Assembly (NCBI GenBank): GCA_002726235.1
Contig: PBSN01000008.1
Location: 309,390 to 373,389 of the forward strand
Length of the DNA: 64,000 nt
From: Nitrospiraceae bacterium
GTDB lineage: Bacteria > Nitrospirota > Nitrospiria > Nitrospirales > UBA2166
Reading direction: 5' to 3'
This document shows, piece after piece, positions 1 to 64,000 of the stretch; the stretch's first letter is position 1, and every line of letters begins with the position of its first letter. A program made the translations under genes and the position numbers. The notes beneath the pieces were generated by a model. That model did no database searches. It was not told the origin of the DNA and saw only the letters and a list, made by a program, of their open reading frames with translations.

Positions 1-93
1 GTTGCACATGCAGTGACATTTTTAGTTTCTAAAGAGGCGAGTTACATCACCGGTCAGGTTCTTCACGTGAACGGTGGCATGTTGATGACGTGA
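1..93 (+). CDS. fabG: 3-oxoacyl-ACP reductase FabG, C-terminal end only
   Basis: The window opens inside this gene; 30 codons and a TGA stop remain. The tail reads YITGQVLHVNGGMLM, the closing motif of FabG-type short-chain dehydrogenases (family knowledge: G-Q-x-L-x-V-x-G-G), where the C-terminus closes over the NADPH site. FabG reduces 3-oxoacyl-ACP in fatty acid elongation. acpP and fabF follow, the usual order of a fatty acid synthesis cluster, which supports FabG rather than another family member. The catalytic Ser-Tyr-Lys lies outside the window. Confidence 0.85.
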   Translation, partial: VAHAVTFLVSKEASYITGQVLHVNGGMLMT

Positions 94-141
94 ACATTAC
101 AAACACAATTGAACTCTATCGAGAGAAAGGAGGTGGCTCCC

Positions 142-390
142 ATGGCGGCTGATATGACTGCTGACACGAGTAGCCGCGTGCGGAAGATTATTGTCGAGCA
201 ACTGGGGGTTGACGAGAAGGATGTCACTTCCGACGCTTCATTTGTCGATAATCTAGGTGCTGATTCGCTTGATACGGTTGAGCTCGTAATGGCGTTTGAG
301 GAAGCCTTTGACGTTCAAATTCCAGATGAGGACGCAGGCAAGATACTTACGGTTCAGGACGCAGTGGACTATATTCAGCAACGCTTGTAA
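142..390 (+). CDS. acpP: Acyl carrier protein
   Basis: An 82-residue acidic protein, the usual ACP length. The motif GADSLD places the phosphopantetheine attachment serine at residue 42, and the surrounding [17 protein letters not shown] helix is typical. It carries growing acyl chains for FabG, FabF and the other synthase enzymes in the cytoplasm. I place the start at ATG 142 because AAAGGAGGTG ends 8 bases before it; an in-frame codon at 109 would add 11 residues that the family lacks. It lies 48 bases after fabG and ahead of fabF. A dispersed repeat sits in the gap to fabF. Confidence 0.96.
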
Positions 391-412
391 TTTTTAGCAA
401 GGTGCTGAAAGA

Positions 413-480
413 GTTCGCTAGTGGTGTTCTCGTTTCATTGCCTTCTACATGTTCTCTGCATGCTCGTGCTGTCAACGGAT
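413..480 (+). repeat. Dispersed intergenic repeat, copy A (acpP-fabF gap)
   Basis: The 296-base gap between acpP and fabF has no convincing gene. Part of it matches a second gap at 43206-43290: both have AGTGG-[TC]-GTTCTCG, then a TC-rich step, then TTGCCTTC, then an ACRT-rich core. Copy A has diverged and lost the clear ACGTAC/GTACGT core of copy B. This looks like a REP-type or terminator-associated repeat; the match was made by eye and its edges are approximate. Confidence 0.5.
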
Positions 481-686
481 CTGATGTTTGATGGCGGCCA
501 TTTTCGCATTCTGCAGTGTACTGGGTGGTAGTACGAGGCACCGTGATACACGTGGAATGTGAAACGGGTTGATTTTTTTCAACAGCTGGCAAAACTGTAC
601 AGGGTATTTTCCCACCTATGAATTCTATGGTCTCGTCACGCAATTATTATAGCGTTGTCATTGCGGCAAATTGTTGAGGCGATGCC

Positions 687-1964
687 GTGAATCTTCCTAA
701 AGAAGACTGGTACGGGGAGAATCAGCCAAGACGAAGAGTTGTTGTTACCGGAATTGGGCTTGTCACTCCTCTTGGTATTGGACTCGAGGCAACCTGGGCG
801 GCTGTTTGTGAGGGACGCTCAGCTGTTCGAAGGATTACTAGGTTTGATCCGACAGACTATCCATCTCAGATCGCCGCGGAAATCATAGATTTTGTTCCAA
901 CAGACTATGTGGACAAAAAAGATGTTAAGAAAATGGATTCATTTATCCAATATGCAGTTGCGGCGAGCCGCATGGCTGTGAATGATGCTCAGTTTTCTAT
1001 CACGGCACATAATGCGGATCAAATTGGCGTGGTCATTGGATCAGGCATCGGTGGGATTCATGGGATTGAACAGACACATACGATACTTCAAGAAAAGGGA
1101 CCTTCTCGCGTTACACCTTTTTTTATTCCGATGGTTATTGGCAATATGGCCGCTGGTTTTGTCTCGATTTTTCTTGGCGCACGTGGCCCTAACTCAGGAA
1201 CTGTTACTGCCTGTGCAACAGGAACACATTGTATCGGTGATGCCTATCGCATCATTCAGCGTGGCGAAGCCAACGCAATAATCGCTGGAGGAACAGAGGC
1301 AGCGGTTACGCCTCTTACGCTTGCTGGTTTTGCGGCGTCGCGTGCGCTCTCAAAGCGGAATGATGCTCCTGAATCCGCAAGTCGTCCCTTCGATCAAGAT
1401 CGAGACGGTTTTGTTGTTGGCGAGGGCGCAGGCATTTTGTTTCTCGAAGAACTTGAACATGCCGTTAAGCGCGATGCAAAGATTTATGCGGAACTTGTTG
1501 GCTATGGTATGACAGCTGATGCATACCATATCACTGCGCCGCCGAATGATGCCAATGGTGCAGTCCGGTGTATGCAACAGACACTTCACGATTCTGCTTT
1601 ATCCCCCTCAGATGTTGGATATATTAACGCCCATGCGACCTCGACGATGGCTGATAGGCTTGAGGCGCTTGCCATTACTCGTGTATTCGGAGAGGGAACT
1701 CCAGGTATTCCTGTGAGTGCGACGAAATCAATGACTGGACATCTTCTCGGGGCTTCAGGGGGAGTTGAAGCAGCCTTTACTGTTTTGGCAATACAGAGAG
1801 GAGTTCTGCCTCCAACAATTAACCTTGATAGCCCAGATTGCGAGTATCCGCTTGATCATATTGCCAATACTGCTCGGCGGGTGCGCATTGATGTCGCTCT
1901 CTCGAACTCATTCGGATTTGGAGGAACAAATGCATCTCTCCTCTTCCGCCGATATGCATTCTAA
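687..1964 (+). CDS. fabF: 3-oxoacyl-ACP synthase II (FabF)
   Basis: Condensing enzyme that extends acyl-ACP with malonyl-ACP in fatty acid synthesis. The 425-residue protein is of normal length. The catalytic triad is visible: Cys176 in TACATGT, His316 in NAHATST and His352 in MTGHLLGASG, with the conserved Lys347 before it. The C-terminal [11 protein letters not shown] motif is intact. The start is GTG 687 with GAGG upstream; it leaves about 16 residues before the conserved VVVTGIG strand. HATST replaces the commoner HGTST, a mild variant. The 3' end overlaps the start of rnc, so the two are probably translated in succession. Confidence 0.96.
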   Translation: MNLPKEDWYGENQPRRRVVVTGIGLVTPLGIGLEATWAAVCEGRSAVRRITRFDPTDYPSQIAAEIIDFVPTDYVDKKDVKKMDSFIQYAVAASRMAVNDAQFSITAHNADQIGVVIGSGIGGIHGIEQTHTILQEKGPSRVTPFFIPMVIGNMAAGFVSIFLGARGPNSGTVTACATGTHCIGDAYRIIQRGEANAIIAGGTEAAVTPLTLAGFAASRALSKRNDAPESASRPFDQDRDGFVVGEGAGILFLEELEHAVKRDAKIYAELVGYGMTADAYHITAPPNDANGAVRCMQQTLHDSALSPSDVGYINAHATSTMADRLEALAITRVFGEGTPGIPVSATKSMTGHLLGASGGVEAAFTVLAIQRGVLPPTINLDSPDCEYPLDHIANTARRVRIDVALSNSFGFGGTNASLLFRRYAF

Positions 1965-2682
1965 ACACCTTCCGATGTCAAGAACTTCTGATGCGCTATA
2001 TGAGTTGCAAACGACACTCGGCCATTCGTTTGTTCGCATTGAACTTCTTATTGAAGCGCTCACGCATTCATCTGCATTGAATGAATGGCGGGGGAATCAT
2101 TCACATAACGAACGACTTGAATTTTTGGGGGATTCCGTTTTAGATCTGCTGATTAGTGAGTATCTTATGAGCGAGTTTCAAGAGGTCGATGAGGGTATTC
2201 TCTCAAAGATGAAAGCACGATTGGTGGGTAAGGACACTCTTGCTGCACTATCGAGGAGTCTTTCTCTAGGCTCTTATCTTTTTCTGGGGCGAGGGGAGGA
2301 GTTGAATGATGGACGTCAGAATCCCTCCATCCTGGCTGATACGCTTGAAGCAGTTATTGCTGCGGTCTACCTTGACGGAGGCCTCTCATCGGCACGTCGA
2401 TTGGTGTTGAACGTCTATCGGGAAAAGTTTAATCTCCTCAATTCAAATGGTCAGAAAACGGATGATAAAAGCCAGCTCCAAGAACTTTGCCAGCGGCGAT
2501 TTGGCTTTCTTCCTGTGTATCATCTCAGCCATACGTCTGGTCCTGATCACCATCGAACATTTGAGGTGGAGGTTCATCTTGGAAATGATCAATATGGGGC
2601 TGGGGCTGGAAGAACGAAGAAGAAAGCTGAGCAGGAGGCAGCAAAGCAGGCTTTAGTCCGACTACAGGAAATACAAGCATAA
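1930..2682 (+). CDS. rnc: Ribonuclease III
   Basis: Double-strand-specific endoribonuclease that processes rRNA precursors and structured mRNAs. With the start at 1930 it has 250 residues. The signature [12 protein letters not shown] holds catalytic Glu64 and Asp68, and ADTLEA supplies Asp137 and Glu140, all four metal ligands of the family. Residues from about 180 on form the double-stranded-RNA-binding domain, ending in the basic [15 protein letters not shown] helix. ATG 1930 lies 5 bases after GGAGG, which is itself inside the fabF codons for FGGTN, so the genes overlap by 35 bases. ATG 1954 and 1975 are alternatives without a ribosome site. Confidence 0.93.
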
Positions 2683-2704
2683 CCAGCAAAAGGAGGCTCG
2701 TGCA

Positions 2705-3265
2705 ATGATGTTTCGACTGCTTGGGGTAGTTGTGGGTGGACTGATGTTATCAGGTGTAGCCGTGTCACAGGTCGAAGCTGGTGAGAAGTCTCCACGAGTC
2801 ATTATCGATACGAAATTTGGATCTATTGAAATCACTTTTTTCCCCAAAAAAGCTCCAAATCATGTCGAAAATTTTTTGAAATTGGCTAGATCTGGATTTT
2901 ATAATGGGACCATTTTTCATCGAATTATTCCAGGGTTTATGATCCAAGGGGGAGATCCCAACACCAAAGATGACGATGTCTCTACGTACGGAACAGGCGG
3001 GCCTGGATATACCATCAAGGCAGAGTTTAATAATCGTTCCCATGGCAGAGGCATTCTATCAATGGCACGCTCACAGGACCCTGACAGTGCTGGATCTCAA
3101 TTCTACATTGTTGTTGCTGCATCCAATTTCCTTGATGGACAATATACCGTGTTTGGAAAAGTGGTTAAGGGGATGGATGTTGTTGACGCGATTGTTTCAC
3201 AAGACCGTGATTCTCGCGACTTACCAACCCAACGTATCGAAATGATGGTTAGGGTTGAGGAGTGA
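2705..3265 (+). CDS. Exported cyclophilin-type peptidyl-prolyl isomerase
   Basis: Cis-trans prolyl isomerase that would help proteins fold in the periplasm. The 186-residue product begins with a hydrophobic segment and a likely cleavage after VEA near residue 26. The rest is a compact cyclophilin: [50 protein letters not shown] and [12 protein letters not shown] are the family's active-site blocks, with the catalytic Arg in FHRIIP. AAAGGAGG lies ahead of the ATG. It follows rnc by 22 bases and is convergent with the DmpA-type gene 19 bases away. Confidence 0.93.
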
Positions 3266-3284
3266 GAAGTTGCTGGTTTGCTTT

Positions 3285-4460
3285 CTAGGGATTAACCAGT
3301 TGCTTAAGTTTGTCCAAAGGAATAGCTTCGGCACGGTGCCCGTCGCGACCAATCGTGGTTGTCGCCATAGCAAGAGCGTTCAGAATTGCTTCTTCGGTTG
3401 CTTCAACCACTGCACTGAAAATTGGATTGAGATAAATGTCGGAGATGATCGTCATTGAGTAGGTTCGCTCAACTGGATAATGGGGGATAGTGTTCCCAGT
3501 AGAGAACGCAAGAATAAAATCTCCGCTACCGTGGCGGCCAATCGTTCCGGTTCGCGCTAGCCCGAATGTTGCTCGTTTTGCAACGCGTTTGAGTTGACGA
3601 CTTGTTAATGGAGCGTTGGTGGCGATGATAATAATAATTGATCCTTCAGTTGTCTGTGGAGAAGATTCGGGTTTCGAAAAGTGGTGTGCCATAGGACGAC
3701 CGAGAATGGTGAGTTGATCTCGTCGTCCATGGTTTGCGTTGACAAGCACTCCAACGACATAACCTCCGTCCGATGATGGCAGGATACGTGACGAAGTCCC
3801 AATTCCACCCTTAAATCCATAACTCCTCATTCCAGTGCCTGCACCAACAGATCCCTGTTTAATATTTCCAGAACTCGCGCTTTCTAACGCAAGCATGACA
3901 TCATGTTCTGTGACATGGCGTCCTTGGGCATCGTTGAGATAACTGTCATCGCATTCTGCGACAAGGGGAGTTAATGTGTCATCGGTAATACCAATCGCGG
4001 GGTATTTTTTAAGCATCCAACTGATGATGCCATTGCCGACAAGTGGGGCGTTTAATGTATTTGTGAGAGCGATAGGATATTCAAGAAATCCGGCCTCCTC
4101 AACCCAAGCAAGACCCGTCATTTCGCCCGTGCCATTGAGCACAAAAGATCCTGCAGGCACTTTGTGATTCCATACATTGTCGCGAGGGATAATCACGGTT
4201 ACTCCTGTCCGAACTGGACCTTGCCCTGGTACAAGCGGACCATGCCCTCTGTGTAGTGTTGTATGTCCTACACGAATGCCAGGAACATCGGTGATTGCGT
4301 TAAATGTGCCGGCTGGAATAGTGCCGATAGGAACGCCGAGTTCACGGAGCGATTGGCGAATCTCAGGTGCAGTCTGGGATTGGGCAGTACCGAAGACGAA
4401 TAGGATAGTGATAAACCAGAATCCCCCGCTGCACCACGCAATAAGGGGGATTGGGCACAT
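3285..4460 (-). CDS. DmpA/BapA-type N-terminal nucleophile aminopeptidase, exported
   Basis: Peptidase family S58, which cleaves itself at Gly-Ser to make two chains and then removes N-terminal residues from peptides. The self-cleavage motif QGSVGAGTGM is present with the nucleophile Ser204, and the N-terminal ITDVPGIRVGHTT block is characteristic. The first 30 residues form a hydrophobic signal segment ending near AQSQT, so the enzyme is probably periplasmic. The start lies 4 bases after rplT, so it looks like the last gene of the thrS-rplT run, an odd place for a secreted peptidase. The physiological substrate cannot be read from sequence. Confidence 0.9.
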   Translation of the reverse strand: MCPIPLIAWCSGGFWFITILFVFGTAQSQTAPEIRQSLRELGVPIGTIPAGTFNAITDVPGIRVGHTTLHRGHGPLVPGQGPVRTGVTVIIPRDNVWNHKVPAGSFVLNGTGEMTGLAWVEEAGFLEYPIALTNTLNAPLVGNGIISWMLKKYPAIGITDDTLTPLVAECDDSYLNDAQGRHVTEHDVMLALESASSGNIKQGSVGAGTGMRSYGFKGGIGTSSRILPSSDGGYVVGVLVNANHGRRDQLTILGRPMAHHFSKPESSPQTTEGSIIIIIATNAPLTSRQLKRVAKRATFGLARTGTIGRHGSGDFILAFSTGNTIPHYPVERTYSMTIISDIYLNPIFSAVVEATEEAILNALAMATTTIGRDGHRAEAIPLDKLKQLVNP

Positions 4461-4464
4461 GGAA

Positions 4465-4833
4465 TCAACTAGGTGAGGGTGCAGGAGTTGACTTTACGGT
4501 ATCAATCATATGTGCAAATGCTTCAATATCATTCATTGCCATATCAGCAAGTACCTTCCGGTTTAATGTAAGCTTTGCACGTTTTAAGTGTGCAATTAAC
4601 TCGCTGTACGTCAATCCATGCGCTCGTGTTGCTGCATTGATTCGCGCAATCCATAAACGCCTAAAATTTCGTTTTTTGATCCGACGATCTCTGTAGGCAA
4701 ATCGTAATGCGCGGTCGACCGCTTCGGTTGCCTGACGATACAGTCGGCTTCGACCTCCGAAGTAGCCTTTGGCTAACTTCAGGCGCTTTTTCCTGCGAAG
4801 ATGTGTCTTAGGTCCTCCTTTTACCCTCGGCAT
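4465..4833 (-). CDS. rplT: 50S ribosomal protein bL20
   Basis: Early-assembling protein of the large ribosomal subunit. The 122-residue basic protein starts MPRVKGG and has the family's [23 protein letters not shown] block and the [18 protein letters not shown] block. It lies 46 bases after rpmI. In other bacteria bL20 represses its own operon by binding mRNA ahead of rpmI; whether that happens here was not tested. Confidence 0.97.
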
Positions 4834-4879
4834 GATGCACTCCTTATAGCATAGTGAAATGAATGCGTGCGAACGTCAT

Positions 4880-5083
4880 TTATTTCGTAGGAAGTAATCG
4901 ATTAAACATGCGATTGACAGTTGCGTCCACTACTGCTGCCCCTTTTAGATTGCGCTTTTGCCCTCGCGATTTCGTGGTGAGAAGATGACGAAGCGACGCT
5001 TTTCGGCGCAGATATTTTCCCGATCCAGTAACTTTCACTCGCTTTGCCGTACCACGATGAGTTTTTAGCTTTAACCCTGCCAT
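4880..5083 (-). CDS. rpmI: 50S ribosomal protein bL35
   Basis: Small basic ribosomal protein of 67 residues, with the expected KLKTHRGTAKRVKVTGSGK and RHLLTTKSRGQKRNL blocks. It lies between infC (20 bases upstream) and rplT in the order conserved in most bacteria. Ribosome site AGGAG precedes the ATG. Confidence 0.97.
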   Translation of the reverse strand: MAGLKLKTHRGTAKRVKVTGSGKYLRRKASLRHLLTTKSRGQKRNLKGAAVVDATVNRMFNRLLPTK

Positions 5084-5103
5084 TATTCTCCTCGCTATCG
5101 TGT

Positions 5104-5616
5104 TTATGATGATTTTGGTGAAAGGAGCATGACCATGAAACGGCCTTCAATCCGATAAGGTTGCTCCACTTGGCCGTGATCAGCAATGCCCTGAACAATC
5201 AGATCCATCAGTAGCTTTCCACGTTCTGCATGTTCCATTTCGCGTCCTCGGAATACGAGAATGACCTTTGTTTTATGCCCATGATCCAAGAAAGAGTTAA
5301 TATGCTTGATCTTTGTATTCAAGTCATGGATCCCGGTTCGAAGTCGTATTTTTGCCTCCTTGACTTGTGTTGATTTTTGATGAGATCTGTTTGCATGTTC
5401 CTTTTTATTGGTCTCATACATATACTTTCCATAATCCATAATCCGGCAGACCGGCGGATGAGCCATTGGCGCCACCTCCACCAAGTCGTATCCTCCGTCA
5501 AGCGCCTGCCGAATTGCATTGGCGGTCTGTAAGATACCAAGTTGATCGCCCTCTGGTCCAATGACGCGAACTTCAGCCGTTCGGATTCGTTGATTAACAC
5601 GAAGTTTCTGAACGAT
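5104..5616 (-). CDS. infC: Translation initiation factor IF-3, ATC start codon
   Basis: IF-3 binds the 30S subunit, checks the start codon and initiator tRNA, and keeps the subunits apart. The N-terminal domain opens with VNQRIRTAEVRVIGPEGDQL and the linker has CRIMDYGKY. The C-terminal domain carries the RGREMEH block. The first in-frame ATG (5484) would remove the entire N-terminal domain, and an in-frame stop lies 24 bases upstream of the proposed start. The only fitting start is ATC at 5616, placed 6 bases after GGAGG. It gives 170 residues, the normal length. Non-standard AUU/AUC starts on infC are well known and let IF-3 repress itself. Confidence 0.93.
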   Translation of the reverse strand: MVQKLRVNQRIRTAEVRVIGPEGDQLGILQTANAIRQALDGGYDLVEVAPMAHPPVCRIMDYGKYMYETNKKEHANRSHQKSTQVKEAKIRLRTGIHDLNTKIKHINSFLDHGHKTKVILVFRGREMEHAERGKLLMDLIVQGIADHGQVEQPYRIEGRFMVMLLSPKSS

Positions 5617-5620
5617 AGGC

Positions 5621-5627
5621 CACCTCC
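5621..5627 (-). promoter_or_regulatory. Shine-Dalgarno sequence that decides the infC start
   Basis: Read on the minus strand as GGAGGTG, in the 28-base gap after thrS. Its distance to the ATC at 5616 is optimal. A GTG within the coding region opens only a shadow frame (to 5319), so this site serves the ATC start. Confidence 0.75.
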
Positions 5628-5644
5628 CTAAATTCTACGTTATC

Positions 5645-7591
5645 TCATGATTGAGTGGGTGCAGGAGATGCGGAAGAGTATTCCAATATCTCTGCAGTTA
5701 ACATCTTAATAAATGGGACAAGCTTCATTGTACCCGCTTGCCCTTCTTTTCGTTTTCGAACTGATACAGTGCTTGCTGCCACTTCCTTATCTCCAACAAT
5801 GATCATATATGGGACTTTTGCCGTTTCCGCCTCGCGGATCTTAAGATTTATTTTTTCGGATCTCAGATCTGCTTCTGCACGAAAGCCATGTTGCTTTAAT
5901 TCTACGATGATGTTGCTCGCATAAGAGGATTGGGTTTCGCCTAGGGTCAACACCTTGACTTGAACTGGAGCAAGCCAGGCTGGAAACGCACCATCAAAAT
6001 GTTCAATGAGAACACCAATAAATCGCTCGAGGGAGCCAAAGATTGCTCGGTGAATCATAATCGGTTGATGAGGTTTTCCATCGGGGCCGGTAAATGCCAA
6101 TTCAAAACGCTGAGGAAGGTTAAAGTCTAGCTGAATGGTAGAACATTGCCATGAGCGTTCCAACACATCGCGAATTTGTATGTCAATCTTTGGTCCGTAG
6201 AATGCTCCTTCTCCGGGATCGATCGTATAGGAAACCTTTAGGGCATGTAAAGCGGATTTGAGTGCATCTGTAGCATGCTGCCAATCTTCAGCTGAACCTA
6301 CAGCATGGTCGGGGCGGGTTGAGAGAAATATTTCAAAGTCTTCAAAGCCAAAACGCCGTAGCGTTGAAAAAGTGAACTTAAGGATGTCAGCAACTTCTTC
6401 GGCTAGTTGCTCAGGACGGCAGAAAATATGGGCATCATCTTGAGTAAAGCCTCGAACACGCTTTAGCCCCTCAAGAACCCCGGAAAGTTCACGACGGTAG
6501 ACGGTACCGAGTTCGGCCCAACGCAAGGGAAGGTCACGATAGCTTCGTAAACGTGATTTGTAGATCACAATATGGAACGGACAGTTCATCGGTTTCAGTT
6601 GGTAGGGGTTGTCCTCTGCCGAGATCGGTGAAAACATGCTTTCGTGATAGAAGTCAAGATGTCCGCTCTGCTTCCAGAGATCGAGGCGGGCAATGTGTGG
6701 GGAATAGACAAGCTCGTATCCGCGTTCAATATGTTGCTCGCGCCAAAATGTTTCAATAAGATGTCTGACCATTGCACCTTTCGGGTGCCACAAAATAAGT
6801 CCTGAGCCTGTTTCCTCACTGACGGAGAAGAGATCAAGCTCTTTTCCAATCTTTCTATGGTCTCGACGTTTAGCTTCTTCGAGCAGGAGGAGATGTTGAT
6901 CAAGTTCTTCCTGTGTCGGAAATGAAATTCCGTATATTCTTTGGAGCATGGGATTCTGCTTGTCTCCACGCCAATAAGCTCCTGCCACGGACAACACCTT
7001 GAATGCTCCGATTTGTCCCGTCGACGTCATGTGTGGCCCACGACAGAGATCAATGAAATTTCCTTGCCTATACATGGATACGGATGGATCGGCAATGGCC
7101 TTAATAATCTCAACCTTATACGACTCATCGCGTTCCTGGAATAATGGTATAGCGCCTTCTTGGGAGGACTCTATGCGTTCAAGGGGATAATCCGCTTTCA
7201 CGATCGAATGCACTTCCTCTTCTATCCGATTGAGATCCTCGGGAGTGAAGGCTCGGTCAAATCCAAAATCATAGTAAAACCCAGCATCAATGGGGGGGCC
7301 AATAGCTAATTTTGCTAGAGGGAAGACAGTTTGTACCGCTTGAGCAAGAATATGAGCACTCGTATGCCAATACACTTCTTTTCCGAGTTTCGAATCAAAG
7401 GTGAGGGGTTTGAGTGAGACATTTGATGTTAGTACGGTTGAAAGATCAACCGCGATACCATCGGCTTCTGCAGCCAAAAGTGTGCGGTTGTTTGGGAGGG
7501 TGTAGCCCGCTATGGCTTCAAACGCAGTAACCCCAGATTCGTACGAGCGGCGAGATTTATCTGGGTATGTTACTTCAATCATATTAGCCAT
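5645..7591 (-). CDS. thrS: Threonyl-tRNA synthetase
   Basis: Charges tRNA-Thr with threonine. The 648 residues show the full class II layout: TGS domain (about 1-60), the editing domain with HTSAH (His76, His80) and DLCRGPH (Cys183, His187), the catalytic core with zinc ligands Cys337 in KPMNCPFH and His388 in QDDAHIF, and a C-terminal anticodon-binding domain. The start is ATG 7591; the ribosome site is weak. It is the first protein gene after tRNA-Val, which lies 37 bases upstream on the same strand, and infC follows 28 bases downstream. Confidence 0.97.
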   Translation of the reverse strand: MANMIEVTYPDKSRRSYESGVTAFEAIAGYTLPNNRTLLAAEADGIAVDLSTVLTSNVSLKPLTFDSKLGKEVYWHTSAHILAQAVQTVFPLAKLAIGPPIDAGFYYDFGFDRAFTPEDLNRIEEEVHSIVKADYPLERIESSQEGAIPLFQERDESYKVEIIKAIADPSVSMYRQGNFIDLCRGPHMTSTGQIGAFKVLSVAGAYWRGDKQNPMLQRIYGISFPTQEELDQHLLLLEEAKRRDHRKIGKELDLFSVSEETGSGLILWHPKGAMVRHLIETFWREQHIERGYELVYSPHIARLDLWKQSGHLDFYHESMFSPISAEDNPYQLKPMNCPFHIVIYKSRLRSYRDLPLRWAELGTVYRRELSGVLEGLKRVRGFTQDDAHIFCRPEQLAEEVADILKFTFSTLRRFGFEDFEIFLSTRPDHAVGSAEDWQHATDALKSALHALKVSYTIDPGEGAFYGPKIDIQIRDVLERSWQCSTIQLDFNLPQRFELAFTGPDGKPHQPIMIHRAIFGSLERFIGVLIEHFDGAFPAWLAPVQVKVLTLGETQSSYASNIIVELKQHGFRAEADLRSEKINLKIREAETAKVPYMIIVGDKEVAASTVSVRKRKEGQAGTMKLVPFIKMLTAEILEYSSASPAPTQS

Positions 7592-7628
7592 TATTGTGAG
7601 CGAGGCGGGTGAGTTTTCGAGAAGACAA

Positions 7629-7703
7629 TGGTAGGCGCGGGCGGTTTTGAACCGCCGACTTCTACCGTGTCAAGGTAGCGCTCTCCCCCTGAGCTACGCG
7701 CCT
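7629..7703 (-). tRNA. tRNA-Val (GAC)
   Basis: A complete cloverleaf on the minus strand. The acceptor stem pairs AGGCGCG with CGCGCCT, the D arm is TAGCTCAG, the anticodon loop is TTGACAC (anticodon GAC, reads GTC and GTT), the T loop is TTCAAAA, and the discriminator is A. CCA is encoded. It lies between a strong promoter and thrS, so the tRNA may be cut from the leader of the thrS-infC-rpmI-rplT transcript. Confidence 0.95.
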
Positions 7704-7772
7704 AAACCATGATGTTGTCGAGAAGAGCGGATGGAAGTCTTCGTTGTCATGTTGTGCAAAAAGTACCACCGA

Positions 7773-7801
7773 AATATATCAGTCTAGCTCTGAGCGGTCA
7801 A
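7773..7801 (-). promoter_or_regulatory. Sigma-70-type promoter for tRNA-Val and probably thrS operon
   Basis: On the minus strand TTGACC and TATATT (five of six matches each) are separated by 17 bases. Transcription would begin about 60-65 bases ahead of the tRNA 5' end, leaving a short leader to be removed. Confidence 0.7.
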
Positions 7802-7919
7802 GGGGAAAGCCGTGCAGGCACGGAAATGGACGCAAATCAACGTGATAGCCAGTGCGGCCAGAGGTTTAACCCGATACAACGCTTACTATTGGTGATGGCT
7901 GCTAGCAGAGGTTTTTCCG

Positions 7920-8216
7920 TCAAGGATCGTTATCTGGAATTGTAGGACGATGGATTTGAAGATCTCGGATTTTTTTTCGAAGAGTATTTCGATTTAGTCC
8001 AAGGACGTGTGCGGTCTGCGCTTGGTTCCATTTCATTTCTGCAAGGATTTTTGTAATGAGAGTTTTTTCAACTGCACGGATGAGTAAGGGGTGAAGGTTT
8101 CGCGCTCCACACCGGGTCATACGATTGGCAAACTCTCCGACTTTAACTTCGAGCGATTCTTCGGGGTTTTCGTTTTGTTGCATTGGATTTGAAGCCACGC
8201 CCAATGTTCCTTTCAT
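7920..8216 (-). CDS. Fis-type helix-turn-helix protein
   Basis: A 98-residue protein whose C-terminal half is a Fis/NtrC-type DNA-binding domain (HTH_8): EKTLITKILAEMKWNQAQTAHVLGLNRNTLRKKIRDLQI, given here only as family description of residues about 49-87. The N-terminal half is weakly conserved. It has no receiver or ATPase domain, so it is a free-standing nucleoid or transcription factor. It follows murJ by 58 bases on the same strand. GTG eighteen bases inside, behind AAAGGA, is an alternative start. Targets are unknown. Confidence 0.8.
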   Translation of the reverse strand: MKGTLGVASNPMQQNENPEESLEVKVGEFANRMTRCGARNLHPLLIRAVEKTLITKILAEMKWNQAQTAHVLGLNRNTLRKKIRDLQIHRPTIPDNDP

Positions 8217-8274
8217 CTCGAGAAAAAGTCAAGGGCAGGATTGGTCTCTTCGATATGGTTCATCCAATTAGGGG

Positions 8275-9876
8275 CTATAGTCGTTTTGCAAGTGCATGTC
8301 GTATTGCGCTAAGTTCTGGGGAACGCATAAGAATATGGATCCCAAGATATACCGCAATGCTGAGAAGTACTCCAGTTCCAAGGAGCATTGCTTTTGCTAC
8401 CCAGTGACCACTCTGGACCCACAGGCCGTGTATGGCCACCCATCGGCAAATGATGCCAATAACAAGGCTTGCGATAGCAGTCCGAAGTAATGAGGTTGCG
8501 ATTGCCTGCCAATCCAGAGGTCCGATCTTCTTCACGAGTAACCGGAGAAGGATGCTGACGTTTAGTATTGTGGCAATTGATGTTGCCAAGGCTAGTCCTC
8601 CATGTTGAAGGGGTCCGATAAGAGAGAGGGAAAGAGCGATGTTGCAGAACAATGCAAGCATCGCGACTCGAACTGGCGTGCGTGTGTCTTGCAACGCGTA
8701 AAAGGCTGAAACCACTATCCGAATAGCTCCAAAGGCCCACAATCCGATTGCATAAAATGCTACCGCAATCGCTGTGCCTCTCGTAGCTTCGGCGGTAAAC
8801 TCGCCGTGCTCGAAAAAGAGATGGATCAGTGGTGTTCGAAGCATGATGAGTCCAACGGTCGCCGGAATCATCAAGAAGAGTACATGGCGTAGGCCAAATT
8901 CGATACGTCTGTTTAACTCATCGTGCTCGTCGTTAGCCGTCAGGGCGCTCAGTGATGGAAGGATGGCGGTCGCCAAGGCAATACCAACGAGTCCAAGAGG
9001 AAAGTGGATAAGCCGCATTCCGTAAAAAAGGAATGTGACGCTACCGGTAGCAAGGAAGGAGGCGAGAATGGTATTGAGAAGAAGATTTGCCTGTGTGACA
9101 CCTAAGCCAAATATGGTGGGAACGATAAGTGCTCCAATCCGTTTTACTCCAGGATGCGATAGATTCCATCGGAAGGAGAGTGAAAAATTTGCTCGTCTCA
9201 AATGTGGAAGCTGAATGAGAAACTGAGCACACCCACCCAAAACGACACCAATCGCAATGCCATAAATCGGGTTGGAGAGCTGTGGGGCTACAAGAAAGGC
9301 GCAGAAAATGATAGTGAGGTTAAACATTACTGGAGCAAATGCTGGCGCGGCAAAACTTCGGACAGTATTGAGGATGCCCATGACAAGCGCGGAAAGGCCG
9401 ACAAGAATCAGGTATGGGAACATCATTCTGGTGAGCTCAATGGTCAGCGCTTGTTTCTCAGGGTCGTCAGCGAACCCCATGGCAATTACGTATACAATTG
9501 CAGGGGTACCGAGGACACCAAGAATGCAAACCAGAGTCAGAAGGAGAAGGAGGGTTGTAAACGCTGTGTTGGCAAGGTCTTTGGCATCGTGATGTGACCG
9601 CTTTTTAATATATTCACTAAACACTGGAATGAAGGCAGCGGCCATTGACCCCTCAGCAAATAATTCTCTAAGCATATTAGGAATACGATATGCAACGAAA
9701 AATGCGTCTGCGGCGATCCCTGCCCCAAAGAATCGTGCAAGTATGATGTCGCGAGCAAACCCTAAGATGCGGCTGAGGAGTGTTGCCCCACTAATCAGGG
9801 CAGATGCCCGAAGAATGCGTCCTTCTTCGCGTGATGGCAGACGAGGTGAGGGCTGAGGTGGGGGATCCTGCGGCAA
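8275..9876 (-). CDS. murJ: Lipid II flippase MurJ (MviN)
   Basis: Moves lipid II across the inner membrane for peptidoglycan synthesis. The protein is hydrophobic throughout, consistent with the 14 membrane helices of the family. Early blocks LISGATLLSRILGFARD and RIPNMLRELFAEGSMAAAFIPVF are diagnostic, and the central RTPLIHLFFEHGEF loop is conserved. No ATG precedes the first helix. I chose TTG 9876 because AAAAGGA lies 5 bases ahead and it gives 533 residues; TTG 9942 would add a proline-rich tail and has no ribosome site. The Fis-type gene follows. Confidence 0.93.
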   Translation of the reverse strand: MPQDPPPQPSPRLPSREEGRILRASALISGATLLSRILGFARDIILARFFGAGIAADAFFVAYRIPNMLRELFAEGSMAAAFIPVFSEYIKKRSHHDAKDLANTAFTTLLLLLTLVCILGVLGTPAIVYVIAMGFADDPEKQALTIELTRMMFPYLILVGLSALVMGILNTVRSFAAPAFAPVMFNLTIIFCAFLVAPQLSNPIYGIAIGVVLGGCAQFLIQLPHLRRANFSLSFRWNLSHPGVKRIGALIVPTIFGLGVTQANLLLNTILASFLATGSVTFLFYGMRLIHFPLGLVGIALATAILPSLSALTANDEHDELNRRIEFGLRHVLFLMIPATVGLIMLRTPLIHLFFEHGEFTAEATRGTAIAVAFYAIGLWAFGAIRIVVSAFYALQDTRTPVRVAMLALFCNIALSLSLIGPLQHGGLALATSIATILNVSILLRLLVKKIGPLDWQAIATSLLRTAIASLVIGIICRWVAIHGLWVQSGHWVAKAMLLGTGVLLSIAVYLGIHILMRSPELSAIRHALAKRL

Positions 9877-10340
9877 TGGATTCCTTTTCGATTGCGATGT
9901 GAGGGCAGTGCTACACTCCCTATGCCGCAGGATTGTATCCAAGTACGGGAAAAGAATCTATGTGTGGCCGTGAGTTTTGACCGTCTTAGGTATAGAGATA
10001 TGATTGCCTTAGCAACCATTGAAAAGCGCTGGAAATGAGCGAGTGCCTGCCGGTTGTGTGTTTGGAAGGAGTTCTTGGGTGAACCGTCTATCTCAAGCAA
10101 TGTTCCATTATTCTACTTTGCTCAGCCAATGCCTATACAACCCTCGCATGCCGTTGCCTATTGATATTTGGCCTGTTGTGACTGAGCATTCTATGGCTAC
10201 AAACAGGACGAGATGGAATGAACGGAGAGACGAAGGAGATAATTGCCGTGAAAGCTGCTGGCATCTTTTTCTCCGCTCGAAAATAGTTCCACTACATTAG
10301 CTCTTGACATGTGTGATGTTTCGTCCAACACTGTGTGATC
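9877..10340. other. Intergenic region between divergent murJ and DUF192 genes
   Basis: No supported gene. On the plus strand TTGACC and TATGAT lie 16 bases apart at 9977-10004, a fair promoter but 340 bases from the next gene. A TTGACA at 10304-10309 lies 17 bases from the weak box AACACT (10327-10332). That box ends only 8 bases before the DUF192 ATG, so a transcript from it would be nearly leaderless. A 93-codon open frame at 10019-10300 has no recognisable features. Confidence 0.4.
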
Positions 10341-10805
10341 ATGTACCTAAGGTCATCATTGCTGAGCATACTTGCGGCGATCCTGTGTGTTCTTGCACTG
10401 GGGTGTATGGGGGTCGCGAGTGATGAGCATGAAGATTTATTGCCGGTGACTCTTCCCAATGGAACGAAGTTTTTTGTTGAAGTCGCCGATACTGATCACT
10501 CGAGAGAACAGGGTCTGATGCATCGAGACCATTTGCCAAGAGATAGTGGGATGTTGTTTGTATTCGAGCATGAACAAATTTGGGCGTTTTGGATGAAAAA
10601 CACCCTTATTCCGCTCGACGTGGTGTGGTTGGATGCCGAAGGTGTCATTGTGGATGTTGCCGAACATATGAAGCCCTGCATGACTATGCCGTGTACGCAC
10701 TATCGCCCAGACCATGTATCCTCATTTGCCCTCGAAATTCCTGCTGGCCGATACGCAGAGGAAGGGCTTCAAGTAGGTATGCGTTTAATCTTTCCCGCAC
10801 CGTAA
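10341..10805 (+). CDS. DUF192 family exported protein
   Basis: A 154-residue protein with the DUF192 core: EQGLMHRDHLPRDSGMLFVF, WMKNTLIPLDVVWLD, and a closing ALEIPAG...GLQVGMRL. The family is a small beta fold of unknown biochemical role, found mostly in exported form. Residues 1-20 are hydrophobic and end in LALGC, a possible though imperfect lipobox, so it may be a lipoprotein. I start at ATG 10341; GTG 10335 is in frame. There is no clear ribosome site. It heads a plus-strand group with the heptose adenylyltransferase and mfd. Confidence 0.85.
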   Translation: MYLRSSLLSILAAILCVLALGCMGVASDEHEDLLPVTLPNGTKFFVEVADTDHSREQGLMHRDHLPRDSGMLFVFEHEQIWAFWMKNTLIPLDVVWLDAEGVIVDVAEHMKPCMTMPCTHYRPDHVSSFALEIPAGRYAEEGLQVGMRLIFPAP

Positions 10806-10876
10806 GTCTGCGGTCCAGATTTTCTCAGTAGCTCTTTCCCGTGCGCGTGCAGTGCCAAATTGAGGCCGAATGGCGT

Positions 10877-11353
10877 ATGAATGATAAGTTTGTGATACTT
10901 CAAGAGCTTCCTGCTATTGTGGAACAATGTCGGGCTCGGGGTCAGAGGATTGTGTTTACCAACGGGTGTTTTGATTTGCTTCATGTTGGTCACGTACGTT
11001 CCCTCCAAGCTGCACGGCGCCTCGGTGAGATACTTATCGTTGGTCTCAACAGCGACATCTCTGTGAGCCAACTCAAGGGTCCTCAGCGACCAATTGTTTC
11101 AGAGAATCAACGGGGTGAAGTATTGGCAGCACTGACTTGCGTAGATTATGTTGTCGTATTTTCGGAACCAGATCCCTTGCGTGTCATTACTGCCGTGCAA
11201 CCCGATGTTCTGGTGAAAAGTACTGATTGGGACCCGAAAGAGATCATCGGTCGTGAGGTGGTTGAGGCACGGGGTGGATCGGTTCTATCGGTCCCAGAGG
11301 TGACTGGTATTTCCACCACTATTCTCATTGAGCGCATGCGGACAGCCTTGTAG
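10877..11353 (+). CDS. rfaE2: D-glycero-beta-D-manno-heptose 1-phosphate adenylyltransferase
   Basis: Transfers AMP from ATP to heptose 1-phosphate, giving ADP-heptose for the lipopolysaccharide inner core. The 158-residue protein is a stand-alone nucleotidyltransferase with FTNGCFDLLHVGH (HxGH signature), GLNSD, and the closing STTxxI-type block GISTTILIERM. In Escherichia coli this is the C-terminal half of HldE; here the kinase half is a separate gene at 43335-44351. ATG 10877 fits family length; an in-frame GTG at 10841 is possible. The stop TAG shares its last base with the mfd start. Confidence 0.93.
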   Translation: MNDKFVILQELPAIVEQCRARGQRIVFTNGCFDLLHVGHVRSLQAARRLGEILIVGLNSDISVSQLKGPQRPIVSENQRGEVLAALTCVDYVVVFSEPDPLRVITAVQPDVLVKSTDWDPKEIIGREVVEARGGSVLSVPEVTGISTTILIERMRTAL

Positions 11354-14300
11354 TGACAAGTCTTGCGACAAAAACCAAGTCGGTTGCAGGATTTGACGCC
11401 CTGCTTGCTCAGCTAGACAGGGTTCTGAATCAAGACACGCATCTTCCAACGATCACAGGGCATACCAGATCGGCCAAATCTTTACTCCTGCTTCGATTGG
11501 CGCAGCACACCTCTAGAACGATGCTGATCGTCATGCGCTCTGAGGTAGAAGCCGAGGCTATATATGGAGACCTGTTATTTTTCCGGGATTTTTTAAACCT
11601 TCCGATATTACCTCTTCATCAGTTTCCTGATTGGGATCTCTCACCGTATCAACCCGCAATTCCAGCAGTTGACTGCGTCGCACTACGCATGAGAACCCTG
11701 TATCAATTAAACCAAGGATGCCCAACGGTTGTCGTGACCAGCATTTCAAGTGTCCTGCGACGTACGCTTCCGAAAACTATATTTGCCGCGTCCTGTCTTG
11801 AACTGCACCCAGGTGATCATCTGGAGAGAGAAACCTTGATTGAGAGTTGTTTGCGATCGGGGTATCGCAATGTCTCTATCGTTCAGGATCCGGGAGAATT
11901 AAGCGTTCGAGGAGGGATCATCGATCTCTTTTCAACTGCCCATGATAAACCGGTGCGGCTTGAATTTCTTGGGGACACGTTAGAGTCGATGAGACTGTTT
12001 GATGTCGATTCCCAAATGTCGACTCATAAACAGGCCGGAGCGGTGGTCTTACCCGCACGGGAATACATCCTTGAGGCACTTCCCGAAAGTCCATTGCCGT
12101 TGGGCGTTGAATGGCAAACTCCAAAGCACTATGGCACGATGAATTCGTTAGCCGATTACTGCCTCGATCCACCAATTATTGTATTGAATGAGCCGCAGGA
12201 ACTTCGACAACATGCCGATAAGCTTATGATTCAAGCGCTAGAGGAATGGAGTGAGCCGGCAACTCCCCCAGAAGCATGGTATCTTCCTTGGGAATCGATT
12301 AGTGTCGCGAACGATGGCCAGACAGTTGTCGTCACGGAAACGATTCCCCATGCTGTCGATCGCCAGATTCATGTTGGAATTGATCCGGTCAATGCCCCCA
12401 TTCATATGGCGTGTCGATCGCCGGAAAGTCTTGGCCTCGGCATTCAAGGTGCGCCGTTCGTGTCGGCTATAAAAATCCTTGAGGATCTTCGCTCCCGGGG
12501 ACCTGTTGTCGTTATTGCACGGAGTTATGGTCAAGCCAACCGGCTGTGTGCGCTCTTCTCAGAACATGATGTGCCGGCTGAACTGTGGTCCGCAGGTCAT
12601 CAGACTGCAATGGGATCTCACATCTCTGGGGCCCCAATTTATTTGACCCATGGCATTGTGTCGAGTGGGTTTCTCATGGAGGGGTTCGGCGCAATTATTC
12701 GAGAAGAAGACCTGTTTGCGAAATCAATGTCGCATTCTCCACAACGGCAATCGAAGAGTGCACACTTTCTCCCGTCAGTCGAAGATATTGAATTAGGGAG
12801 TCCGGTTGTTTACGTTGAGCACGGAATTGGACGATATGCTGGGCTTCGTCGCCTTGCAATTCATGGCTATGAACAAGAGTTTTTCATGATTGAATATGCG
12901 GGGAATGACGTTGTGTATGTGCCGCTTGATCGCATGAATCACGTTCAGCGCTATCAGTGCCAAGAGGGACATATCCCTCGCTTGGATAGCCTTCGAGGTA
13001 CACGGTGGAGTCAGACTAAAGCCCGAGTGAAAAAGAATATCGAGGATATGGCTGAAGAGCTTCTCGAGCTCTATTCGCGTCGTGAACTTGTTGAGGGAGT
13101 AGGGTGTTCTTCAGATTCGATTCTTTCACATGAATTTGATGCCGCATTTGAGTATGAAGCGACTCCCGATCAATTGACGGCGATCGAAGACGTCAAACGA
13201 AGCATGGAATCTACGCGTCCCATGGACAGATTGGTATGTGGCGATGTGGGGTATGGAAAAACAGAAGTAGCCATGCGCGCAGCATTTAAAGCAATTTTGG
13301 ATAATCGCCAGGTTGCCGTTCTTGTCCCCACAACATTATTGGCCAATCAACATTTCGAAAACTTTTCTCAGAGATTTGCCCCCTTTCCAGTACGTGTCGA
13401 AATTGTGAGCCGGTTTCAGTCTCGCAAGGACCAGCAAATTGTGATCAATGACGTCAAGACTGGCATTGTTGACATTCTGATTGGGACACATCGTTTGTTG
13501 CAAAAAGATATCGCATTTAAAGACCTTGGGTTAGCTATCATTGATGAGGAGCAATGGTTTGGTGTTCGTCATAAGGAGCGACTCAAACAACTTTTCCATT
13601 CTGTTGATGTACTGACATTAACGGCTACTCCTATCCCTCGCACGCTGCAACTTTCGATGTCTTCCTTACGGGATATTTCTATTATTGACACCCCTCCCGC
13701 CGGTCGCCTTGCCATAAAAACGCAAGTGGTCTGTATGAATGACCGTGTCGTACGTGAAGCCATACAATGGGAACTGAGAAGAGGAGGACAGGTATTTTTT
13801 GTCCACAATACGGTCATGACTATTGAGCATATTGGCATGTGGCTAAGCGAGTTAGTTCCAGAAGCCAGAATTGGAATTGCTCATGGGCAGATGGATGCTC
13901 GTGTGCTCGAGTCGGTTATGCTTCGTTTTCTTCGCAAAGACCTAACTGTTCTCCTCGCAACCTCGATCATTCAATCGGGGATGGATATTCCTTCCGCAAA
14001 TACTATTATTGTCAACCGTGCTGATCAATTTGGTCTCGCGCAACTGTATCAATTGCGTGGACGTGTAGGACGTTGTGGTGAGCAAGCTTATGCCTATATG
14101 CTTGTTCCAAATGAAGGCATTCTATCGGACAATGCGAAACGGAGATTGCAAGCCATCGAAGAGTTCTGTGAACTGGGGGCAGGGTTTCGTATTGCCGCAA
14201 GAGATCTCGAGATCCGTGGCGCCGGGAATTTGTTAGGGAAGCAGCAGTCTGGGCAAATCGAAGCTGTGGGATTCGAATTATATGTACAGATGTTGGAACA

Positions 14301-14817
14301 GGCCGTACGCCAACGACGAGGTGAGGTGCTCAGCGAGCCTGTTGAACCGCAGATAAAACTCCCAATATCAGCCTATATCGCAGACGAATATGTTTCCGAT
14401 GTCTATCAGCGATTATCTCTCTATAAACGCCTATCATCGAGTATGCAGGTTAGTGATCTCGCATTGCTCCATGGGGAAATTCTCGACCGCTATGGGCCGA
14501 TTCCTGATCCCCTTGAACATCTCTTCCAAGTTATGGAGATTAAGCTCTTAGCGAGGGCATTGGGTTTGGACCGATGTGAGGTCAACGCCCGTGCCATCAC
14601 ATGCAATTTTGCGGCAGGATCTGCTCCCGCTACTGACGCTATCCCAGAACTGATTCGTCAACATGGGGACGACATGGTGCGATTTCCAACACCACAAACG
14701 GTCGAAGTTCTAATTCCCTCCCAAGGCTGGCCTCAAACGTTTTATGAGCTTCGGCAGTGCCTCAATACCATGATTGGATTGACTGATCGTGAACACGCTG
14801 AGGCAATTACTCTGTAG
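11353..14817 (+). CDS. mfd: Transcription-repair coupling factor
   Basis: Translocase that removes RNA polymerase stalled at DNA damage and recruits UvrA. The 1154 residues show the family order: UvrB-like N-terminal region, the RNA-polymerase interaction domain around residues 470-560 (GSPVVYVEHGIGRYAG), a helicase core with GDVGYGKTE near residue 630 and DEEQ near 730, LTATPIPRTL, the Q-L-x-Q-L-R-GRVGR motif, and the C-terminal TRCF domain. The start is GTG 11353, overlapping the previous stop by one base. DEEQWFGV has Trp where Arg is usual, a small departure near motif II. Confidence 0.97.
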   Translation: MTSLATKTKSVAGFDALLAQLDRVLNQDTHLPTITGHTRSAKSLLLLRLAQHTSRTMLIVMRSEVEAEAIYGDLLFFRDFLNLPILPLHQFPDWDLSPYQPAIPAVDCVALRMRTLYQLNQGCPTVVVTSISSVLRRTLPKTIFAASCLELHPGDHLERETLIESCLRSGYRNVSIVQDPGELSVRGGIIDLFSTAHDKPVRLEFLGDTLESMRLFDVDSQMSTHKQAGAVVLPAREYILEALPESPLPLGVEWQTPKHYGTMNSLADYCLDPPIIVLNEPQELRQHADKLMIQALEEWSEPATPPEAWYLPWESISVANDGQTVVVTETIPHAVDRQIHVGIDPVNAPIHMACRSPESLGLGIQGAPFVSAIKILEDLRSRGPVVVIARSYGQANRLCALFSEHDVPAELWSAGHQTAMGSHISGAPIYLTHGIVSSGFLMEGFGAIIREEDLFAKSMSHSPQRQSKSAHFLPSVEDIELGSPVVYVEHGIGRYAGLRRLAIHGYEQEFFMIEYAGNDVVYVPLDRMNHVQRYQCQEGHIPRLDSLRGTRWSQTKARVKKNIEDMAEELLELYSRRELVEGVGCSSDSILSHEFDAAFEYEATPDQLTAIEDVKRSMESTRPMDRLVCGDVGYGKTEVAMRAAFKAILDNRQVAVLVPTTLLANQHFENFSQRFAPFPVRVEIVSRFQSRKDQQIVINDVKTGIVDILIGTHRLLQKDIAFKDLGLAIIDEEQWFGVRHKERLKQLFHSVDVLTLTATPIPRTLQLSMSSLRDISIIDTPPAGRLAIKTQVVCMNDRVVREAIQWELRRGGQVFFVHNTVMTIEHIGMWLSELVPEARIGIAHGQMDARVLESVMLRFLRKDLTVLLATSIIQSGMDIPSANTIIVNRADQFGLAQLYQLRGRVGRCGEQAYAYMLVPNEGILSDNAKRRLQAIEEFCELGAGFRIAARDLEIRGAGNLLGKQQSGQIEAVGFELYVQMLEQAVRQRRGEVLSEPVEPQIKLPISAYIADEYVSDVYQRLSLYKRLSSSMQVSDLALLHGEILDRYGPIPDPLEHLFQVMEIKLLARALGLDRCEVNARAITCNFAAGSAPATDAIPELIRQHGDDMVRFPTPQTVEVLIPSQGWPQTFYELRQCLNTMIGLTDREHAEAITL

Positions 14818-14863
14818 CAAAATGCTTAAACACCCCCTCATTCTCCTTCGTGCCTCTTCCGAG

Positions 14864-14882
14864 GCTCTACGTTCCGTAGAGC
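14864..14882. repeat. Inverted repeat downstream of mfd
   Basis: GCTCTACG and CGTAGAGC form a perfect 8-base stem with a 3-base loop in the gap between mfd and the surA-like gene. No T-run follows on either strand, so it may be an mRNA-stabilising hairpin or a degenerate member of the intergenic repeat family rather than a terminator. Confidence 0.55.
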
Positions 14883-14957
14883 ACGGTCCGCCTCCTTTGC
14901 TTGCCATGATTTATCGTGGGGATAATACCACAAATGCTCACACAATTAGTTTCTTGA

Positions 14958-15932
14958 TTGCACGGGGTTTTCCCCCAATATCCTGCTAGTACTTTTGTGC
15001 AAATCATTCTTCTCATCCTGATTGCCATTGCACTTCCTAGCGGATATGGCCTTGCGCAGGAGCGCGTGGATGCCAAAGATCGTATTGCCGCCATTGTCAA
15101 TGAAGACGTGATTACACTTTCGGAGCTTCAGGAAGAACTAGAAACCTTTATGCCTCAACTAAGCGCGCAGTTCAGCGGAGAGGATCTTCAACAACAGACG
15201 AAACAATTACGGTACAAATTATTAGTATCCATGATTGAGCGAAAGCTACAACTTCAACAAGCCAAGATAATGCGAATGACTGTTAGTGATCGTGAAATTG
15301 ACTCAACCGCGCAGGATATACGCGCACGACGTGGTGCTGATGCCAACACAGCTCCGACGGCGAATGACCGGAAAAAGGCGAGAGAGCAACTCCTGCTAAG
15401 GAGAGTGTACCAACAAAAAATTCGGAACACGCTACTGATACCAGAAGCTACACTGCATGAATACTATGATTCACACCGAGAAGATTTTGCCATTCCAGGC
15501 ATGGTGCGCATCAGCCAGATTATGCTAAGTGTAAGTGCCTCTGGAAATCTTGAAAAAGCGCGTCTAAGATCGGAACATGTTCTTAATGAACTTGAGCAGG
15601 GCCGTTCCTTTGAAGAGCTTGCCAAGGATTACTCGGACGGGCCAGAGGCAGAAGATGGCGGCAGTCTTGGGATTATGACACGAGGGTCTCTTTTGCCTCA
15701 GATGGAAGAGATTATTGATCGGCTTGGTCAGGGAGACATTGGGCAAGTCATCGAATCTCCTGTTGGATTGCATATCATTCGCGTTGACGAGAAGAAACCA
15801 GCGGGATTCAAACCGTTTGAGGAAGTCAAGAAAGACATCGAGAACAAGCTATTACAAGAGCAATCACAACGACTCTATCAAGAGTGGCTCAGTGAACTAA
15901 CAGACACTGCGTTCATTGAAGTTCGATTTTAG
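14958..15932 (+). CDS. SurA-like periplasmic chaperone with parvulin domain
   Basis: Periplasmic peptidyl-prolyl isomerase and chaperone, likely for outer-membrane proteins. The 324 residues comprise a signal segment ending near GLAQE, a SurA N-terminal domain (AAIVNEDVITLSELQEEL to about residue 150), and one parvulin domain (VRISQIMLS, GRSFEELAKDYSDGPEAEDGGSLG, VIESPVGLHIIRV). SurA of E. coli has two parvulin domains; this has one, as many relatives do. An in-frame stop precedes TTG 14958, so the start is TTG 14958 or GTG 14997. Neither has a good ribosome site. Confidence 0.88.
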   Translation: MHGVFPQYPASTFVQIILLILIAIALPSGYGLAQERVDAKDRIAAIVNEDVITLSELQEELETFMPQLSAQFSGEDLQQQTKQLRYKLLVSMIERKLQLQQAKIMRMTVSDREIDSTAQDIRARRGADANTAPTANDRKKAREQLLLRRVYQQKIRNTLLIPEATLHEYYDSHREDFAIPGMVRISQIMLSVSASGNLEKARLRSEHVLNELEQGRSFEELAKDYSDGPEAEDGGSLGIMTRGSLLPQMEEIIDRLGQGDIGQVIESPVGLHIIRVDEKKPAGFKPFEEVKKDIENKLLQEQSQRLYQEWLSELTDTAFIEVRF

Positions 15933-16034
15933 GCGGATGTTCAAAATGGCTTCCAACGGCGTTTTGCTTCGCTTAGTAGCCAACATGCGCTTGTATGATT
16001 TGCGCGTTTATCAGAGTGAATCATCGAAAATAAC

Positions 16035-16382
16035 ATGAGCTGGAATATGGCATATACATATCTATTCATGGCGATAGTGGCTGAGGTGATCGGAACAGTT
16101 GCCTTAAAGGCCTCTGAAGAATTTACGAAGTTTCTTCCTAGCGTTGTAGTTGTGCTTGGATACGGCATGGCGTTTTACTTTCTCAGTGTTGTGCTCAGAA
16201 CAATTCCTGTCGGTATTGCATATGCAGTGTGGGCTGGCATTGGGATTGTGCTCATCGCCATTGCTGGCGCGCTGGTGTTCAAACAGATCCCTGATCTTCC
16301 CGCCATTGTCGGTATATCATTGATCATCTCGGGTGTGGTTATCATTTATCTATTTTCGAAGACGGTCAATCATCTGTCATAG
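16035..16382 (+). CDS. Small multidrug resistance (SMR) family transporter
   Basis: A 115-residue inner-membrane protein with four predicted helices, the size of EmrE-type proteins. The essential membrane-embedded glutamate lies in IVAEVIGT (Glu17, or Glu13 if translation begins at the second ATG, 16047). The YAVWAGIGIV block matches the family motif in helix 3. Members exchange protons for cationic drugs, polyamines or guanidinium, and substrate cannot be told from sequence. It stands alone, 102 bases after the surA-like gene. Confidence 0.92.
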   Translation: MSWNMAYTYLFMAIVAEVIGTVALKASEEFTKFLPSVVVVLGYGMAFYFLSVVLRTIPVGIAYAVWAGIGIVLIAIAGALVFKQIPDLPAIVGISLIISGVVIIYLFSKTVNHLS

Positions 16383-16521
16383 CGGTACACAACCAAGAGA
16401 TCTCTTCATGTCCCTACATTCTTTTGCACCATGTTTGGCATATTTGGTTGATCTAACCTTCTCGAAGGAAACATCTCGGTTTTGCTCGATCTGCTTATAT
16501 ACCTTGCCCTGTGACAAACAC

Positions 16522-16542
16522 TCTTGGGCATTTCTCCCAAGA
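16522..16542. terminator. Hairpin between SMR and DUF3179 genes
   Basis: TCTTGGG and CCCAAGA make a perfect 7-base stem with a 7-base loop in the 290-base gap between two convergent genes. No T-run follows directly, so a terminator role is only plausible. The rest of the gap shows nothing else. Confidence 0.35.
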
Positions 16543-16672
16543 CGATGATCAAGATATTTAATGGAAAAAATGTGGCAAGAAATGGGTGCGTGTGTGAATT
16601 CGATAGAGTAGGAAATTTTGATTTCACTGTCGCATTTTTTGTCTAGGTGAAATAATACGACGAGGGGAATGT

Positions 16673-18004
16673 TTAATCACCTTGATAGATAATCGTTTTC
16701 GGCTTGAATGCTGCCCAAGAAAACCAAAAATGGTCGCCGTGTATGATTGGTGTGAGTCGCTGGCCTGCTAAAGGGCCATCAATCGCGTGCCCGAGAATAT
16801 TCCACGTACTTTGCGTTTCTGCATCGGTGATCTTGTTTCCATCTCGATGAAATGTGAGAGTTTGGTTGCCTAGTCTTGAATCAAAAACACCCGTTGCCCC
16901 AACATCTTCTCCCTCAGCGATTCTCGGCGCGCCCAACGCACTGTTCGTCCCAGTGGTATGAAGTACGACTAAGGGATATCCAGCTGGAATATCATGAATG
17001 ACTCCACGGTCAGCGAGAATGTGGAGTGGATACGCGATGTCCACTGTCTTCAGTGACACGCTGACGACGCGGGCCATAGCGGGGAGACGATTATCTAGGA
17101 GGCCGCGGAACATAAATGGTGTGTTGCCAATGGTATCGTAGTCTTTGTAAGGATTACTGCCATACGCACGTATCATTCCAGTATCGTGAGAGAGTATGAT
17201 GCCGTGTGGATAGGCCGTGCGAAACTCGGCAAAACTGATGAGACTTGCAGGCACAAACTGAAGATATGTGCCGGCTTTTTCTCCAACGACTCCCTCGCCG
17301 GTAAATTGCTGCCAGAGGCTTTCTGTGGTTCGATCATACATGATCAGATCTGAAAACCGCAGCAGGCCGGAAGTGCCAAACTCATGAGTTTTTCCATCGA
17401 AACGACGATCAAAAGCGATAGCTGAATTACATAACGGGCAAAATGTCACGATAACCGGGACACTGCCAACAGTATCGTTAACAATTTCATGCCACGTGAG
17501 AATCTGCAGGGGATACGCACGGGCATCACCGTTGATGTCTAATACGACAACAGGTTCCGTGGCATTCAAAACTGACGCGGCTAGATCGACAGTGATGAAC
17601 TTGGGCTGATCAATAGATCGAATGCCATCACGAGGTGGCCCTCCTGAGAGGATTTCGTTATATGCAATTGTGTGACGAGTCCAATCAGTGTTCCAATTCC
17701 TCGTGATACGTTGCAGTTGAGCAGAACGGTTATCGATGGTCAATATGGGCTTGACAAGATTTGACCCCGGTTGCGCTGTCGTCTGCAGGACGGTCGTGCG
17801 AGGTTGAGCTTGGGCATGCCCCACTGTCACATCCACGCAAAAGGCAAACATGAGCAATGCTGAGATGCTTATGTTCCAAAGGGGGAGAGATTGTGATATG
17901 GGGCATCTAAATGGGGAGTCGGATTTAGTAGACTGGGAAGAAAACCCAGAGCAACAACTCTTTAGAAGCTTCTTCTCTATCAGAGTGCAGCACAATAAGA
18001 CCAT
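16673..18004 (-). CDS. DUF3179 domain-containing exported protein
   Basis: The 440-odd residue protein carries the DUF3179 blocks: DINGDARAYPLQILTWHEIVND, the cysteine pair in VTFCPLCNSAIAFDR, and a repeated second copy of the pattern near VDIAYPLHIL. The family's biochemical role is unknown. A hydrophobic stretch (ISISALLMFAFCV) followed by GHAQA looks like a signal peptide. The open frame runs back to 18250, but codons above 18004 read into a lysine- and arginine-rich stretch shared with decayed island DNA, so I start at ATG 18004. Even so about 35 residues precede the signal core, and the true start is uncertain. Confidence 0.8.
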   Translation of the reverse strand: MVLLCCTLIEKKLLKSCCSGFSSQSTKSDSPFRCPISQSLPLWNISISALLMFAFCVDVTVGHAQAQPRTTVLQTTAQPGSNLVKPILTIDNRSAQLQRITRNWNTDWTRHTIAYNEILSGGPPRDGIRSIDQPKFITVDLAASVLNATEPVVVLDINGDARAYPLQILTWHEIVNDTVGSVPVIVTFCPLCNSAIAFDRRFDGKTHEFGTSGLLRFSDLIMYDRTTESLWQQFTGEGVVGEKAGTYLQFVPASLISFAEFRTAYPHGIILSHDTGMIRAYGSNPYKDYDTIGNTPFMFRGLLDNRLPAMARVVSVSLKTVDIAYPLHILADRGVIHDIPAGYPLVVLHTTGTNSALGAPRIAEGEDVGATGVFDSRLGNQTLTFHRDGNKITDAETQSTWNILGHAIDGPLAGQRLTPIIHGDHFWFSWAAFKPKTIIYQGD

Positions 18005-18051
18005 CTTCAGAAAACGCTTACGGCTTCTTTGAAAATCACCAAATCTGTCGC

Positions 18052-18417
18052 CTAAAGCACTAGATTTCGCAGATATGTACGCTCTCGACTCAACCGCACT
18101 AGATTTAGCACTAACACCCCTCTTAACGTCCCGATGAGCCTCCGCTTTAGCTCGTTTCCCTTGTTTTGCTCTCCTCGCAAATTTTCTACCGGCAATAGAT
18201 TTTTCAAGATTAATGTCAGCATAGAAATACCGACTATTTCTGCTTCGCATTCTCGGGCCTTTGCTACGAATTCATGAGGTGTGATTGGCTTTTTAAAAGT
18301 ATTTATAGCGGTAGATACGTTAAACCCCTTTTCTTTCAGCACACCAGCTATCATAGCCAATGAGGTTGGTATTTCTCCAATAATTGCAGGGTATATTAGA
18401 AGAACATTTTTCTTCAT
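18052..18417 (-). pseudogene. B12-binding radical-SAM protein, 5' fragment
   Basis: From ATG 18417 the first 70 or so residues read like the cobalamin-binding N-terminal domain of B12-binding radical SAM enzymes: KKNVLLIYPAIIGEIP, GVLKEKGFNV and CEAEIVGISMLTL. After about 18210 the resemblance ends, and the frame runs through unrelated basic sequence to a stop at 18052. The radical SAM CxxxCxxC domain is absent. It is therefore the intact 5' end of a gene cut off by rearrangement. Confidence 0.65.
18058..18106. repeat. 11-base direct repeat, spacing 38
   Basis: GCACTAGATTT occurs at 18058-18068 and 18096-18106. The repeat accounts for the doubled SAKSSA in the upward extension of the DUF3179 frame. 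It lies at the left edge of the decayed insertion and could be a junction scar or a short duplication. Confidence 0.6.
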
Positions 18418-18673
18418 ATATGATTTCCCTTTTTTCCCCGCCAATCAGTTGTTAACGACAATGATGCCTTGATTGTATTAAGTGTGGCCACTTGTCTTAA
18501 TGTCACTACTATACCTCATTCCCATCTTACGGGATTGATTTCAGGACTTATTCTTTTGGGCAAACTTGGTGTTTCTCCAAACTTTTTATCAAATAGCGTT
18601 AGAAAACACGTTGCTGGTTAATTATCACAATGATTGAATGCCTCAATGCAATAGAAGATGTCTGTTTCTACCT

Positions 18674-18958
18674 CTACTCTGCCGTGGAAACCTGAGGCCG
18701 TTTTGTGATTGTGTTGATCTGGATTTTATTAGTCATCGTCAGCCCAGTCGCATAGTTAAAATAAGACTGATCTAGACGGAAGGATCCATCCTCTTTGAGA
18801 TCAATAAGCTTTTCCAAAATAAGCGCCTTGTACTTAGGCTTACCATAAGGTGTCAAGCCCATAACCTTATACTCCCCACTGTTGACTCGAAAACCCGTAT
18901 AGTAGGTAAATGCTGAATACAGAAGCTCCAATGAAGGATTGGCCGCATTTTTCCTCAC
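18674..18958 (-). pseudogene. Carbamoyltransferase (NodU/CmcH type), internal fragment
   Basis: About 75 residues match the family: SLELLYSAFTYYTGF, VNSGEYKVMGLTPYGKPKY, LIDLKEDGSFRLDQSYFNY and GLTMTN. Full members have roughly 550-600 residues, so both ends are missing. Homology stops near 18720, after which the frame continues for a few random codons to TAG. In surface polysaccharide or natural-product loci such enzymes add carbamoyl groups to sugars, fitting cargo of a genomic island. Confidence 0.75.
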
Positions 18959-18970
18959 GACGCACGGTAT

Positions 18971-19244
18971 ATGCGGAGGGCGTTTGATCGGGCGGTGAAA
19001 GCGTCAGGCTTGGCCCCGTTTCGCTTTCACGACCTGAGACATACTTTTGCCTTACGTCTTGCCGAGCGGGGCGCAAATGACAGAACGATTATGGCGCTTG
19101 GAGGGTGGAAGTCTACGGCCATGCTTTCCCGATATGCACACCTTTCACCAACTTACCTATATCAAGCGGTTGAAGGGATCGTGGAAACTCGATCGGGAAC
19201 CGTGACCACAACCGTGACCACAAAAGAGGATGACACCGTAAGTA
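18971..19244 (+). pseudogene. Tyrosine recombinase (phage-type integrase), C-terminal fragment
   Basis: The fragment starts within the catalytic domain: RAFDRAVKASGL, then HDLRHTFA with the second catalytic Arg and its His, ALGGWKS with Trp in place of the third His, and the nucleophile Tyr in SRYAHLS. The N-terminal DNA-binding domains and first catalytic Arg are missing, so it cannot be active. The open frame continues to 19363, but codons past 19244 merely read the antisense of tRNA-Gly. The fragment is richer in G and C than the carbamoyltransferase piece it abuts. Confidence 0.85.
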
Positions 19245-19319
19245 TGGAGCGGGAAACGGGATTTGAACCCGCGACCCTCGCCTTGGCAAGGCGATGCTCT
19301 ACCACTGAGCTATTCCCGC
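19245..19319 (-). tRNA. tRNA-Gly (GCC)
   Basis: Complete cloverleaf on the minus strand: acceptor GCGGGAA pairs with TTCCCGC, D arm TAGCTCAG, anticodon loop TTGCCAA (anticodon GCC), T loop TTCAAAT, discriminator T, encoded CCA. Its 3' end faces the integrase fragment, so it is the likely target site of the decayed element. The gene itself is intact and has its own promoter. Confidence 0.96.
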
Positions 19320-19343
19320 CCTTTTTGGTGTGGTCTGACGCGG

Positions 19344-19372
19344 ATTATAAGAACCCCTTTTAATCCCGTCAA
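19344..19372 (-). promoter_or_regulatory. Sigma-70-type promoter for tRNA-Gly
   Basis: Minus strand TTGACG, 17-base spacer, then a perfect TATAAT ending 24 bases before the tRNA 5' end. The spacing puts the first transcribed base about 18 bases ahead of the tRNA. The promoter diverges from pycA. Confidence 0.75.
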
Positions 19373-19452
19373 GCACCTGTTCTGAGGGGCAAATGGAGAC
19401 AATCAGCTTTATCTCGACACTGTGAAACGGACTGTGATAGGCTTGCCTCCCG

Positions 19453-20871
19453 ATGTTTAACAAAATTCTTATTGCCAACCGAGGCGAGATCGCAATGCGG
19501 GTGATTCGTGCGTGTCGAGAACTGGAAATACCGACTGTCGCGGTCTATACCCAGCCAGATTCAACAGGCATTTATGTTAAGAAGGCAGACGAAGCCATCT
19601 ACCTCGGCACAGAACCTCTGCAGGGATATCTTGACATGGAACGGATCGTCCAATTGGCAAATGAGGCAGGAGCCGACGCAATTCATCCGGGATATGGATT
19701 TCTGTCGGAAAATGCAGAGTTCGCGTGGCTCTGTCGACATCACGGTATCACCTTCATCGGGCCATCCCCACAAACGATTTACTTAATGGGGAACAAGATT
19801 CAAGCGCGACAGACAATGATGAGGGTTGGAGTTCCGGTTGTCCCGGGTACAGACAGCGCAATTCAATCTGAGGAGGAGGCACTTGCCTTCGCGAAGAACG
19901 CGGGATATCCCCTCATGATTAAAGCCAGTGCTGGCGGCGGGGGGCGTGGGCTACGTGTGGTTCGAACAGATGATGACCTCCGTGCTGGACTCGAGTCTGC
20001 GACACGGGAGGCAGAAGCGGCTTTTGGAGAATCTGATGTATTTCTCGAAAAATGTATTGAACGCGCTCATCACATTGAGTTTCAAATCGTTGCGGACAAA
20101 GAAGGAAATTGCATCCATTTGGGTGAACGCGATTGTTCAATTCAACGTCGTCACCAGAAGCTGATCGAGATTTCCCCTTCCTTGGCACTTGATTCTTCAC
20201 TGCGAGACACCATGGGGAGAGCTGCCGTCACTGCAGCAAAGGCTGTGGAATATGACAGTGTTGGTACCATTGAGTTTCTTCTCGATGAGAATCAAAACTT
20301 TTATTTTATAGAGATGAACACACGAATTCAGGTCGAACATACCGTGACTGAACAAGTCACCGGGATGGACTTGGTCCGTGCTCAGATCGAATTTGCAGCA
20401 GGGATTCCACTGGGAACGAAGCAGGAGGACGTCGTTCTTAACGGCTATTCGATTCAATGTCGTATCAATGCTGAAGACCCTAAAAATGATTTTTTCCCTT
20501 GTGCCGGAACCGTGACGGCCTACTATTCGCCTGGTGGGATAGGCGTGCGTATTGACGGCGCCGTCTACAAGGATTATGTAATCCCTCCGTACTTTGACAC
20601 CTTGTTGACCAAACTGATCGTTACGGGTCGATCCTGGCCAGAGACAGTAAGCCGCATGCACCGCTCGTTAGAGGAGTTCGTGCTTCGAGGCGTCAAAACA
20701 ACCATTCCATTTTTGCAGCGGGTTATAGAGGATCAGGATTTTATCGCTGGCCGATTTGATACCACGTACATTGAAACCCATCCGTATTTACTTGAGTATC
20801 CGGACCACAGCACTCCAGAAGACGTCGTTACCGCAATTTCTGCTGCCATTGCAGCATACGAGGGGCTCTAA
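19453..20871 (+). CDS. pycA: Biotin carboxylase subunit (pyruvate carboxylase subunit A type)
   Basis: ATP-dependent carboxylation of biotin on the partner protein. The 472 residues carry the biotin carboxylase blocks: FNKILIANRGEIAMRVIRA, HPGYGFLSENAEFA, the glycine-rich ATP lid ASAGGGGRGLRVV, EFQIVADKEGN, GERDCSIQRRHQK and the active-site EMNTRIQVEHTVTE. AccC of fatty acid synthesis has the same fold; the next gene, 2 bases downstream, is a carboxyltransferase fused to a biotin domain, so I prefer pyruvate carboxylase (oxaloacetate supply). No clear ribosome site precedes ATG 19453. Confidence 0.9.
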   Translation: MFNKILIANRGEIAMRVIRACRELEIPTVAVYTQPDSTGIYVKKADEAIYLGTEPLQGYLDMERIVQLANEAGADAIHPGYGFLSENAEFAWLCRHHGITFIGPSPQTIYLMGNKIQARQTMMRVGVPVVPGTDSAIQSEEEALAFAKNAGYPLMIKASAGGGGRGLRVVRTDDDLRAGLESATREAEAAFGESDVFLEKCIERAHHIEFQIVADKEGNCIHLGERDCSIQRRHQKLIEISPSLALDSSLRDTMGRAAVTAAKAVEYDSVGTIEFLLDENQNFYFIEMNTRIQVEHTVTEQVTGMDLVRAQIEFAAGIPLGTKQEDVVLNGYSIQCRINAEDPKNDFFPCAGTVTAYYSPGGIGVRIDGAVYKDYVIPPYFDTLLTKLIVTGRSWPETVSRMHRSLEEFVLRGVKTTIPFLQRVIEDQDFIAGRFDTTYIETHPYLLEYPDHSTPEDVVTAISAAIAAYEGL

Positions 20872-20873
20872 GG

Positions 20874-22829
20874 ATGGCGAAGGCAACATCCACCACACGC
20901 AAGTCCGCAACTAAACGCCGAACTCCTGCGATCATTAAAGGCAAAAAGACTACAAAGATTCCACCTAGTGTAGACGTCCCATTTCGGCCGGCGAAGGGCA
21001 AACAAGTATTTCTCACTGACGTTGCAATACGCGATGGGCAGCAATCGCTTCTCGCCACACGCGTTCGAACCGATGATTTGCTTGCAAGTGTTGAAAAGAT
21101 GGATCGTGTTGGATATTGGTCCTTAGAGGTGTGGGGAGGGGCAACATTCGATACCTGCCTGCGTTTTCTCAAGGAAGATCCATGGGAACGCCTGCGTCAG
21201 TTTCGAAGTTTTGCTCCAAAGACTCGTCTTCAAATGTTGTTGCGTGGGCAGAACTTGCTTGGGTACGCACACTACCCCGATGACGTGGTTGAAGCATTTG
21301 TGGAACGAGCTGCTACCAACGGGATGGATGTGTTTCGAATTTTTGATGCGCTCAACGACTTGCGGAATCTTGAAACGTCGATAAAGGCTGTTCGGAAAGT
21401 GGGGAAACATGCACAAGGAACTCTGTGCTATACCACTAGTCCAGTCCATACGATTGAGATGTTTGTCGAACAAGCCAAAGAACTCGAAAGCATGGGGATC
21501 GATAGCCTCTGTATCAAGGACATGGCAGGTCTGATTGCACCACTTGACTCCTACGTGTTGATCCGCCGCCTGAAGAAAGAATTGAAAGTGCCTATTCACC
21601 TTCACTCCCACTCTACATCTGGGATGGCAAGCATGTCGCATTTGATGGCGATTCTCGGGGGGCTTGATGTGATCGATACGGCAATGTCACCGCTTTCTGG
21701 TGGCTCCTCACATCCCCCAACAGAAAGTCTGATTGCTTCACTGCGAGAAACGCCATATGACACGAAGCTCGATTTGCTACCTTTCCCGCGCATGGCTGCG
21801 GAGTTAAGTGCCATTCGCGAGAAATACCGGAGATTCGAGAGCAACTTTACGGGCGTTGATTCGGAGATACTGATCTCTCAAGTTCCGGGAGGCATGCTCT
21901 CAAGCATGTCCGATCAACTCGCACAACAGAATATGCTTGGACGCATGAAAGAAGTATTGGATGAGGTTCCACGTGTACGCGAAGATATGGGATATCCTCC
22001 GCTGGTGACTCCGACTAGCCAAATTGTAGGAACCCAAGCCACACTTAACGTGATTACCGGTGAGCGATACAAGGTGATCACAAACGAGACTCGCAATTAT
22101 GTCAAAGGATTGTACGGTCGCCCCCCGGGGGAGATAAGTGTTGAATTGCGGAAGCGGGCACTCCGATCCGGAAAAGCCATCACCTCGCGCCCGGCCGACC
22201 GCTTAAAACCTGAATTAAAAAAGCTCAAGGCGGCACTCGATGGTACCACCAGTAGCCTCGAAGACATTCTGTCCTATGCGTTGTTTCCCAACGTAGCGGC
22301 GGAGTTTTTTGAACAGCGAGCTAAAGGAGAACTGAAACCCGAGCCGATCGATTGTGAGAACGGCGGCGGCACTACAGGTGATGAACACAAACGCTTAGCT
22401 CCACGTGAATTTCACGTCACATTACATGGAGAATCGTACCGCATAGAAGTCACAGGTGCGAGTCACAAGACTGAAGGACAGAAACCCTATTACATTAGAA
22501 TTAACGATCAGCTGGAAGAAGTCTACCTTGAGACAATCAGTGAGATTCTGCCGGGCACACCTCAAGCCTCTGAGACTCAGGCCAATCTTCCATTCGCACG
22601 GCCAAAACCTCAGCACCCTGGTGACGTCACATCCCCGATGCCAGGAAAGGTGGTGAAGGTGTTGGTGCAGGAAGGTGATCAGATCAAGAAAGGTGCTGTC
22701 GTTCTGATTATCGAGGCGATGAAGATGGAATCGCAAGTTGTGTCTCCGATCAATGGGACAGTTGCGAAAGTGAATGTAAGTTTAGGTGATGATATCAAGA
22801 CAGACGAGACACTTATCGTTGTAGGATAG
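20874..22829 (+). CDS. pycB: Pyruvate carboxylase subunit B / oxaloacetate decarboxylase alpha type
   Basis: Transfers the carboxyl group from carboxybiotin to pyruvate (or the reverse). After a lysine-rich tail of about 35 residues comes the carboxyltransferase barrel (LTDVAIRDGQQSLLATR, EVWGGATFD, LRGQNLLGY, HLHSHSTSGMAS). A conserved middle domain follows, and the C-terminal biotinyl domain has EAMKME with the biotin-bearing Lys617. No sodium-pump beta or gamma subunit genes are adjacent, so carboxylation of pyruvate is the better reading. It forms a two-gene unit with pycA. Confidence 0.92.
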   Translation: MAKATSTTRKSATKRRTPAIIKGKKTTKIPPSVDVPFRPAKGKQVFLTDVAIRDGQQSLLATRVRTDDLLASVEKMDRVGYWSLEVWGGATFDTCLRFLKEDPWERLRQFRSFAPKTRLQMLLRGQNLLGYAHYPDDVVEAFVERAATNGMDVFRIFDALNDLRNLETSIKAVRKVGKHAQGTLCYTTSPVHTIEMFVEQAKELESMGIDSLCIKDMAGLIAPLDSYVLIRRLKKELKVPIHLHSHSTSGMASMSHLMAILGGLDVIDTAMSPLSGGSSHPPTESLIASLRETPYDTKLDLLPFPRMAAELSAIREKYRRFESNFTGVDSEILISQVPGGMLSSMSDQLAQQNMLGRMKEVLDEVPRVREDMGYPPLVTPTSQIVGTQATLNVITGERYKVITNETRNYVKGLYGRPPGEISVELRKRALRSGKAITSRPADRLKPELKKLKAALDGTTSSLEDILSYALFPNVAAEFFEQRAKGELKPEPIDCENGGGTTGDEHKRLAPREFHVTLHGESYRIEVTGASHKTEGQKPYYIRINDQLEEVYLETISEILPGTPQASETQANLPFARPKPQHPGDVTSPMPGKVVKVLVQEGDQIKKGAVVLIIEAMKMESQVVSPINGTVAKVNVSLGDDIKTDETLIVVG

Positions 22830-22885
22830 ACAGCATGTGTGGGGTCATGATGAAACCCTGCTTGCAATTCTCCTCTTTCCCATTT

Positions 22886-22935
22886 TGCCAGCTGGCAGTT
22901 CGTGCTAGCAATGCTACCGTCGGTGTTACCGACGG
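22886..22935. terminator. Palindromes after pycB, including a terminator-like hairpin
   Basis: Two structures lie in the 255-base gap before mazG. TGCCAGCTGGCA at 22886-22897 is a perfect 12-base palindrome. CCGTCGGT (22917-22924) and ACCGACGG (22928-22935) form an 8-base stem with a 3-base loop, followed by CACATTTTC. The second could end the pycAB transcript. Further on, a TATAAT at 23028-23033 is a possible -10 box for mazG without a good -35. Confidence 0.45.
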
Positions 22936-23084
22936 CACATTTTCACATTAAGAATTTTACAAAACTTGAAGCGATAGATGTTATTCGTGCTGAGGTCCAC
23001 TTGCGACAATGAGGCAGCATAGTCATGTATAATGCATGGGTGGTAGGCCCGTATAAATCGCACATGAGCAAAGATGGAGAATGA

Positions 23085-23903
23085 GTGGACTATCCAGTAT
23101 CATTTGAGCACTTGACCGACACTGTTGCTGCCCTGCGGGGGGAGAATGGCTGTCCATGGGACAAACGACAAACGCATGAAAGCTTACAACCATACCTGCT
23201 CGAAGAGGCATATGAAGTCTTGGACGCAATTGAGGCTCACGATGTGCGGTCCCTCAAAGAAGAGCTTGGAGATCTTCTCCTTCAAGTACTTTTCCATGCT
23301 CAAATCGCCTCAGAAGAAGGGGCATTCACCATTCAGGAAATACTTGCTGCTTTAAACGCCAAACTGCTTCGCCGTCATCCTCATGTGTTTGATCCTGGAA
23401 CGGTAGCGACTGAGCAAGAACTCTCTCATCAATGGGATGCAATTAAAAAGCTCGAGAAAGCAACGCAAAGTGATCAATCAGCGCTGAGCAGTGTGTCCAA
23501 AACAATGCCAGCGTTGTTTCGAGCGGTTAAGCTACAAAAATGTGCGGCCAAAACAGGCTTTGATTGGAGTGACATTGCTAGTGTTTGGAAGAAGCTTGAT
23601 GAAGAGATCGAAGAACTTCGGCAGGCATTGGCGCAACAGAAAAATATCAATACGCAGCAACGTATCGAAGAAGAACTTGGCGATATGCTATTCACCATCG
23701 TCAATTTGAGTCGTTTCCTCGCCGTCAATCCCGAGCTGGCATTAAATGGCACCAACGATCGTTTTGTTGCTCGATTCCAGCACATGGAGCAGGAGGCTGA
23801 TATATCGGAAGTAAACATGAAAGATATGACGCCAGACGACTTCGATGTGTTATGGAATCGAGCAAAACAGGCGTTGGCGAACATACGAAAGGAGACACCA
23901 TAA
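23085..23903 (+). CDS. mazG: Nucleoside triphosphate pyrophosphohydrolase MazG
   Basis: Hydrolyses NTPs or dNTPs to the monophosphate and pyrophosphate, cleaning the nucleotide pool. The 272 residues hold two MazG repeats, each with the metal-binding pattern: LLEEAYEVLDAI with EELGDLLLQVLFHA in the first and a matching IEEELGDMLFTIVNL in the second. The start GTG 23085 keeps the conserved LRGENGCPWD block near residue 17. The stop overlaps the next ATG (TAATG). Confidence 0.95.
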   Translation: MDYPVSFEHLTDTVAALRGENGCPWDKRQTHESLQPYLLEEAYEVLDAIEAHDVRSLKEELGDLLLQVLFHAQIASEEGAFTIQEILAALNAKLLRRHPHVFDPGTVATEQELSHQWDAIKKLEKATQSDQSALSSVSKTMPALFRAVKLQKCAAKTGFDWSDIASVWKKLDEEIEELRQALAQQKNINTQQRIEEELGDMLFTIVNLSRFLAVNPELALNGTNDRFVARFQHMEQEADISEVNMKDMTPDDFDVLWNRAKQALANIRKETP

Positions 23904-24415
23904 TGCCGCTAGTATTCTTGACATTTCTTCTAGGCATGACATTTTTCGTAGGCGATAGACTCTCCCATGCTGACCCTATTCAGTTGCGTGAAAGTGTAAA
24001 GACGATTCCTGAAAAAGAGTCATCTGCTTCCGCAATAGCTACGAGAGCATTGGCGATGCGATATTTTAACCTTGGACTTGAACTACAGAAGATCGGGAAA
24101 TGGAAGGCGGCATCTCTCGAATATTTTCGCTCTGTTGGCGAAGATGATACCTTGGCAGAGGCACATGCTAATTTGGGACTTGCACTTGCACAGCAAGGCG
24201 AACCTGAGAAGGCAATCCCCCATCATTTGCGTGCCATTGAATTAAAACCGACGTTGCCTCAAGCGCATGTTAATCTTGCCATAGATCTTGCTCATATTGG
24301 ACAGTACAGTGAAGCTTGGGATCATGTTCACGAGCTACAAGCCATGGATCATCCAGTGAATCCAGAGTTTCTGAAACTCTTGGCATCTCGACTTCCCGAC
24401 CCGCGGAAAAAATAG
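23903..24415 (+). CDS. Exported TPR-repeat protein
   Basis: A 170-residue protein with a hydrophobic N-terminus and a likely cleavage after SHA near residue 23. From about residue 50 it has two to three tetratricopeptide units: AMRYFNLGLELQKIGKW, AEAHANLGLALAQQGEPEKAIPHHLRAIEL and AHVNLAIDLAHIGQYSEA. TPR units bind protein partners; none is evident. AAAGGAG precedes ATG 23903, which overlaps the mazG stop, so the two genes are translationally coupled. Confidence 0.85.
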   Translation: MPLVFLTFLLGMTFFVGDRLSHADPIQLRESVKTIPEKESSASAIATRALAMRYFNLGLELQKIGKWKAASLEYFRSVGEDDTLAEAHANLGLALAQQGEPEKAIPHHLRAIELKPTLPQAHVNLAIDLAHIGQYSEAWDHVHELQAMDHPVNPEFLKLLASRLPDPRKK

Positions 24416-24832
24416 CCCAATGCGGCATTATATCGTGCATTTGCCGTTTTGGTGTGGGCAACGTTTGATTCATTCCGCAGAATAGAGGTCAACATCAACT
24501 AAATTTCTTCTTGCGTTTCCGAGTTATCAGGCTTCTTTGCCTTAACTTCATGGGGCAATAACTTTCAAACAGAGTGCGAGTATTACAGTGAGAGGTGCAA
24601 GTAGAATCGAAACGAGACATGGGAGTGCTTGCATTTTCAACCATGGCGCGGAATCCAATATGATGCAGGTCAATCCACTTAGATGGGTACTGGTGCATTT
24701 GTGTACCGCTATTTTTGTTTGCAAATATTAACGACAGCGTGGTCCGACATGTGCTGTATGCAGTTGGGAAATACAGTACGAGTGTATTTGCAGAAAGAAG
24801 ACATGCCAATCTAAGGCGACGGAAATATTGAA
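24416..24832. other. Intergenic region, no gene seen
   Basis: 417 bases between the TPR and BNR genes. Only short unconvincing open frames occur. AAATACA (24769-24775) and TGTATTT (24783-24789) make a 7-base stem with a 7-base loop, about 45 bases ahead of the BNR gene. No good promoter or RNA gene was recognised. Confidence 0.5.
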
Positions 24833-25912
24833 ATGCCAGGACATGTGGAATCTTCGCATAGCCCCTTTATCAGCTCCAGAAAATGTTCTGGGTGGTGGAT
24901 ATATTTTGGGACAGTGGCCATTCTCTTTCTCCTGATGCTTGGGAGTTGCATCCCTGGGGGAGAAACTATTGTTGTGATTGCGACGCATCCAAAGAATCCC
25001 AAGATTCTTTATGTCGCATCTAATGATACGTTGTATAAGACTCGTGATGGTGGAGATACGTGGGAAACGACATCCCAATCATTTGCGAGTGATCGCATAA
25101 CAGCTCTTGCAGTTGATCCACTCATGACTTCGGCCATCTATGCAGGAACCAACGGTGATGGAGTCTACAAGAGCGGAGATGCAGGTCGAACATGGCACCC
25201 ATTCAATTCTGGACTGAGAGAGCACGTCATGATTGTGGGTCAATTTGCCTTCGACCCTATTGACCAAGGGATTGCGTATCTTGCGTCCACAGTTGGGGTC
25301 TATCGGAGTGCAAACCGTGGTCGCGACTGGAATGAGTGGATGGAAGGAATGAAAGAGGTACATTTCGTGGTCAGTATTGTGTCCCACCCAACGAATCGAA
25401 ACATTCTGTACGCGGGAACGAGCGGTGGAGTCTACAAAACAACGAGAAGTGGCAAACCGTGGAAACGAGCCATTGTCGGGATGCTTCCCGAGAATGATCC
25501 AACTACCGCTATGGCCTTAGGAGTCAATGCGTTGGCCATTGATCCTACAACTCCATCGACTGTGTACGCAGGGACAACTCAGGGGCTGTTCAAAACTATC
25601 AATTCAGCAGAGTCATGGACACGTATCAAAGAAGGCCAATTAGCGGATGAGTTCATTATGGGGGTCAATATCGACCCAACTACTCCGAATGTGATTTACG
25701 TAGGGCATCGTGCGGGCATTGATAAGAGTACAGACTACGGTCAAACATGGACCACAATGAACCGCGGGCTTACGAATTTGAATGTCAGGACACTTGTGAT
25801 GAGTTCTCAAAATTCAATGTTGCTGTATGCGGGGATGAACCGTGGAGGTCTATTTCGTTCAACTGATGGAGCAGAAACCTGGGTGCCGGTTTTAGGTAAT
25901 GCAGAGTCGTGA
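24833..25912 (+). CDS. BNR/Asp-box repeat lipoprotein
   Basis: A 359-residue protein with a membrane signal ending in LGSC near residue 39, a plausible lipobox. The remainder consists of about six repeats of the sialidase/Vps10 beta-propeller type, each ending in a GxTW-like turn: RDGGDTWETT, GDAGRTWHPF, NRGRDWNEW, STDYGQTWTT and STDGAETWVPV. Such propellers in bacteria often occur in photosystem-assembly-like factors or exported binding proteins; there are no catalytic sialidase residues that I can see. Its stop lies 4 bases from that of the convergent uppP. Confidence 0.85.
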   Translation: MPGHVESSHSPFISSRKCSGWWIYFGTVAILFLLMLGSCIPGGETIVVIATHPKNPKILYVASNDTLYKTRDGGDTWETTSQSFASDRITALAVDPLMTSAIYAGTNGDGVYKSGDAGRTWHPFNSGLREHVMIVGQFAFDPIDQGIAYLASTVGVYRSANRGRDWNEWMEGMKEVHFVVSIVSHPTNRNILYAGTSGGVYKTTRSGKPWKRAIVGMLPENDPTTAMALGVNALAIDPTTPSTVYAGTTQGLFKTINSAESWTRIKEGQLADEFIMGVNIDPTTPNVIYVGHRAGIDKSTDYGQTWTTMNRGLTNLNVRTLVMSSQNSMLLYAGMNRGGLFRSTDGAETWVPVLGNAES

Positions 25913-25916
25913 CAGG

Positions 25917-26705
25917 TCACCAAAACAGATACAGTACAGCAGTTCCAAAGGCAATGCGGTAGTACGCAAACGGAACAAACGTTTTTGTGGTGATGTATTT
26001 GAGAAATGCGTCAATCACTGCGAGTGCGGTGAAGAAGGCTACGACCATGCCGATTCCGAGAGAAACTATGTTTTCTGCAAACAAGAGTTCTTGGCTTTTG
26101 ACCATTTGATACCCGGTAGCAGCAAGCATCGTTGGTAATGCGAGAAGGAAGGAAAACTCGGTCGCCGTTTTTCGATCCAACCCAATCATCAAGCCTCCCA
26201 TAATGGTGGCACCCGAGCGAGAAACTCCGGGGAAGAGAGCAAGGCATTGCGCGAACCCAATTAATATGGCATCTCGAATGCGCAACTCGCTGATGTCGTG
26301 GATGCGAAATTGCGGTCGAGTGCGCTCGATAACGAGGATAGTGATGCCACCAATGATCAATGCTCCTGCCACTGTTTTAGGGTTAAAAAGGTATTCCGTA
26401 ATGTAGGAATGTGTGGCCAATCCTATAATTGCTGCTGGGAGGAATGCACACCCCAGGGCAATGATGAGCATGTGACTCTTTTCATCTTTTGGGAAGGTGG
26501 TGATGACGGCAAGAAGTCGCTTGCGGTAGTAGAACATCACGGCAAGAATTGCACCGAGTTGTATAGCAATTTCAAAACTCGCGGCCATCTCACCCGTAAA
26601 TCCGAGAAGATGCCCAGTGACAATAAGGTGTCCGGTAGATGAAACGGGAAGAAATTCTGTTAGCCCCTCAACGATCCCTAAAATAACTGCCGTCCACCAT
26701 TCCAT
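25917..26705 (-). CDS. uppP: Undecaprenyl-diphosphatase
   Basis: Regenerates undecaprenyl phosphate, the lipid carrier for peptidoglycan and O-antigen. The 262 residues are mostly membrane helices. Both family active-site blocks are present: EGLTEFLPVSSTGHLIV and the later PGVSRSGATIMGG. It is convergent with the BNR lipoprotein gene, with only 4 bases between the stops, so any terminator must lie inside the genes. Confidence 0.97.
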   Translation of the reverse strand: MEWWTAVILGIVEGLTEFLPVSSTGHLIVTGHLLGFTGEMAASFEIAIQLGAILAVMFYYRKRLLAVITTFPKDEKSHMLIIALGCAFLPAAIIGLATHSYITEYLFNPKTVAGALIIGGITILVIERTRPQFRIHDISELRIRDAILIGFAQCLALFPGVSRSGATIMGGLMIGLDRKTATEFSFLLALPTMLAATGYQMVKSQELLFAENIVSLGIGMVVAFFTALAVIDAFLKYITTKTFVPFAYYRIAFGTAVLYLFW

Positions 26706-26806
26706 AAGCTATGCCTTTCGTACAGACGCGGCGATGATCGCAATCTCATGGGTGAAAGTCAATCAAGTGTCTATACTCTGCAATTCGTGATGAGGACTGC
26801 GTTTAG

Positions 26807-26836
26807 TTGACAGCCAGAAAGATGCTGCGATACGAT
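26807..26836 (+). promoter_or_regulatory. Sigma-70-type promoter for trxA
   Basis: A perfect TTGACA and TACGAT (four of six) separated by 18 bases. Transcription would start near 26843, giving a leader of about 55 bases to the trxA ATG. Confidence 0.6.
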
Positions 26837-26898
26837 CTCGCCGATATGGTTGCACTTGAACATGAACAGAGAGTTTCGAATAAGGAGTGACGTAAGTT

Positions 26899-27225
26899 AT
26901 GGGAAATGCTGCAACAGTGGAAACAGCGTCATGGGAAGATGAAGTTTCCAAAGCCGAAGGGCTGGTCATGGTCGACTTCTGGGCGGTGTGGTGCGGTCCA
27001 TGTCAAGTGGTCGCGCCTATTGTAGAGGAATTGGCGACAGAGTATGACGGACGAGTAAAGGTGTTAAAATTGAACACTGACGAGAATCCTGAAATCGCGA
27101 CGCAATTTCACGTCATGAGCATTCCGAGCTTGATCTTTTTCAAGGATGGCCAACAGATCGACAAACTTGTCGGTGCGCAATCTAAACAGAAATTCAAGGA
27201 AACCATCGATCGGCTCTTAGCCTAA
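26899..27225 (+). CDS. trxA: Thioredoxin
   Basis: Cytoplasmic dithiol reductant. The 108-residue protein has the redox motif WCGPC at residues 31-35, the buried VDFWAVWCGPC strand, the cis-proline in MSIPSLIFF and the closing GAQSK. Ribosome site AAGGAG precedes the ATG. Thioredoxin reductase is encoded 3 kb downstream at 30013. Confidence 0.97.
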   Translation: MGNAATVETASWEDEVSKAEGLVMVDFWAVWCGPCQVVAPIVEELATEYDGRVKVLKLNTDENPEIATQFHVMSIPSLIFFKDGQQIDKLVGAQSKQKFKETIDRLLA

Positions 27226-27377
27226 GGTTCTAAGAGGTATTCGCGTTACTCGAGTCCACGATTTCATCTTCTGTATCGTAAAACTAAAACCTAGGCCTCT
27301 TTTTCGAAATCACTAGAAGAGAGGCATTGTCGTGTCTGACTCCTTCCGGCCTATCCATCTCAACGGGTACTCCTAGG

Positions 27378-29048
27378 ATGCTCCTTGAACTGCGTATTCA
27401 AAACATCGCAATTATCGATGATCTACATCTTCGCTTTCCAACAGGCTTCATAGTTCTCACAGGCGAAACCGGCGCTGGAAAATCGATCCTCGTAGATGCC
27501 GTAGGCTTGCTCATTGGTGAACGAGCCTCCGTAGAGCAAATCAGGACGGGTGCAACCGAAGGTGTCATCGAGGGTATTTTTGCGACTACGAACAACGATG
27601 CACTCCACGCTATTCTTACAAGGTTAGATCTGCTTGGCGATGATTCTGGAGAACTTGTGATTCGACGAACCCTGCCATCCTCCGGACGTCATCGTGTCCG
27701 AATCAACGGAAATGCAGTACCATTATCGACACTCCAGGACATTGGCAAGTTCCTCGTTGATATTCACGGACAGCACGAGACACAGTCGCTCTTTCGTTCG
27801 ATCACTCAACTTGATCTGCTCGATTCGTTTGGCGGCCTTCTTGATGATCGTGCGGCCTTTTATGAGATCTATTATGCTGTAAAAAGGCTACAGCGGGATC
27901 TTTCGATATTTGAGGAACAAACTACGGAGTCAAGAAAAGAAGCCGACCGTCTGCAGTATGAGCGAGAGGAAATTGAATCAGCAGCCATTGAGCCGGATGA
28001 AGATATTGGCTTAGAACACGAACGGCAGGTAATTTCCCAAGTTCACACTCTTGCCGAACTTTCCAATGAACTTTACTCTACGCTTTACGAGGATGATCGC
28101 TCAATCCTCTCGCGAGTTGGACACGCCGAATGGTTGCTTCAGCGACTATACAATGTCGATTCCCGTCTTTCTGATACTGCGGAACTTCTAGCCGGAGCCA
28201 CAGCACACTTAAAGGAACTGGTTGGACGTGTTCGGGACTATCAAACGCAACTCGATGCAAATCCGGACCGTCTTGAACATGTGGAGGCTAGGCTTGACTT
28301 TCTCAACCAGATCAAGAAACGGTATGGAGGATCAATCTCAAGTGTGATGCGCCATTTGGAGCAGATCACAAAGGAACTTGATGGGCTGACCGTCAGCGAT
28401 GACAAAAAAGAAGAGCTTCAGAGCGCACTTGCGACCCTACGAATGCAGCAGGTCACACAGGGAAAACACTTGTCCAAGCAACGTAAGAAGGTTGCAGCTG
28501 ATCTAGACCAGCGTGTCAATAAGGAGATGAGTGATCTGCACATGAAGCACGCTACATTCAATGCCGTTGTTGAACAAGAACGTAACGAAACTCTAAATGC
28601 AAACGGTCAAGACCGTGTCCAGTTTGTTTTTTCCGGATCCGTAGGTGAATCACCTCGCGCTCTGAGGGATGCCATCTCTGGCGGTGAACTCTCCCGAGTG
28701 ACCTTGTGCATCAAGACCGTACTTGCGCGTGAAGATCGGATTCCCATTCTGATATTTGACGAAATTGATGCTGGAATTGGTGGTGCGATAGCGGAACGAG
28801 TAGGGAAAAAGATGAAAACCCTAGGACAGCGGCATCAAGTGTTCTGCATCACACACCTTCCGCAAATCGCAGCCCTTGGCGATTCACATTTCTCGGTGAA
28901 AAAAGTTGTAAGACAGAAGCGTGCGATCACCCAAGTAGTACAACTCGCAAAACAAGAACGCGTCAGTGAAATTGCACGCATGCTTGGAGGCACGAAGATC
29001 ACGCAAACAGTAAAGCGAATTGCCAAAGAAATGCTTGAAATTGGATAA
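27378..29048 (+). CDS. recN: DNA repair protein RecN
   Basis: SMC-like ATPase in double-strand break repair. The 556 residues show Walker A GETGAGKS at 29-36, a long coiled-coil middle (about 150-370), the ABC signature SGGELSRV and Walker B LIFDEIDAGIGG. The second ATP-binding half is complete, ending in the ITHLPQIAALGD switch region. The open frame extends upstream to 27327, but ATG 27378 matches the family's MLxELxIxNxAxI start. RecN is often under LexA control; no operator was recognised. Confidence 0.96.
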   Translation: MLLELRIQNIAIIDDLHLRFPTGFIVLTGETGAGKSILVDAVGLLIGERASVEQIRTGATEGVIEGIFATTNNDALHAILTRLDLLGDDSGELVIRRTLPSSGRHRVRINGNAVPLSTLQDIGKFLVDIHGQHETQSLFRSITQLDLLDSFGGLLDDRAAFYEIYYAVKRLQRDLSIFEEQTTESRKEADRLQYEREEIESAAIEPDEDIGLEHERQVISQVHTLAELSNELYSTLYEDDRSILSRVGHAEWLLQRLYNVDSRLSDTAELLAGATAHLKELVGRVRDYQTQLDANPDRLEHVEARLDFLNQIKKRYGGSISSVMRHLEQITKELDGLTVSDDKKEELQSALATLRMQQVTQGKHLSKQRKKVAADLDQRVNKEMSDLHMKHATFNAVVEQERNETLNANGQDRVQFVFSGSVGESPRALRDAISGGELSRVTLCIKTVLAREDRIPILIFDEIDAGIGGAIAERVGKKMKTLGQRHQVFCITHLPQIAALGDSHFSVKKVVRQKRAITQVVQLAKQERVSEIARMLGGTKITQTVKRIAKEMLEIG

Positions 29049-29363
29049 TGGATGTACGGTTATCAATATACGAAGGCTACAAGAAATCGTGGTACCACCA
29101 TGTGTGTAAAGCGAACTTCCTGCCGCCACTCTTGGATCAGTGCAAGTAGAGAGGGGAGTAAACTCTTGATGTGCTGTAGCTCGGGAACAAAAACCTTCCT
29201 CAGGAATGAACAAAAATGGGGTTGATTAAATTGAGACATCGCGGTCGTAATTTACACAGTGTCTCAAGTCTATCATTGGACAATGCAATGCAGACTGATG
29301 TGCACCACGAATTATTTTCGGTGAGTCACTCTGTATGAGAATAGATTTCTTGGAATACTCATT
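29049..29363. other. Intergenic region, no gene seen
   Basis: 315 bases between recN and coaE. It contains a short palindrome GTGGTACCAC soon after recN but no convincing open frame, RNA gene or strong promoter. Confidence 0.5.
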
Positions 29364-29966
29364 GTGATCAAGGTCGCTTTGACAGGTGGTATTGCCAGTG
29401 GGAAAAGTGTCGTGGCTCGTTTGATGGTTCGTTGCGGAGCCTATCTTATCGATGCAGATACTTTAGCCAAGGAAGCTGTTCGTCCTGATTCCGTGGTTTG
29501 GAGAAGAATAGTTCGAACCTTTGGACGAGACATCACTAACCGCAGACGTGAGATCGACCGGGAAAGGCTTGGGAAGCTTATTTTCAGCAACTCACAGAAA
29601 CGTCAGCAGCTCAATGCCATTATCCATCCATGGGTTTATGCTGAATATCAACGCCGTGCACGGATTTTAGCGAAAGATCACCCTGATGGAGTTCTCCTGT
29701 TCGATGTTCCACTCTTGTTCGAGACCAATGTACAGCAACGTTTTGATCATATCATTGTTGCCTATGTCGACAAGCAGACACAGATACGACGGATTATGAC
29801 ACGGGACAATTTACGACGATCTGAGGCATTGGAGCGTATCAATGCACAACTGCCTCTTTCACAAAAACGTCGCGATGCGGAATATGTTATTGACACACGA
29901 ATGCCAATTGCAGATCTGCGAAGGGAGGTTCGTGCGGCATACAATGCACTTCAATTGATACATTAA
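29364..29966 (+). CDS. coaE: Dephospho-CoA kinase
   Basis: Last step of coenzyme A synthesis: phosphorylates the ribose 3'-hydroxyl of dephospho-CoA. The 200 residues carry the P-loop TGGIASGKSVV, the DADTLAKE block, VLLFDVPLLFE and the lid RIMTRDNL. The start is GTG 29364. It is followed by trxB and thiI on the same strand with short gaps, which may be one transcript. Confidence 0.95.
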   Translation: MIKVALTGGIASGKSVVARLMVRCGAYLIDADTLAKEAVRPDSVVWRRIVRTFGRDITNRRREIDRERLGKLIFSNSQKRQQLNAIIHPWVYAEYQRRARILAKDHPDGVLLFDVPLLFETNVQQRFDHIIVAYVDKQTQIRRIMTRDNLRRSEALERINAQLPLSQKRRDAEYVIDTRMPIADLRREVRAAYNALQLIH

Positions 29967-30012
29967 CTTAAAGGATTTTTCTTCTTGTTACTATTAACTT
30001 TGGAGAAATAAT

Positions 30013-30932
30013 ATGCATAAGGTTGTCATTATTGGATCCGGTCCTGCAGGCCTTACTGCCGCACTCTACTGTGCTCGAGCAAACCTTTCACCACTGCTGG
30101 TTGAGGGCCTTCAAGTAGGAGGTCAACTCACCCTCACCACGGATGTCGAAAACTATCCAGGATTTCCGCAGGGCATTCTTGGGCCACAGCTCATGCAGGA
30201 CATGCGTGAGCAGGCTGAACGCTTCGGTACTAATTTCCTGACTGGAGATGTCACGGCGGTCGAGCTAAACACACGCCCGTTTAAGATCACCCTCGCCGAA
30301 AACGATCAAATCTCAACTCAGGCCCTGATCGTTTCGACTGGGGCTACCGCGCAAATGCTCAATATCAAGTCTGAACAGAAATATCTCGGACAAGGTGTTT
30401 CCACCTGTGCGACATGCGACGGTGCGTTTTTTAGAGAAAAAGAACTGATCGTTGTTGGCGGAGGAGATTCAGCAATAGAAGAAGGAATGTTCTTAACGAA
30501 GTTTGCCTCGACTGTGACGATCGTTCACCGGCGAGACTCATTGCGTGCATCAAAAATTATGCAGGAGCGTGCATTTCAAATGAAAAGATGAAATTCATCT
30601 GGGATTCCATTGTGGAGGAAGTATATGGGGATAGTGTCGTTCAGGGAGTGAAGTTGCGCAACCTCAAAACCAATACACTGACGGACATACCATGTTCCGG
30701 TGTATTTATCGCAATTGGACATACGCCAAACACAAGACTTTTTGTCAACCAGCTTGATATGGATGAGCAAGGATATTTGCTGACGCATGATGGTACTAAG
30801 ACGAATGTTCCCGGAGTGTTTGCCGCTGGTGATGTCCAAGACCATGTCTACCGTCAGGCGGTGACAGCTGCAGGTTCCGGTTGTATGGCGGCGATTGATG
30901 TTGAACGTTTTTTGGAGCAAGAGGCACTCTGA
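30013..30932 (+). pseudogene. trxB: Thioredoxin reductase, single-base frameshift as read
   Basis: NADPH-dependent FAD enzyme that reduces thioredoxin. The first frame (30013-30591) holds the FAD motif GSGPAGL, the redox pair CATC (Cys132, Cys135) and the NADPH motif GGGDSA. It ends abruptly after HRRDSLRASKIMQERAFQ. The remainder (KFIWDSIVEEVYG to the FAD-binding AAGDVQD) continues in another frame from 30588. Adding one A to the short A-run at 30578-30580 restores a continuous Q-N-E-K-M-K-F reading and a protein of about 307 residues. A sequencing error or a real frameshift are both possible; since the enzyme is usually essential, error is the simpler reading. Confidence 0.9.
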
Positions 30933-30938
30933 CATCGA

Positions 30939-32123
30939 ATGTGGTGTGTTATTGCCCACTACCATGAACTGGCTTTAAAGGGGCGCAATCGATCGTTTCT
31001 TGTCCGTAAACTGATCAATAACCTCAAGCTGGCTACCAGTGATCTTGACATCATAGGGATAGATTCTCTTCCAGGGAGAATCCGCCTTCGATTTACGGAC
31101 GAGACCTCCGTTGAACCGTTATGGCAACGTCTGCAGCGACGACTGTCTGGGGTCTTTGGAGTTGCCAATTTTTCTCTGGCATTTTCATCTCCAATAAGTC
31201 CGAAGGGAGATCTTAGCCAACTCAAAGAGGCTCTGGGATATGCAATTCGCTCGCAACAATTCCATTCATTTCGCGTCACCACTAAACGAGGAGATAAACG
31301 GTACCCAAAAACATCAATGGATGTTAGCCGAGAGATTGGGGGGCACATCAAAGAACTTACTGGATGCCAAGTCGATCTCACCAACCCTGATCTCACGATC
31401 TATCTTGAGTTGTTGTTTGAATCAGCCTATGTGTCGTTTGCAAAAATGGCAGGGGCTGGTGGGCTGCCTCTGGGCATGAGCGGGAAAACCGTATGTCTTC
31501 TTTCTGGTGGCATTGACTCCCCTGTGGCAGCCTATCGCATGATGAAGCGTGGCTGCCGTCAGATTTTTGTACACTTCCACAGCCATCCGTTTGTCAGTCG
31601 TGCGTCTCAAGAAAAAGCTGAGGAACTTGCCATGCTTCTCACTCAATATCAATGGCGGTCCGTGCTCTACTGCGTTCCATTTGGAGAGATTCAGCGTCAG
31701 ATCGTACTGTGTGTTCCGCCTCCCTTTCGTATCATTCTCTATCGGAGGTTTATGATTCGGATTGCGGAGCAGATTGCGCGGCGATATCGTGCTTGGGCCT
31801 TAGTGACAGGAGATAGCCTTGGACAGGTCGCGTCACAGGTCCCTGACAACCTCACAGTTATTGAGGACGCGGCGCACCTGCCTCTCCTACGTCCACTCAT
31901 CGCCATGGACAAAATCGAAATTACCGCTCAAGCCCAATCCATTGGGACCTATGAGACCTCGATTATCCCAGACCAGGATTGTTGTACACTGTTTATGCCG
32001 GCACATCCGGCTATCCGACCTAAGATTCAGACAATCCGAAAACTAGAAGAAAAATTAGATGCAGATATACTTGTGAGGCAAGGGTTGGGAGGCGTCTACA
32101 AACAAGAATTTCGGTTTCCTTGA
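30939..32123 (+). CDS. thiI: tRNA 4-thiouridine synthase ThiI
   Basis: Adenylates and thiolates uridine 8 of tRNA, and may give sulphur for thiamine. The 394 residues comprise an N-terminal ferredoxin-like region, the THUMP domain (about 60-165) and the PP-loop ATPase with LLSGGIDSPVAA. The C-terminal rhodanese domain of the E. coli enzyme is absent, as in the shorter class. A Cys pair in DQDCCTLF may act in sulphur transfer. It starts 6 bases after trxB. Confidence 0.93.
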   Translation: MWCVIAHYHELALKGRNRSFLVRKLINNLKLATSDLDIIGIDSLPGRIRLRFTDETSVEPLWQRLQRRLSGVFGVANFSLAFSSPISPKGDLSQLKEALGYAIRSQQFHSFRVTTKRGDKRYPKTSMDVSREIGGHIKELTGCQVDLTNPDLTIYLELLFESAYVSFAKMAGAGGLPLGMSGKTVCLLSGGIDSPVAAYRMMKRGCRQIFVHFHSHPFVSRASQEKAEELAMLLTQYQWRSVLYCVPFGEIQRQIVLCVPPPFRIILYRRFMIRIAEQIARRYRAWALVTGDSLGQVASQVPDNLTVIEDAAHLPLLRPLIAMDKIEITAQAQSIGTYETSIIPDQDCCTLFMPAHPAIRPKIQTIRKLEEKLDADILVRQGLGGVYKQEFRFP

Positions 32124-32349
32124 TCTGACAATTTCGATGGATGCTTTGACGATCAACGGTTGCGTGAGGCAGAAGAAGATTGCTGGGAATTCTATTGCAT
32201 GCCGGATAAAGTTGTGCATGAAAAAGCGTACTGATAGGTGAAAGCAACCTCAGTGAAAAACTGTGTCGCGTTGAACAGTTGATTGCTAGTCTCACAATTG
32301 AAGGAGCCTTCTGCTTGCCGCAAGTGCGCTTGAACGTATCCGATAGTGA

Positions 32350-32378
32350 TTGATCTATTTTTTGAGCAATTGTATGAA
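32350..32378 (+). promoter_or_regulatory. Possible promoter for queG
   Basis: TTGATC and TATGAA lie 17 bases apart, each with four matches to consensus, ending 22 bases before the queG ATG. The rest of the 277-base gap after thiI shows nothing definite. Confidence 0.4.
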
Positions 32379-32400
32379 CTTCTACATTCTATCCGGATAG

Positions 32401-33360
32401 ATGGTGCCAGACGTGAACCATGACCTTAGCACTCGTATTAAAGACAAAGCGTATGAACTTGGATTTAATCAAGTTGGGATTAGTCGAGCCGATGCCGACG
32501 GCCGAGCGGAAGACAAGTTGAGTGTGTGGCTGAGCCGTGGGTTTCACGGTGAAATGACTTGGATGGAGAGGACAGCCGACAAGCGAAGAAATATCAAGAA
32601 TGTGTTTCCTGATATTCGGTCTGTTGTATCAGTGGCGGTGAACTATTACACGGATCACGCTCCACAAGAAACTGGCGGGAAAGGACGGATCTCTCGTTAC
32701 GCATGGGGAGATGATTACCATTACATCATCACTGACTGGGTGCGCCAGCTCGCGACTTGGATCGATGCTGAAGCAGAAAAAGAGGGGATACCGTGTGAAT
32801 CTCGAACTTACGTTGACACTGGCCCGATTCTTGAAAAGGCATGGGCGCAACGTGCTGGAATTGGATGGGTCGGAAAACATTCGAATTTAGTTTCAGCAGA
32901 GTACGGGTCTTGGCTTCTACTGGGAGAAGTTCTGCTTACTGTTGACTTGGAACCAGATATGCCTGCGCCTGACCAATGTGGAGCATGTCGATTATGCATT
33001 GAGATTTGTCCGACCGATGCCATTCCAGAACCCTACGTGCTTGATGCAACAAAATGCATTGCATATTTAACCATTGAGCACCGCGGTCCCATCCCAGCTC
33101 CCTATCATTTCGACATGGGAAACCGCATTTTTGGTTGTGACGATTGTCTTGACATTTGTCCATACAATGAGCACGCAGTGCCAACATTTGAACGTGCATT
33201 TGAGCCACGCACCTATGCCCTCAGCCCAGACCTCAAAGAATTAGCCGAACAAACGCCGGCAGAATTTCAGATAACATTTAAAAAGAGCCCACTGAAACGA
33301 GCGAAATACGAAGGCCTTCAGCGCAATGTAGCGATTGCACGAAAAAATGATTCGCAATAG
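32401..33360 (+). CDS. queG: Epoxyqueuosine reductase
   Basis: Cobalamin and iron-sulphur enzyme that converts epoxyqueuosine to queuosine in tRNA. The 319 residues include the N-terminal cobalamin-binding region with RISRYAWGDDYH, the active-site segment YVDTGPILEKAWAQRAGIGW, and two 4Fe-4S clusters, CGACRLCIEICP and CDDCLDICP. The paired HEAT-type C-terminal domain of longer members is missing. queE follows, so the two queuosine genes are neighbours. Confidence 0.95.
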   Translation: MVPDVNHDLSTRIKDKAYELGFNQVGISRADADGRAEDKLSVWLSRGFHGEMTWMERTADKRRNIKNVFPDIRSVVSVAVNYYTDHAPQETGGKGRISRYAWGDDYHYIITDWVRQLATWIDAEAEKEGIPCESRTYVDTGPILEKAWAQRAGIGWVGKHSNLVSAEYGSWLLLGEVLLTVDLEPDMPAPDQCGACRLCIEICPTDAIPEPYVLDATKCIAYLTIEHRGPIPAPYHFDMGNRIFGCDDCLDICPYNEHAVPTFERAFEPRTYALSPDLKELAEQTPAEFQITFKKSPLKRAKYEGLQRNVAIARKNDSQ

Positions 33361-33495
33361 TGTCCTGCCGCTAACGGTTCTTTCAGCACCGGCACGATTT
33401 CCTGAAGGATGTTTAAACTTGCTCTTTAGAAAGGGCACAACAACCGTGGAGAGAATCGTACTTCGGGACGCTGAACCTTGGCACGAAGCGAGATA

Positions 33496-34155
33496 ATGCT
33501 GATGGACGGTTTCACGATGCTGAAAGTCACAGAGATTTATCATAGCATTCAGGGAGAGTCGACATATGTTGGCCTTCCCTGTGTTTTTGTTCGTCTCACG
33601 GGCTGTTCACTCCGATGCTCTTGGTGCGATACCACATATGCTTTTCACGGCGGTACCTATATGACCATTGATCGCATTTGTGAACGAGTCCACAGCTACG
33701 AGACTGCATTGGTTGAAATTACCGGGGGCGAGCCTCTCGACAAGCCAGAGGTTCTTCCACTTGTTGAGCGTTTGTGCAACGATGGGTATGAGGTACTTAT
33801 TGAAACCAGCGGGGCGATTGATATTACTCCGATCGACGATCGGGCTCATGTCATTATGGATATGAAATGTCCTAAAAGCAGCATGACGAAATACATGTAT
33901 TGGGAAAACATTAACGCGCTAAAAGCAAAGGATGAAGTGAAGTTTGTTATCGCAGATCGGGAGGACTATGATTGGGCTGTTTCGGTCATTGAGAAACATC
34001 GGCTTAGTGGCCGTTGTCCTATCCTATTCTCGCCCGTCTTCGGAATTTTGGAGCCTTCTATTTTGAGCGATTGGGTTCTTCAATCCACATTGAAAGTGCG
34101 CATCCAACTGCAACTTCACAAATATATTTGGGATCCTCGAGCAGAAGGAGTGTAG
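33496..34155 (+). CDS. queE: 7-carboxy-7-deazaguanine synthase
   Basis: Radical SAM enzyme that makes the 7-deazaguanine ring for queuosine. CSLRCSWC gives the cluster-binding cysteines Cys37, Cys41 and Cys44, and the N-terminal EIYHSIQGEST and later ITGGEPL blocks fit QueE. I start at ATG 33496 (219 residues); ATG 33502 or 33517 and TTG 33478 are alternatives, none with a strong ribosome site. queC and queD are not in the window. Confidence 0.93.
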   Translation: MLMDGFTMLKVTEIYHSIQGESTYVGLPCVFVRLTGCSLRCSWCDTTYAFHGGTYMTIDRICERVHSYETALVEITGGEPLDKPEVLPLVERLCNDGYEVLIETSGAIDITPIDDRAHVIMDMKCPKSSMTKYMYWENINALKAKDEVKFVIADREDYDWAVSVIEKHRLSGRCPILFSPVFGILEPSILSDWVLQSTLKVRIQLQLHKYIWDPRAEGV

Positions 34156-34205
34156 GAAGCAACGGGTTTATAGTCAGCAAAACAAAATTCAAGGAGGAGA
34201 ACTCA

Positions 34206-35726
34206 GTGCCAACTAGCATTAAAGTCAAAAAGGGCCTTATCGAAAAAGAGCGTTCCGAGGCCATCATTATTCCGAAATATCAAGATGTTGGGAAACTTGA
34301 CGGAGTTTTCGCACATCTAAATCGGGCGACAGGGGGACGCCTACGGGCACATCTCAACAGTGGAGAGTTTCAAGGAAAACTCAATCAGGTTTCTATTTTA
34401 CATACGAATGGTGAATTGCCGGCAAAGCGAATTGTCCTCGTTGGTCTTGGAAAAAAACCGTTGGCGCGGCTAGACGCGATCCGTCAAGCAATGGGAACCG
34501 TCAGTAAAGTTATGCGCTCACTTGAGCTTACCTCGTTTACCCTTGTAGCCCCAGACAGAGGAATTGCGGGAATGCCTCTGGATACAACAATCCAGGCTAT
34601 GATCGAAGGATGCCTCCTCGGACTTTACCAATTTCTGCACTATCAACCGAGTCGTGCAAAAGAGACGAAACTTGTTCAGGTAATTACGCTTGTAACTCGA
34701 GATGAGAAGGCAGTGAGCATGGTGCGAGCTGGCGCTCAACGGGGTCACACCATCGCTGAAGCTACAAACTCCGTTCGGGATTTGTGTAACCATCCATCTA
34801 ATGTTTTGACGCCGACAACTTTAGCGGCGGAAGCAAAAACAATCGCAAAAGCACGGAGTATTCAATGCACGATCTTGAATCGAGCGAAAGCCAGAAAACT
34901 CGGAATGGGTGCGTATCTCGGCGTAGCACAAGGTAGCCATGAACCTCCGCAATTTATTGTGCTCGAATACACTGGCGCAACCAAAGGGAAAAATCCCATC
35001 GTGCTTGTCGGGAAAGCGGTCACCTTTGATACTGGAGGCATCTCGCTCAAGCCATCAGAAAACATGGAGCGCATGAAGGCAGACATGACCGGAGGAGCCA
35101 TTGTTCTTCAAGCAATTCGTGCGATTGCCACCCTGAAACTTCCAATCAATGTCGTTGGAATTGTCCCCTCAACAGAAAATATGCCTGGAGGCCTGGCGAC
35201 AAAACCAGGAGATATCCTGACAAGTCTCTCTGGCAAAACTATCGAAGTCTTAAATACTGATGCGGAAGGGCGCCTTATTTTAGCCGATGCTCTAGCCTAT
35301 GCGATGCGCTATAAACCTGTGGCGGTTATCGACATTGCCACGCTTACTGGGGCAGTGTTCATCTCGCTTGGATGCCATGCCATCGGCCTTTTGGGAAACA
35401 ATGACACTCTCATTGATCGTGTCAAAAGAGTAGGGGACTCTATTGGTGAACGGGCGTGGCAACTTCCACTGTGGGATGAATATAAAGAGCAAATAAAAAG
35501 CGACGTCGCAGATGTTCGTAATATTGGTGGTCGAGGGGGTGGAACAATTACAGCAGCGGCTTTTCTCAGTCATTTTGTCGACGATAAGTATCCATGGGTA
35601 CATCTCGATATTGCAGGTACGGATTGGGGGGAATCTGCACGACCCTATATTCCCAAAGGCCCAACAGGAATTGGTGCACGGCTAGTCATTGAGCTCCTTC
35701 GAGACCTCTCATCAAAACCTTTATGA
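34206..35726 (+). CDS. pepA: Leucyl aminopeptidase (M17 family)
   Basis: Cytoplasmic two-metal aminopeptidase that recycles peptides. The 506 residues have an N-terminal macro-like domain and the catalytic domain with VGKAVTFDTGGISLKPS, MERMKADMTGGA and the signature NTDAEGRL. The open frame reaches back into queE, but GTG 34206 lies 6 bases after AAGGAGGAG and gives the normal length. The stop overlaps the nagZ start by 4 bases (ATGA). Confidence 0.95.
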   Translation: MPTSIKVKKGLIEKERSEAIIIPKYQDVGKLDGVFAHLNRATGGRLRAHLNSGEFQGKLNQVSILHTNGELPAKRIVLVGLGKKPLARLDAIRQAMGTVSKVMRSLELTSFTLVAPDRGIAGMPLDTTIQAMIEGCLLGLYQFLHYQPSRAKETKLVQVITLVTRDEKAVSMVRAGAQRGHTIAEATNSVRDLCNHPSNVLTPTTLAAEAKTIAKARSIQCTILNRAKARKLGMGAYLGVAQGSHEPPQFIVLEYTGATKGKNPIVLVGKAVTFDTGGISLKPSENMERMKADMTGGAIVLQAIRAIATLKLPINVVGIVPSTENMPGGLATKPGDILTSLSGKTIEVLNTDAEGRLILADALAYAMRYKPVAVIDIATLTGAVFISLGCHAIGLLGNNDTLIDRVKRVGDSIGERAWQLPLWDEYKEQIKSDVADVRNIGGRGGGTITAAAFLSHFVDDKYPWVHLDIAGTDWGESARPYIPKGPTGIGARLVIELLRDLSSKPL

Positions 35727-36823
35727 ATCTAAAAGAGAAAATTGGCCAGCTATTCATTCTAGGATTTCATGGAACCACTGTCTCAGCTGATCTCGCGCAC
35801 ATGCTTTCTTCCCACAAGCCGGGCGGTGTCATTCTATTTGCACGGAACCTCGCCGACCCCATTCAGGTTGCTACACTTGCTAACGAACTACAATCACACT
35901 CTCCTGCAACACCTCTTTGGATCTCCATTGACCATGAGGGAGGAACAGTTTTTCGTTTCCAAAATGGTCTTACTCCATTGCCTGCTAGTGGTGAACTTGG
36001 ACGACACAATTCAGAAGAACTTGTCACGTCTGTGGCATCGGTCGGCGCGTGCGAACTTAGTGCGATAGGAGTAAATGTCAATTACGCTCCTGTGCTTGAT
36101 CTGAATACCAATCCTGATAATCCCGTTATCGGTGAGCGGAGCTTTGGGGCTGACCCAGAGAAGGTCTCTCGTTTAGGGTTGGCGATTATCATGGCATATC
36201 ACGAACAAAGGATCATGGCATGTGGAAAACACTTTCCTGGCCACGGCGATACCGATGCGGATTCACATCATGAACTTCCAGTGGTTTCTCTGTCAGCAGA
36301 ACGACTTCGAGAACGCGAATGTCGGCCATTCCATACCCTCATTACAAAAGGCCTGCCCGCGATCATGACCGCCCATGTGCAATATCCACAGCTTGATAAG
36401 CACTATCCGGCGAGTTTGTCACGATTGATTCAGACAGGGCTTCTCCGCGAGCAACTTCGGTTTAACGGTCTCATTTTCAGCGATGATCTTGAGATGTCAG
36501 CGATCATTGACCACACTGATATTTGTGAGGCCGCCATCATCGCGATCGAAGCTGGAACAGATCATCTCCTCATCTGCCATGACGATAAGCGACAGACCGC
36601 TGCCATGAATGCTGTCTACAAGGCAGTAACCGACGGACGTATTGCGATGTCACGCATTGACGCATCCTTCAACCGGATTATCCATTACAAAAAGCAATAT
36701 GCTTTTCCACATGTCCCTACGGATCCCGCGACGGTAAAAAAGTTAGTGGGAATTGCCGCACACAGACATATAGTGGATAGGGTATACACCACGGCTTCTG
36801 CTTCCTCCTTATATTCTGCGTAA
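35723..36823 (+). CDS. nagZ: Beta-N-acetylhexosaminidase NagZ (GH3)
   Basis: Removes N-acetylglucosamine from cytoplasmic muropeptides during cell-wall recycling. The 366 residues show ISIDHEGGTVFRF, the catalytic loop KHFPGHGDTDADSHHELP (general acid/base His) and the nucleophile Asp in IFSDDLEM. No signal peptide is evident, as expected for NagZ. It overlaps pepA by 4 bases and precedes an MFS carrier by 5, so the three are likely co-transcribed. Confidence 0.95.
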   Translation: MNLKEKIGQLFILGFHGTTVSADLAHMLSSHKPGGVILFARNLADPIQVATLANELQSHSPATPLWISIDHEGGTVFRFQNGLTPLPASGELGRHNSEELVTSVASVGACELSAIGVNVNYAPVLDLNTNPDNPVIGERSFGADPEKVSRLGLAIIMAYHEQRIMACGKHFPGHGDTDADSHHELPVVSLSAERLRERECRPFHTLITKGLPAIMTAHVQYPQLDKHYPASLSRLIQTGLLREQLRFNGLIFSDDLEMSAIIDHTDICEAAIIAIEAGTDHLLICHDDKRQTAAMNAVYKAVTDGRIAMSRIDASFNRIIHYKKQYAFPHVPTDPATVKKLVGIAAHRHIVDRVYTTASASSLYSA

Positions 36824-36828
36824 CTGCA

Positions 36829-38133
36829 ATGCGAACAGCATCTGATTTTCCATGCGAGAACGGGAGAGATCCAGTTACTCGTCGTGAGATTTTTGCATGG
36901 TGTTTCTTTGACTTTGCAAACTCCTCCTTTGCGATCCTGATCCTCACTCTCGGCTACAGCGTCTACTTTGTACAGGTTGTCGCGAGTACATCAGAGCACA
37001 ACCCGGAACAGTTATGGAGTTGGGGGTATGCATGTTCAATGTTTTTGGTCGCGCTGTGTGCTCCAATTTTGGGAGCAACCGCTGATGCAACGGCTACGAA
37101 AAAACGTTGGCTGGGGTGGTGTACGGCACTCTGCGTCAGCAGTACGGCAAGCCTGTTTTTTGTGCTCCCAGGCGATATCTGGTTTGGTCTTATTGTCTTT
37201 GGTCTGGCCAACATTGGATTCGATCTCGGATTTATGCTTTACAGCGCATTTCTGGTAGAAATCTCGACCAGATCGAATATGGGGAGAGTCTCCGGCTACG
37301 GTTGGGGGTTGGGGTATCTGGGAGGGATTCTCGCGCTGGCGCTTGCCTATCCTCTGCTCAAGGGAGGACTGGGTCCAGAGAACCTTCTCAACTATCGACT
37401 TAGCTTTGTCCTGACCTCCTTGTTTTTTTTCATGACAAGTCTGCCGACATTTCTTTATTTGAAAGAGCGTGCAATCGCGTATTCTCCTGTCGCAGAAGAA
37501 TCTCTCTGGACCATTGGCTTTCAGCGACTACGACGAACGTATGGTGAAATCAGACGATTCAAGGAGTTATTTAAGTACCTCCTTGCCTACTTGATCTACA
37601 CTGATGGTATAAACACCGTTGTTCTATTTGCGGGTATTTTTGCGAGCAGGGTACTTGAATTCACACCAGCGGAATTGATTATCTATTTTCTCATCGTCCA
37701 GATTTCTGCTGGTCTTGGTGCATATGGCTTTGGACTCGTCGTCGATCGCTTTGGACCACGGCGACCGATTATGGCTACTCTGCTAATCTGGGTTGGAATT
37801 GCCATTGGCGCCTATTTTGTTCAGACCGCCGCTCAATTTTATGTTTTGGGATTAATCGCAGGGGTTGCGTTGGGATCAAACCAATCTGCGAGTCGAACTC
37901 TTATTGGATACTTTACGCCTCGCGACAAGGTGGGGGAGTTCTTTGGATTTTTCTCCGTCAGCGGGAAATTTGCGGCAATGATAGGGCCGTTGATCTATGG
38001 CCAAATCACCGTCATCACAGGAAGCCAGCGCCCTGCGGCACTTTCCATGGCAGGGTTCTTTCTCATTGGATGGGCAATACTGTGGACTGTACGCGAGCAG
38101 GATGGAATCCAAGCCGCAAAAGCGTCGACATAA
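36829..38133 (+). CDS. MFS transporter, UMF1/Atg22-like family
   Basis: An inner-membrane protein of 434 residues with about 12 helices. The opening FAWCFFDFANSSFAILILTLGY matches the UMF1 family, whose eukaryotic relative Atg22 exports amino acids from the vacuole; bacterial substrates are mostly unknown. Its position after pepA and nagZ, which release amino acids and sugars, makes transport of a breakdown product reasonable, but that is inference. Confidence 0.87.
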   Translation: MRTASDFPCENGRDPVTRREIFAWCFFDFANSSFAILILTLGYSVYFVQVVASTSEHNPEQLWSWGYACSMFLVALCAPILGATADATATKKRWLGWCTALCVSSTASLFFVLPGDIWFGLIVFGLANIGFDLGFMLYSAFLVEISTRSNMGRVSGYGWGLGYLGGILALALAYPLLKGGLGPENLLNYRLSFVLTSLFFFMTSLPTFLYLKERAIAYSPVAEESLWTIGFQRLRRTYGEIRRFKELFKYLLAYLIYTDGINTVVLFAGIFASRVLEFTPAELIIYFLIVQISAGLGAYGFGLVVDRFGPRRPIMATLLIWVGIAIGAYFVQTAAQFYVLGLIAGVALGSNQSASRTLIGYFTPRDKVGEFFGFFSVSGKFAAMIGPLIYGQITVITGSQRPAALSMAGFFLIGWAILWTVREQDGIQAAKAST

Positions 38134-38330
38134 ATCAGGCGCTTTACCATGATCTAGATACTTCTCTTTTACTCGGTGAACCATAGCATTGCAAGCATGT
38201 TTTTTAACAACTCGTCTTATTTTGGAGAGCCTAGAAGGACACACAACTATATTGTATGGTGGAGTAGTGAGGAGCCGAGCTGAAAGAAATACCTGTGATT
38301 TGTTGGGTAGCGAAAGAGCAAGGCTGAGTT

Positions 38331-38359
38331 TTGACACTGTCTGCAAGTTTGGGTATTTT
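38331..38359 (+). promoter_or_regulatory. Sigma-70-type promoter for greA
   Basis: A perfect TTGACA, a 17-base spacer and TATTTT (four of six). The start of transcription would be near 38366, with a leader of about 64 bases. The rest of the 296-base gap before greA shows nothing else. Confidence 0.62.
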
Positions 38360-38429
38360 TGCGGTGAAAAACCAGTCTCACTATACTCGCTGTTTCGTTT
38401 ACACTAATTAACCTTTGGAGTCCACTGAG

Positions 38430-38909
38430 ATGAAAGCACCCATTACGAAAAAAGGCTACGAAATGTTGCAAAAAGAGCTAGAGCGGCTCATTAAGAAGGA
38501 ACGACCAAGTGTGATCAAAGCCATTGCAGAAGCTCGCTCTCACGGAGATCTTTCCGAAAATGCTGAATATGAAGCTGCAAAGGACAAACAGAGTTTCGTC
38601 GAAGGCAAAATTCAGATGCTTCAAGCAAAGCTCGGAGAATTGGAAATCATCGATCCCAGCAAAGGACCCAAGGACAAGATTGTGTTCGGAGCAACGGTCG
38701 ATCTTCAAGACCTCGAGACCGCTGAAAAACGCTGTTATACTCTTGTCGGCCAAGAAGAAAGCGATCTCAAGGAAGGGAAAATTTCAGTTCAATCTCCAGT
38801 TGGTCGTGCCCTTATTGGACACCGTGTTGGCGAAGAAGTCGTGGTTACCACCCCAGCAAAAGTCGTGACCTATAAAATTCTCGGCATCAACTTCGGCACT
38901 CTAGAGTAG
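38430..38909 (+). CDS. greA: Transcription elongation factor GreA
   Basis: Rescues backtracked RNA polymerase by stimulating RNA cleavage. The 159-residue protein has the N-terminal coiled coil with the acidic tip (SHGDLSENAEYEAAK) and the globular C-terminal domain ending SPVGRALIGHRVGEEV. ATG 38430 lies 9 bases after GGAG and gives the canonical length; an in-frame TTG at 38415 would add five residues. Confidence 0.97.
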   Translation: MKAPITKKGYEMLQKELERLIKKERPSVIKAIAEARSHGDLSENAEYEAAKDKQSFVEGKIQMLQAKLGELEIIDPSKGPKDKIVFGATVDLQDLETAEKRCYTLVGQEESDLKEGKISVQSPVGRALIGHRVGEEVVVTTPAKVVTYKILGINFGTLE

Positions 38910-38931
38910 TTCAAAGAGTAGAAAGGTTTGG

Positions 38932-39134
38932 ATGAATAAATTCGTAGTAGATGAACCGCCCGAAGGAGAAGGTGACGTTCGCTTATCCTTTTTGGGGGAA
39001 ATACTGCAACATACAAATTTGCATTTGCCAAATCTCTATTAGATGCAGTTGATCCGGAGCAAACTGTTGTGACCATTGATCAGTTGGCGTTACCTTCATC
39101 ACCTAACATGCTGTTACTGACAAAAAATCGATAA
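38932..39134 (+). pseudogene. Remnant of an unidentified gene (possibly HNH-nuclease related)
   Basis: AAAGG precedes an ATG at 38932, and the frame reads MNKFVVDEPPEGEG before ending after about 36 codons. Downstream in another frame is GGNTATYKFAFAKSLLDA, then VVTIDQLA, and a stop at 39134. The NTATYKFA-type segment recalls the N-terminal region of some HNH-endonuclease proteins, from memory only. Together these look like a frame-shifted, truncated gene. It ends 2 bases from the bioA stop. Confidence 0.4.
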
Positions 39135-39136
39135 GT

Positions 39137-40564
39137 TCAACGCCGGAATCGCGTGATGGATTGGATAGCAGTTTTTACAATGTCAACCATCACTTTAAGT
39201 TCATTGTGAGTGGCTGTCAGCGGAGGCATCAGGATAAGAATATTCCCGTTCGGGCGGATAATCAGTCCATGCTCGCGGGTTTCCATGGCTATGCGATGTC
39301 CGATTCTGTCTTCGAGGCGATACGGTTGCTTAGTTTGTTTATTTTGAATCAACTCTATCCCTGCCATAAGACCAATCTGCCTGACCTGTCCAACATGTGC
39401 AAGAGATTTCAGTGTCCGTAGCGCTAATTCAAAAGTGCAAACTTTCTTTGGCAATATTTTAAGAAGTTTTGTTCGTCTGAAAAGCTTTAGATTGGCTAAT
39501 GCAACCGCACATCCAAGCGGATTTCCTGTATAGCTGTGGCCATGGAAAAAGGTCTTGAAATCATCGTAGGACCCTAGGAATCCATCATATATTCGTTGGG
39601 TGGTTAATGTCGCTGCAAGTGGCATATATCCGCCAGTTAACCCCTTACTGATCGCCATCAAATCAGGAGTCACGTCCTCATGGTCACACGCGAACATCTT
39701 TCCTGTGCGTCCGAATCCGCTTGCAACTTCGTCCGCAATTAACAAAACATCGTAACGGGTACAGAGTTCACGTATCGCTTTTAAATATCCTGGCGGACTC
39801 GTAATCATTCCGCCGACACTTTGAATCATGGGTTCAATAACCAATGCCGCAATGTCCTGATGGTTGTCTCTCAAGGTTGCTTCAATTGGGTGAAGACATG
39901 CGAGACGGCAGGACGGATAGCGAAACTGCATTGGACATCGATAACAGTAGGGTGGATCAGCCCTAAAGGTCTTGAATAGGAGCGGTTTATATGTCTTATG
40001 AAAAAGCGAAATCCCGCTGAGGCTGACGGTTCCGAGCGAATCCCCATGATATGCCATGTCGAAGGCGAGGAATTTCTTTTTTCGACGGAATTGTCGTCCC
40101 TGTTGTTGCCAGTATTGAAATGCCAACTTCATAGCAATTTCCATCGCAGTGGAGCCGTTATCCGAATAAAAGACCTTCTGAAGGCCTAGAGGGGCAATTT
40201 TGGTGAGTTGCTTTGCGAGTTCAATTGAAGGAACGTTGCTCAGTCCTAGGAGCGTGGAATGGGCAATCTTTTCGAGTTGTGTTCGTATGGCTTGGTCGAG
40301 TGCGCGGGTTCGGTGGCCATGGATATTGACCCAGATTGAAGAGACACCGTCGTAATAACGATTTCCTTCTATATCGACGAGGTATCTTCCATCGCCGTGT
40401 TCGATGATGATGGGAGGCTCCTGTACCCACTCCTCCATCTGAGTGAACGGGTGCCAGACGAATTTATGGTCGTCACGTTGAAGCCGATCCTGCCGTTTTT
40501 TGGCAGAATGGTGAACAGAGCGCCTACGATTTCGGATAGCTGAAGCGGCAAAATGGCGAACCAT
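39137..40564 (-). CDS. bioA: Adenosylmethionine-8-amino-7-oxononanoate aminotransferase
   Basis: Biotin synthesis: transfers the amino group of S-adenosylmethionine to KAPA. The 475-residue PLP enzyme has WHPFTQM and SIWVNIHGH near the start, the substrate-gating STALEI-like GSTAMEIA, DEVASGFGRTG and the PLP lysine in ISKGLTGGYMPLA. A cysteine-containing insert (CYRCP...YPSC) is seen in many BioA proteins. Thirty-odd basic residues precede the conserved core, but no other start codon is available. No other bio gene lies nearby. Confidence 0.94.
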   Translation of the reverse strand: MVRHFAASAIRNRRRSVHHSAKKRQDRLQRDDHKFVWHPFTQMEEWVQEPPIIIEHGDGRYLVDIEGNRYYDGVSSIWVNIHGHRTRALDQAIRTQLEKIAHSTLLGLSNVPSIELAKQLTKIAPLGLQKVFYSDNGSTAMEIAMKLAFQYWQQQGRQFRRKKKFLAFDMAYHGDSLGTVSLSGISLFHKTYKPLLFKTFRADPPYCYRCPMQFRYPSCRLACLHPIEATLRDNHQDIAALVIEPMIQSVGGMITSPPGYLKAIRELCTRYDVLLIADEVASGFGRTGKMFACDHEDVTPDLMAISKGLTGGYMPLAATLTTQRIYDGFLGSYDDFKTFFHGHSYTGNPLGCAVALANLKLFRRTKLLKILPKKVCTFELALRTLKSLAHVGQVRQIGLMAGIELIQNKQTKQPYRLEDRIGHRIAMETREHGLIIRPNGNILILMPPLTATHNELKVMVDIVKTAIQSITRFRR

Positions 40565-40571
40565 GGGCAGG

Positions 40572-40601
40572 ATTATAAGGTTGGTCTCATGCTTTTGACA
40601 A
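40572..40601 (-). promoter_or_regulatory. bioA promoter, leaderless geometry
   Basis: On the minus strand TTGTCA and a perfect TATAAT lie 18 bases apart. Only 7 bases separate TATAAT from the bioA ATG, so the A of ATG would be at or near the first transcribed base. The -35 box overlaps that of the divergent lepA promoter. Confidence 0.7.
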
Positions 40602-40624
40602 TGAAATCACTAGCCGCATATAAT
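40595..40624 (+). promoter_or_regulatory. Consensus sigma-70 promoter for lepA
   Basis: Perfect TTGACA at 40595-40600 and perfect TATAAT at 40619-40624, with an 18-base spacer. Transcription would begin near 40631, about 25 bases before the proposed ATT start of lepA, which rules out translation starts further upstream. Confidence 0.8.
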
Positions 40625-40643
40625 CCCTCGTTTACACGCCATT

Positions 40644-40648
40644 AGGAG
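40644..40648 (+). promoter_or_regulatory. Shine-Dalgarno sequence that decides the lepA start
   Basis: AGGAG lies 7 bases before ATT 40656. No ATG, GTG or TTG in the lepA frame follows it until ATG 40788, which would be 44 codons inside the GTPase domain. Confidence 0.7.
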
Positions 40649-40655
40649 AATTCAG

Positions 40656-42452
40656 ATTCAGCGACACATTCGGAATTTCGCGATCATCGCGCATATTGAT
40701 CATGGCAAATCAACCCTTGCTGATAGGTTACTCGAGGTTACCGGTGCCATCACCTCACGCGAGTATCGGGACCAGTTTCTCGACGACATGGATCTCGAAA
40801 GGGAACGTGGAATCACCATAAAGGCACGTGCTGTTCGAACAACCTATCACGCAAAAAACGGAATTTCCTACCAACTTAACCTTATCGATACCCCGGGACA
40901 CGTGGATTTTAACTACGAGGTGTCACGAAGTCTTGCGGCATGCGAAGGAGTGCTACTCCTAGTAGACGTGGCCCAAGGCGTCGAGGCCCAAACGATTGCC
41001 AACGCATCCTTGGCTCTGGAACACGATCTGACTGTACTCTCCATTCTCAATAAGATAGATCTTCCTAACGCCGATATCGATGGGACCAAGAAGCAAATCG
41101 AAGACGTCATTGGAATTGACACCTTTGACGCATTGCAGGTGAGCGCAAAAGAAGGAGATGGCGTCCAAGACGTGCTCGAGGCAATTGTCACACGTATTCC
41201 AGCACCCCATGGCAATGAAAATTCCCCATTAAAGGCCCTTATTATGGACTCGTGGTTTGACGATTATCAGGGCGTGATTGTTCTGACGCGAGTGATCGAT
41301 GGAAGTATTACATCGGGACTCAAACTGCAGGTCGTATCGACGGGGAAAGTTGTTACTGTCGGTGAAGTCGGTATTTTTACCCCAAAACGTGAGAAGTCCG
41401 CTGTACTTAATGCTGGTGAAGTCGGATATGTTGTTTGTGGTATTAAGCGGATAGGGGATATCACCATCGGGGATACCCTGACCGAAGCAGCTCGCCCAAC
41501 GGCCAATCCTTGTCCGGGGTATCGCGAACCCAAACCAATGGTCTTTTGCGGACTCTATTCTTCAGATACTGAATATTTTGAAGACCTCCGGGATTCATTG
41601 GAAAAGCTTCGCCTCAATGACGCTTCGATTCGCTATGAGCCGGAGAATTCCTTAGCGCTTGGTTTTGGTTTTCGCTGCGGTTTTCTTGGCCTTCTCCACA
41701 TGGAAATCATTCAAGAACGCTTGGAGCGAGAATATGGACTCGATCTAATCAGCACCATGCCCACTGTCGTCTACAAGGTGACGCTGACTGACAATTCGAT
41801 CATTGAAGTTGATAATCCTGCAAAGTTGCCGGACCCTCACCACATGTTAGGCGTTGAGGAACCGTATGTGGACGCAACAATCATGACACCGGAAGCCTAC
41901 ATTGGCCCCCTTCTTACACTGTGCCAAGAGCGGCGAGGCTCACAGAATAGTCTCACCTATACAGGCATCGGTCGTGTCCTCCTTTCATATCGGCTTCCGC
42001 TTAACGAGATTGTTCTTGATTTCTATGATCGCCTGAAGTCATGTACCCAGGGATATGCATCGTTTGACTACGAGTTTGCTGGGTATCAACCAGCCAACGT
42101 TGTGAAAGTAAATATTCTTGTTAACGGGGAAATGGTAGATGCTCTGTCGTTTGTTGCCCCACGAGAGGTTGCACCATTTCGTGCTCGCCGACTTGCCGAG
42201 CGGATGAAGGAAGAGATCCCACAACAACTTTATGAAGTCGCAATTCAAGCTACGATTGGTCACAAAATTATTGTGCGAGAAACTGTAAAGGCCCTTCGGA
42301 AAGATGTGACTGCGAAATGCTATGGCGGAGACATTACACGCAAACGGAAACTATGGGCAAAGCAGAAAGAAGGGAAAAAACGAATGAAACAAGTGGGGCG
42401 CGTTACCATACCTCAGCAAGCATTTCTGGCCCTGCTCAAAATCAACAACTAG
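40656..42452 (+). CDS. lepA: Elongation factor 4 (LepA), ATT start codon
   Basis: Ribosomal GTPase that back-translocates tRNAs or assists 30S maturation. From ATT 40656 the protein has 598 residues, the usual length, and begins [23 protein letters not shown] (G1). G2 lies in [11 protein letters not shown]3 in DTPGHVDF, G4 in NKIDLP; the LepA-specific C-terminal domain ends near [18 protein letters not shown]. In the lepA frame, between a stop upstream and ATG 40788 there is no ATG, GTG or TTG, and ATG 40788 would delete the P-loop. ATT behind AGGAG is the only good candidate. lepB follows, a common pairing. Confidence 0.93.
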
Positions 42453-42487
42453 TAATGAATAGTTGAGAATGCCGATATCTCATACAC

Positions 42488-42517
42488 ATGTCAGACGGGA
42501 CATCTAACATCTGACAT
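42488..42517. terminator. Inverted repeat between lepA and lepB
   Basis: ATGTCAGA and TCTGACAT form a perfect 8-base stem around a 14-base loop and are followed by CCGTTTTGG. It may be a weak terminator or an attenuating hairpin that lowers lepB expression relative to lepA. Confidence 0.4.
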
Positions 42518-42545
42518 CCGTTTTGGATTCATTCAAGAGGAGCCG

Positions 42546-43193
42546 ATGGAAAGAAATGTTCAGCTAAGCAATACGCATAAGCTAAAGTCAAAGAAGTCCC
42601 TTGTGCGTGAGTATGCCGAAGCAATTATTATTGCCATCATTCTCGCCTTGATCATCCGGACATTTGTTGTTCAGGCATTCAAGATTCCGTCGGGTTCCAT
42701 GATTCCGACATTGGTCATTGGCGATCACATTCTCGTCAACAAGTTTTTATTCGGGGTAAAAATTCCCTTTACCGATCGTATTCTGTTCTCATTTGATACA
42801 CCTGAGCAACGAGATATCATCGTCTTTAAATACCCAGAGGATGAGGATAAAGACTTTATTAAACGAGTTGTGGGAACGCCTGGTGATCGAATTTCACTGC
42901 GGGATAAAGTTTTGTATGTCAATGATATCCCAATGGTTGAACCCTATATTCAACATACGGACTCTTCAATTTTGCCAGCTGTTTTACATCCACGAGATAA
43001 TTTCGGTCCAATCACTGTTCCTCCCGATCAATACTTTGTCATGGGGGATAATCGAGATCAAAGCCTTGATGGCCGCTTTTGGGGATTCGTAAATCGGGAA
43101 AAGGTCAAAGGGAAAGCTTTTTTTATTTATTGGTCGTGGGATCGCGAAAATACAAATGTCCGCTGGAACCGACTTGGAAAAACTGTCCATTAG
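42546..43193 (+). CDS. lepB: Signal peptidase I
   Basis: Inner-membrane protease that removes signal peptides from exported proteins. The 215-residue protein has one strong N-terminal membrane helix (about 25-45), then the catalytic serine in PSGSMIPTL, the catalytic lysine in DFIKRVVG, and the box E motif VMGDNRDQSLDGRFWG. Ribosome site AGAGGAG lies ahead of the ATG. It is 93 bases after lepA. Confidence 0.96.
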   Translation: MERNVQLSNTHKLKSKKSLVREYAEAIIIAIILALIIRTFVVQAFKIPSGSMIPTLVIGDHILVNKFLFGVKIPFTDRILFSFDTPEQRDIIVFKYPEDEDKDFIKRVVGTPGDRISLRDKVLYVNDIPMVEPYIQHTDSSILPAVLHPRDNFGPITVPPDQYFVMGDNRDQSLDGRFWGFVNREKVKGKAFFIYWSWDRENTNVRWNRLGKTVH

Positions 43194-43205
43194 CAAAATC
43201 TTAAA

Positions 43206-43290
43206 AAAGGCCGTCAGTGGCGTTCTCGACTCGCTGTTGCCTTCACGTACTCCCGTGTACGTTCCGGGCACCAATATCCGGCGTTTCTGG
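43206..43290. repeat. Dispersed intergenic repeat, copy B (lepB-rfaE1 gap)
   Basis: The gap contains an ordered element. On the minus strand its end reads GACGGCCTTTTTT, a terminator-like tail. In the middle ACGTAC (43245-43250) and GTACGT (43257-43262) form a 6-base stem with a 6-base loop. The flank AGTGGCGTTCTCG and the TTGCCTTC step are shared with copy A after acpP. I recall similar elements between genes in Nitrospira genomes but could not check. Confidence 0.6.
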
Positions 43291-43334
43291 AAAGGCCCTC
43301 TTGAACATCCTGTGGGATCCTGTTAAGCCATTAC

Positions 43335-44350
43335 ATGCCCACGCTTGCTACTTTCGTTGAACAATTTCGTTCTGCCGAAGTTCTTGTCATTGGCGATCTT
43401 ATCCTTGATGATTATATCTGGGGGAATGTTGAGCGCATCTCCCCCGAAGCTCCAGTCCCCGTTGTTTCCGTCACATCGAGGTCCCAAGCACTTGGGGGTG
43501 CAGGAAATGTATTCCACAACATCATCACTCTTGGCGGTAAAGCACGGGTATGTGGGGTTGTAGGAGAAGACGAGGCTGCTCAACGCCTTCGTGATGAACT
43601 CGAAGCATGTTGTGTCACTGAGCACGGAAAGGGTACACTTGGCCTCTGCAGTGATTATGAGCGACCCACAACGCAAAAAACGCGTATCATCTCCCACAAT
43701 CAACAAGTTGTCAGAGTTGATACTGAGCATACGCATGACCTCAATGCTGACTTAGAAGCTCGTCTGCTTGAGCAAATTACCAAAAACATTATTCACGCAT
43801 CCTGTATTGTTATCTCAGACTATGCGAAAGGAGTCGTGACTCTTCCGATCATGCAAGCTGTTGTCAATATGGCAACGAAACAAAAAATTTCGGTTATCGT
43901 CGATCCAAAAGTCGAGCACTTTTCACGTTACTATGGGGTAACAATGCTGACACCCAATCAGCAAGAAGCAATGCTTGCAACAGGGGTATGGCCTTCATCA
44001 ACTACAAACCCTGAACTCATTGAACAAGCCGGGCGCACCATTCAAAATCAACAGCACTGTGACGCTGTACTCATCACGCAAGGTGAGCATGGAATGAGTC
44101 TTTTTGAAATTGCTCAAGAAACACGGCATATCCGAACCACAGCAAGACCTGTATTCGATGTAACAGGGGCTGGAGATACGGTCATCGCAACCCTTGCTCT
44201 CGCACTATCAGCCGGGGCATCGTTCTATGACGCCGCTGTTCTTGCCACTCAAGCTGCTGGAATTGTTGTCGGGAAACTCGGTACATCAACAGTTCTGCTA
44301 GGAGAGTTATTGGAATCCATCATGACATACGACAGAGGAACTACCAAATA

Positions 44351-44351
<1 letters not shown>
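43335..44351 (+). CDS. rfaE1: D-glycero-beta-D-manno-heptose-7-phosphate kinase
   Basis: PfkB-family sugar kinase, the N-terminal half of HldE in E. coli, here a separate 338-residue gene. It shows VIGDLILDDYIWG, PEAPVPVV, the GGAGNV substrate loop, and the anion-hole and catalytic base in FDVTGAGDTVIA. It acts before rfaE2, which lies 32 kb away, to make ADP-heptose. It heads a tight run with kdsB and pyrG, and its stop shares one base with the kdsB GTG. Confidence 0.93.
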
Positions 44352-46743
<2,392 letters not shown>

Positions 46744-46878
46744 GATCATCGCTTGCAACGACTCAGGTTGTTTAAATTGTGGCTTAGAACAAGGCACGAG
46801 AAGTACAAAACCGAAACGCGGACATCCGAATTCGATCACACAACAATGCTGTCATGCGGCAAAAAAACCTGACCTAAC

Positions 46879-47709
46879 ATGAGTCACACGGTTCACATCA
46901 GCAACGTTACCATTGGGCACGCAACTCCCCACGTTATTATCGCAGGTCCCTGCGTTATTGAGGACGAGTCACTGCTCATTGACATTGCCGCGACACTCAA
47001 GGATATTACCACTCAGCTTGGCTTTTCCTTGGTATTTAAGTCCTCGTATGACAAGGCCAATCGAACCTCTCTTGGATCATATCGTGGCCCCGGTTTATTG
47101 CATGGCCTTAAAATACTTGAACGGATTCGCAGTCGATTTAATATTCCTATCTTGGCAGATGTTCATTCAATTGAAGAGATCAAACCCGCAGCTGAAGTTC
47201 TCGACATCATCCAGATTCCAGCCTTTCTTTGTCGGCAGACAGATCTCATTGTTGCCGCCGCGCAAACTGGGAAAGTCGTCAATATCAAGAAGGGACAATT
47301 TCTCGCTCCCTGGGACATGAAATTTGCTGTTGAAAAAGTGATAGCCCAAGGAAACCACAACATCATCATCACTGAACGAGGCACTATGTTTGGGTACAAT
47401 AATCTCGTCGTTGATTTTCGCTCCCTGATGATCATGCGTACCTTTGGTTACCCTGTTATTTTTGATGCAACTCATAGCGTGCAGGTGCCCGGAGGCGGCC
47501 AAGGTGCATCATCTGGTCATTGCGAATTCATTGCACCGTTGGCCTGTGCGGCCATTGCCGCAGGATGTGACGGAATCTTTATGGAAGTTCACCCAGACCC
47601 TACCAACGCTCCTTCTGATGGCCAGAACATGCTTCCTCTCGAGGAGGTTGGCCTGTTGCTCACCCGTCTCAAGGCCATTGCAGCAGCAACACACGTCGGA
47701 AGCGAATGA
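46879..47709 (+). CDS. kdsA: Kdo-8-phosphate synthase
   Basis: Condenses phosphoenolpyruvate with arabinose 5-phosphate to form Kdo 8-phosphate. The 276 residues have IAGPCVIEDE, FKSSYDKANRTS, GRPLLHGL-like GPGLLHGLKIL, and the metal and substrate segments ERGTMFGYNNLVVD and FDATHSVQ. It follows pyrG after 135 bases with no evident structure and overlaps kdsD by 4 bases. Confidence 0.96.
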   Translation: MSHTVHISNVTIGHATPHVIIAGPCVIEDESLLIDIAATLKDITTQLGFSLVFKSSYDKANRTSLGSYRGPGLLHGLKILERIRSRFNIPILADVHSIEEIKPAAEVLDIIQIPAFLCRQTDLIVAAAQTGKVVNIKKGQFLAPWDMKFAVEKVIAQGNHNIIITERGTMFGYNNLVVDFRSLMIMRTFGYPVIFDATHSVQVPGGGQGASSGHCEFIAPLACAAIAAGCDGIFMEVHPDPTNAPSDGQNMLPLEEVGLLLTRLKAIAAATHVGSE

Positions 47710-48665
47710 GTATCGAGGATGGGAAGCGAGTCCTTACGATCGAGGCCCAAGCGATCTTTGCGCTCGTTGCTCGCCTAGACACACAATTTAGTGATGCTGT
47801 CGATATTTTGTATCAGTGTCAGGGAAAGATCGTTGTGATCGGAATGGGGAAATCTGGTCTCATTGGCGCAAAGCTGGCTTCAACCTTTGCAAGTACGGGG
47901 ACTCCTGCATTTTTCTTGCATGCTGCAGAAGGTGTTCACGGCGATATTGGGATGATTGATCATAGCGATGTTGCGCTCATCATATCCAATAGCGGTGAGA
48001 CGGCTGAAATTCTCCAGATACTTACAGCAATCAAGCGGATTGGTGTGCTTATCGTGACACTAGCCGGTAATCCGCACTCTACGATTGCAAATGAAAGTAA
48101 TGTGGTTCTGAATGTTTCAGTCAACGAAGAGGCGTGTCCCCTTGGGCTCGCACCAACAGCAAGTACAACCGCAGCATTGGCGATGGGGGATTCGCTTGCC
48201 GTTGCACTCCTGCGCAAGCGCGGTTTTCAGGAACAAGATTTTGCTCATGTTCATCCAGGAGGCACTCTTGGCAAACGGCTCTTACTCCGCGTTTCTAACC
48301 TTCTCCATGAAGAAAAAACGATTCCACGTGTTCAGGAGAATACGTCAATGAAAGCTGTCATTCTTGAGATGACATCAAAAAAACTCGGTTTGACAACTGT
48401 GGATGATAAGGAAGGCCATTTGCTAGGGGTCATAACAGATGGTGACTTGCGAAGGGGGCTTGAACAAAACACCAACATTCTATCGCTTAATGCGAAGGCA
48501 ATCATGTCAACCCATCCGAGAACAATTCACAAAGATGCTCTTGCTGCGGAAGCCTTGCATGTGATGGAACACTACGCTATCACTTCCTTACTTGTAACCG
48601 ATCTCCAGGGAAGAACAACGGGTGTTCTGCACCTGCATGATATCTTGAAATCTGGGGTCATATGA
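47706..48665 (+). CDS. kdsD: Arabinose-5-phosphate isomerase
   Basis: Isomerises ribulose 5-phosphate to arabinose 5-phosphate, the substrate of kdsA. The 319 residues consist of a SIS domain (VIGMGKSGLIGAKLA, ISNSGETAEI, PLGLAPTASTTA, HPGGTLGKRL) and two CBS units from about residue 200. The Kdo-8-phosphate phosphatase gene (kdsC) that often follows is not here; pgsA comes next, overlapping by 4 bases. Confidence 0.94.
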   Translation: MSIEDGKRVLTIEAQAIFALVARLDTQFSDAVDILYQCQGKIVVIGMGKSGLIGAKLASTFASTGTPAFFLHAAEGVHGDIGMIDHSDVALIISNSGETAEILQILTAIKRIGVLIVTLAGNPHSTIANESNVVLNVSVNEEACPLGLAPTASTTAALAMGDSLAVALLRKRGFQEQDFAHVHPGGTLGKRLLLRVSNLLHEEKTIPRVQENTSMKAVILEMTSKKLGLTTVDDKEGHLLGVITDGDLRRGLEQNTNILSLNAKAIMSTHPRTIHKDALAAEALHVMEHYAITSLLVTDLQGRTTGVLHLHDILKSGVI

Positions 48666-49243
48666 TTACGGAAAGCCCAAAGGGTAACGAAGCCTTGAAT
48701 TTCCCAAACGCGCTCACGCTCACACGCATTCTCTTAATTCCAGTATTTATTTTCAGCGTCGTGAGTTCGCTAGAATATGGCCTTCTGCTCGCGACAGTTA
48801 TTTTCTTGACGGCATCGGCTACTGATGTGCTCGACGGCTACATTGCACGACGTCACTCGCAAGTCACGGTTCTAGGACGTCTTTTGGACCCAGTTGCAGA
48901 CAAGCTATTGGTTATGGCGGCCTTATTTTTACTCGTTGACATGGATCGAGTTATCGTATGGGTTGCAATTATCATTGTTGGGAGAGAACTCGCGGTTACA
49001 GCGCTTCGTGCCCTTGCGGCATCCCAAAACCTGATTATGGCGGCAGACACCACCGGAAAATACAAAATGTTTCTCCAAATTGTGGCTATTGTGTCTTTGT
49101 TGCTACAAGATGAGGCAATTGCATTTCTTGATCTACACATGTTGGGATCCTTGTGCCTCTACGCCTCCATGATTCTCGCAGTAGTTTCCGGTATTCAATA
49201 CACAGTGCAATTATGGAAACATATGTCTTCCAGGCAGCACTAA
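48662..49243 (+). CDS. pgsA: CDP-diacylglycerol-glycerol-3-phosphate phosphatidyltransferase
   Basis: Makes phosphatidylglycerol phosphate in the inner membrane. The 193-residue membrane protein has the CDP-alcohol phosphotransferase signature: DVLDGYIARRHSQVTVLGR followed by LLDPVADKLL, with all the metal-binding aspartates. It is translationally coupled to kdsD (ATGA) and followed 15 bases later by plsY, giving a short lipid-synthesis end to the Kdo operon. Confidence 0.95.
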   Translation: MITESPKGNEALNFPNALTLTRILLIPVFIFSVVSSLEYGLLLATVIFLTASATDVLDGYIARRHSQVTVLGRLLDPVADKLLVMAALFLLVDMDRVIVWVAIIIVGRELAVTALRALAASQNLIMAADTTGKYKMFLQIVAIVSLLLQDEAIAFLDLHMLGSLCLYASMILAVVSGIQYTVQLWKHMSSRQH

Positions 49244-49258
49244 GAGAACGAGAATAAG

Positions 49259-49867
49259 ATGTGGGTTGACCTTGTTCAGGTTATTTTTGCCTACCTGCTA
49301 GGGTCGATTCCTTTTGGATTAATTGTTTCGAAGCTAATTGCGGGAATTGACCCTCGAACAAGCGGGAGTGGTAATATTGGATTTACCAATGTTCTGCGCG
49401 TTGCAGGAAAGAAAGCTGGAGTCTATGCACTAGTTGGAGATATTGGAAAGGGGCTTTTCGCTACCCTTGTCATCCCAATTGTTTTTCTAGGACATGTTAC
49501 GGAACCACGAAATCTTCTCTTTATTGGGTTTGCCGTTGTCATTGGACATTGTTACTCTGCGTTTCTTGCTTTTCGAGGAGGAAAGGGCGTTGCCACAGCG
49601 CTTGGAGCAATCCTCGGTATTGATCCAGCCCTTGGGCTAATGCTACTAGGCGTATGGCTGATCGCCGTGGTCATCTGGAAATTCGCAGCGCTTGGAGCCC
49701 TCATTGCCTCAGGATTATTACCAGTGATTATTGCACTATGGGATCCCAGCATTGATAAACTGGTTTTTGGTTGTGGAATTGCTCTTTTGATATGGATTCG
49801 CCACCGAGACAACTTAGATCGTCTCCGTGCTGGGACGGAATCTCATATTGGTCCTAAGAGCAGATAG
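49259..49867 (+). CDS. plsY: Acyl-phosphate glycerol-3-phosphate acyltransferase PlsY
   Basis: First acylation in phospholipid synthesis, using acyl phosphate. The 202 residues are mostly membrane helices with the three conserved loops: YLLGSIPFGLI, the SGNIGFTNVLR loop and FRGGKGVATALG. The start is ATG 49259. It ends the run that began with the heptose kinase. Confidence 0.95.
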   Translation: MWVDLVQVIFAYLLGSIPFGLIVSKLIAGIDPRTSGSGNIGFTNVLRVAGKKAGVYALVGDIGKGLFATLVIPIVFLGHVTEPRNLLFIGFAVVIGHCYSAFLAFRGGKGVATALGAILGIDPALGLMLLGVWLIAVVIWKFAALGALIASGLLPVIIALWDPSIDKLVFGCGIALLIWIRHRDNLDRLRAGTESHIGPKSR

Positions 49868-50303
49868 TGCGATGGAAAATCCGAAGCCAACATTCTTGCA
49901 ACATAATATCTATTATCCGACATTGCTGTTATTCGAAAAACTTCCCTCCCCCCCCATGAGCATTGCCCTCCTTCACGTTACCTCTAAAATCCAACGTTTT
50001 ACGTGTTACTGGGCACCGAAGAGAATAACAAAAGCGCGTACCGACTCGACCTGCAGTCTAGAGCAGCCTATGTGGGGCACTTGAAGTTCACTGCTCTTTC
50101 TGCCTTGCTTGAAACCAACATCATTAACCTGAGTCCTTGCACGAGCACCGCAACATTAATTCAGTGTCACAAGACAACGCTGGCGTTGTCTAAAACTCCC
50201 TCTTTTTAAAAGAGTTGGATAGGGGGCGTTAGTAATAGCGAAAAACCTTCACAGCTTGAGTGCTGTGGAGAAATTTGGAACACGCAAGAGATGAAAACCA
50301 GCA
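49868..50303. other. Intergenic region before tRNA-Lys, no gene seen
   Basis: About 440 bases without a recognisable gene. It holds a run of eight C (49948-49955), the hairpin at 50173-50190 and a second inverted repeat, CACAGC and GCTGTG, at 50250-50267. A 68-codon open frame from 50003 resembles nothing I know. Confidence 0.5.
50173..50190. terminator. Hairpin between plsY and tRNA-Lys
   Basis: GACAACGC and GCGTTGTC form a perfect 8-base stem with a TG loop (or 7 bases with a 4-base loop), followed after a short spacer by CTCTTTTT. It may end the kds-pgsA-plsY transcript. Confidence 0.42.
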
Positions 50304-50333
50304 TTGACGAGACGATTCTCAACGTGATAGAAA
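50304..50333 (+). promoter_or_regulatory. Possible promoter for tRNA-Lys
   Basis: TTGACG and TAGAAA lie 18 bases apart and end 19 bases before the tRNA. The -35 box matches five of six and the -10 box four of six. Confidence 0.5.
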
Positions 50334-50352
50334 CCTCACCGATTAAGACAGT

Positions 50353-50428
50353 GGGCCGCTAGCTCAGTTGGCAGAGCACCGCCCTTTTAAGGCGGGTGTC
50401 CCCGGTTCGAGCCCGGGGCGGCTCACCA
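50353..50428 (+). tRNA. tRNA-Lys (TTT)
   Basis: Full cloverleaf: acceptor GGGCCGC pairs with GCGGCTC (one G-U), D arm TAGCTCAG, anticodon loop CTTTTAA (anticodon TTT), T loop TTCGAGC, discriminator A and encoded CCA. A run of seven T at 50430-50436 follows at once and may end the transcript. Confidence 0.96.
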
Positions 50429-50703
50429 GTTTTTTTAATCATTTGCGTCACCTCAGCTCTCCCGTTACCCTCCTCTGTTCCAGTTTTATTCACGGTTTTG
50501 AGCCCCTCAGCCTCATTCCAAAGATGGGTCGTGAGTAGCACGCAGGGTCACATTGACGACTAGGGTAGTTCGTAAATGCTCCGTAGTCCGCACTCTAACA
50601 TCAGATACTTGGTGTATTGCATTGACCAAAAACTCGCGCTCAAAGGCGCATAAACAGACTCATCATGATCTGGGTTCTGTGGTCCAGTGAACAGCTCATG
50701 GGT

Positions 50704-51570
50704 TCAGGGTTTCAGCCCTTCACACTTCTTCGTAACTATAAGAATGTGTTCGGAGAGCTTTCTTTTTTGGTGAGTTTCAGGCGATAAATACAATGTTTTA
50801 ATTTTCGATCGGGGAAGTTGCGATGTTTCAGCAAAACTCTCCCAATCTAATATCCATACCAGATGTTGATCCACACACCCACAATATTGCGCTGAGAAGG
50901 TTGCAGCCAGGCAACTGGCGTGCCGTTTCGCTACAAGGTTCGCAGTGGAGGTTCGCAGAAACTTCTGTGCACTTTCTTTTTCATCCTTGGAACGCATTCC
51001 CAACTCCTCGTCTAAGTCGAACCCCGTGATGATTGTCTCAGCGTTACGTAGCAGAATTAGTTTGAGCTTCTGTGTTCGCTCAAATTGTGTCTCGAAGATC
51101 CTATACTTCGCCACGTATTCATCAAACAAGGATGTCGTCAGTTCTCTCGCCGTGTCTATTTTACGAATGGCTTTCGCTTCAGGTCCGAGTTTAGACCAGT
51201 TTTCAGGAGGTGTTCCATGATCACGAAACCCTTGGATGGTGTCAGAATATCTTGTCTGAAGCATCAACCTTTCTTTGATTAGCACTATCGTTTGATCACG
51301 CATGGCTTCAAATTTTAGACATGCCACAGGCTCAATAAAAGCCTCACCTCTCTCAAACCGATCCATCTCGCCAAGGCACTCGTCGAGCTGATCAAGGTGA
51401 GGCAAAAACTCATGCGAGAATTTCATAAATTTTGACGCATAGTAAGAGGGAGTCATGACATCAGCTTGTTCAGCGAGGATATCCCCAGAGGGCCAGAAAA
51501 ATAGACAGGTGAGGAGGAAAAATGAAATAAGATTATTTGTTTTTTTTTGAAGTGGTTTATGATTCCTCAT
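50704..51570 (-). CDS. Secreted protein of unknown function
   Basis: A 288-residue product that I do not recognise. A basic N-terminus, a hydrophobic stretch (LISFFLLTCLFFW) and a likely cleavage near ILAEQ mark it as exported. The body is predicted mostly helical and charged, with cysteines grouped late (ASCLAATFSAQYCGC and KKCEG) that could form disulphides or a small metal site. AAGGAG lies ahead of the ATG. It stands alone on the minus strand just downstream of tRNA-Lys, with unassigned sequence on both sides, which would fit acquired DNA. Confidence 0.7.
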   Translation of the reverse strand: MRNHKPLQKKTNNLISFFLLTCLFFWPSGDILAEQADVMTPSYYASKFMKFSHEFLPHLDQLDECLGEMDRFERGEAFIEPVACLKFEAMRDQTIVLIKERLMLQTRYSDTIQGFRDHGTPPENWSKLGPEAKAIRKIDTARELTTSLFDEYVAKYRIFETQFERTQKLKLILLRNAETIITGFDLDEELGMRSKDEKESAQKFLRTSTANLVAKRHASCLAATFSAQYCGCVDQHLVWILDWESFAETSQLPRSKIKTLYLSPETHQKRKLSEHILIVTKKCEGLKP

Positions 51571-51914
51571 TGCATGACTCCTTATTTTCCAGCATCCAAA
51601 ATATTAGGGTGGTGTGGGTATCAGGGTTTGTCACATTCGCATACAACGCCCCATTATCGTTACATCTAGAGAGGAGCATCAGTCATCCAAAAGGAGTTGC
51701 TTAGAATAGACGGCCCGGTTGGATCGCAGACAACGTGGGAAGGGGTGTTCTTTCTTTCAATTTTCAAGTACCCCCTAGGGAAAATCGCAAGTTTAGCAGG
51801 TGTTATAGCCCTTGCCTTTTCGCAGAGGAGACTCAATATTCAGTAAGGCTACCGTCCAGACAATGCTGCAAACTCCTGGAAAGTTAGACGTACTCCTAAC
51901 ACAACACGCAACTT
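51571..51914. other. Intergenic region, no gene seen
   Basis: 344 bases between the secreted-protein gene and the glmM stop. No open frame or RNA gene is convincing, and no inverted terminal repeats were found. Together with 50429-50703, also empty, it isolates the unknown gene. Confidence 0.5.
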
Positions 51915-53264
51915 TTACCCTAAATGCTGTTTCACCACTGCCGCGAGTTCGCTGGCGGTGGTATCGACAAGATGTTGCTCTTTTCCTTCAACCATGACGC
52001 GGAGTATAGATTCTGTTCCGGAGTAGCGGACCAATACTCGGCCTGCACCATCAAACGTTCTCTCAACATCTTTGATAGCTTTTGCAAGTTCTGGAATTTC
52101 ATGAATTGGAGGTTTTGTTTTGACAGGGACATTAATGAGCGTCTGCGGATACATAGTGATGACATTGGCCATTTTTGAGAGGCTTGTTCCTGACATCTTG
52201 AGCATGGTTAGGACCTGTAGCGCGGTGATCAGGCCATCGCCAGTGGTGTTGTGCTCCATAAAAATTACGTGGCCAGATGGTTCTCCACCAAAAACAAATC
52301 CTCCTTTGACCATTTGCTCAAGCACATAGCGATCACCTACTGGAGTTTGGAGAACCGTGATACCCGCACGTTCCATCGCTTGAATAATGCCAAGATTGCT
52401 CATGACCGTTAAGACAACAGTGTTTTTATGCAGTTTTCCATTTTGGAACAGATCTAATGCCACCATGCCAAGAATTTTATCTCCGTTGATTACTTCACCT
52501 TTCTCAGAGGCAAAGATAACACGGTCAGCATCTCCGTCATGCGCAATGCCAATGTCTGCACCATGGGTTTTTACTGCTTGACACATCTGTTCGGGATAAA
52601 GCGCACCAACCTCATGGTTAATGTTGATTCCGTTAGGTTCATGAGCCAGCACAACAACCGATGCTCCCAATTCTTGAAGGACGTATGGACTGGTTTTATA
52701 TGCGGCGCCATGTGCCGTATCGATCACGATTTTCAGGCCGTCAAAGGTCATACCTTTCGGAATTGAGCGCTTTACATATTCAATGTAGCGTCCTTCCGCA
52801 TCATCAACCCTGAATGCTTTGCCTATTTCGTTTGCAGTTGGACGGATTGCGTCAATTTCACCAGAGAGTACAAGGTGTTCAATTCTATCCTCAATGTCAT
52901 CGGGAAGTTTTCTGCCATCCCGAGAAAAAAACTTAATGCCATTATCTGCAAAAGAATTATGCGATGCTGAAACAATTATTCCGGCATCTGCGCGAAGAGT
53001 TCGTGTAAGGAATGCGACAGCTGGTGTTGGCATTGGACCGACCAGTACAACATCAACGCCCATCGAGCAGATTCCAGATGTAAGCGCGGATTCAAGCATG
53101 TATCCGGAGAGACGAGTGTCTTTTCCGATGACAATACGGTGTCGCCGTAATGTTCCCCTAAACAGAAACGCGGCTGCCCGACCAATTTTAACGACCGTTT
53201 CACATGTCATCGGCTCAGTATTGGCCAGCCCTCGAATTCCATCAGTTCCAAACAACTTCGTCAT
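51915..53264 (-). CDS. glmM: Phosphoglucosamine mutase
   Basis: Converts glucosamine 6-phosphate to glucosamine 1-phosphate for UDP-GlcNAc, the precursor of peptidoglycan and lipid A. The 449 residues begin LFGTDGIRG, carry the phosphoserine in IVSASHN (Ser101), the metal loop DGDADR, the sugar-binding GGEPSGH and the phosphate-binding RYSGTE near the end. It overlaps folP by 4 bases; folP-glmM is a common pair. Confidence 0.97.
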   Translation of the reverse strand: MTKLFGTDGIRGLANTEPMTCETVVKIGRAAAFLFRGTLRRHRIVIGKDTRLSGYMLESALTSGICSMGVDVVLVGPMPTPAVAFLTRTLRADAGIIVSASHNSFADNGIKFFSRDGRKLPDDIEDRIEHLVLSGEIDAIRPTANEIGKAFRVDDAEGRYIEYVKRSIPKGMTFDGLKIVIDTAHGAAYKTSPYVLQELGASVVVLAHEPNGININHEVGALYPEQMCQAVKTHGADIGIAHDGDADRVIFASEKGEVINGDKILGMVALDLFQNGKLHKNTVVLTVMSNLGIIQAMERAGITVLQTPVGDRYVLEQMVKGGFVFGGEPSGHVIFMEHNTTGDGLITALQVLTMLKMSGTSLSKMANVITMYPQTLINVPVKTKPPIHEIPELAKAIKDVERTFDGAGRVLVRYSGTESILRVMVEGKEQHLVDTTASELAAVVKQHLG

Positions 53265-54163
53265 ATTTTCCCTCTAGCCATCACAAATGTTTTATCGTGT
53301 TTTTTGGTCGCAGTAACTTGATCAGGAGGCATAGCTCCATCACAAATCGCGTGTGCAACCCGAACAACCTGAACCATCTCCGCAACATCATGCACTCGAA
53401 CAATGTTTACGCCATGGATAATTGCAATCGCCACTGCCGCAGCGGTTCCCATGAGTCGCTGCTCGACTGGACGTTGCAGGATTTGTCCTAGAAATGATTT
53501 GCGAGATGGCCCGATAACTAGTGGCTGGCCTAAGGTTAGAAATGTTTTAAGCTGTTGGAGTAATGTCAGGTTATGCGTAAGGGTTTTCCCAAACCCGATG
53601 CCAGGGTCAAGCAGGATTTGATCTGCATGAATTCCTGCCGTTTGTGCTACTCGTAGTTGTGTACGAAGAAATGCATATACTTCATCGAGGAGGGACGTGT
53701 ACATGGGTTTATTCTGCATATCCCGTGGATTGCCTTGCATATGCATCAGGATAATTCCCGCGCCAGTTGAGGCTACAACGGAGGCCATCTCAGAATCTCC
53801 TCTGAGAGCTGTGACGTCATTGATTATACTCGCTCCAGCATCAAGAGCACGTTTCGCAACTGCAGATTTTGACGTATCAATGGATATTGGAATGGATGTG
53901 TATTTTGCCACCTGCTCGAGAACGGGAAGCACACGGCGACACTCCTCATTGAGGGAGGTGGGGGCAACGCCTGGTTTCGTTGATCCTCCGCCAATATCAA
54001 TAACATCTGCGCCATTCTCTTCTATCTCGATGGCACGGGCAACGGCACAGTCGGTTGCTAGATACCGACCCCCATCCGAGAACGAGTTAGGGGTGATATT
54101 TAGAATACCCATGACTAGTGGACGGTTTTCGAGGCAAAAGTCTTTGCCTGCTATGCGCATCAC
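53261..54163 (-). CDS. folP: Dihydropteroate synthase
   Basis: Folate synthesis: joins the pterin diphosphate to para-aminobenzoate. The 300-residue TIM barrel has LVMGILNITPNSFSDGG, the second signature GADVIDIGGGSTKPG, and LLDPGIGFGKT. It lies 108 bases after ftsH and is coupled to glmM by a 4-base overlap. Confidence 0.96.
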   Translation of the reverse strand: MMRIAGKDFCLENRPLVMGILNITPNSFSDGGRYLATDCAVARAIEIEENGADVIDIGGGSTKPGVAPTSLNEECRRVLPVLEQVAKYTSIPISIDTSKSAVAKRALDAGASIINDVTALRGDSEMASVVASTGAGIILMHMQGNPRDMQNKPMYTSLLDEVYAFLRTQLRVAQTAGIHADQILLDPGIGFGKTLTHNLTLLQQLKTFLTLGQPLVIGPSRKSFLGQILQRPVEQRLMGTAAAVAIAIIHGVNIVRVHDVAEMVQVVRVAHAICDGAMPPDQVTATKKHDKTFVMARGKI

Positions 54164-54271
54164 GGCATGGAATCAGATGAAATTAAACGGAGATTATAAA
54201 ACAATAAAAGCGCTAGGAAGATGTCAAAGCGGTTAGGCACATGCAGAGATAGGATGAAGATTGCGTCGTGT

Positions 54272-56086
54272 TTAACTCGGTGCCCACCGGGGAATCGATT
54301 CTTTGAGAATCTGGTCGATTTCATGACTATCAAGGGATTCCCTTTCCAGCAAAGCCTGCGCAAGGGCAATAAGGGCGGCCATGTTTTCTTTCAGGGTTCT
54401 TCGTGTTCGATCATAACACTGAGTGATCAAGCTCCTGACTTCTTTATCGATGATTATGGCAACTTCTTCGCTGTAATCACGGTGTTTCGCGAACTCTCTT
54501 CCGAGGAAAATTTCTTCTTCCTTCTTCCCGAAGGTCAGTGGTCCCAGTGTTTCACTCATTCCCCATTCACACACCATTTTCCGGGCTAATTCTGTCGCAC
54601 GTTCAATGTCATTTCCGGCACCAGTCGTGATGTCATTGAGGACCAATTCTTCTGCCACACGTCCTCCCATAAGAATCGAGAGGTTGTTATACAGGAACTG
54701 ACGGGAGTGACTGTAGCGATCTTCAAGTGGAAGCTGCATGGTAAGTCCCAATGCCTGTCCTCGAGGGATAATTGTGACTTTGTGTACTGGGTCTGTTCCG
54801 GGAGTAAGTTTTGCCATCAGAGTGTGTCCGGCCTCATGGTATGCAGTAACACGCTTTTCTTCATCACTGATCACCATACTTCTGCGTTCTGCACCCATCA
54901 GAACTTTATCCTTGGCGTAATCAAAATCTTTCAAATCTACTGAGACCTTATTTTGCCTTGCTGCAAACAGTGCCGCCTCGTTAATCAGATTCTCAAGATC
55001 GGCACCGGAAAATCCTGGTGTTCCACGAGCAACAGTGCTCATTTCAACATCGGTTGCGACAGGAACGTTCTTCGAATGCACCTTCAAGATCTCAAGGCGA
55101 CCTTTGACGTCAGGGCGGCTTACGACAACGCGCCGATCAAATCGTCCTGGGCGAAGAAGCGCGGGGTCAAGTACATCAGGCCTATTTGTTGCTGCAACTA
55201 GAATAACGCTATCGGTCGTTCCAAAACCGTCCATTTCAACTAACAATTGGTTTAGGGTTTGTTCTCGTTCGTCGTGTCCACCACCAAGGCCGGCACCACG
55301 TAGCCGTCCAACAGCGTCAATTTCGTCAATGAAAATAATGCAGGGAGCATTTTTCTTGCCCTGCTCAAAAAGATCACGGACGCGAGAAGCCCCAACGCCA
55401 ACAAACATTTCGACAAAATCAGATCCACTAATATTAAAAAATGGCACGTCCGCTTCCCCAGCGATGGCTTTTGCAAGAAGGGTCTTGCCAGTGCCGGGAG
55501 GTCCCATAATAAGCACCCCCTTCGGAATGCGGCCTCCGAGCTTCTGAAATTTCTGTGGATCCATTAGAAATTCGACAATTTCCATGACTTCACTCTTGGC
55601 TTCCTCCACTCCAGCAACATCAGCAAAGGTAACCTTCTTGCGCTCCTCACTGAGTTGTCGTGCGCGGCTTTTGCCAAACGAAAGCGCACGGTTTCCGCCA
55701 AGTTGCATCTGCCGCATGAGAAAAAACCACAACCCCAAGAAAAGAATAAATGGTCCCCAAGTCACGAGGAAAGTGATATACCAAGGGTGATCGTCGTCGG
55801 GTCTTACTTCAACACGCACATCATGTTCGCGCAATAATGGAACGAGGTCTGGATAATCGATCGCGTGCGTCGTGAACTGATTTCCTTCCTTAAATACGCC
55901 GACAATCTTGTGGTCAGTAATAGTGACTTCGCGCACTTCACCTTCTTCGAGTTTTGTGATGAAGTCACTGAAGGGAACTTCCTTCTGAATTGGCTCACGT
56001 AGGGGTGCATTGAGCAAATTAAAGAGTAAGATCATGAATAATCCAATCACGACCCAAAAGACAAGATTCTTGTTTCGCGAATTCAT
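54272..56086 (-). CDS. ftsH: ATP-dependent zinc metalloprotease FtsH
   Basis: Membrane-anchored AAA protease that degrades misfolded membrane and regulatory proteins. With the start at ATG 56086 it has 604 residues: membrane helix 8-26, a periplasmic domain, a second helix around 105-125, Walker A GPPGTGKT at 195-202, Walker B IIFIDEID, the second region of homology ending RPGRFDRR, and the zinc site HEAGH at 417-421. The frame extends six codons upstream, but GGAGAAAG lies just before 56086. tilS precedes it in the typical tilS-ftsH-folP-glmM order. Confidence 0.97.
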
Positions 56087-56200
56087 TTCTTTCTCCAAGC
56101 GCACGCGGCGTTCAGTGTAATTCCCATGGTTTTCAGGATTGCCTAGTAGTTGGTGGGGACAGGCAAGGCTTTGTATTGGACGACGGAGACTTCATCGCGG

Positions 56201-56230
56201 ATGATAACACACATGAGAATTTTCTGACAA
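56201..56230 (-). promoter_or_regulatory. Possible promoter for ftsH
   Basis: Minus-strand TTGTCA and TATCAT, five of six matches each, with an 18-base spacer. A transcript would start about 108 bases before ftsH, in the 238-base gap after tilS. Confidence 0.55.
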
Positions 56231-56324
56231 TGCTCGATTACCTAATTGCAGAGCGTGCAATTCTTCCGACAGGATACTAGACTGTCAATTGAAATCGATG
56301 CGGCACTACCGACCTTTTGGGTAG

Positions 56325-57788
56325 CTATTGCATGAGCTGAGCGATACACGCGTGCCTCGTCGTTGAGCGACGTCGAAATCGATCATCTTGCCGATATCCA
56401 GAGATCCAGAGAATGCCTTCCGGGGCCACAATAAGTGGGATCTGTCTTCGCATACGCTTTGGAACCTTTGTATCGACAAAATAGTCTTGGAGCTTTTTCC
56501 TCTTCCCTCCCATGCCTGAAGGACAGAATACGTCGCCGTCTTGCCATGGCCGAACAGTGAGTGGGAGTCCAAAGGTGTCCTCATCAAAATGTGCGATCAT
56601 AGGATCGTATGCTGGAAGACCACTGCGTGAAGCTGGGGCATCGTCCAGGAATGATGACTCTCTCCATGTGCGAATTCGACAGCCAATAGCGTGTAATTTA
56701 ATCTCGGCGGGAACAGAGAGATGTTGCGCCTCCCAGAGTGGGAGTTGCAGCCGTTCACTGCTTTTCGTCATAGCAATTACATCGTGACAATGATGGCTCA
56801 CCGTAATCCCAGCACATTCGTATGCGGCTGATGGCCGGGAAAATGCTGTAATATACGCAATTGCCGCTTCGATGTGTGCAAACGTGAGGCGGCGGGTATC
56901 TCCTTTGATGAAGGCCACGACTCGACGTATACACCGGCGTTGCAATGCGCGTGGGAGATCGAGAAAGCGTGATCGCGAGATGTGACAACTCTGACTTTCT
57001 TGAGTATCTTGACTTGGGACGAGTATGTCCTTGAATATCTGTCGCGTCAGCGTGCTCAGGACCTTCTCATCCTCACTGACAATTTCGGCAAGATGTGAGA
57101 GCGTTTGGCGTATTCGCGGGTTATAGGTTTGCAACACTGGAATCAGATCATGACGAACACGGTTGCGTAGATATGCAGGGTCTTCGTTAGTGGAATCGGT
57201 TTGGAAAGTGAGATGTTTCGCATCAAGGCACGCAAGGACATCGGTTCGCGTGAGGGTGATAAGTGGTCTGATAATTCGTTGACACCTCCGTACCGGAATG
57301 CCTCCAAGTCCTGTCAAACCGGTACCGCGTAGTGCCCACAGGAGCACTGTTTCGGCTTGATCGTCCGCGGTGTGTCCAGTTGCAATCTTGTCTGCACCCC
57401 GTTGTTGTGCCACACGTTCAAAAAATCTATAGCGTACTGTTCGCGCACGTACTTGAAAGGATTCCTGCTCTGGGTTCGCAAGATCATCAGGCGTAGCACG
57501 TTTGATGGAAACATCGAGATTCAGGTCTTGCGCGAGTTTTCGTACAAATAGCTCGTCCGATTCAGATTCGTGGCCGCGTGTCCCATAATTCAGATGTGCA
57601 AGATGTAAGGTCAGGTCCCATTTTTCAATGCAATCATGCAATACGACTGCAAGACAGGTAGAATCCGGACCTCCAGATACCCCAATGATGATATGGTCCT
57701 TAGGCTGGATCAGGTTATACCGCGCAATCGTCTCGTGAAAACGAGTAACGAAATATGCTATTGGGTTTCGACGATTGTGCCGTGACAT
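56325..57788 (-). CDS. tilS: tRNA(Ile)-lysidine synthase
   Basis: Changes the wobble C of tRNA-Ile (CAU) to lysidine so that it reads AUA. The 487 residues have the PP-loop GVSGGPDSTCLA, ATGHTADDQAETVL and NRVRHDLIP in the N-terminal domain. Additional C-terminal domains follow, ending in the ligand-binding RKKLQDYFVDTKVPKRMR block. It starts 5 bases after ribF. Confidence 0.95.
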   Translation of the reverse strand: MSRHNRRNPIAYFVTRFHETIARYNLIQPKDHIIIGVSGGPDSTCLAVVLHDCIEKWDLTLHLAHLNYGTRGHESESDELFVRKLAQDLNLDVSIKRATPDDLANPEQESFQVRARTVRYRFFERVAQQRGADKIATGHTADDQAETVLLWALRGTGLTGLGGIPVRRCQRIIRPLITLTRTDVLACLDAKHLTFQTDSTNEDPAYLRNRVRHDLIPVLQTYNPRIRQTLSHLAEIVSEDEKVLSTLTRQIFKDILVPSQDTQESQSCHISRSRFLDLPRALQRRCIRRVVAFIKGDTRRLTFAHIEAAIAYITAFSRPSAAYECAGITVSHHCHDVIAMTKSSERLQLPLWEAQHLSVPAEIKLHAIGCRIRTWRESSFLDDAPASRSGLPAYDPMIAHFDEDTFGLPLTVRPWQDGDVFCPSGMGGKRKKLQDYFVDTKVPKRMRRQIPLIVAPEGILWISGYRQDDRFRRRSTTRHACIAQLMQ

Positions 57789-57793
57789 TATTC

Positions 57794-58741
57794 TTAATAA
57801 GCAAGCGTCTCAGACACAGCCAAAGTTTGACGCGCATGACGCACATCATTTTCGATTTGCCGTGAGAGGGAGGTCGCATCGGAAAAGACCATATCGCCTC
57901 TCACGTATTCGGAGAAACCAAGCGTTATGTGTTTCCCATAAAGATTGGACTCCATGTCAAAAATATGAACTTCCAGTAACCGCTCCGTTCCGTGAAAGGT
58001 TGGACGAGTTCCGATATAACTCACGGAGTGATGGCAAGTAGCATCAATTGTCGCGATTGTTGCATACACCCCATTTGGAGGAATCACGCGATCTGCCGGA
58101 AGTGGAAGATTTGCCGTGGGATATCCCATTGCTACCCCATTTTGTTCGCCTTTTTGAACAACTCCAGCGATTGTGTATTGACGTCCCAAAAAACGCCTAG
58201 CATCGGATACACGGCCCTCTCTGATGCATTTCCGAATGGTCGATGAACTCACGATCTCACCACCATTTTGAACGGGAAGAATCGGTGTGACGTGAAAGCC
58301 CATTCCAGGTCCCAATCGTATGAGATCTTCGATTGTTCCAGCACGATCCTTGCCAAATCTAAAGGTTGTTCCAACACACAACTCGCAAACACCGATGCGG
58401 TTGTTCAGGATGTCGTTCACAAAAGTCGCGGGGGAAATTTCTGCGAGTTGAGAGGTGAACTCAAGGCAAATTGCATGTGTAATACCTGCCTGTTCAAACA
58501 AGGAAAGTTTTTCATCCAGTGTCGTAAGAAATTGAACTTCGAGGTGTGGGGAAATAACTACAAGGGGATGTGGATGAAATGTGAGAACCACGGATTCTCC
58601 ACCAACACCTTGTGCTTTCGTGACTATTTCTTTGAGGAGTGCCTGGTGTCCAAGATGCACACCATCGAAATTCCCAATGGTCACAATCGGGCTGTCACCA
58701 CGGGAAAGCCGTTCAAGGTCTTTGGTTACCTTCATTGACAT
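57794..58741 (-). CDS. ribF: Bifunctional riboflavin kinase / FAD synthetase
   Basis: Makes FMN from riboflavin and FAD from FMN. The 315 residues have the adenylyltransferase domain first (VTIGNFDGVHLGHQALL, LTFHPHP, FRFGKDRAGT, SSSTIRKCI), then the flavokinase domain (GVAMGYPTANL, NGVYA, EVHIFD). Start ATG 58741; a second in-frame ATG lies two codons on. It sits between hemB (37-base gap) and tilS. Confidence 0.96.
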   Translation of the reverse strand: MSMKVTKDLERLSRGDSPIVTIGNFDGVHLGHQALLKEIVTKAQGVGGESVVLTFHPHPLVVISPHLEVQFLTTLDEKLSLFEQAGITHAICLEFTSQLAEISPATFVNDILNNRIGVCELCVGTTFRFGKDRAGTIEDLIRLGPGMGFHVTPILPVQNGGEIVSSSTIRKCIREGRVSDARRFLGRQYTIAGVVQKGEQNGVAMGYPTANLPLPADRVIPPNGVYATIATIDATCHHSVSYIGTRPTFHGTERLLEVHIFDMESNLYGKHITLGFSEYVRGDMVFSDATSLSRQIENDVRHARQTLAVSETLAY

Positions 58742-58778
58742 GTCAGGCGATAAATATGATCGGTGGGTAGTGGTGAGA

Positions 58779-59759
58779 TTATACTACGCGTTGGAGTAGT
58801 CTCGCTGCGTCTTTCGCAAAATAGGTAATGATCAGATCAGCACCCGCCCGCCGAATGGCTAACAAGGATTCCATCATGGCACACTCTTCATCGAGCCACC
58901 CCTTCTGGGCTGCAGCCTTGATCATGCTGTATTCGCCGCTGACTTGATAAGCCGCGACAGGCAAGTGAACAGTCTGTCGTGTCTGGTAGATGATATCTAG
59001 GTAGGGTAACGCCGGTTTGACCATTACGATATCCGCACCTTCAGCAATGTCCGCTTCAATTTCCCGCATGGCCTCTCGACTGTTTGCAGCATCCATTTGA
59101 TAGGATTGTCGATCACCAAACATTGGACCCGCTTGGGTTGCGTCGCGAAACGGTGCATAGAACGATGATGCATACTTTGCCGCATATGCCATGATGGGGA
59201 TGTCGTGAAATCCATCCGTATCCAAGGCCTGCCGAATAGCCTGAACTCGTCCGTCCATCATGTCTGATGGCGCCACTATATCGGCTCCGGCTTGAGCATG
59301 TACTAGAGCCATTTTCTGTAGCAGGGGGAGAGTTTCGTCGTTGAGAATCCTTCCTTCTTTGACCACGCCGCAATGTCCATGCGAGGTGTATTCATCAATG
59401 CACACATCGGTAATTACGAGAATGTCGGGAACGGCTTTCTTGATCGCTTTGACAGCGGCTGGAACGATGCCATTCGGATCCCATGCGCCACTTCCCTCCT
59501 CGTCTTTTTGATCAGGAACACCGAAAATCAGGATTGCAGGGATCCCCAACATCGCGATTTCTCTTGCTTCGGTAACAAGCTGATCAAGTGAGATTCGATA
59601 CTGGCCTATCATCGATGGAATTTCGTGTCGAATATTGTTGCCCTCTGCCACAAAAATTGGTGCAATAAATTGATGCGGGGCGAGGTGCGTTTCCCTCACT
59701 AGCCTCCGAAGCGACCCGGTTTCCCGAAGGCGGCGGAGTCTATCGCGTGGAAATGACAT
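58779..59759 (-). CDS. hemB: Delta-aminolevulinic acid dehydratase
   Basis: Condenses two aminolevulinates to porphobilinogen. The 326-residue TIM barrel has the two Schiff-base lysines, Lys195 in AYAAKYASSFYAPFRD and Lys248 in MVKPALPYLD. The metal loop reads C120-x-D122...C130 (DVCIDEYTSHGHCG), so one of the three zinc cysteines of the E. coli type is Asp; metal dependence may differ. It follows cobA-hemD by 14 bases in a complete run of early haem genes. Confidence 0.97.
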   Translation of the reverse strand: MSFPRDRLRRLRETGSLRRLVRETHLAPHQFIAPIFVAEGNNIRHEIPSMIGQYRISLDQLVTEAREIAMLGIPAILIFGVPDQKDEEGSGAWDPNGIVPAAVKAIKKAVPDILVITDVCIDEYTSHGHCGVVKEGRILNDETLPLLQKMALVHAQAGADIVAPSDMMDGRVQAIRQALDTDGFHDIPIMAYAAKYASSFYAPFRDATQAGPMFGDRQSYQMDAANSREAMREIEADIAEGADIVMVKPALPYLDIIYQTRQTVHLPVAAYQVSGEYSMIKAAAQKGWLDEECAMMESLLAIRRAGADLIITYFAKDAARLLQRVV

Positions 59760-59773
59760 GGATTCGATCCTGG

Positions 59774-61336
59774 CTAGCTCTGGAAATGCTCTACGATGGC
59801 GTTGACCAGTGCGGGAATCGTACTTTCTTTTGCGGCAATGGTTGGTGTCAGCCCAAACTCTTTCACTGTTTCGGAGGTGATCGGGCCTATACTTGCGATA
59901 GTTGTTTGTGAAAGAAGTTTGTGTGCCTGACCTCGCCCGCCGAAGAGATCAACAAAATTCCGGACCGTCGACGAACTCGTGAAAGTGATAACCGAAATCT
60001 CATTGCTCCGTAGCATCTCCATCGCCCACGCGACATCACGATTCGGATGAACAGTGCGATAGACGACTGGAACCGTCACCTCGGCACCCAAGGCCCGCAA
60101 GGTATCAGGAAGAACTTCTCGTGCAACCTCGGCGCGTGGGATGAGGACGCGTTTTCCCTTCAAACCCAATGGGGCTAGCACATCAATAACGCCTTCAGCC
60201 TGAAATGTTTCTGGGATGATGTCTGGAATGAGGCCATGTTTCCGGAGCTCCTGCGCCGTTCGAGGCCCTATGCAACAAATACGAAGGTTGTGAAGCACAC
60301 GAAGATCCTGGTTTCGATCATATAGATGTCGCATAAAATAGGTAATGCCATTAACACTGGTGAACACGGCCCAATCATATCGGTCGATGTTATCGATAGC
60401 GCGATCAAGTTCTGTGGTATCGGCAGGGGGAATCATTTCAATCGTTGGGCACTCAATCGTTTCAGCTCCGTAGTTATAGAGCAGGTCACTGCACTCTTTT
60501 GCCTGTGACAATGCGCGAGTCACCATAACTTTTTTCCCAAACAAGGGACGTCGCTCGTACCAATTCAACTTATCACGTAGCGTAACCACATCTCCGACAA
60601 CGACGATAGCAGGTGGATCCATCCCAGCGTCGGTACTTGTTTTGACGATATCTTGAAGCGTTCCTGTCAGCGTGCGCTGAGTAGCTCGTGTGCCCCATCG
60701 GATAAGCGCGACTGGCGTTGTCGGTGGCTTCCCCTCATCGAGCAACGAACGAACAATGCTGGGGAGATTGCGTATTCCCATCAGAATAACGAGAGTTCCA
60801 TTCTTCTGTGCAAATAATTTCCATGTGACATGTGGGACATCTTTTACAGGGTCTTCATGTCCTGTGACAATTGCCACTGAAGAAGCGAGAGTGCGATGGG
60901 TAATCGGAATACCTGCGTACGCCGGACATGCAAGCGCTGAGCTGATTCCTGGTACAACCTCAAAAGGGATCCCAGCGTCAGCAACGAATTCAGCCTCCTC
61001 ACCTCCCCGACCGAAAATAAAGGGATCGCCCCCCTTCAACCGAAGTACCGTCTTCCCTTCTTGGGTTCTCGCAACAAGTAGTGCATTGATTTCGGCTTGG
61101 TTCAGGTAATGTCCACGACCTCGCCGTCCCACATAGATCAGTTCGAGGGCTGTTTTTGTGGCATGCCGTAGAAGCGCTGGATTGGCAAGATAATCGTAGA
61201 TAACGACATCAGCTTCCTCTAGGCATTCCTTGCCCCGCAACGTCAGCAGTTTTGGATCACCAGGCCCAGCCCCAACGAGATATACCCTACCTGTCCCCTG
61301 AGCAATAGGGGGCAGTGCTGGTGTCGAGATGCTAAT
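59774..61336 (-). CDS. cobA-hemD: Uroporphyrinogen-III methyltransferase / synthase fusion, ATT start codon
   Basis: Two enzymes in one chain. Residues to about 255 are a CobA-type methyltransferase that makes precorrin-2 for siroheme and cobalamin; the rest is HemD, which closes uroporphyrinogen III. CobA blocks: VYLVGAGPGDPKLLTLRG, GGDPFIFGRGGEEAEF, VPGISSALACPAYAGIP. HemD ends with FTSSSTVRNF and SIGPITSETV. The first usual start codon (TTG 61240) would delete the SAM-binding GAGPGDP motif. Between that and an in-frame stop upstream, only ATT 61336, ATC 61330, a CTG and a second ATT (61303) are available. ATT 61336 lies 9 bases after AAGGAGG and overlaps the hemC stop as ATTAG. It gives 520 residues. 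Confidence 0.92.
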   Translation of the reverse strand: MSISTPALPPIAQGTGRVYLVGAGPGDPKLLTLRGKECLEEADVVIYDYLANPALLRHATKTALELIYVGRRGRGHYLNQAEINALLVARTQEGKTVLRLKGGDPFIFGRGGEEAEFVADAGIPFEVVPGISSALACPAYAGIPITHRTLASSVAIVTGHEDPVKDVPHVTWKLFAQKNGTLVILMGIRNLPSIVRSLLDEGKPPTTPVALIRWGTRATQRTLTGTLQDIVKTSTDAGMDPPAIVVVGDVVTLRDKLNWYERRPLFGKKVMVTRALSQAKECSDLLYNYGAETIECPTIEMIPPADTTELDRAIDNIDRYDWAVFTSVNGITYFMRHLYDRNQDLRVLHNLRICCIGPRTAQELRKHGLIPDIIPETFQAEGVIDVLAPLGLKGKRVLIPRAEVAREVLPDTLRALGAEVTVPVVYRTVHPNRDVAWAMEMLRSNEISVITFTSSSTVRNFVDLFGGRGQAHKLLSQTTIASIGPITSETVKEFGLTPTIAAKESTIPALVNAIVEHFQS

Positions 61337-62261
61337 TGTTGTACACCTCCTTCAGAATTTGATCTGCGCCTTTACTCAGAAGCTCTTCGGCCAGCGCTAT
61401 ACCAAGTGATTGGGCCTCGTTGACCGATCCCTCTATGTAATTGCGAATCATGCGTGTTCCATCCAAGCTTGACACAAGACCGTCCAGACGAATGAAAGAG
61501 TTGGTGACTACTGCATAGGCTCCAATTGGAACTTGGCAGCCTCCTTCGAGGCGGTCAACAAACGCTCGTTCAGCGCGAACGGCGTACGCGCTTGGGAGGT
61601 GATTTAATCGATAAATATGTTCTCGGACAAGCATATCGTCTTGACGACACTCAATGCCTAATACACCCTGTCCCATCGCTGGAAGGCTTTGTTCAACAGG
61701 CAGATACGCAGTCACTTGAGATTCAAATCCCAGTCGTTTGACACCTGCAGCAGCCACAATGACCGCCTCATACTCACCATTCTGAAGCTTGCGTAAACGC
61801 GTGTCTAGATTGCCTCTCAAGATGGCAATATTAAAATCAGGTCGAAGATGAAGAAGTTGCGCCTGACGTCTAAGGCTACTTGTTCCAATGGTCGCTCCAA
61901 CTGGAAGGTCATCGATCCCAGTGATGGGATATCGAGTACTGATAGCGTCTCGTGGATCTTCTCGTTCGGTCATTGCAACGATCTCAAGTGCATCTGGCAA
62001 TACAGTTGGAACATCTTTCATGCTATGTACGGCAAGATCAATGTCTCCCCGCAGGAGGGCCTCTTCGATCTCCTTGACAAAAAGGCCCTTGCCCCCAATC
62101 TTGGCCAACGGCACGTCAAGAATCTTGTCACCCGACGTTTTAATCTTTTGCAGTGAGACCTTCACATTCGAATCCTGCTCAAGTTTGGCACGCACCCACT
62201 CGGCTTGCCAGAGGGCAAGCCGGCTTGCCCGAGTTCCAATTTTTAATTCCATCTGTGGCAT
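61332..62261 (-). CDS. hemC: Porphobilinogen deaminase
   Basis: Polymerises four porphobilinogens to hydroxymethylbilane. The 309 residues have IGTRASRLALWQ, the catalytic HSMKDVPT, IGTSSLRRQAQ, LRGNLDTRL, and the dipyrromethane cofactor cysteine Cys242 in LEGGCQVPIGAYA. ATG 62252 is a possible alternative start. It lies 22 bases after hemA, and its stop overlaps the proposed start of cobA-hemD. Confidence 0.97.
   Translation of the reverse strand: MPQMELKIGTRASRLALWQAEWVRAKLEQDSNVKVSLQKIKTSGDKILDVPLAKIGGKGLFVKEIEEALLRGDIDLAVHSMKDVPTVLPDALEIVAMTEREDPRDAISTRYPITGIDDLPVGATIGTSSLRRQAQLLHLRPDFNIAILRGNLDTRLRKLQNGEYEAVIVAAAGVKRLGFESQVTAYLPVEQSLPAMGQGVLGIECRQDDMLVREHIYRLNHLPSAYAVRAERAFVDRLEGGCQVPIGAYAVVTNSFIRLDGLVSSLDGTRMIRNYIEGSVNEAQSLGIALAEELLSKGADQILKEVYNN
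61346..61352 (-). promoter_or_regulatory. Shine-Dalgarno sequence that decides the cobA-hemD start
   Basis: Minus-strand AAGGAGG within the last hemC codons, 9 bases before ATT 61336. No usual start codon in any useful frame follows it. Confidence 0.65.
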
Positions 62262-62283
62262 AGCAGCTTACACTCTGGTCAGG

Positions 62284-63570
62284 TTACTTGTCAGCACTGT
62301 GCTCCTCGTCCAAGGAAAATAGACGCCGTGTCGCATCCACATACATGGTACTGTTCGCATTGGCAGCTTCTTCCTTGAGCGTGACTAGGGGACGGTGAAG
62401 AAGCTTGTTCACAATAGATGAGGCGAGCCCATCAACAATCTCACGTTCCGCGTCAGACAAATCGGGAAGTCGTGCCAACACTTTCGCAACCTCAACCTGC
62501 CGAATCCCTTCTGCACGTTTTTTGAGTGCGACAATGGTGGGAACAGTTTCGAGCGTTTTCATCCATCCCATCATCATCGCAACTTCTTCGTGAACAATGG
62601 CTTCCGCTGTAAGAGCGGCCTTTTGCCGTTCTTCAATATTCACGGTGACGATCTGTTGCAGATCATCGATGTTAAAGAGGTAGACGTCGTCAATATTCCG
62701 AACGCCATCTTCAACGTCACGCGGGACGGCAATATCGATGATACAGATTGGTTTGTTCTGACGTTCACGCATAATATCAGTCATGTCCTGCACTGTAATA
62801 ATGGGATGAGATGACCCAGTTGAACAGATCACAATGTCTGCGCGAAGCATCTCCTGCCTAAAGGTCTCGAATGCAACGGGTTCCCCTTTAAATTGTTTTG
62901 CAAACCCAACGGCCCGTTGAAAATTTCGTGTTGTCACCATCACTCTCGTGACCCCATGATTCACGAGATGCCGCCCAGCAAGTTCTCCCATTTCGCCTGC
63001 GCCAACCAGCATGACCGAATGGTCCGCAAGATTCTGAAAGAACTTCTTCGCAAGTTCAACTGCGGCGTAGCTTACCGAAACAGCCTGTTCGCCAATTGGA
63101 GTGTCCGTACGAACCTTCTTTGCAACTGAAATAGCTTTTTTTAAGACTTTGTTTAAGACCACGCCTGTGCAACCTTGAGAAACTGCTGACTCCATTGCGT
63201 CTTTAAACTGGCCAAGAATTTGAGGTTCTCCCATAACCATAGAATCTAAGCTCGAAGCAACCCGGAATAAATGCCGCACCGCATCATCGTCGGATAAAAA
63301 GTACAGATGCTGGGTCAATTGCTCAGGAGCAATCGTCGGGTTCCGCTGAATGAGAAACTGGCGTAATTCTTTGATGGCGGCATCAACGTCCTTCGTTGCC
63401 CCATATAGTTCAACCCGGTTGCAGGTTGAAAGAAGCATAGTTTCTTCTACCGCTGACAGTGTTTTCAACGATAGCAAGACGTCGCTGAGGTCGCCATTGG
63501 ATATGGCAAGGCCCTCACGTATCTTGATCGGTGCGGTCTTATGGTTGAGTCCAGCGGTAACGATATGCAT
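62284..63570 (-). CDS. hemA: Glutamyl-tRNA reductase
   Basis: First step of the C5 pathway: reduces glutamyl-tRNA to glutamate-1-semialdehyde. The 428 residues have the catalytic Cys50 in STCNRVELYG, LFRVASSLDSMVMGEPQILGQ, the NADPH-binding LVGAGEMGELAGRHL and the C-terminal dimerisation helices. In many bacteria HemA is controlled by haem-dependent proteolysis. It follows the ccsA-like gene, as is common. Confidence 0.97.
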   Translation of the reverse strand: MHIVTAGLNHKTAPIKIREGLAISNGDLSDVLLSLKTLSAVEETMLLSTCNRVELYGATKDVDAAIKELRQFLIQRNPTIAPEQLTQHLYFLSDDDAVRHLFRVASSLDSMVMGEPQILGQFKDAMESAVSQGCTGVVLNKVLKKAISVAKKVRTDTPIGEQAVSVSYAAVELAKKFFQNLADHSVMLVGAGEMGELAGRHLVNHGVTRVMVTTRNFQRAVGFAKQFKGEPVAFETFRQEMLRADIVICSTGSSHPIITVQDMTDIMRERQNKPICIIDIAVPRDVEDGVRNIDDVYLFNIDDLQQIVTVNIEERQKAALTAEAIVHEEVAMMMGWMKTLETVPTIVALKKRAEGIRQVEVAKVLARLPDLSDAEREIVDGLASSIVNKLLHRPLVTLKEEAANANSTMYVDATRRLFSLDEEHSADK

Positions 63571-63605
63571 GGTTAGTTGATCCTAGACATCCATGACGTT
63601 TTACA

Positions 63606-64000
63606 TTATCCCACATTGGCAAACGTGACGAGTACACCGACAAAACCAACAATTGTCAGATATGCTGCATGTTTGGCACGCCAGCCCATCAGAAGACGGC
63701 CAAGCAACACAATGAGATAAAAAAGCCAGGTCAAAGCGGTAGAGATTTGCTTCGGATCCCAGTTCCACACGAAATTTTCCCACACTGCACCTGCCACAAT
63801 ACCTAGTGTGAGTAGCGGGAATCCAAGGAAAATTGATTTCCGGTTAAGGTCATCAAGAAAGTCCAAAGGGGGAAGCTTATGATACATTGGGGTAAATTGC
63901 CTTGATTTCAAAAGACGTTCTTGGAGGAGATACATGATGCCTGCAACAAATGCTAAAGCGAAAGCAACAGTGCCTGAGACGATCATGCCCACATGCAGCC
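63606..64000 (-). CDS. Cytochrome c assembly protein, CcsA/HemX type, partial
   Basis: The N-terminal part lies beyond the window. The visible 131 residues are hydrophobic with about four helices and contain the haem-handling WDPK motif in VWNWDPKQISTALTW, then LGRLLMGWRAKHAAYLTIVGFVGVL. In this family the motif presents haem for attachment to cytochromes c. A hemX-like copy is often next to hemA, fitting the location; CcsA proper and HemX cannot be told apart from the fragment. Confidence 0.85.
   Translation of the reverse strand, partial: LHVGMIVSGTVAFALAFVAGIMYLLQERLLKSRQFTPMYHKLPPLDFLDDLNRKSIFLGFPLLTLGIVAGAVWENFVWNWDPKQISTALTWLFYLIVLLGRLLMGWRAKHAAYLTIVGFVGVLVTFANVG

Follow-up and report, generated by a model that had tools for sequence, protein, structure and literature searches.

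Among genes that start with AUU, the most familiar is the one encoding initiation factor IF3. The infC genes of E. coli (AUU) and of other bacteria (AUC, AUA) resemble the lepA gene examined here in joining a near-cognate start codon to a strong Shine-Dalgarno (SD) sequence in a gene of the translation apparatus; however, autocontrol by IF3 is established for infC in E. coli, whereas LepA is not a discriminating factor, so no direct autogenous loop would arise. The pcnB gene of E. coli also starts with AUU, which according to literature cited in PMC1780047 limits the protein yield, although its product, unlike LepA, is not a ribosome-associated GTPase. For sigR of Streptomyces the likeness to lepA includes: (i) a position as first gene of an operon; (ii) a weak start that lowers the product, as would be expected for lepA; (iii) a strong SD; and (iv) conservation across the genus (PMC5472188). 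The sigR start is GTC rather than ATT, and the effect of IF3 was measured for sigR but is taken by analogy for lepA. In Staphylococcus aureus, cvfC1 (AUU) and ccpN (AUA) likewise pair a conserved non-canonical start with a strong SD, and in reporters the output of such starts in poor medium was about 10% of that of AUG (PMC13009471); the S. aureus starts were shown by initiation-arrest ribosome profiling together with reporters, whereas the lepA start is known here from sequence.

For lepA itself, AUU starts have been inferred in Borrelia burgdorferi and Bacillus licheniformis (Margus et al. 2007, PMC1780047), where, as in the present gene, a full-length reading frame requires the assumption that translation begins at AUU, again by inference from sequence. 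The original prediction, which stated that no lepA case was known, was therefore mistaken on this point, and a literature search for further papers on AUU starts of lepA returned nothing beyond PMC1780047. The two earlier cases come from unrelated lineages and single genomes, whereas the present case spans four species. GTG was detected at the expected lepA start in all 30 fetched genomes of the Bacillus group, taken as a group rather than species by species; this conflicts with the AUU start proposed for B. licheniformis (PMC1780047), and the older Bacillus example may hold only for a particular strain, or may be avoidable, rather than being general. Comparison across species lends the present case more support than a single genome could provide. 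The feature itself, a lepA with no ordinary start codon that almost certainly begins at AUU, is real and conserved, and it is not unprecedented.

The lepA 5′ region

The window, i.e., the whole stretch of 64,000 nucleotides that was analysed, is part of a 670-kb contig in a draft genome of about 1.87 Mb (27 contigs, 90.65% complete). The lepA frame opens after an in-frame stop, TAG (40611-40613), reaches the G1 (P-loop) motif AHIDHGKST at 40689-40715 (+ strand) and ends at 42452. The codons that follow the stop are CCG CAT ATA ATC CCT CGT TTA CAC GCC ATT AGG AGA ATT (40650) CAG ATT (40656), and the frame continues from there with CAG CGA CAC ATT CGG AAT TTC GCG ATC ATC GCG CAT ATT GAT CAT GGC AAA TCA ACC. 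As originally predicted, and at the positions then given, ATG, GTG and TTG are absent from this frame between the upstream stop and G1 in the window, and the earliest canonical start is ATG 40788, located 3′ of the motif. Translation from the ATT at 40656-40658 (+) would yield a LepA of 598 residues (40656-42452, + strand, stop included), which matched the LepA equivalog TIGR01393 at 940.6 bits (cut-off 533.9), with residues 4-597 aligned to positions 2-595 of the 595 in the profile. The SD, AGGAG (40644-40648, +), is positioned 7 bases 5′ of ATT 40656. This part of the prediction, including the length of the protein, was upheld. Gene callers limited to ATG, GTG and TTG would cut the GTPase P-loop off a nearly universal protein at this locus.

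The SD of lepA was calculated to have a duplex energy of −7.3 kcal/mol, a value equaled or exceeded in strength by only 14% of 238 genes (median −3.1 kcal/mol), and its strength fits a role in compensating for a weak start. Folding of the lepA 5′ region revealed no notable RNA structure (z 0.21), and a regulatory structure over the start was rejected. Two further ATT codons were considered as starts and set aside: (i) ATT 40650, which lies just one base after AGGAG and is AAT in one congener (G003); and (ii) ATT 40641, which has no SD ahead of it and adjoins the SD itself.

Upstream, a sigma-70-type promoter was identified with a −35 hexamer TTGACA (40595-40600, +) and a −10 hexamer TATAAT (40619-40624, +) separated by an 18-base spacer. 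The match of 12 of 12 consensus bases agrees with the promoter first proposed, and both hexamers are invariant in the four species of the genus. Perfect promoters of this TTGACA-18-TATAAT type number four in the 670-kb contig, compared with about 0.3 expected from base composition. Versions of the lepA promoter are kept across the order, beside TTG or ATG starts too, so the perfect promoter does not set the genus that carries ATT apart.

The lepA start codon across relatives

The 5′ region was compared with those of three other species of the genus, whose LepA proteins are 92, 90, and 86% identical to that of the window. Codon 40656 is ATT in all four species (the window genome, G001, G002, and G003), and the layout of the congeners is the same as that of the window, mostly CATTAGGAGAATTCAGATTCAGC. 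The SD is kept throughout the genus, as GGGAG in G002, and ATT 40656 is the sole candidate with a well placed SD in all four species. The in-frame interval between the stop and G1 has no ATG, GTG, or TTG in the window, G001, or G002; in G003 it includes one TTG, 18 codons 5′ of the G1 motif, which lies upstream of the SD, adjoining the −10 hexamer and near the predicted transcript start. The frame upstream of the start cannot be coding, since G001 and G002 have a one-base indel in this region relative to the other two species and G001 in addition carries a stop in this frame a little 5′ of the start region. Conservation of ATT taken alone is weak evidence, with 134 of the 479 codons that specify the same amino acid in all four species also identical in sequence, and 6 of the 18 ATT isoleucine codons of the window kept as ATT in all four; the shared lack of any other usable start is strong evidence.

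Outside the genus, TTG was found at the identical lepA codon in the fetched genomes of two sister families, f2 and f3 (e.g., TTGCAGGCACTG versus ATTCAGCGACAC), while genomes of a further family, f4, have an ATG two or more codons upstream of the homologous position. Conservation of the codon among the closest relatives thus held for all four species of the genus and stopped at its border, TTG occupying this codon outside the genus only. In a scan of bacterial genomes, a canonical start was present at all 80 lepA loci from elsewhere. The presence of ATT in the three congeners and of TTG at the corresponding position in the sister families strongly supports the predicted start at ATT 40656, and AUU 40656 is almost certainly the translation start of lepA in this small genus of Nitrospirales.

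Given ATT in the genus, TTG in the sister families, and none of the 80 outside loci lacking a canonical start, the data are best read as a switch of the lepA start codon in the ancestor of the genus. ATT and TTG are two bases apart, and a route between them that remained translatable at each step would go via ATG. In published reconstructions, switches to AUU were recorded for 1 of 61,358 ancestral AUG starts and 1 of 5,080 GUG starts, with none listed among 2,468 UUG starts (PMC5622118). Because such switches are very rare, an AUU held genus-wide opposite TTG at the homologous codon of sister families makes an unusually clean evolutionary case.

Near-cognate starts in the genome and interpretations of the lepA AUU

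The open frames of the 670-kb contig were scanned for non-canonical starts against about 1.2 Mb of one relative from family f4. Many of the hits were antisense shadow frames, which were removed. The 21 flags left over were inspected manually, and in most of them a canonical start follows within a few codons, inside an end that aligns poorly. A homologue was available for 242 non-overlapping genes, of which three displayed convincing homology 5′ of every canonical start: lepA, infC, and a cobA-hemD-like gene. The infC gene (5104-5616, − strand) has no canonical start and would begin with AUC after GGGAGGTG; this ATC is kept by two congeners and by the genomes sampled from sister families f2 and f3, while a search of the third congener yielded no infC match. 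In one genome of family f4 (G006), an ATG was observed near the expected place in infC. The cobA-hemD-like gene (59774-61336, −), named from sequence motifs and gene order rather than by profile search, provides a second ATT start: the ATT at 61336 overlaps the stop codon of hemC (TAG, 61334-61332) in the sequence AATTAG and is preceded by AGGAGG 9 nt ahead. Among the congeners, G001 likewise has no canonical start for this gene and shows the same overlap of ATT with the hemC stop; in G003 the ATT is retained, but an ATG follows five codons later. The SDs of infC and the cobA-hemD-like gene are even stronger than that of lepA in terms of duplex energy. GTG and TTG make up about 40% of inferred starts. 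Overall, AUU is rare in this genome, lepA being one but not the only case, and the lineage has an established habit of using near-cognate starts.

We consider it highly probable that lepA is transcribed from the consensus promoter and translated from AUU 40656 at an inefficient start that is opposed by IF3, with LepA kept low as a result. According to this explanation, the promoter would supply abundant lepA message, and the strong SD, with its 7-nt spacing, would place the ribosome at AUU 40656. Initiator fMet-tRNA would then read the AUU through third-position mispairing, such that initiation would be inefficient and, in line with what holds at other AUU codons, opposed by IF3; the expected outcome is a low, translation-limited level of LepA despite the strong promoter. 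We infer all three of its central elements, namely use of the AUU by ribosomes, low LepA, and sensitivity to IF3. ATT belongs to the class of start codons disfavoured by IF3, which is known to repress the non-canonical starts of E. coli infC and of Streptomyces sigR (GTC) (PMC5472188). By analogy with these two genes, sensitivity of the lepA start to IF3 is likely, and the dependence on IF3 first proposed is plausible in this organism because its own infC starts with AUC. The AUU start makes a response of LepA to IF3 a testable idea. A view simpler than regulation is that the strong promoter is shared by lepA and the next gene 3′ of it, which encodes a lepB-type signal peptidase I (42546-43193, + strand; TIGR02227), while the weak start would hold LepA low. 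The lepA-lepB gene order is as in E. coli.

Why the AUU persists is a separate matter, and two accounts, both compatible with translation from AUU 40656, were weighed. The first, to which we give about even chances, is that selection on start codons was relaxed, such that weak starts drifted in at genes of low demand, a strong SD or translational coupling compensated, and AUU is used without a regulatory role; it addresses why the codon is there rather than where translation begins. Consistent with relaxed selection are the genome size (about 1.9 Mb), the occurrence of two ATT genes and an AUC-started infC among the 242, the share of GTG and TTG starts, and the weak TTG already in use for lepA in the sister families. 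However, only 3 of the 242 genes are affected, so that selection on starts is not generally relaxed, and the codon, SD, and leader of lepA have been kept across the genus.

The second account is a stronger version of the preferred explanation rather than an exclusive alternative, and we regard it as possible but clearly less probable than drift. It holds that the AUU is a regulatory device by which LepA follows the 30S/IF3 ratio together with the AUC-started infC; LepA, a protein that assists in 30S maturation and in initiation, would accordingly rise when IF3 is limiting. In E. coli the main contribution of LepA is to initiation (PMC4245954), and a link between IF3 and LepA would therefore be sensible; infC starts with AUC in the same genome; and ATT persists in four species, though a single G would give ATG, at a codon of a kind to which starts very rarely switch (PMC5622118). 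Against a regulatory device, the second ATT gene, cobA-hemD, is not visibly connected with translation, and a low demand for LepA would explain the persistence equally well, E. coli showing no evident impairment of growth when LepA is lost (PMC4245954). A regulatory purpose of the lepA AUU is speculative.

Accounts in which lepA does not start at AUU 40656 fared far worse. Initiation at a canonical codon in another frame followed by a shift into lepA, or initiation at ATG 40788 to give a truncated LepA, is very improbable: G001 and G002 do have an ATG in another frame 50 nt before the motif, but in the window the stretch from the −10 hexamer to the IAHIDHG codons is free of ATG, GTG, and TTG in every frame, which led us to reject a frameshift, and a start at ATG 40788 would remove a G1 motif that is intact and conserved upstream. 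A sequencing or assembly error masking ATG, GTG, or TTG, conceivable in a draft genome of this completeness, was dismissed as next to impossible, since the same ATT is present in three congeners from separate assemblies.

The divergent bioA and lepA promoters

A second promoter, TTGTCA-18-TATAAT (40572-40601, − strand; 11 of 12 consensus bases), overlaps the −35 hexamer of lepA and is placed to drive the divergent bioA (39137-40564, −; TIGR00508), whose ATG lies 7 bases after the −10 hexamer. The resulting bioA-lepA pair, with its overlapping −35 hexamers, occupies 40564-40624 of the window and is present in four families of the order, in each of which the mirrored TATAAT is kept. As this mirrored pair occurs in all four families examined, the lepA promoter was not acquired to rescue the ATT start.

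We considered whether the divergent promoter might feed two messages disfavoured by IF3, a leaderless bioA and an AUU-started lepA, with IF3 itself made from AUC, such that the supply of LepA would be tied to the IF3/30S ratio within a small set of IF3-sensitive genes; this extended scheme is improbable, more so than a regulatory role of the lepA AUU by itself. The bioA message is probably leaderless or nearly so, given how near its ATG or GTG lies to the −10 hexamer: the two are separated by 6-7 nt in each of the four congeneric species and by 8-12 nt in sister family f2.
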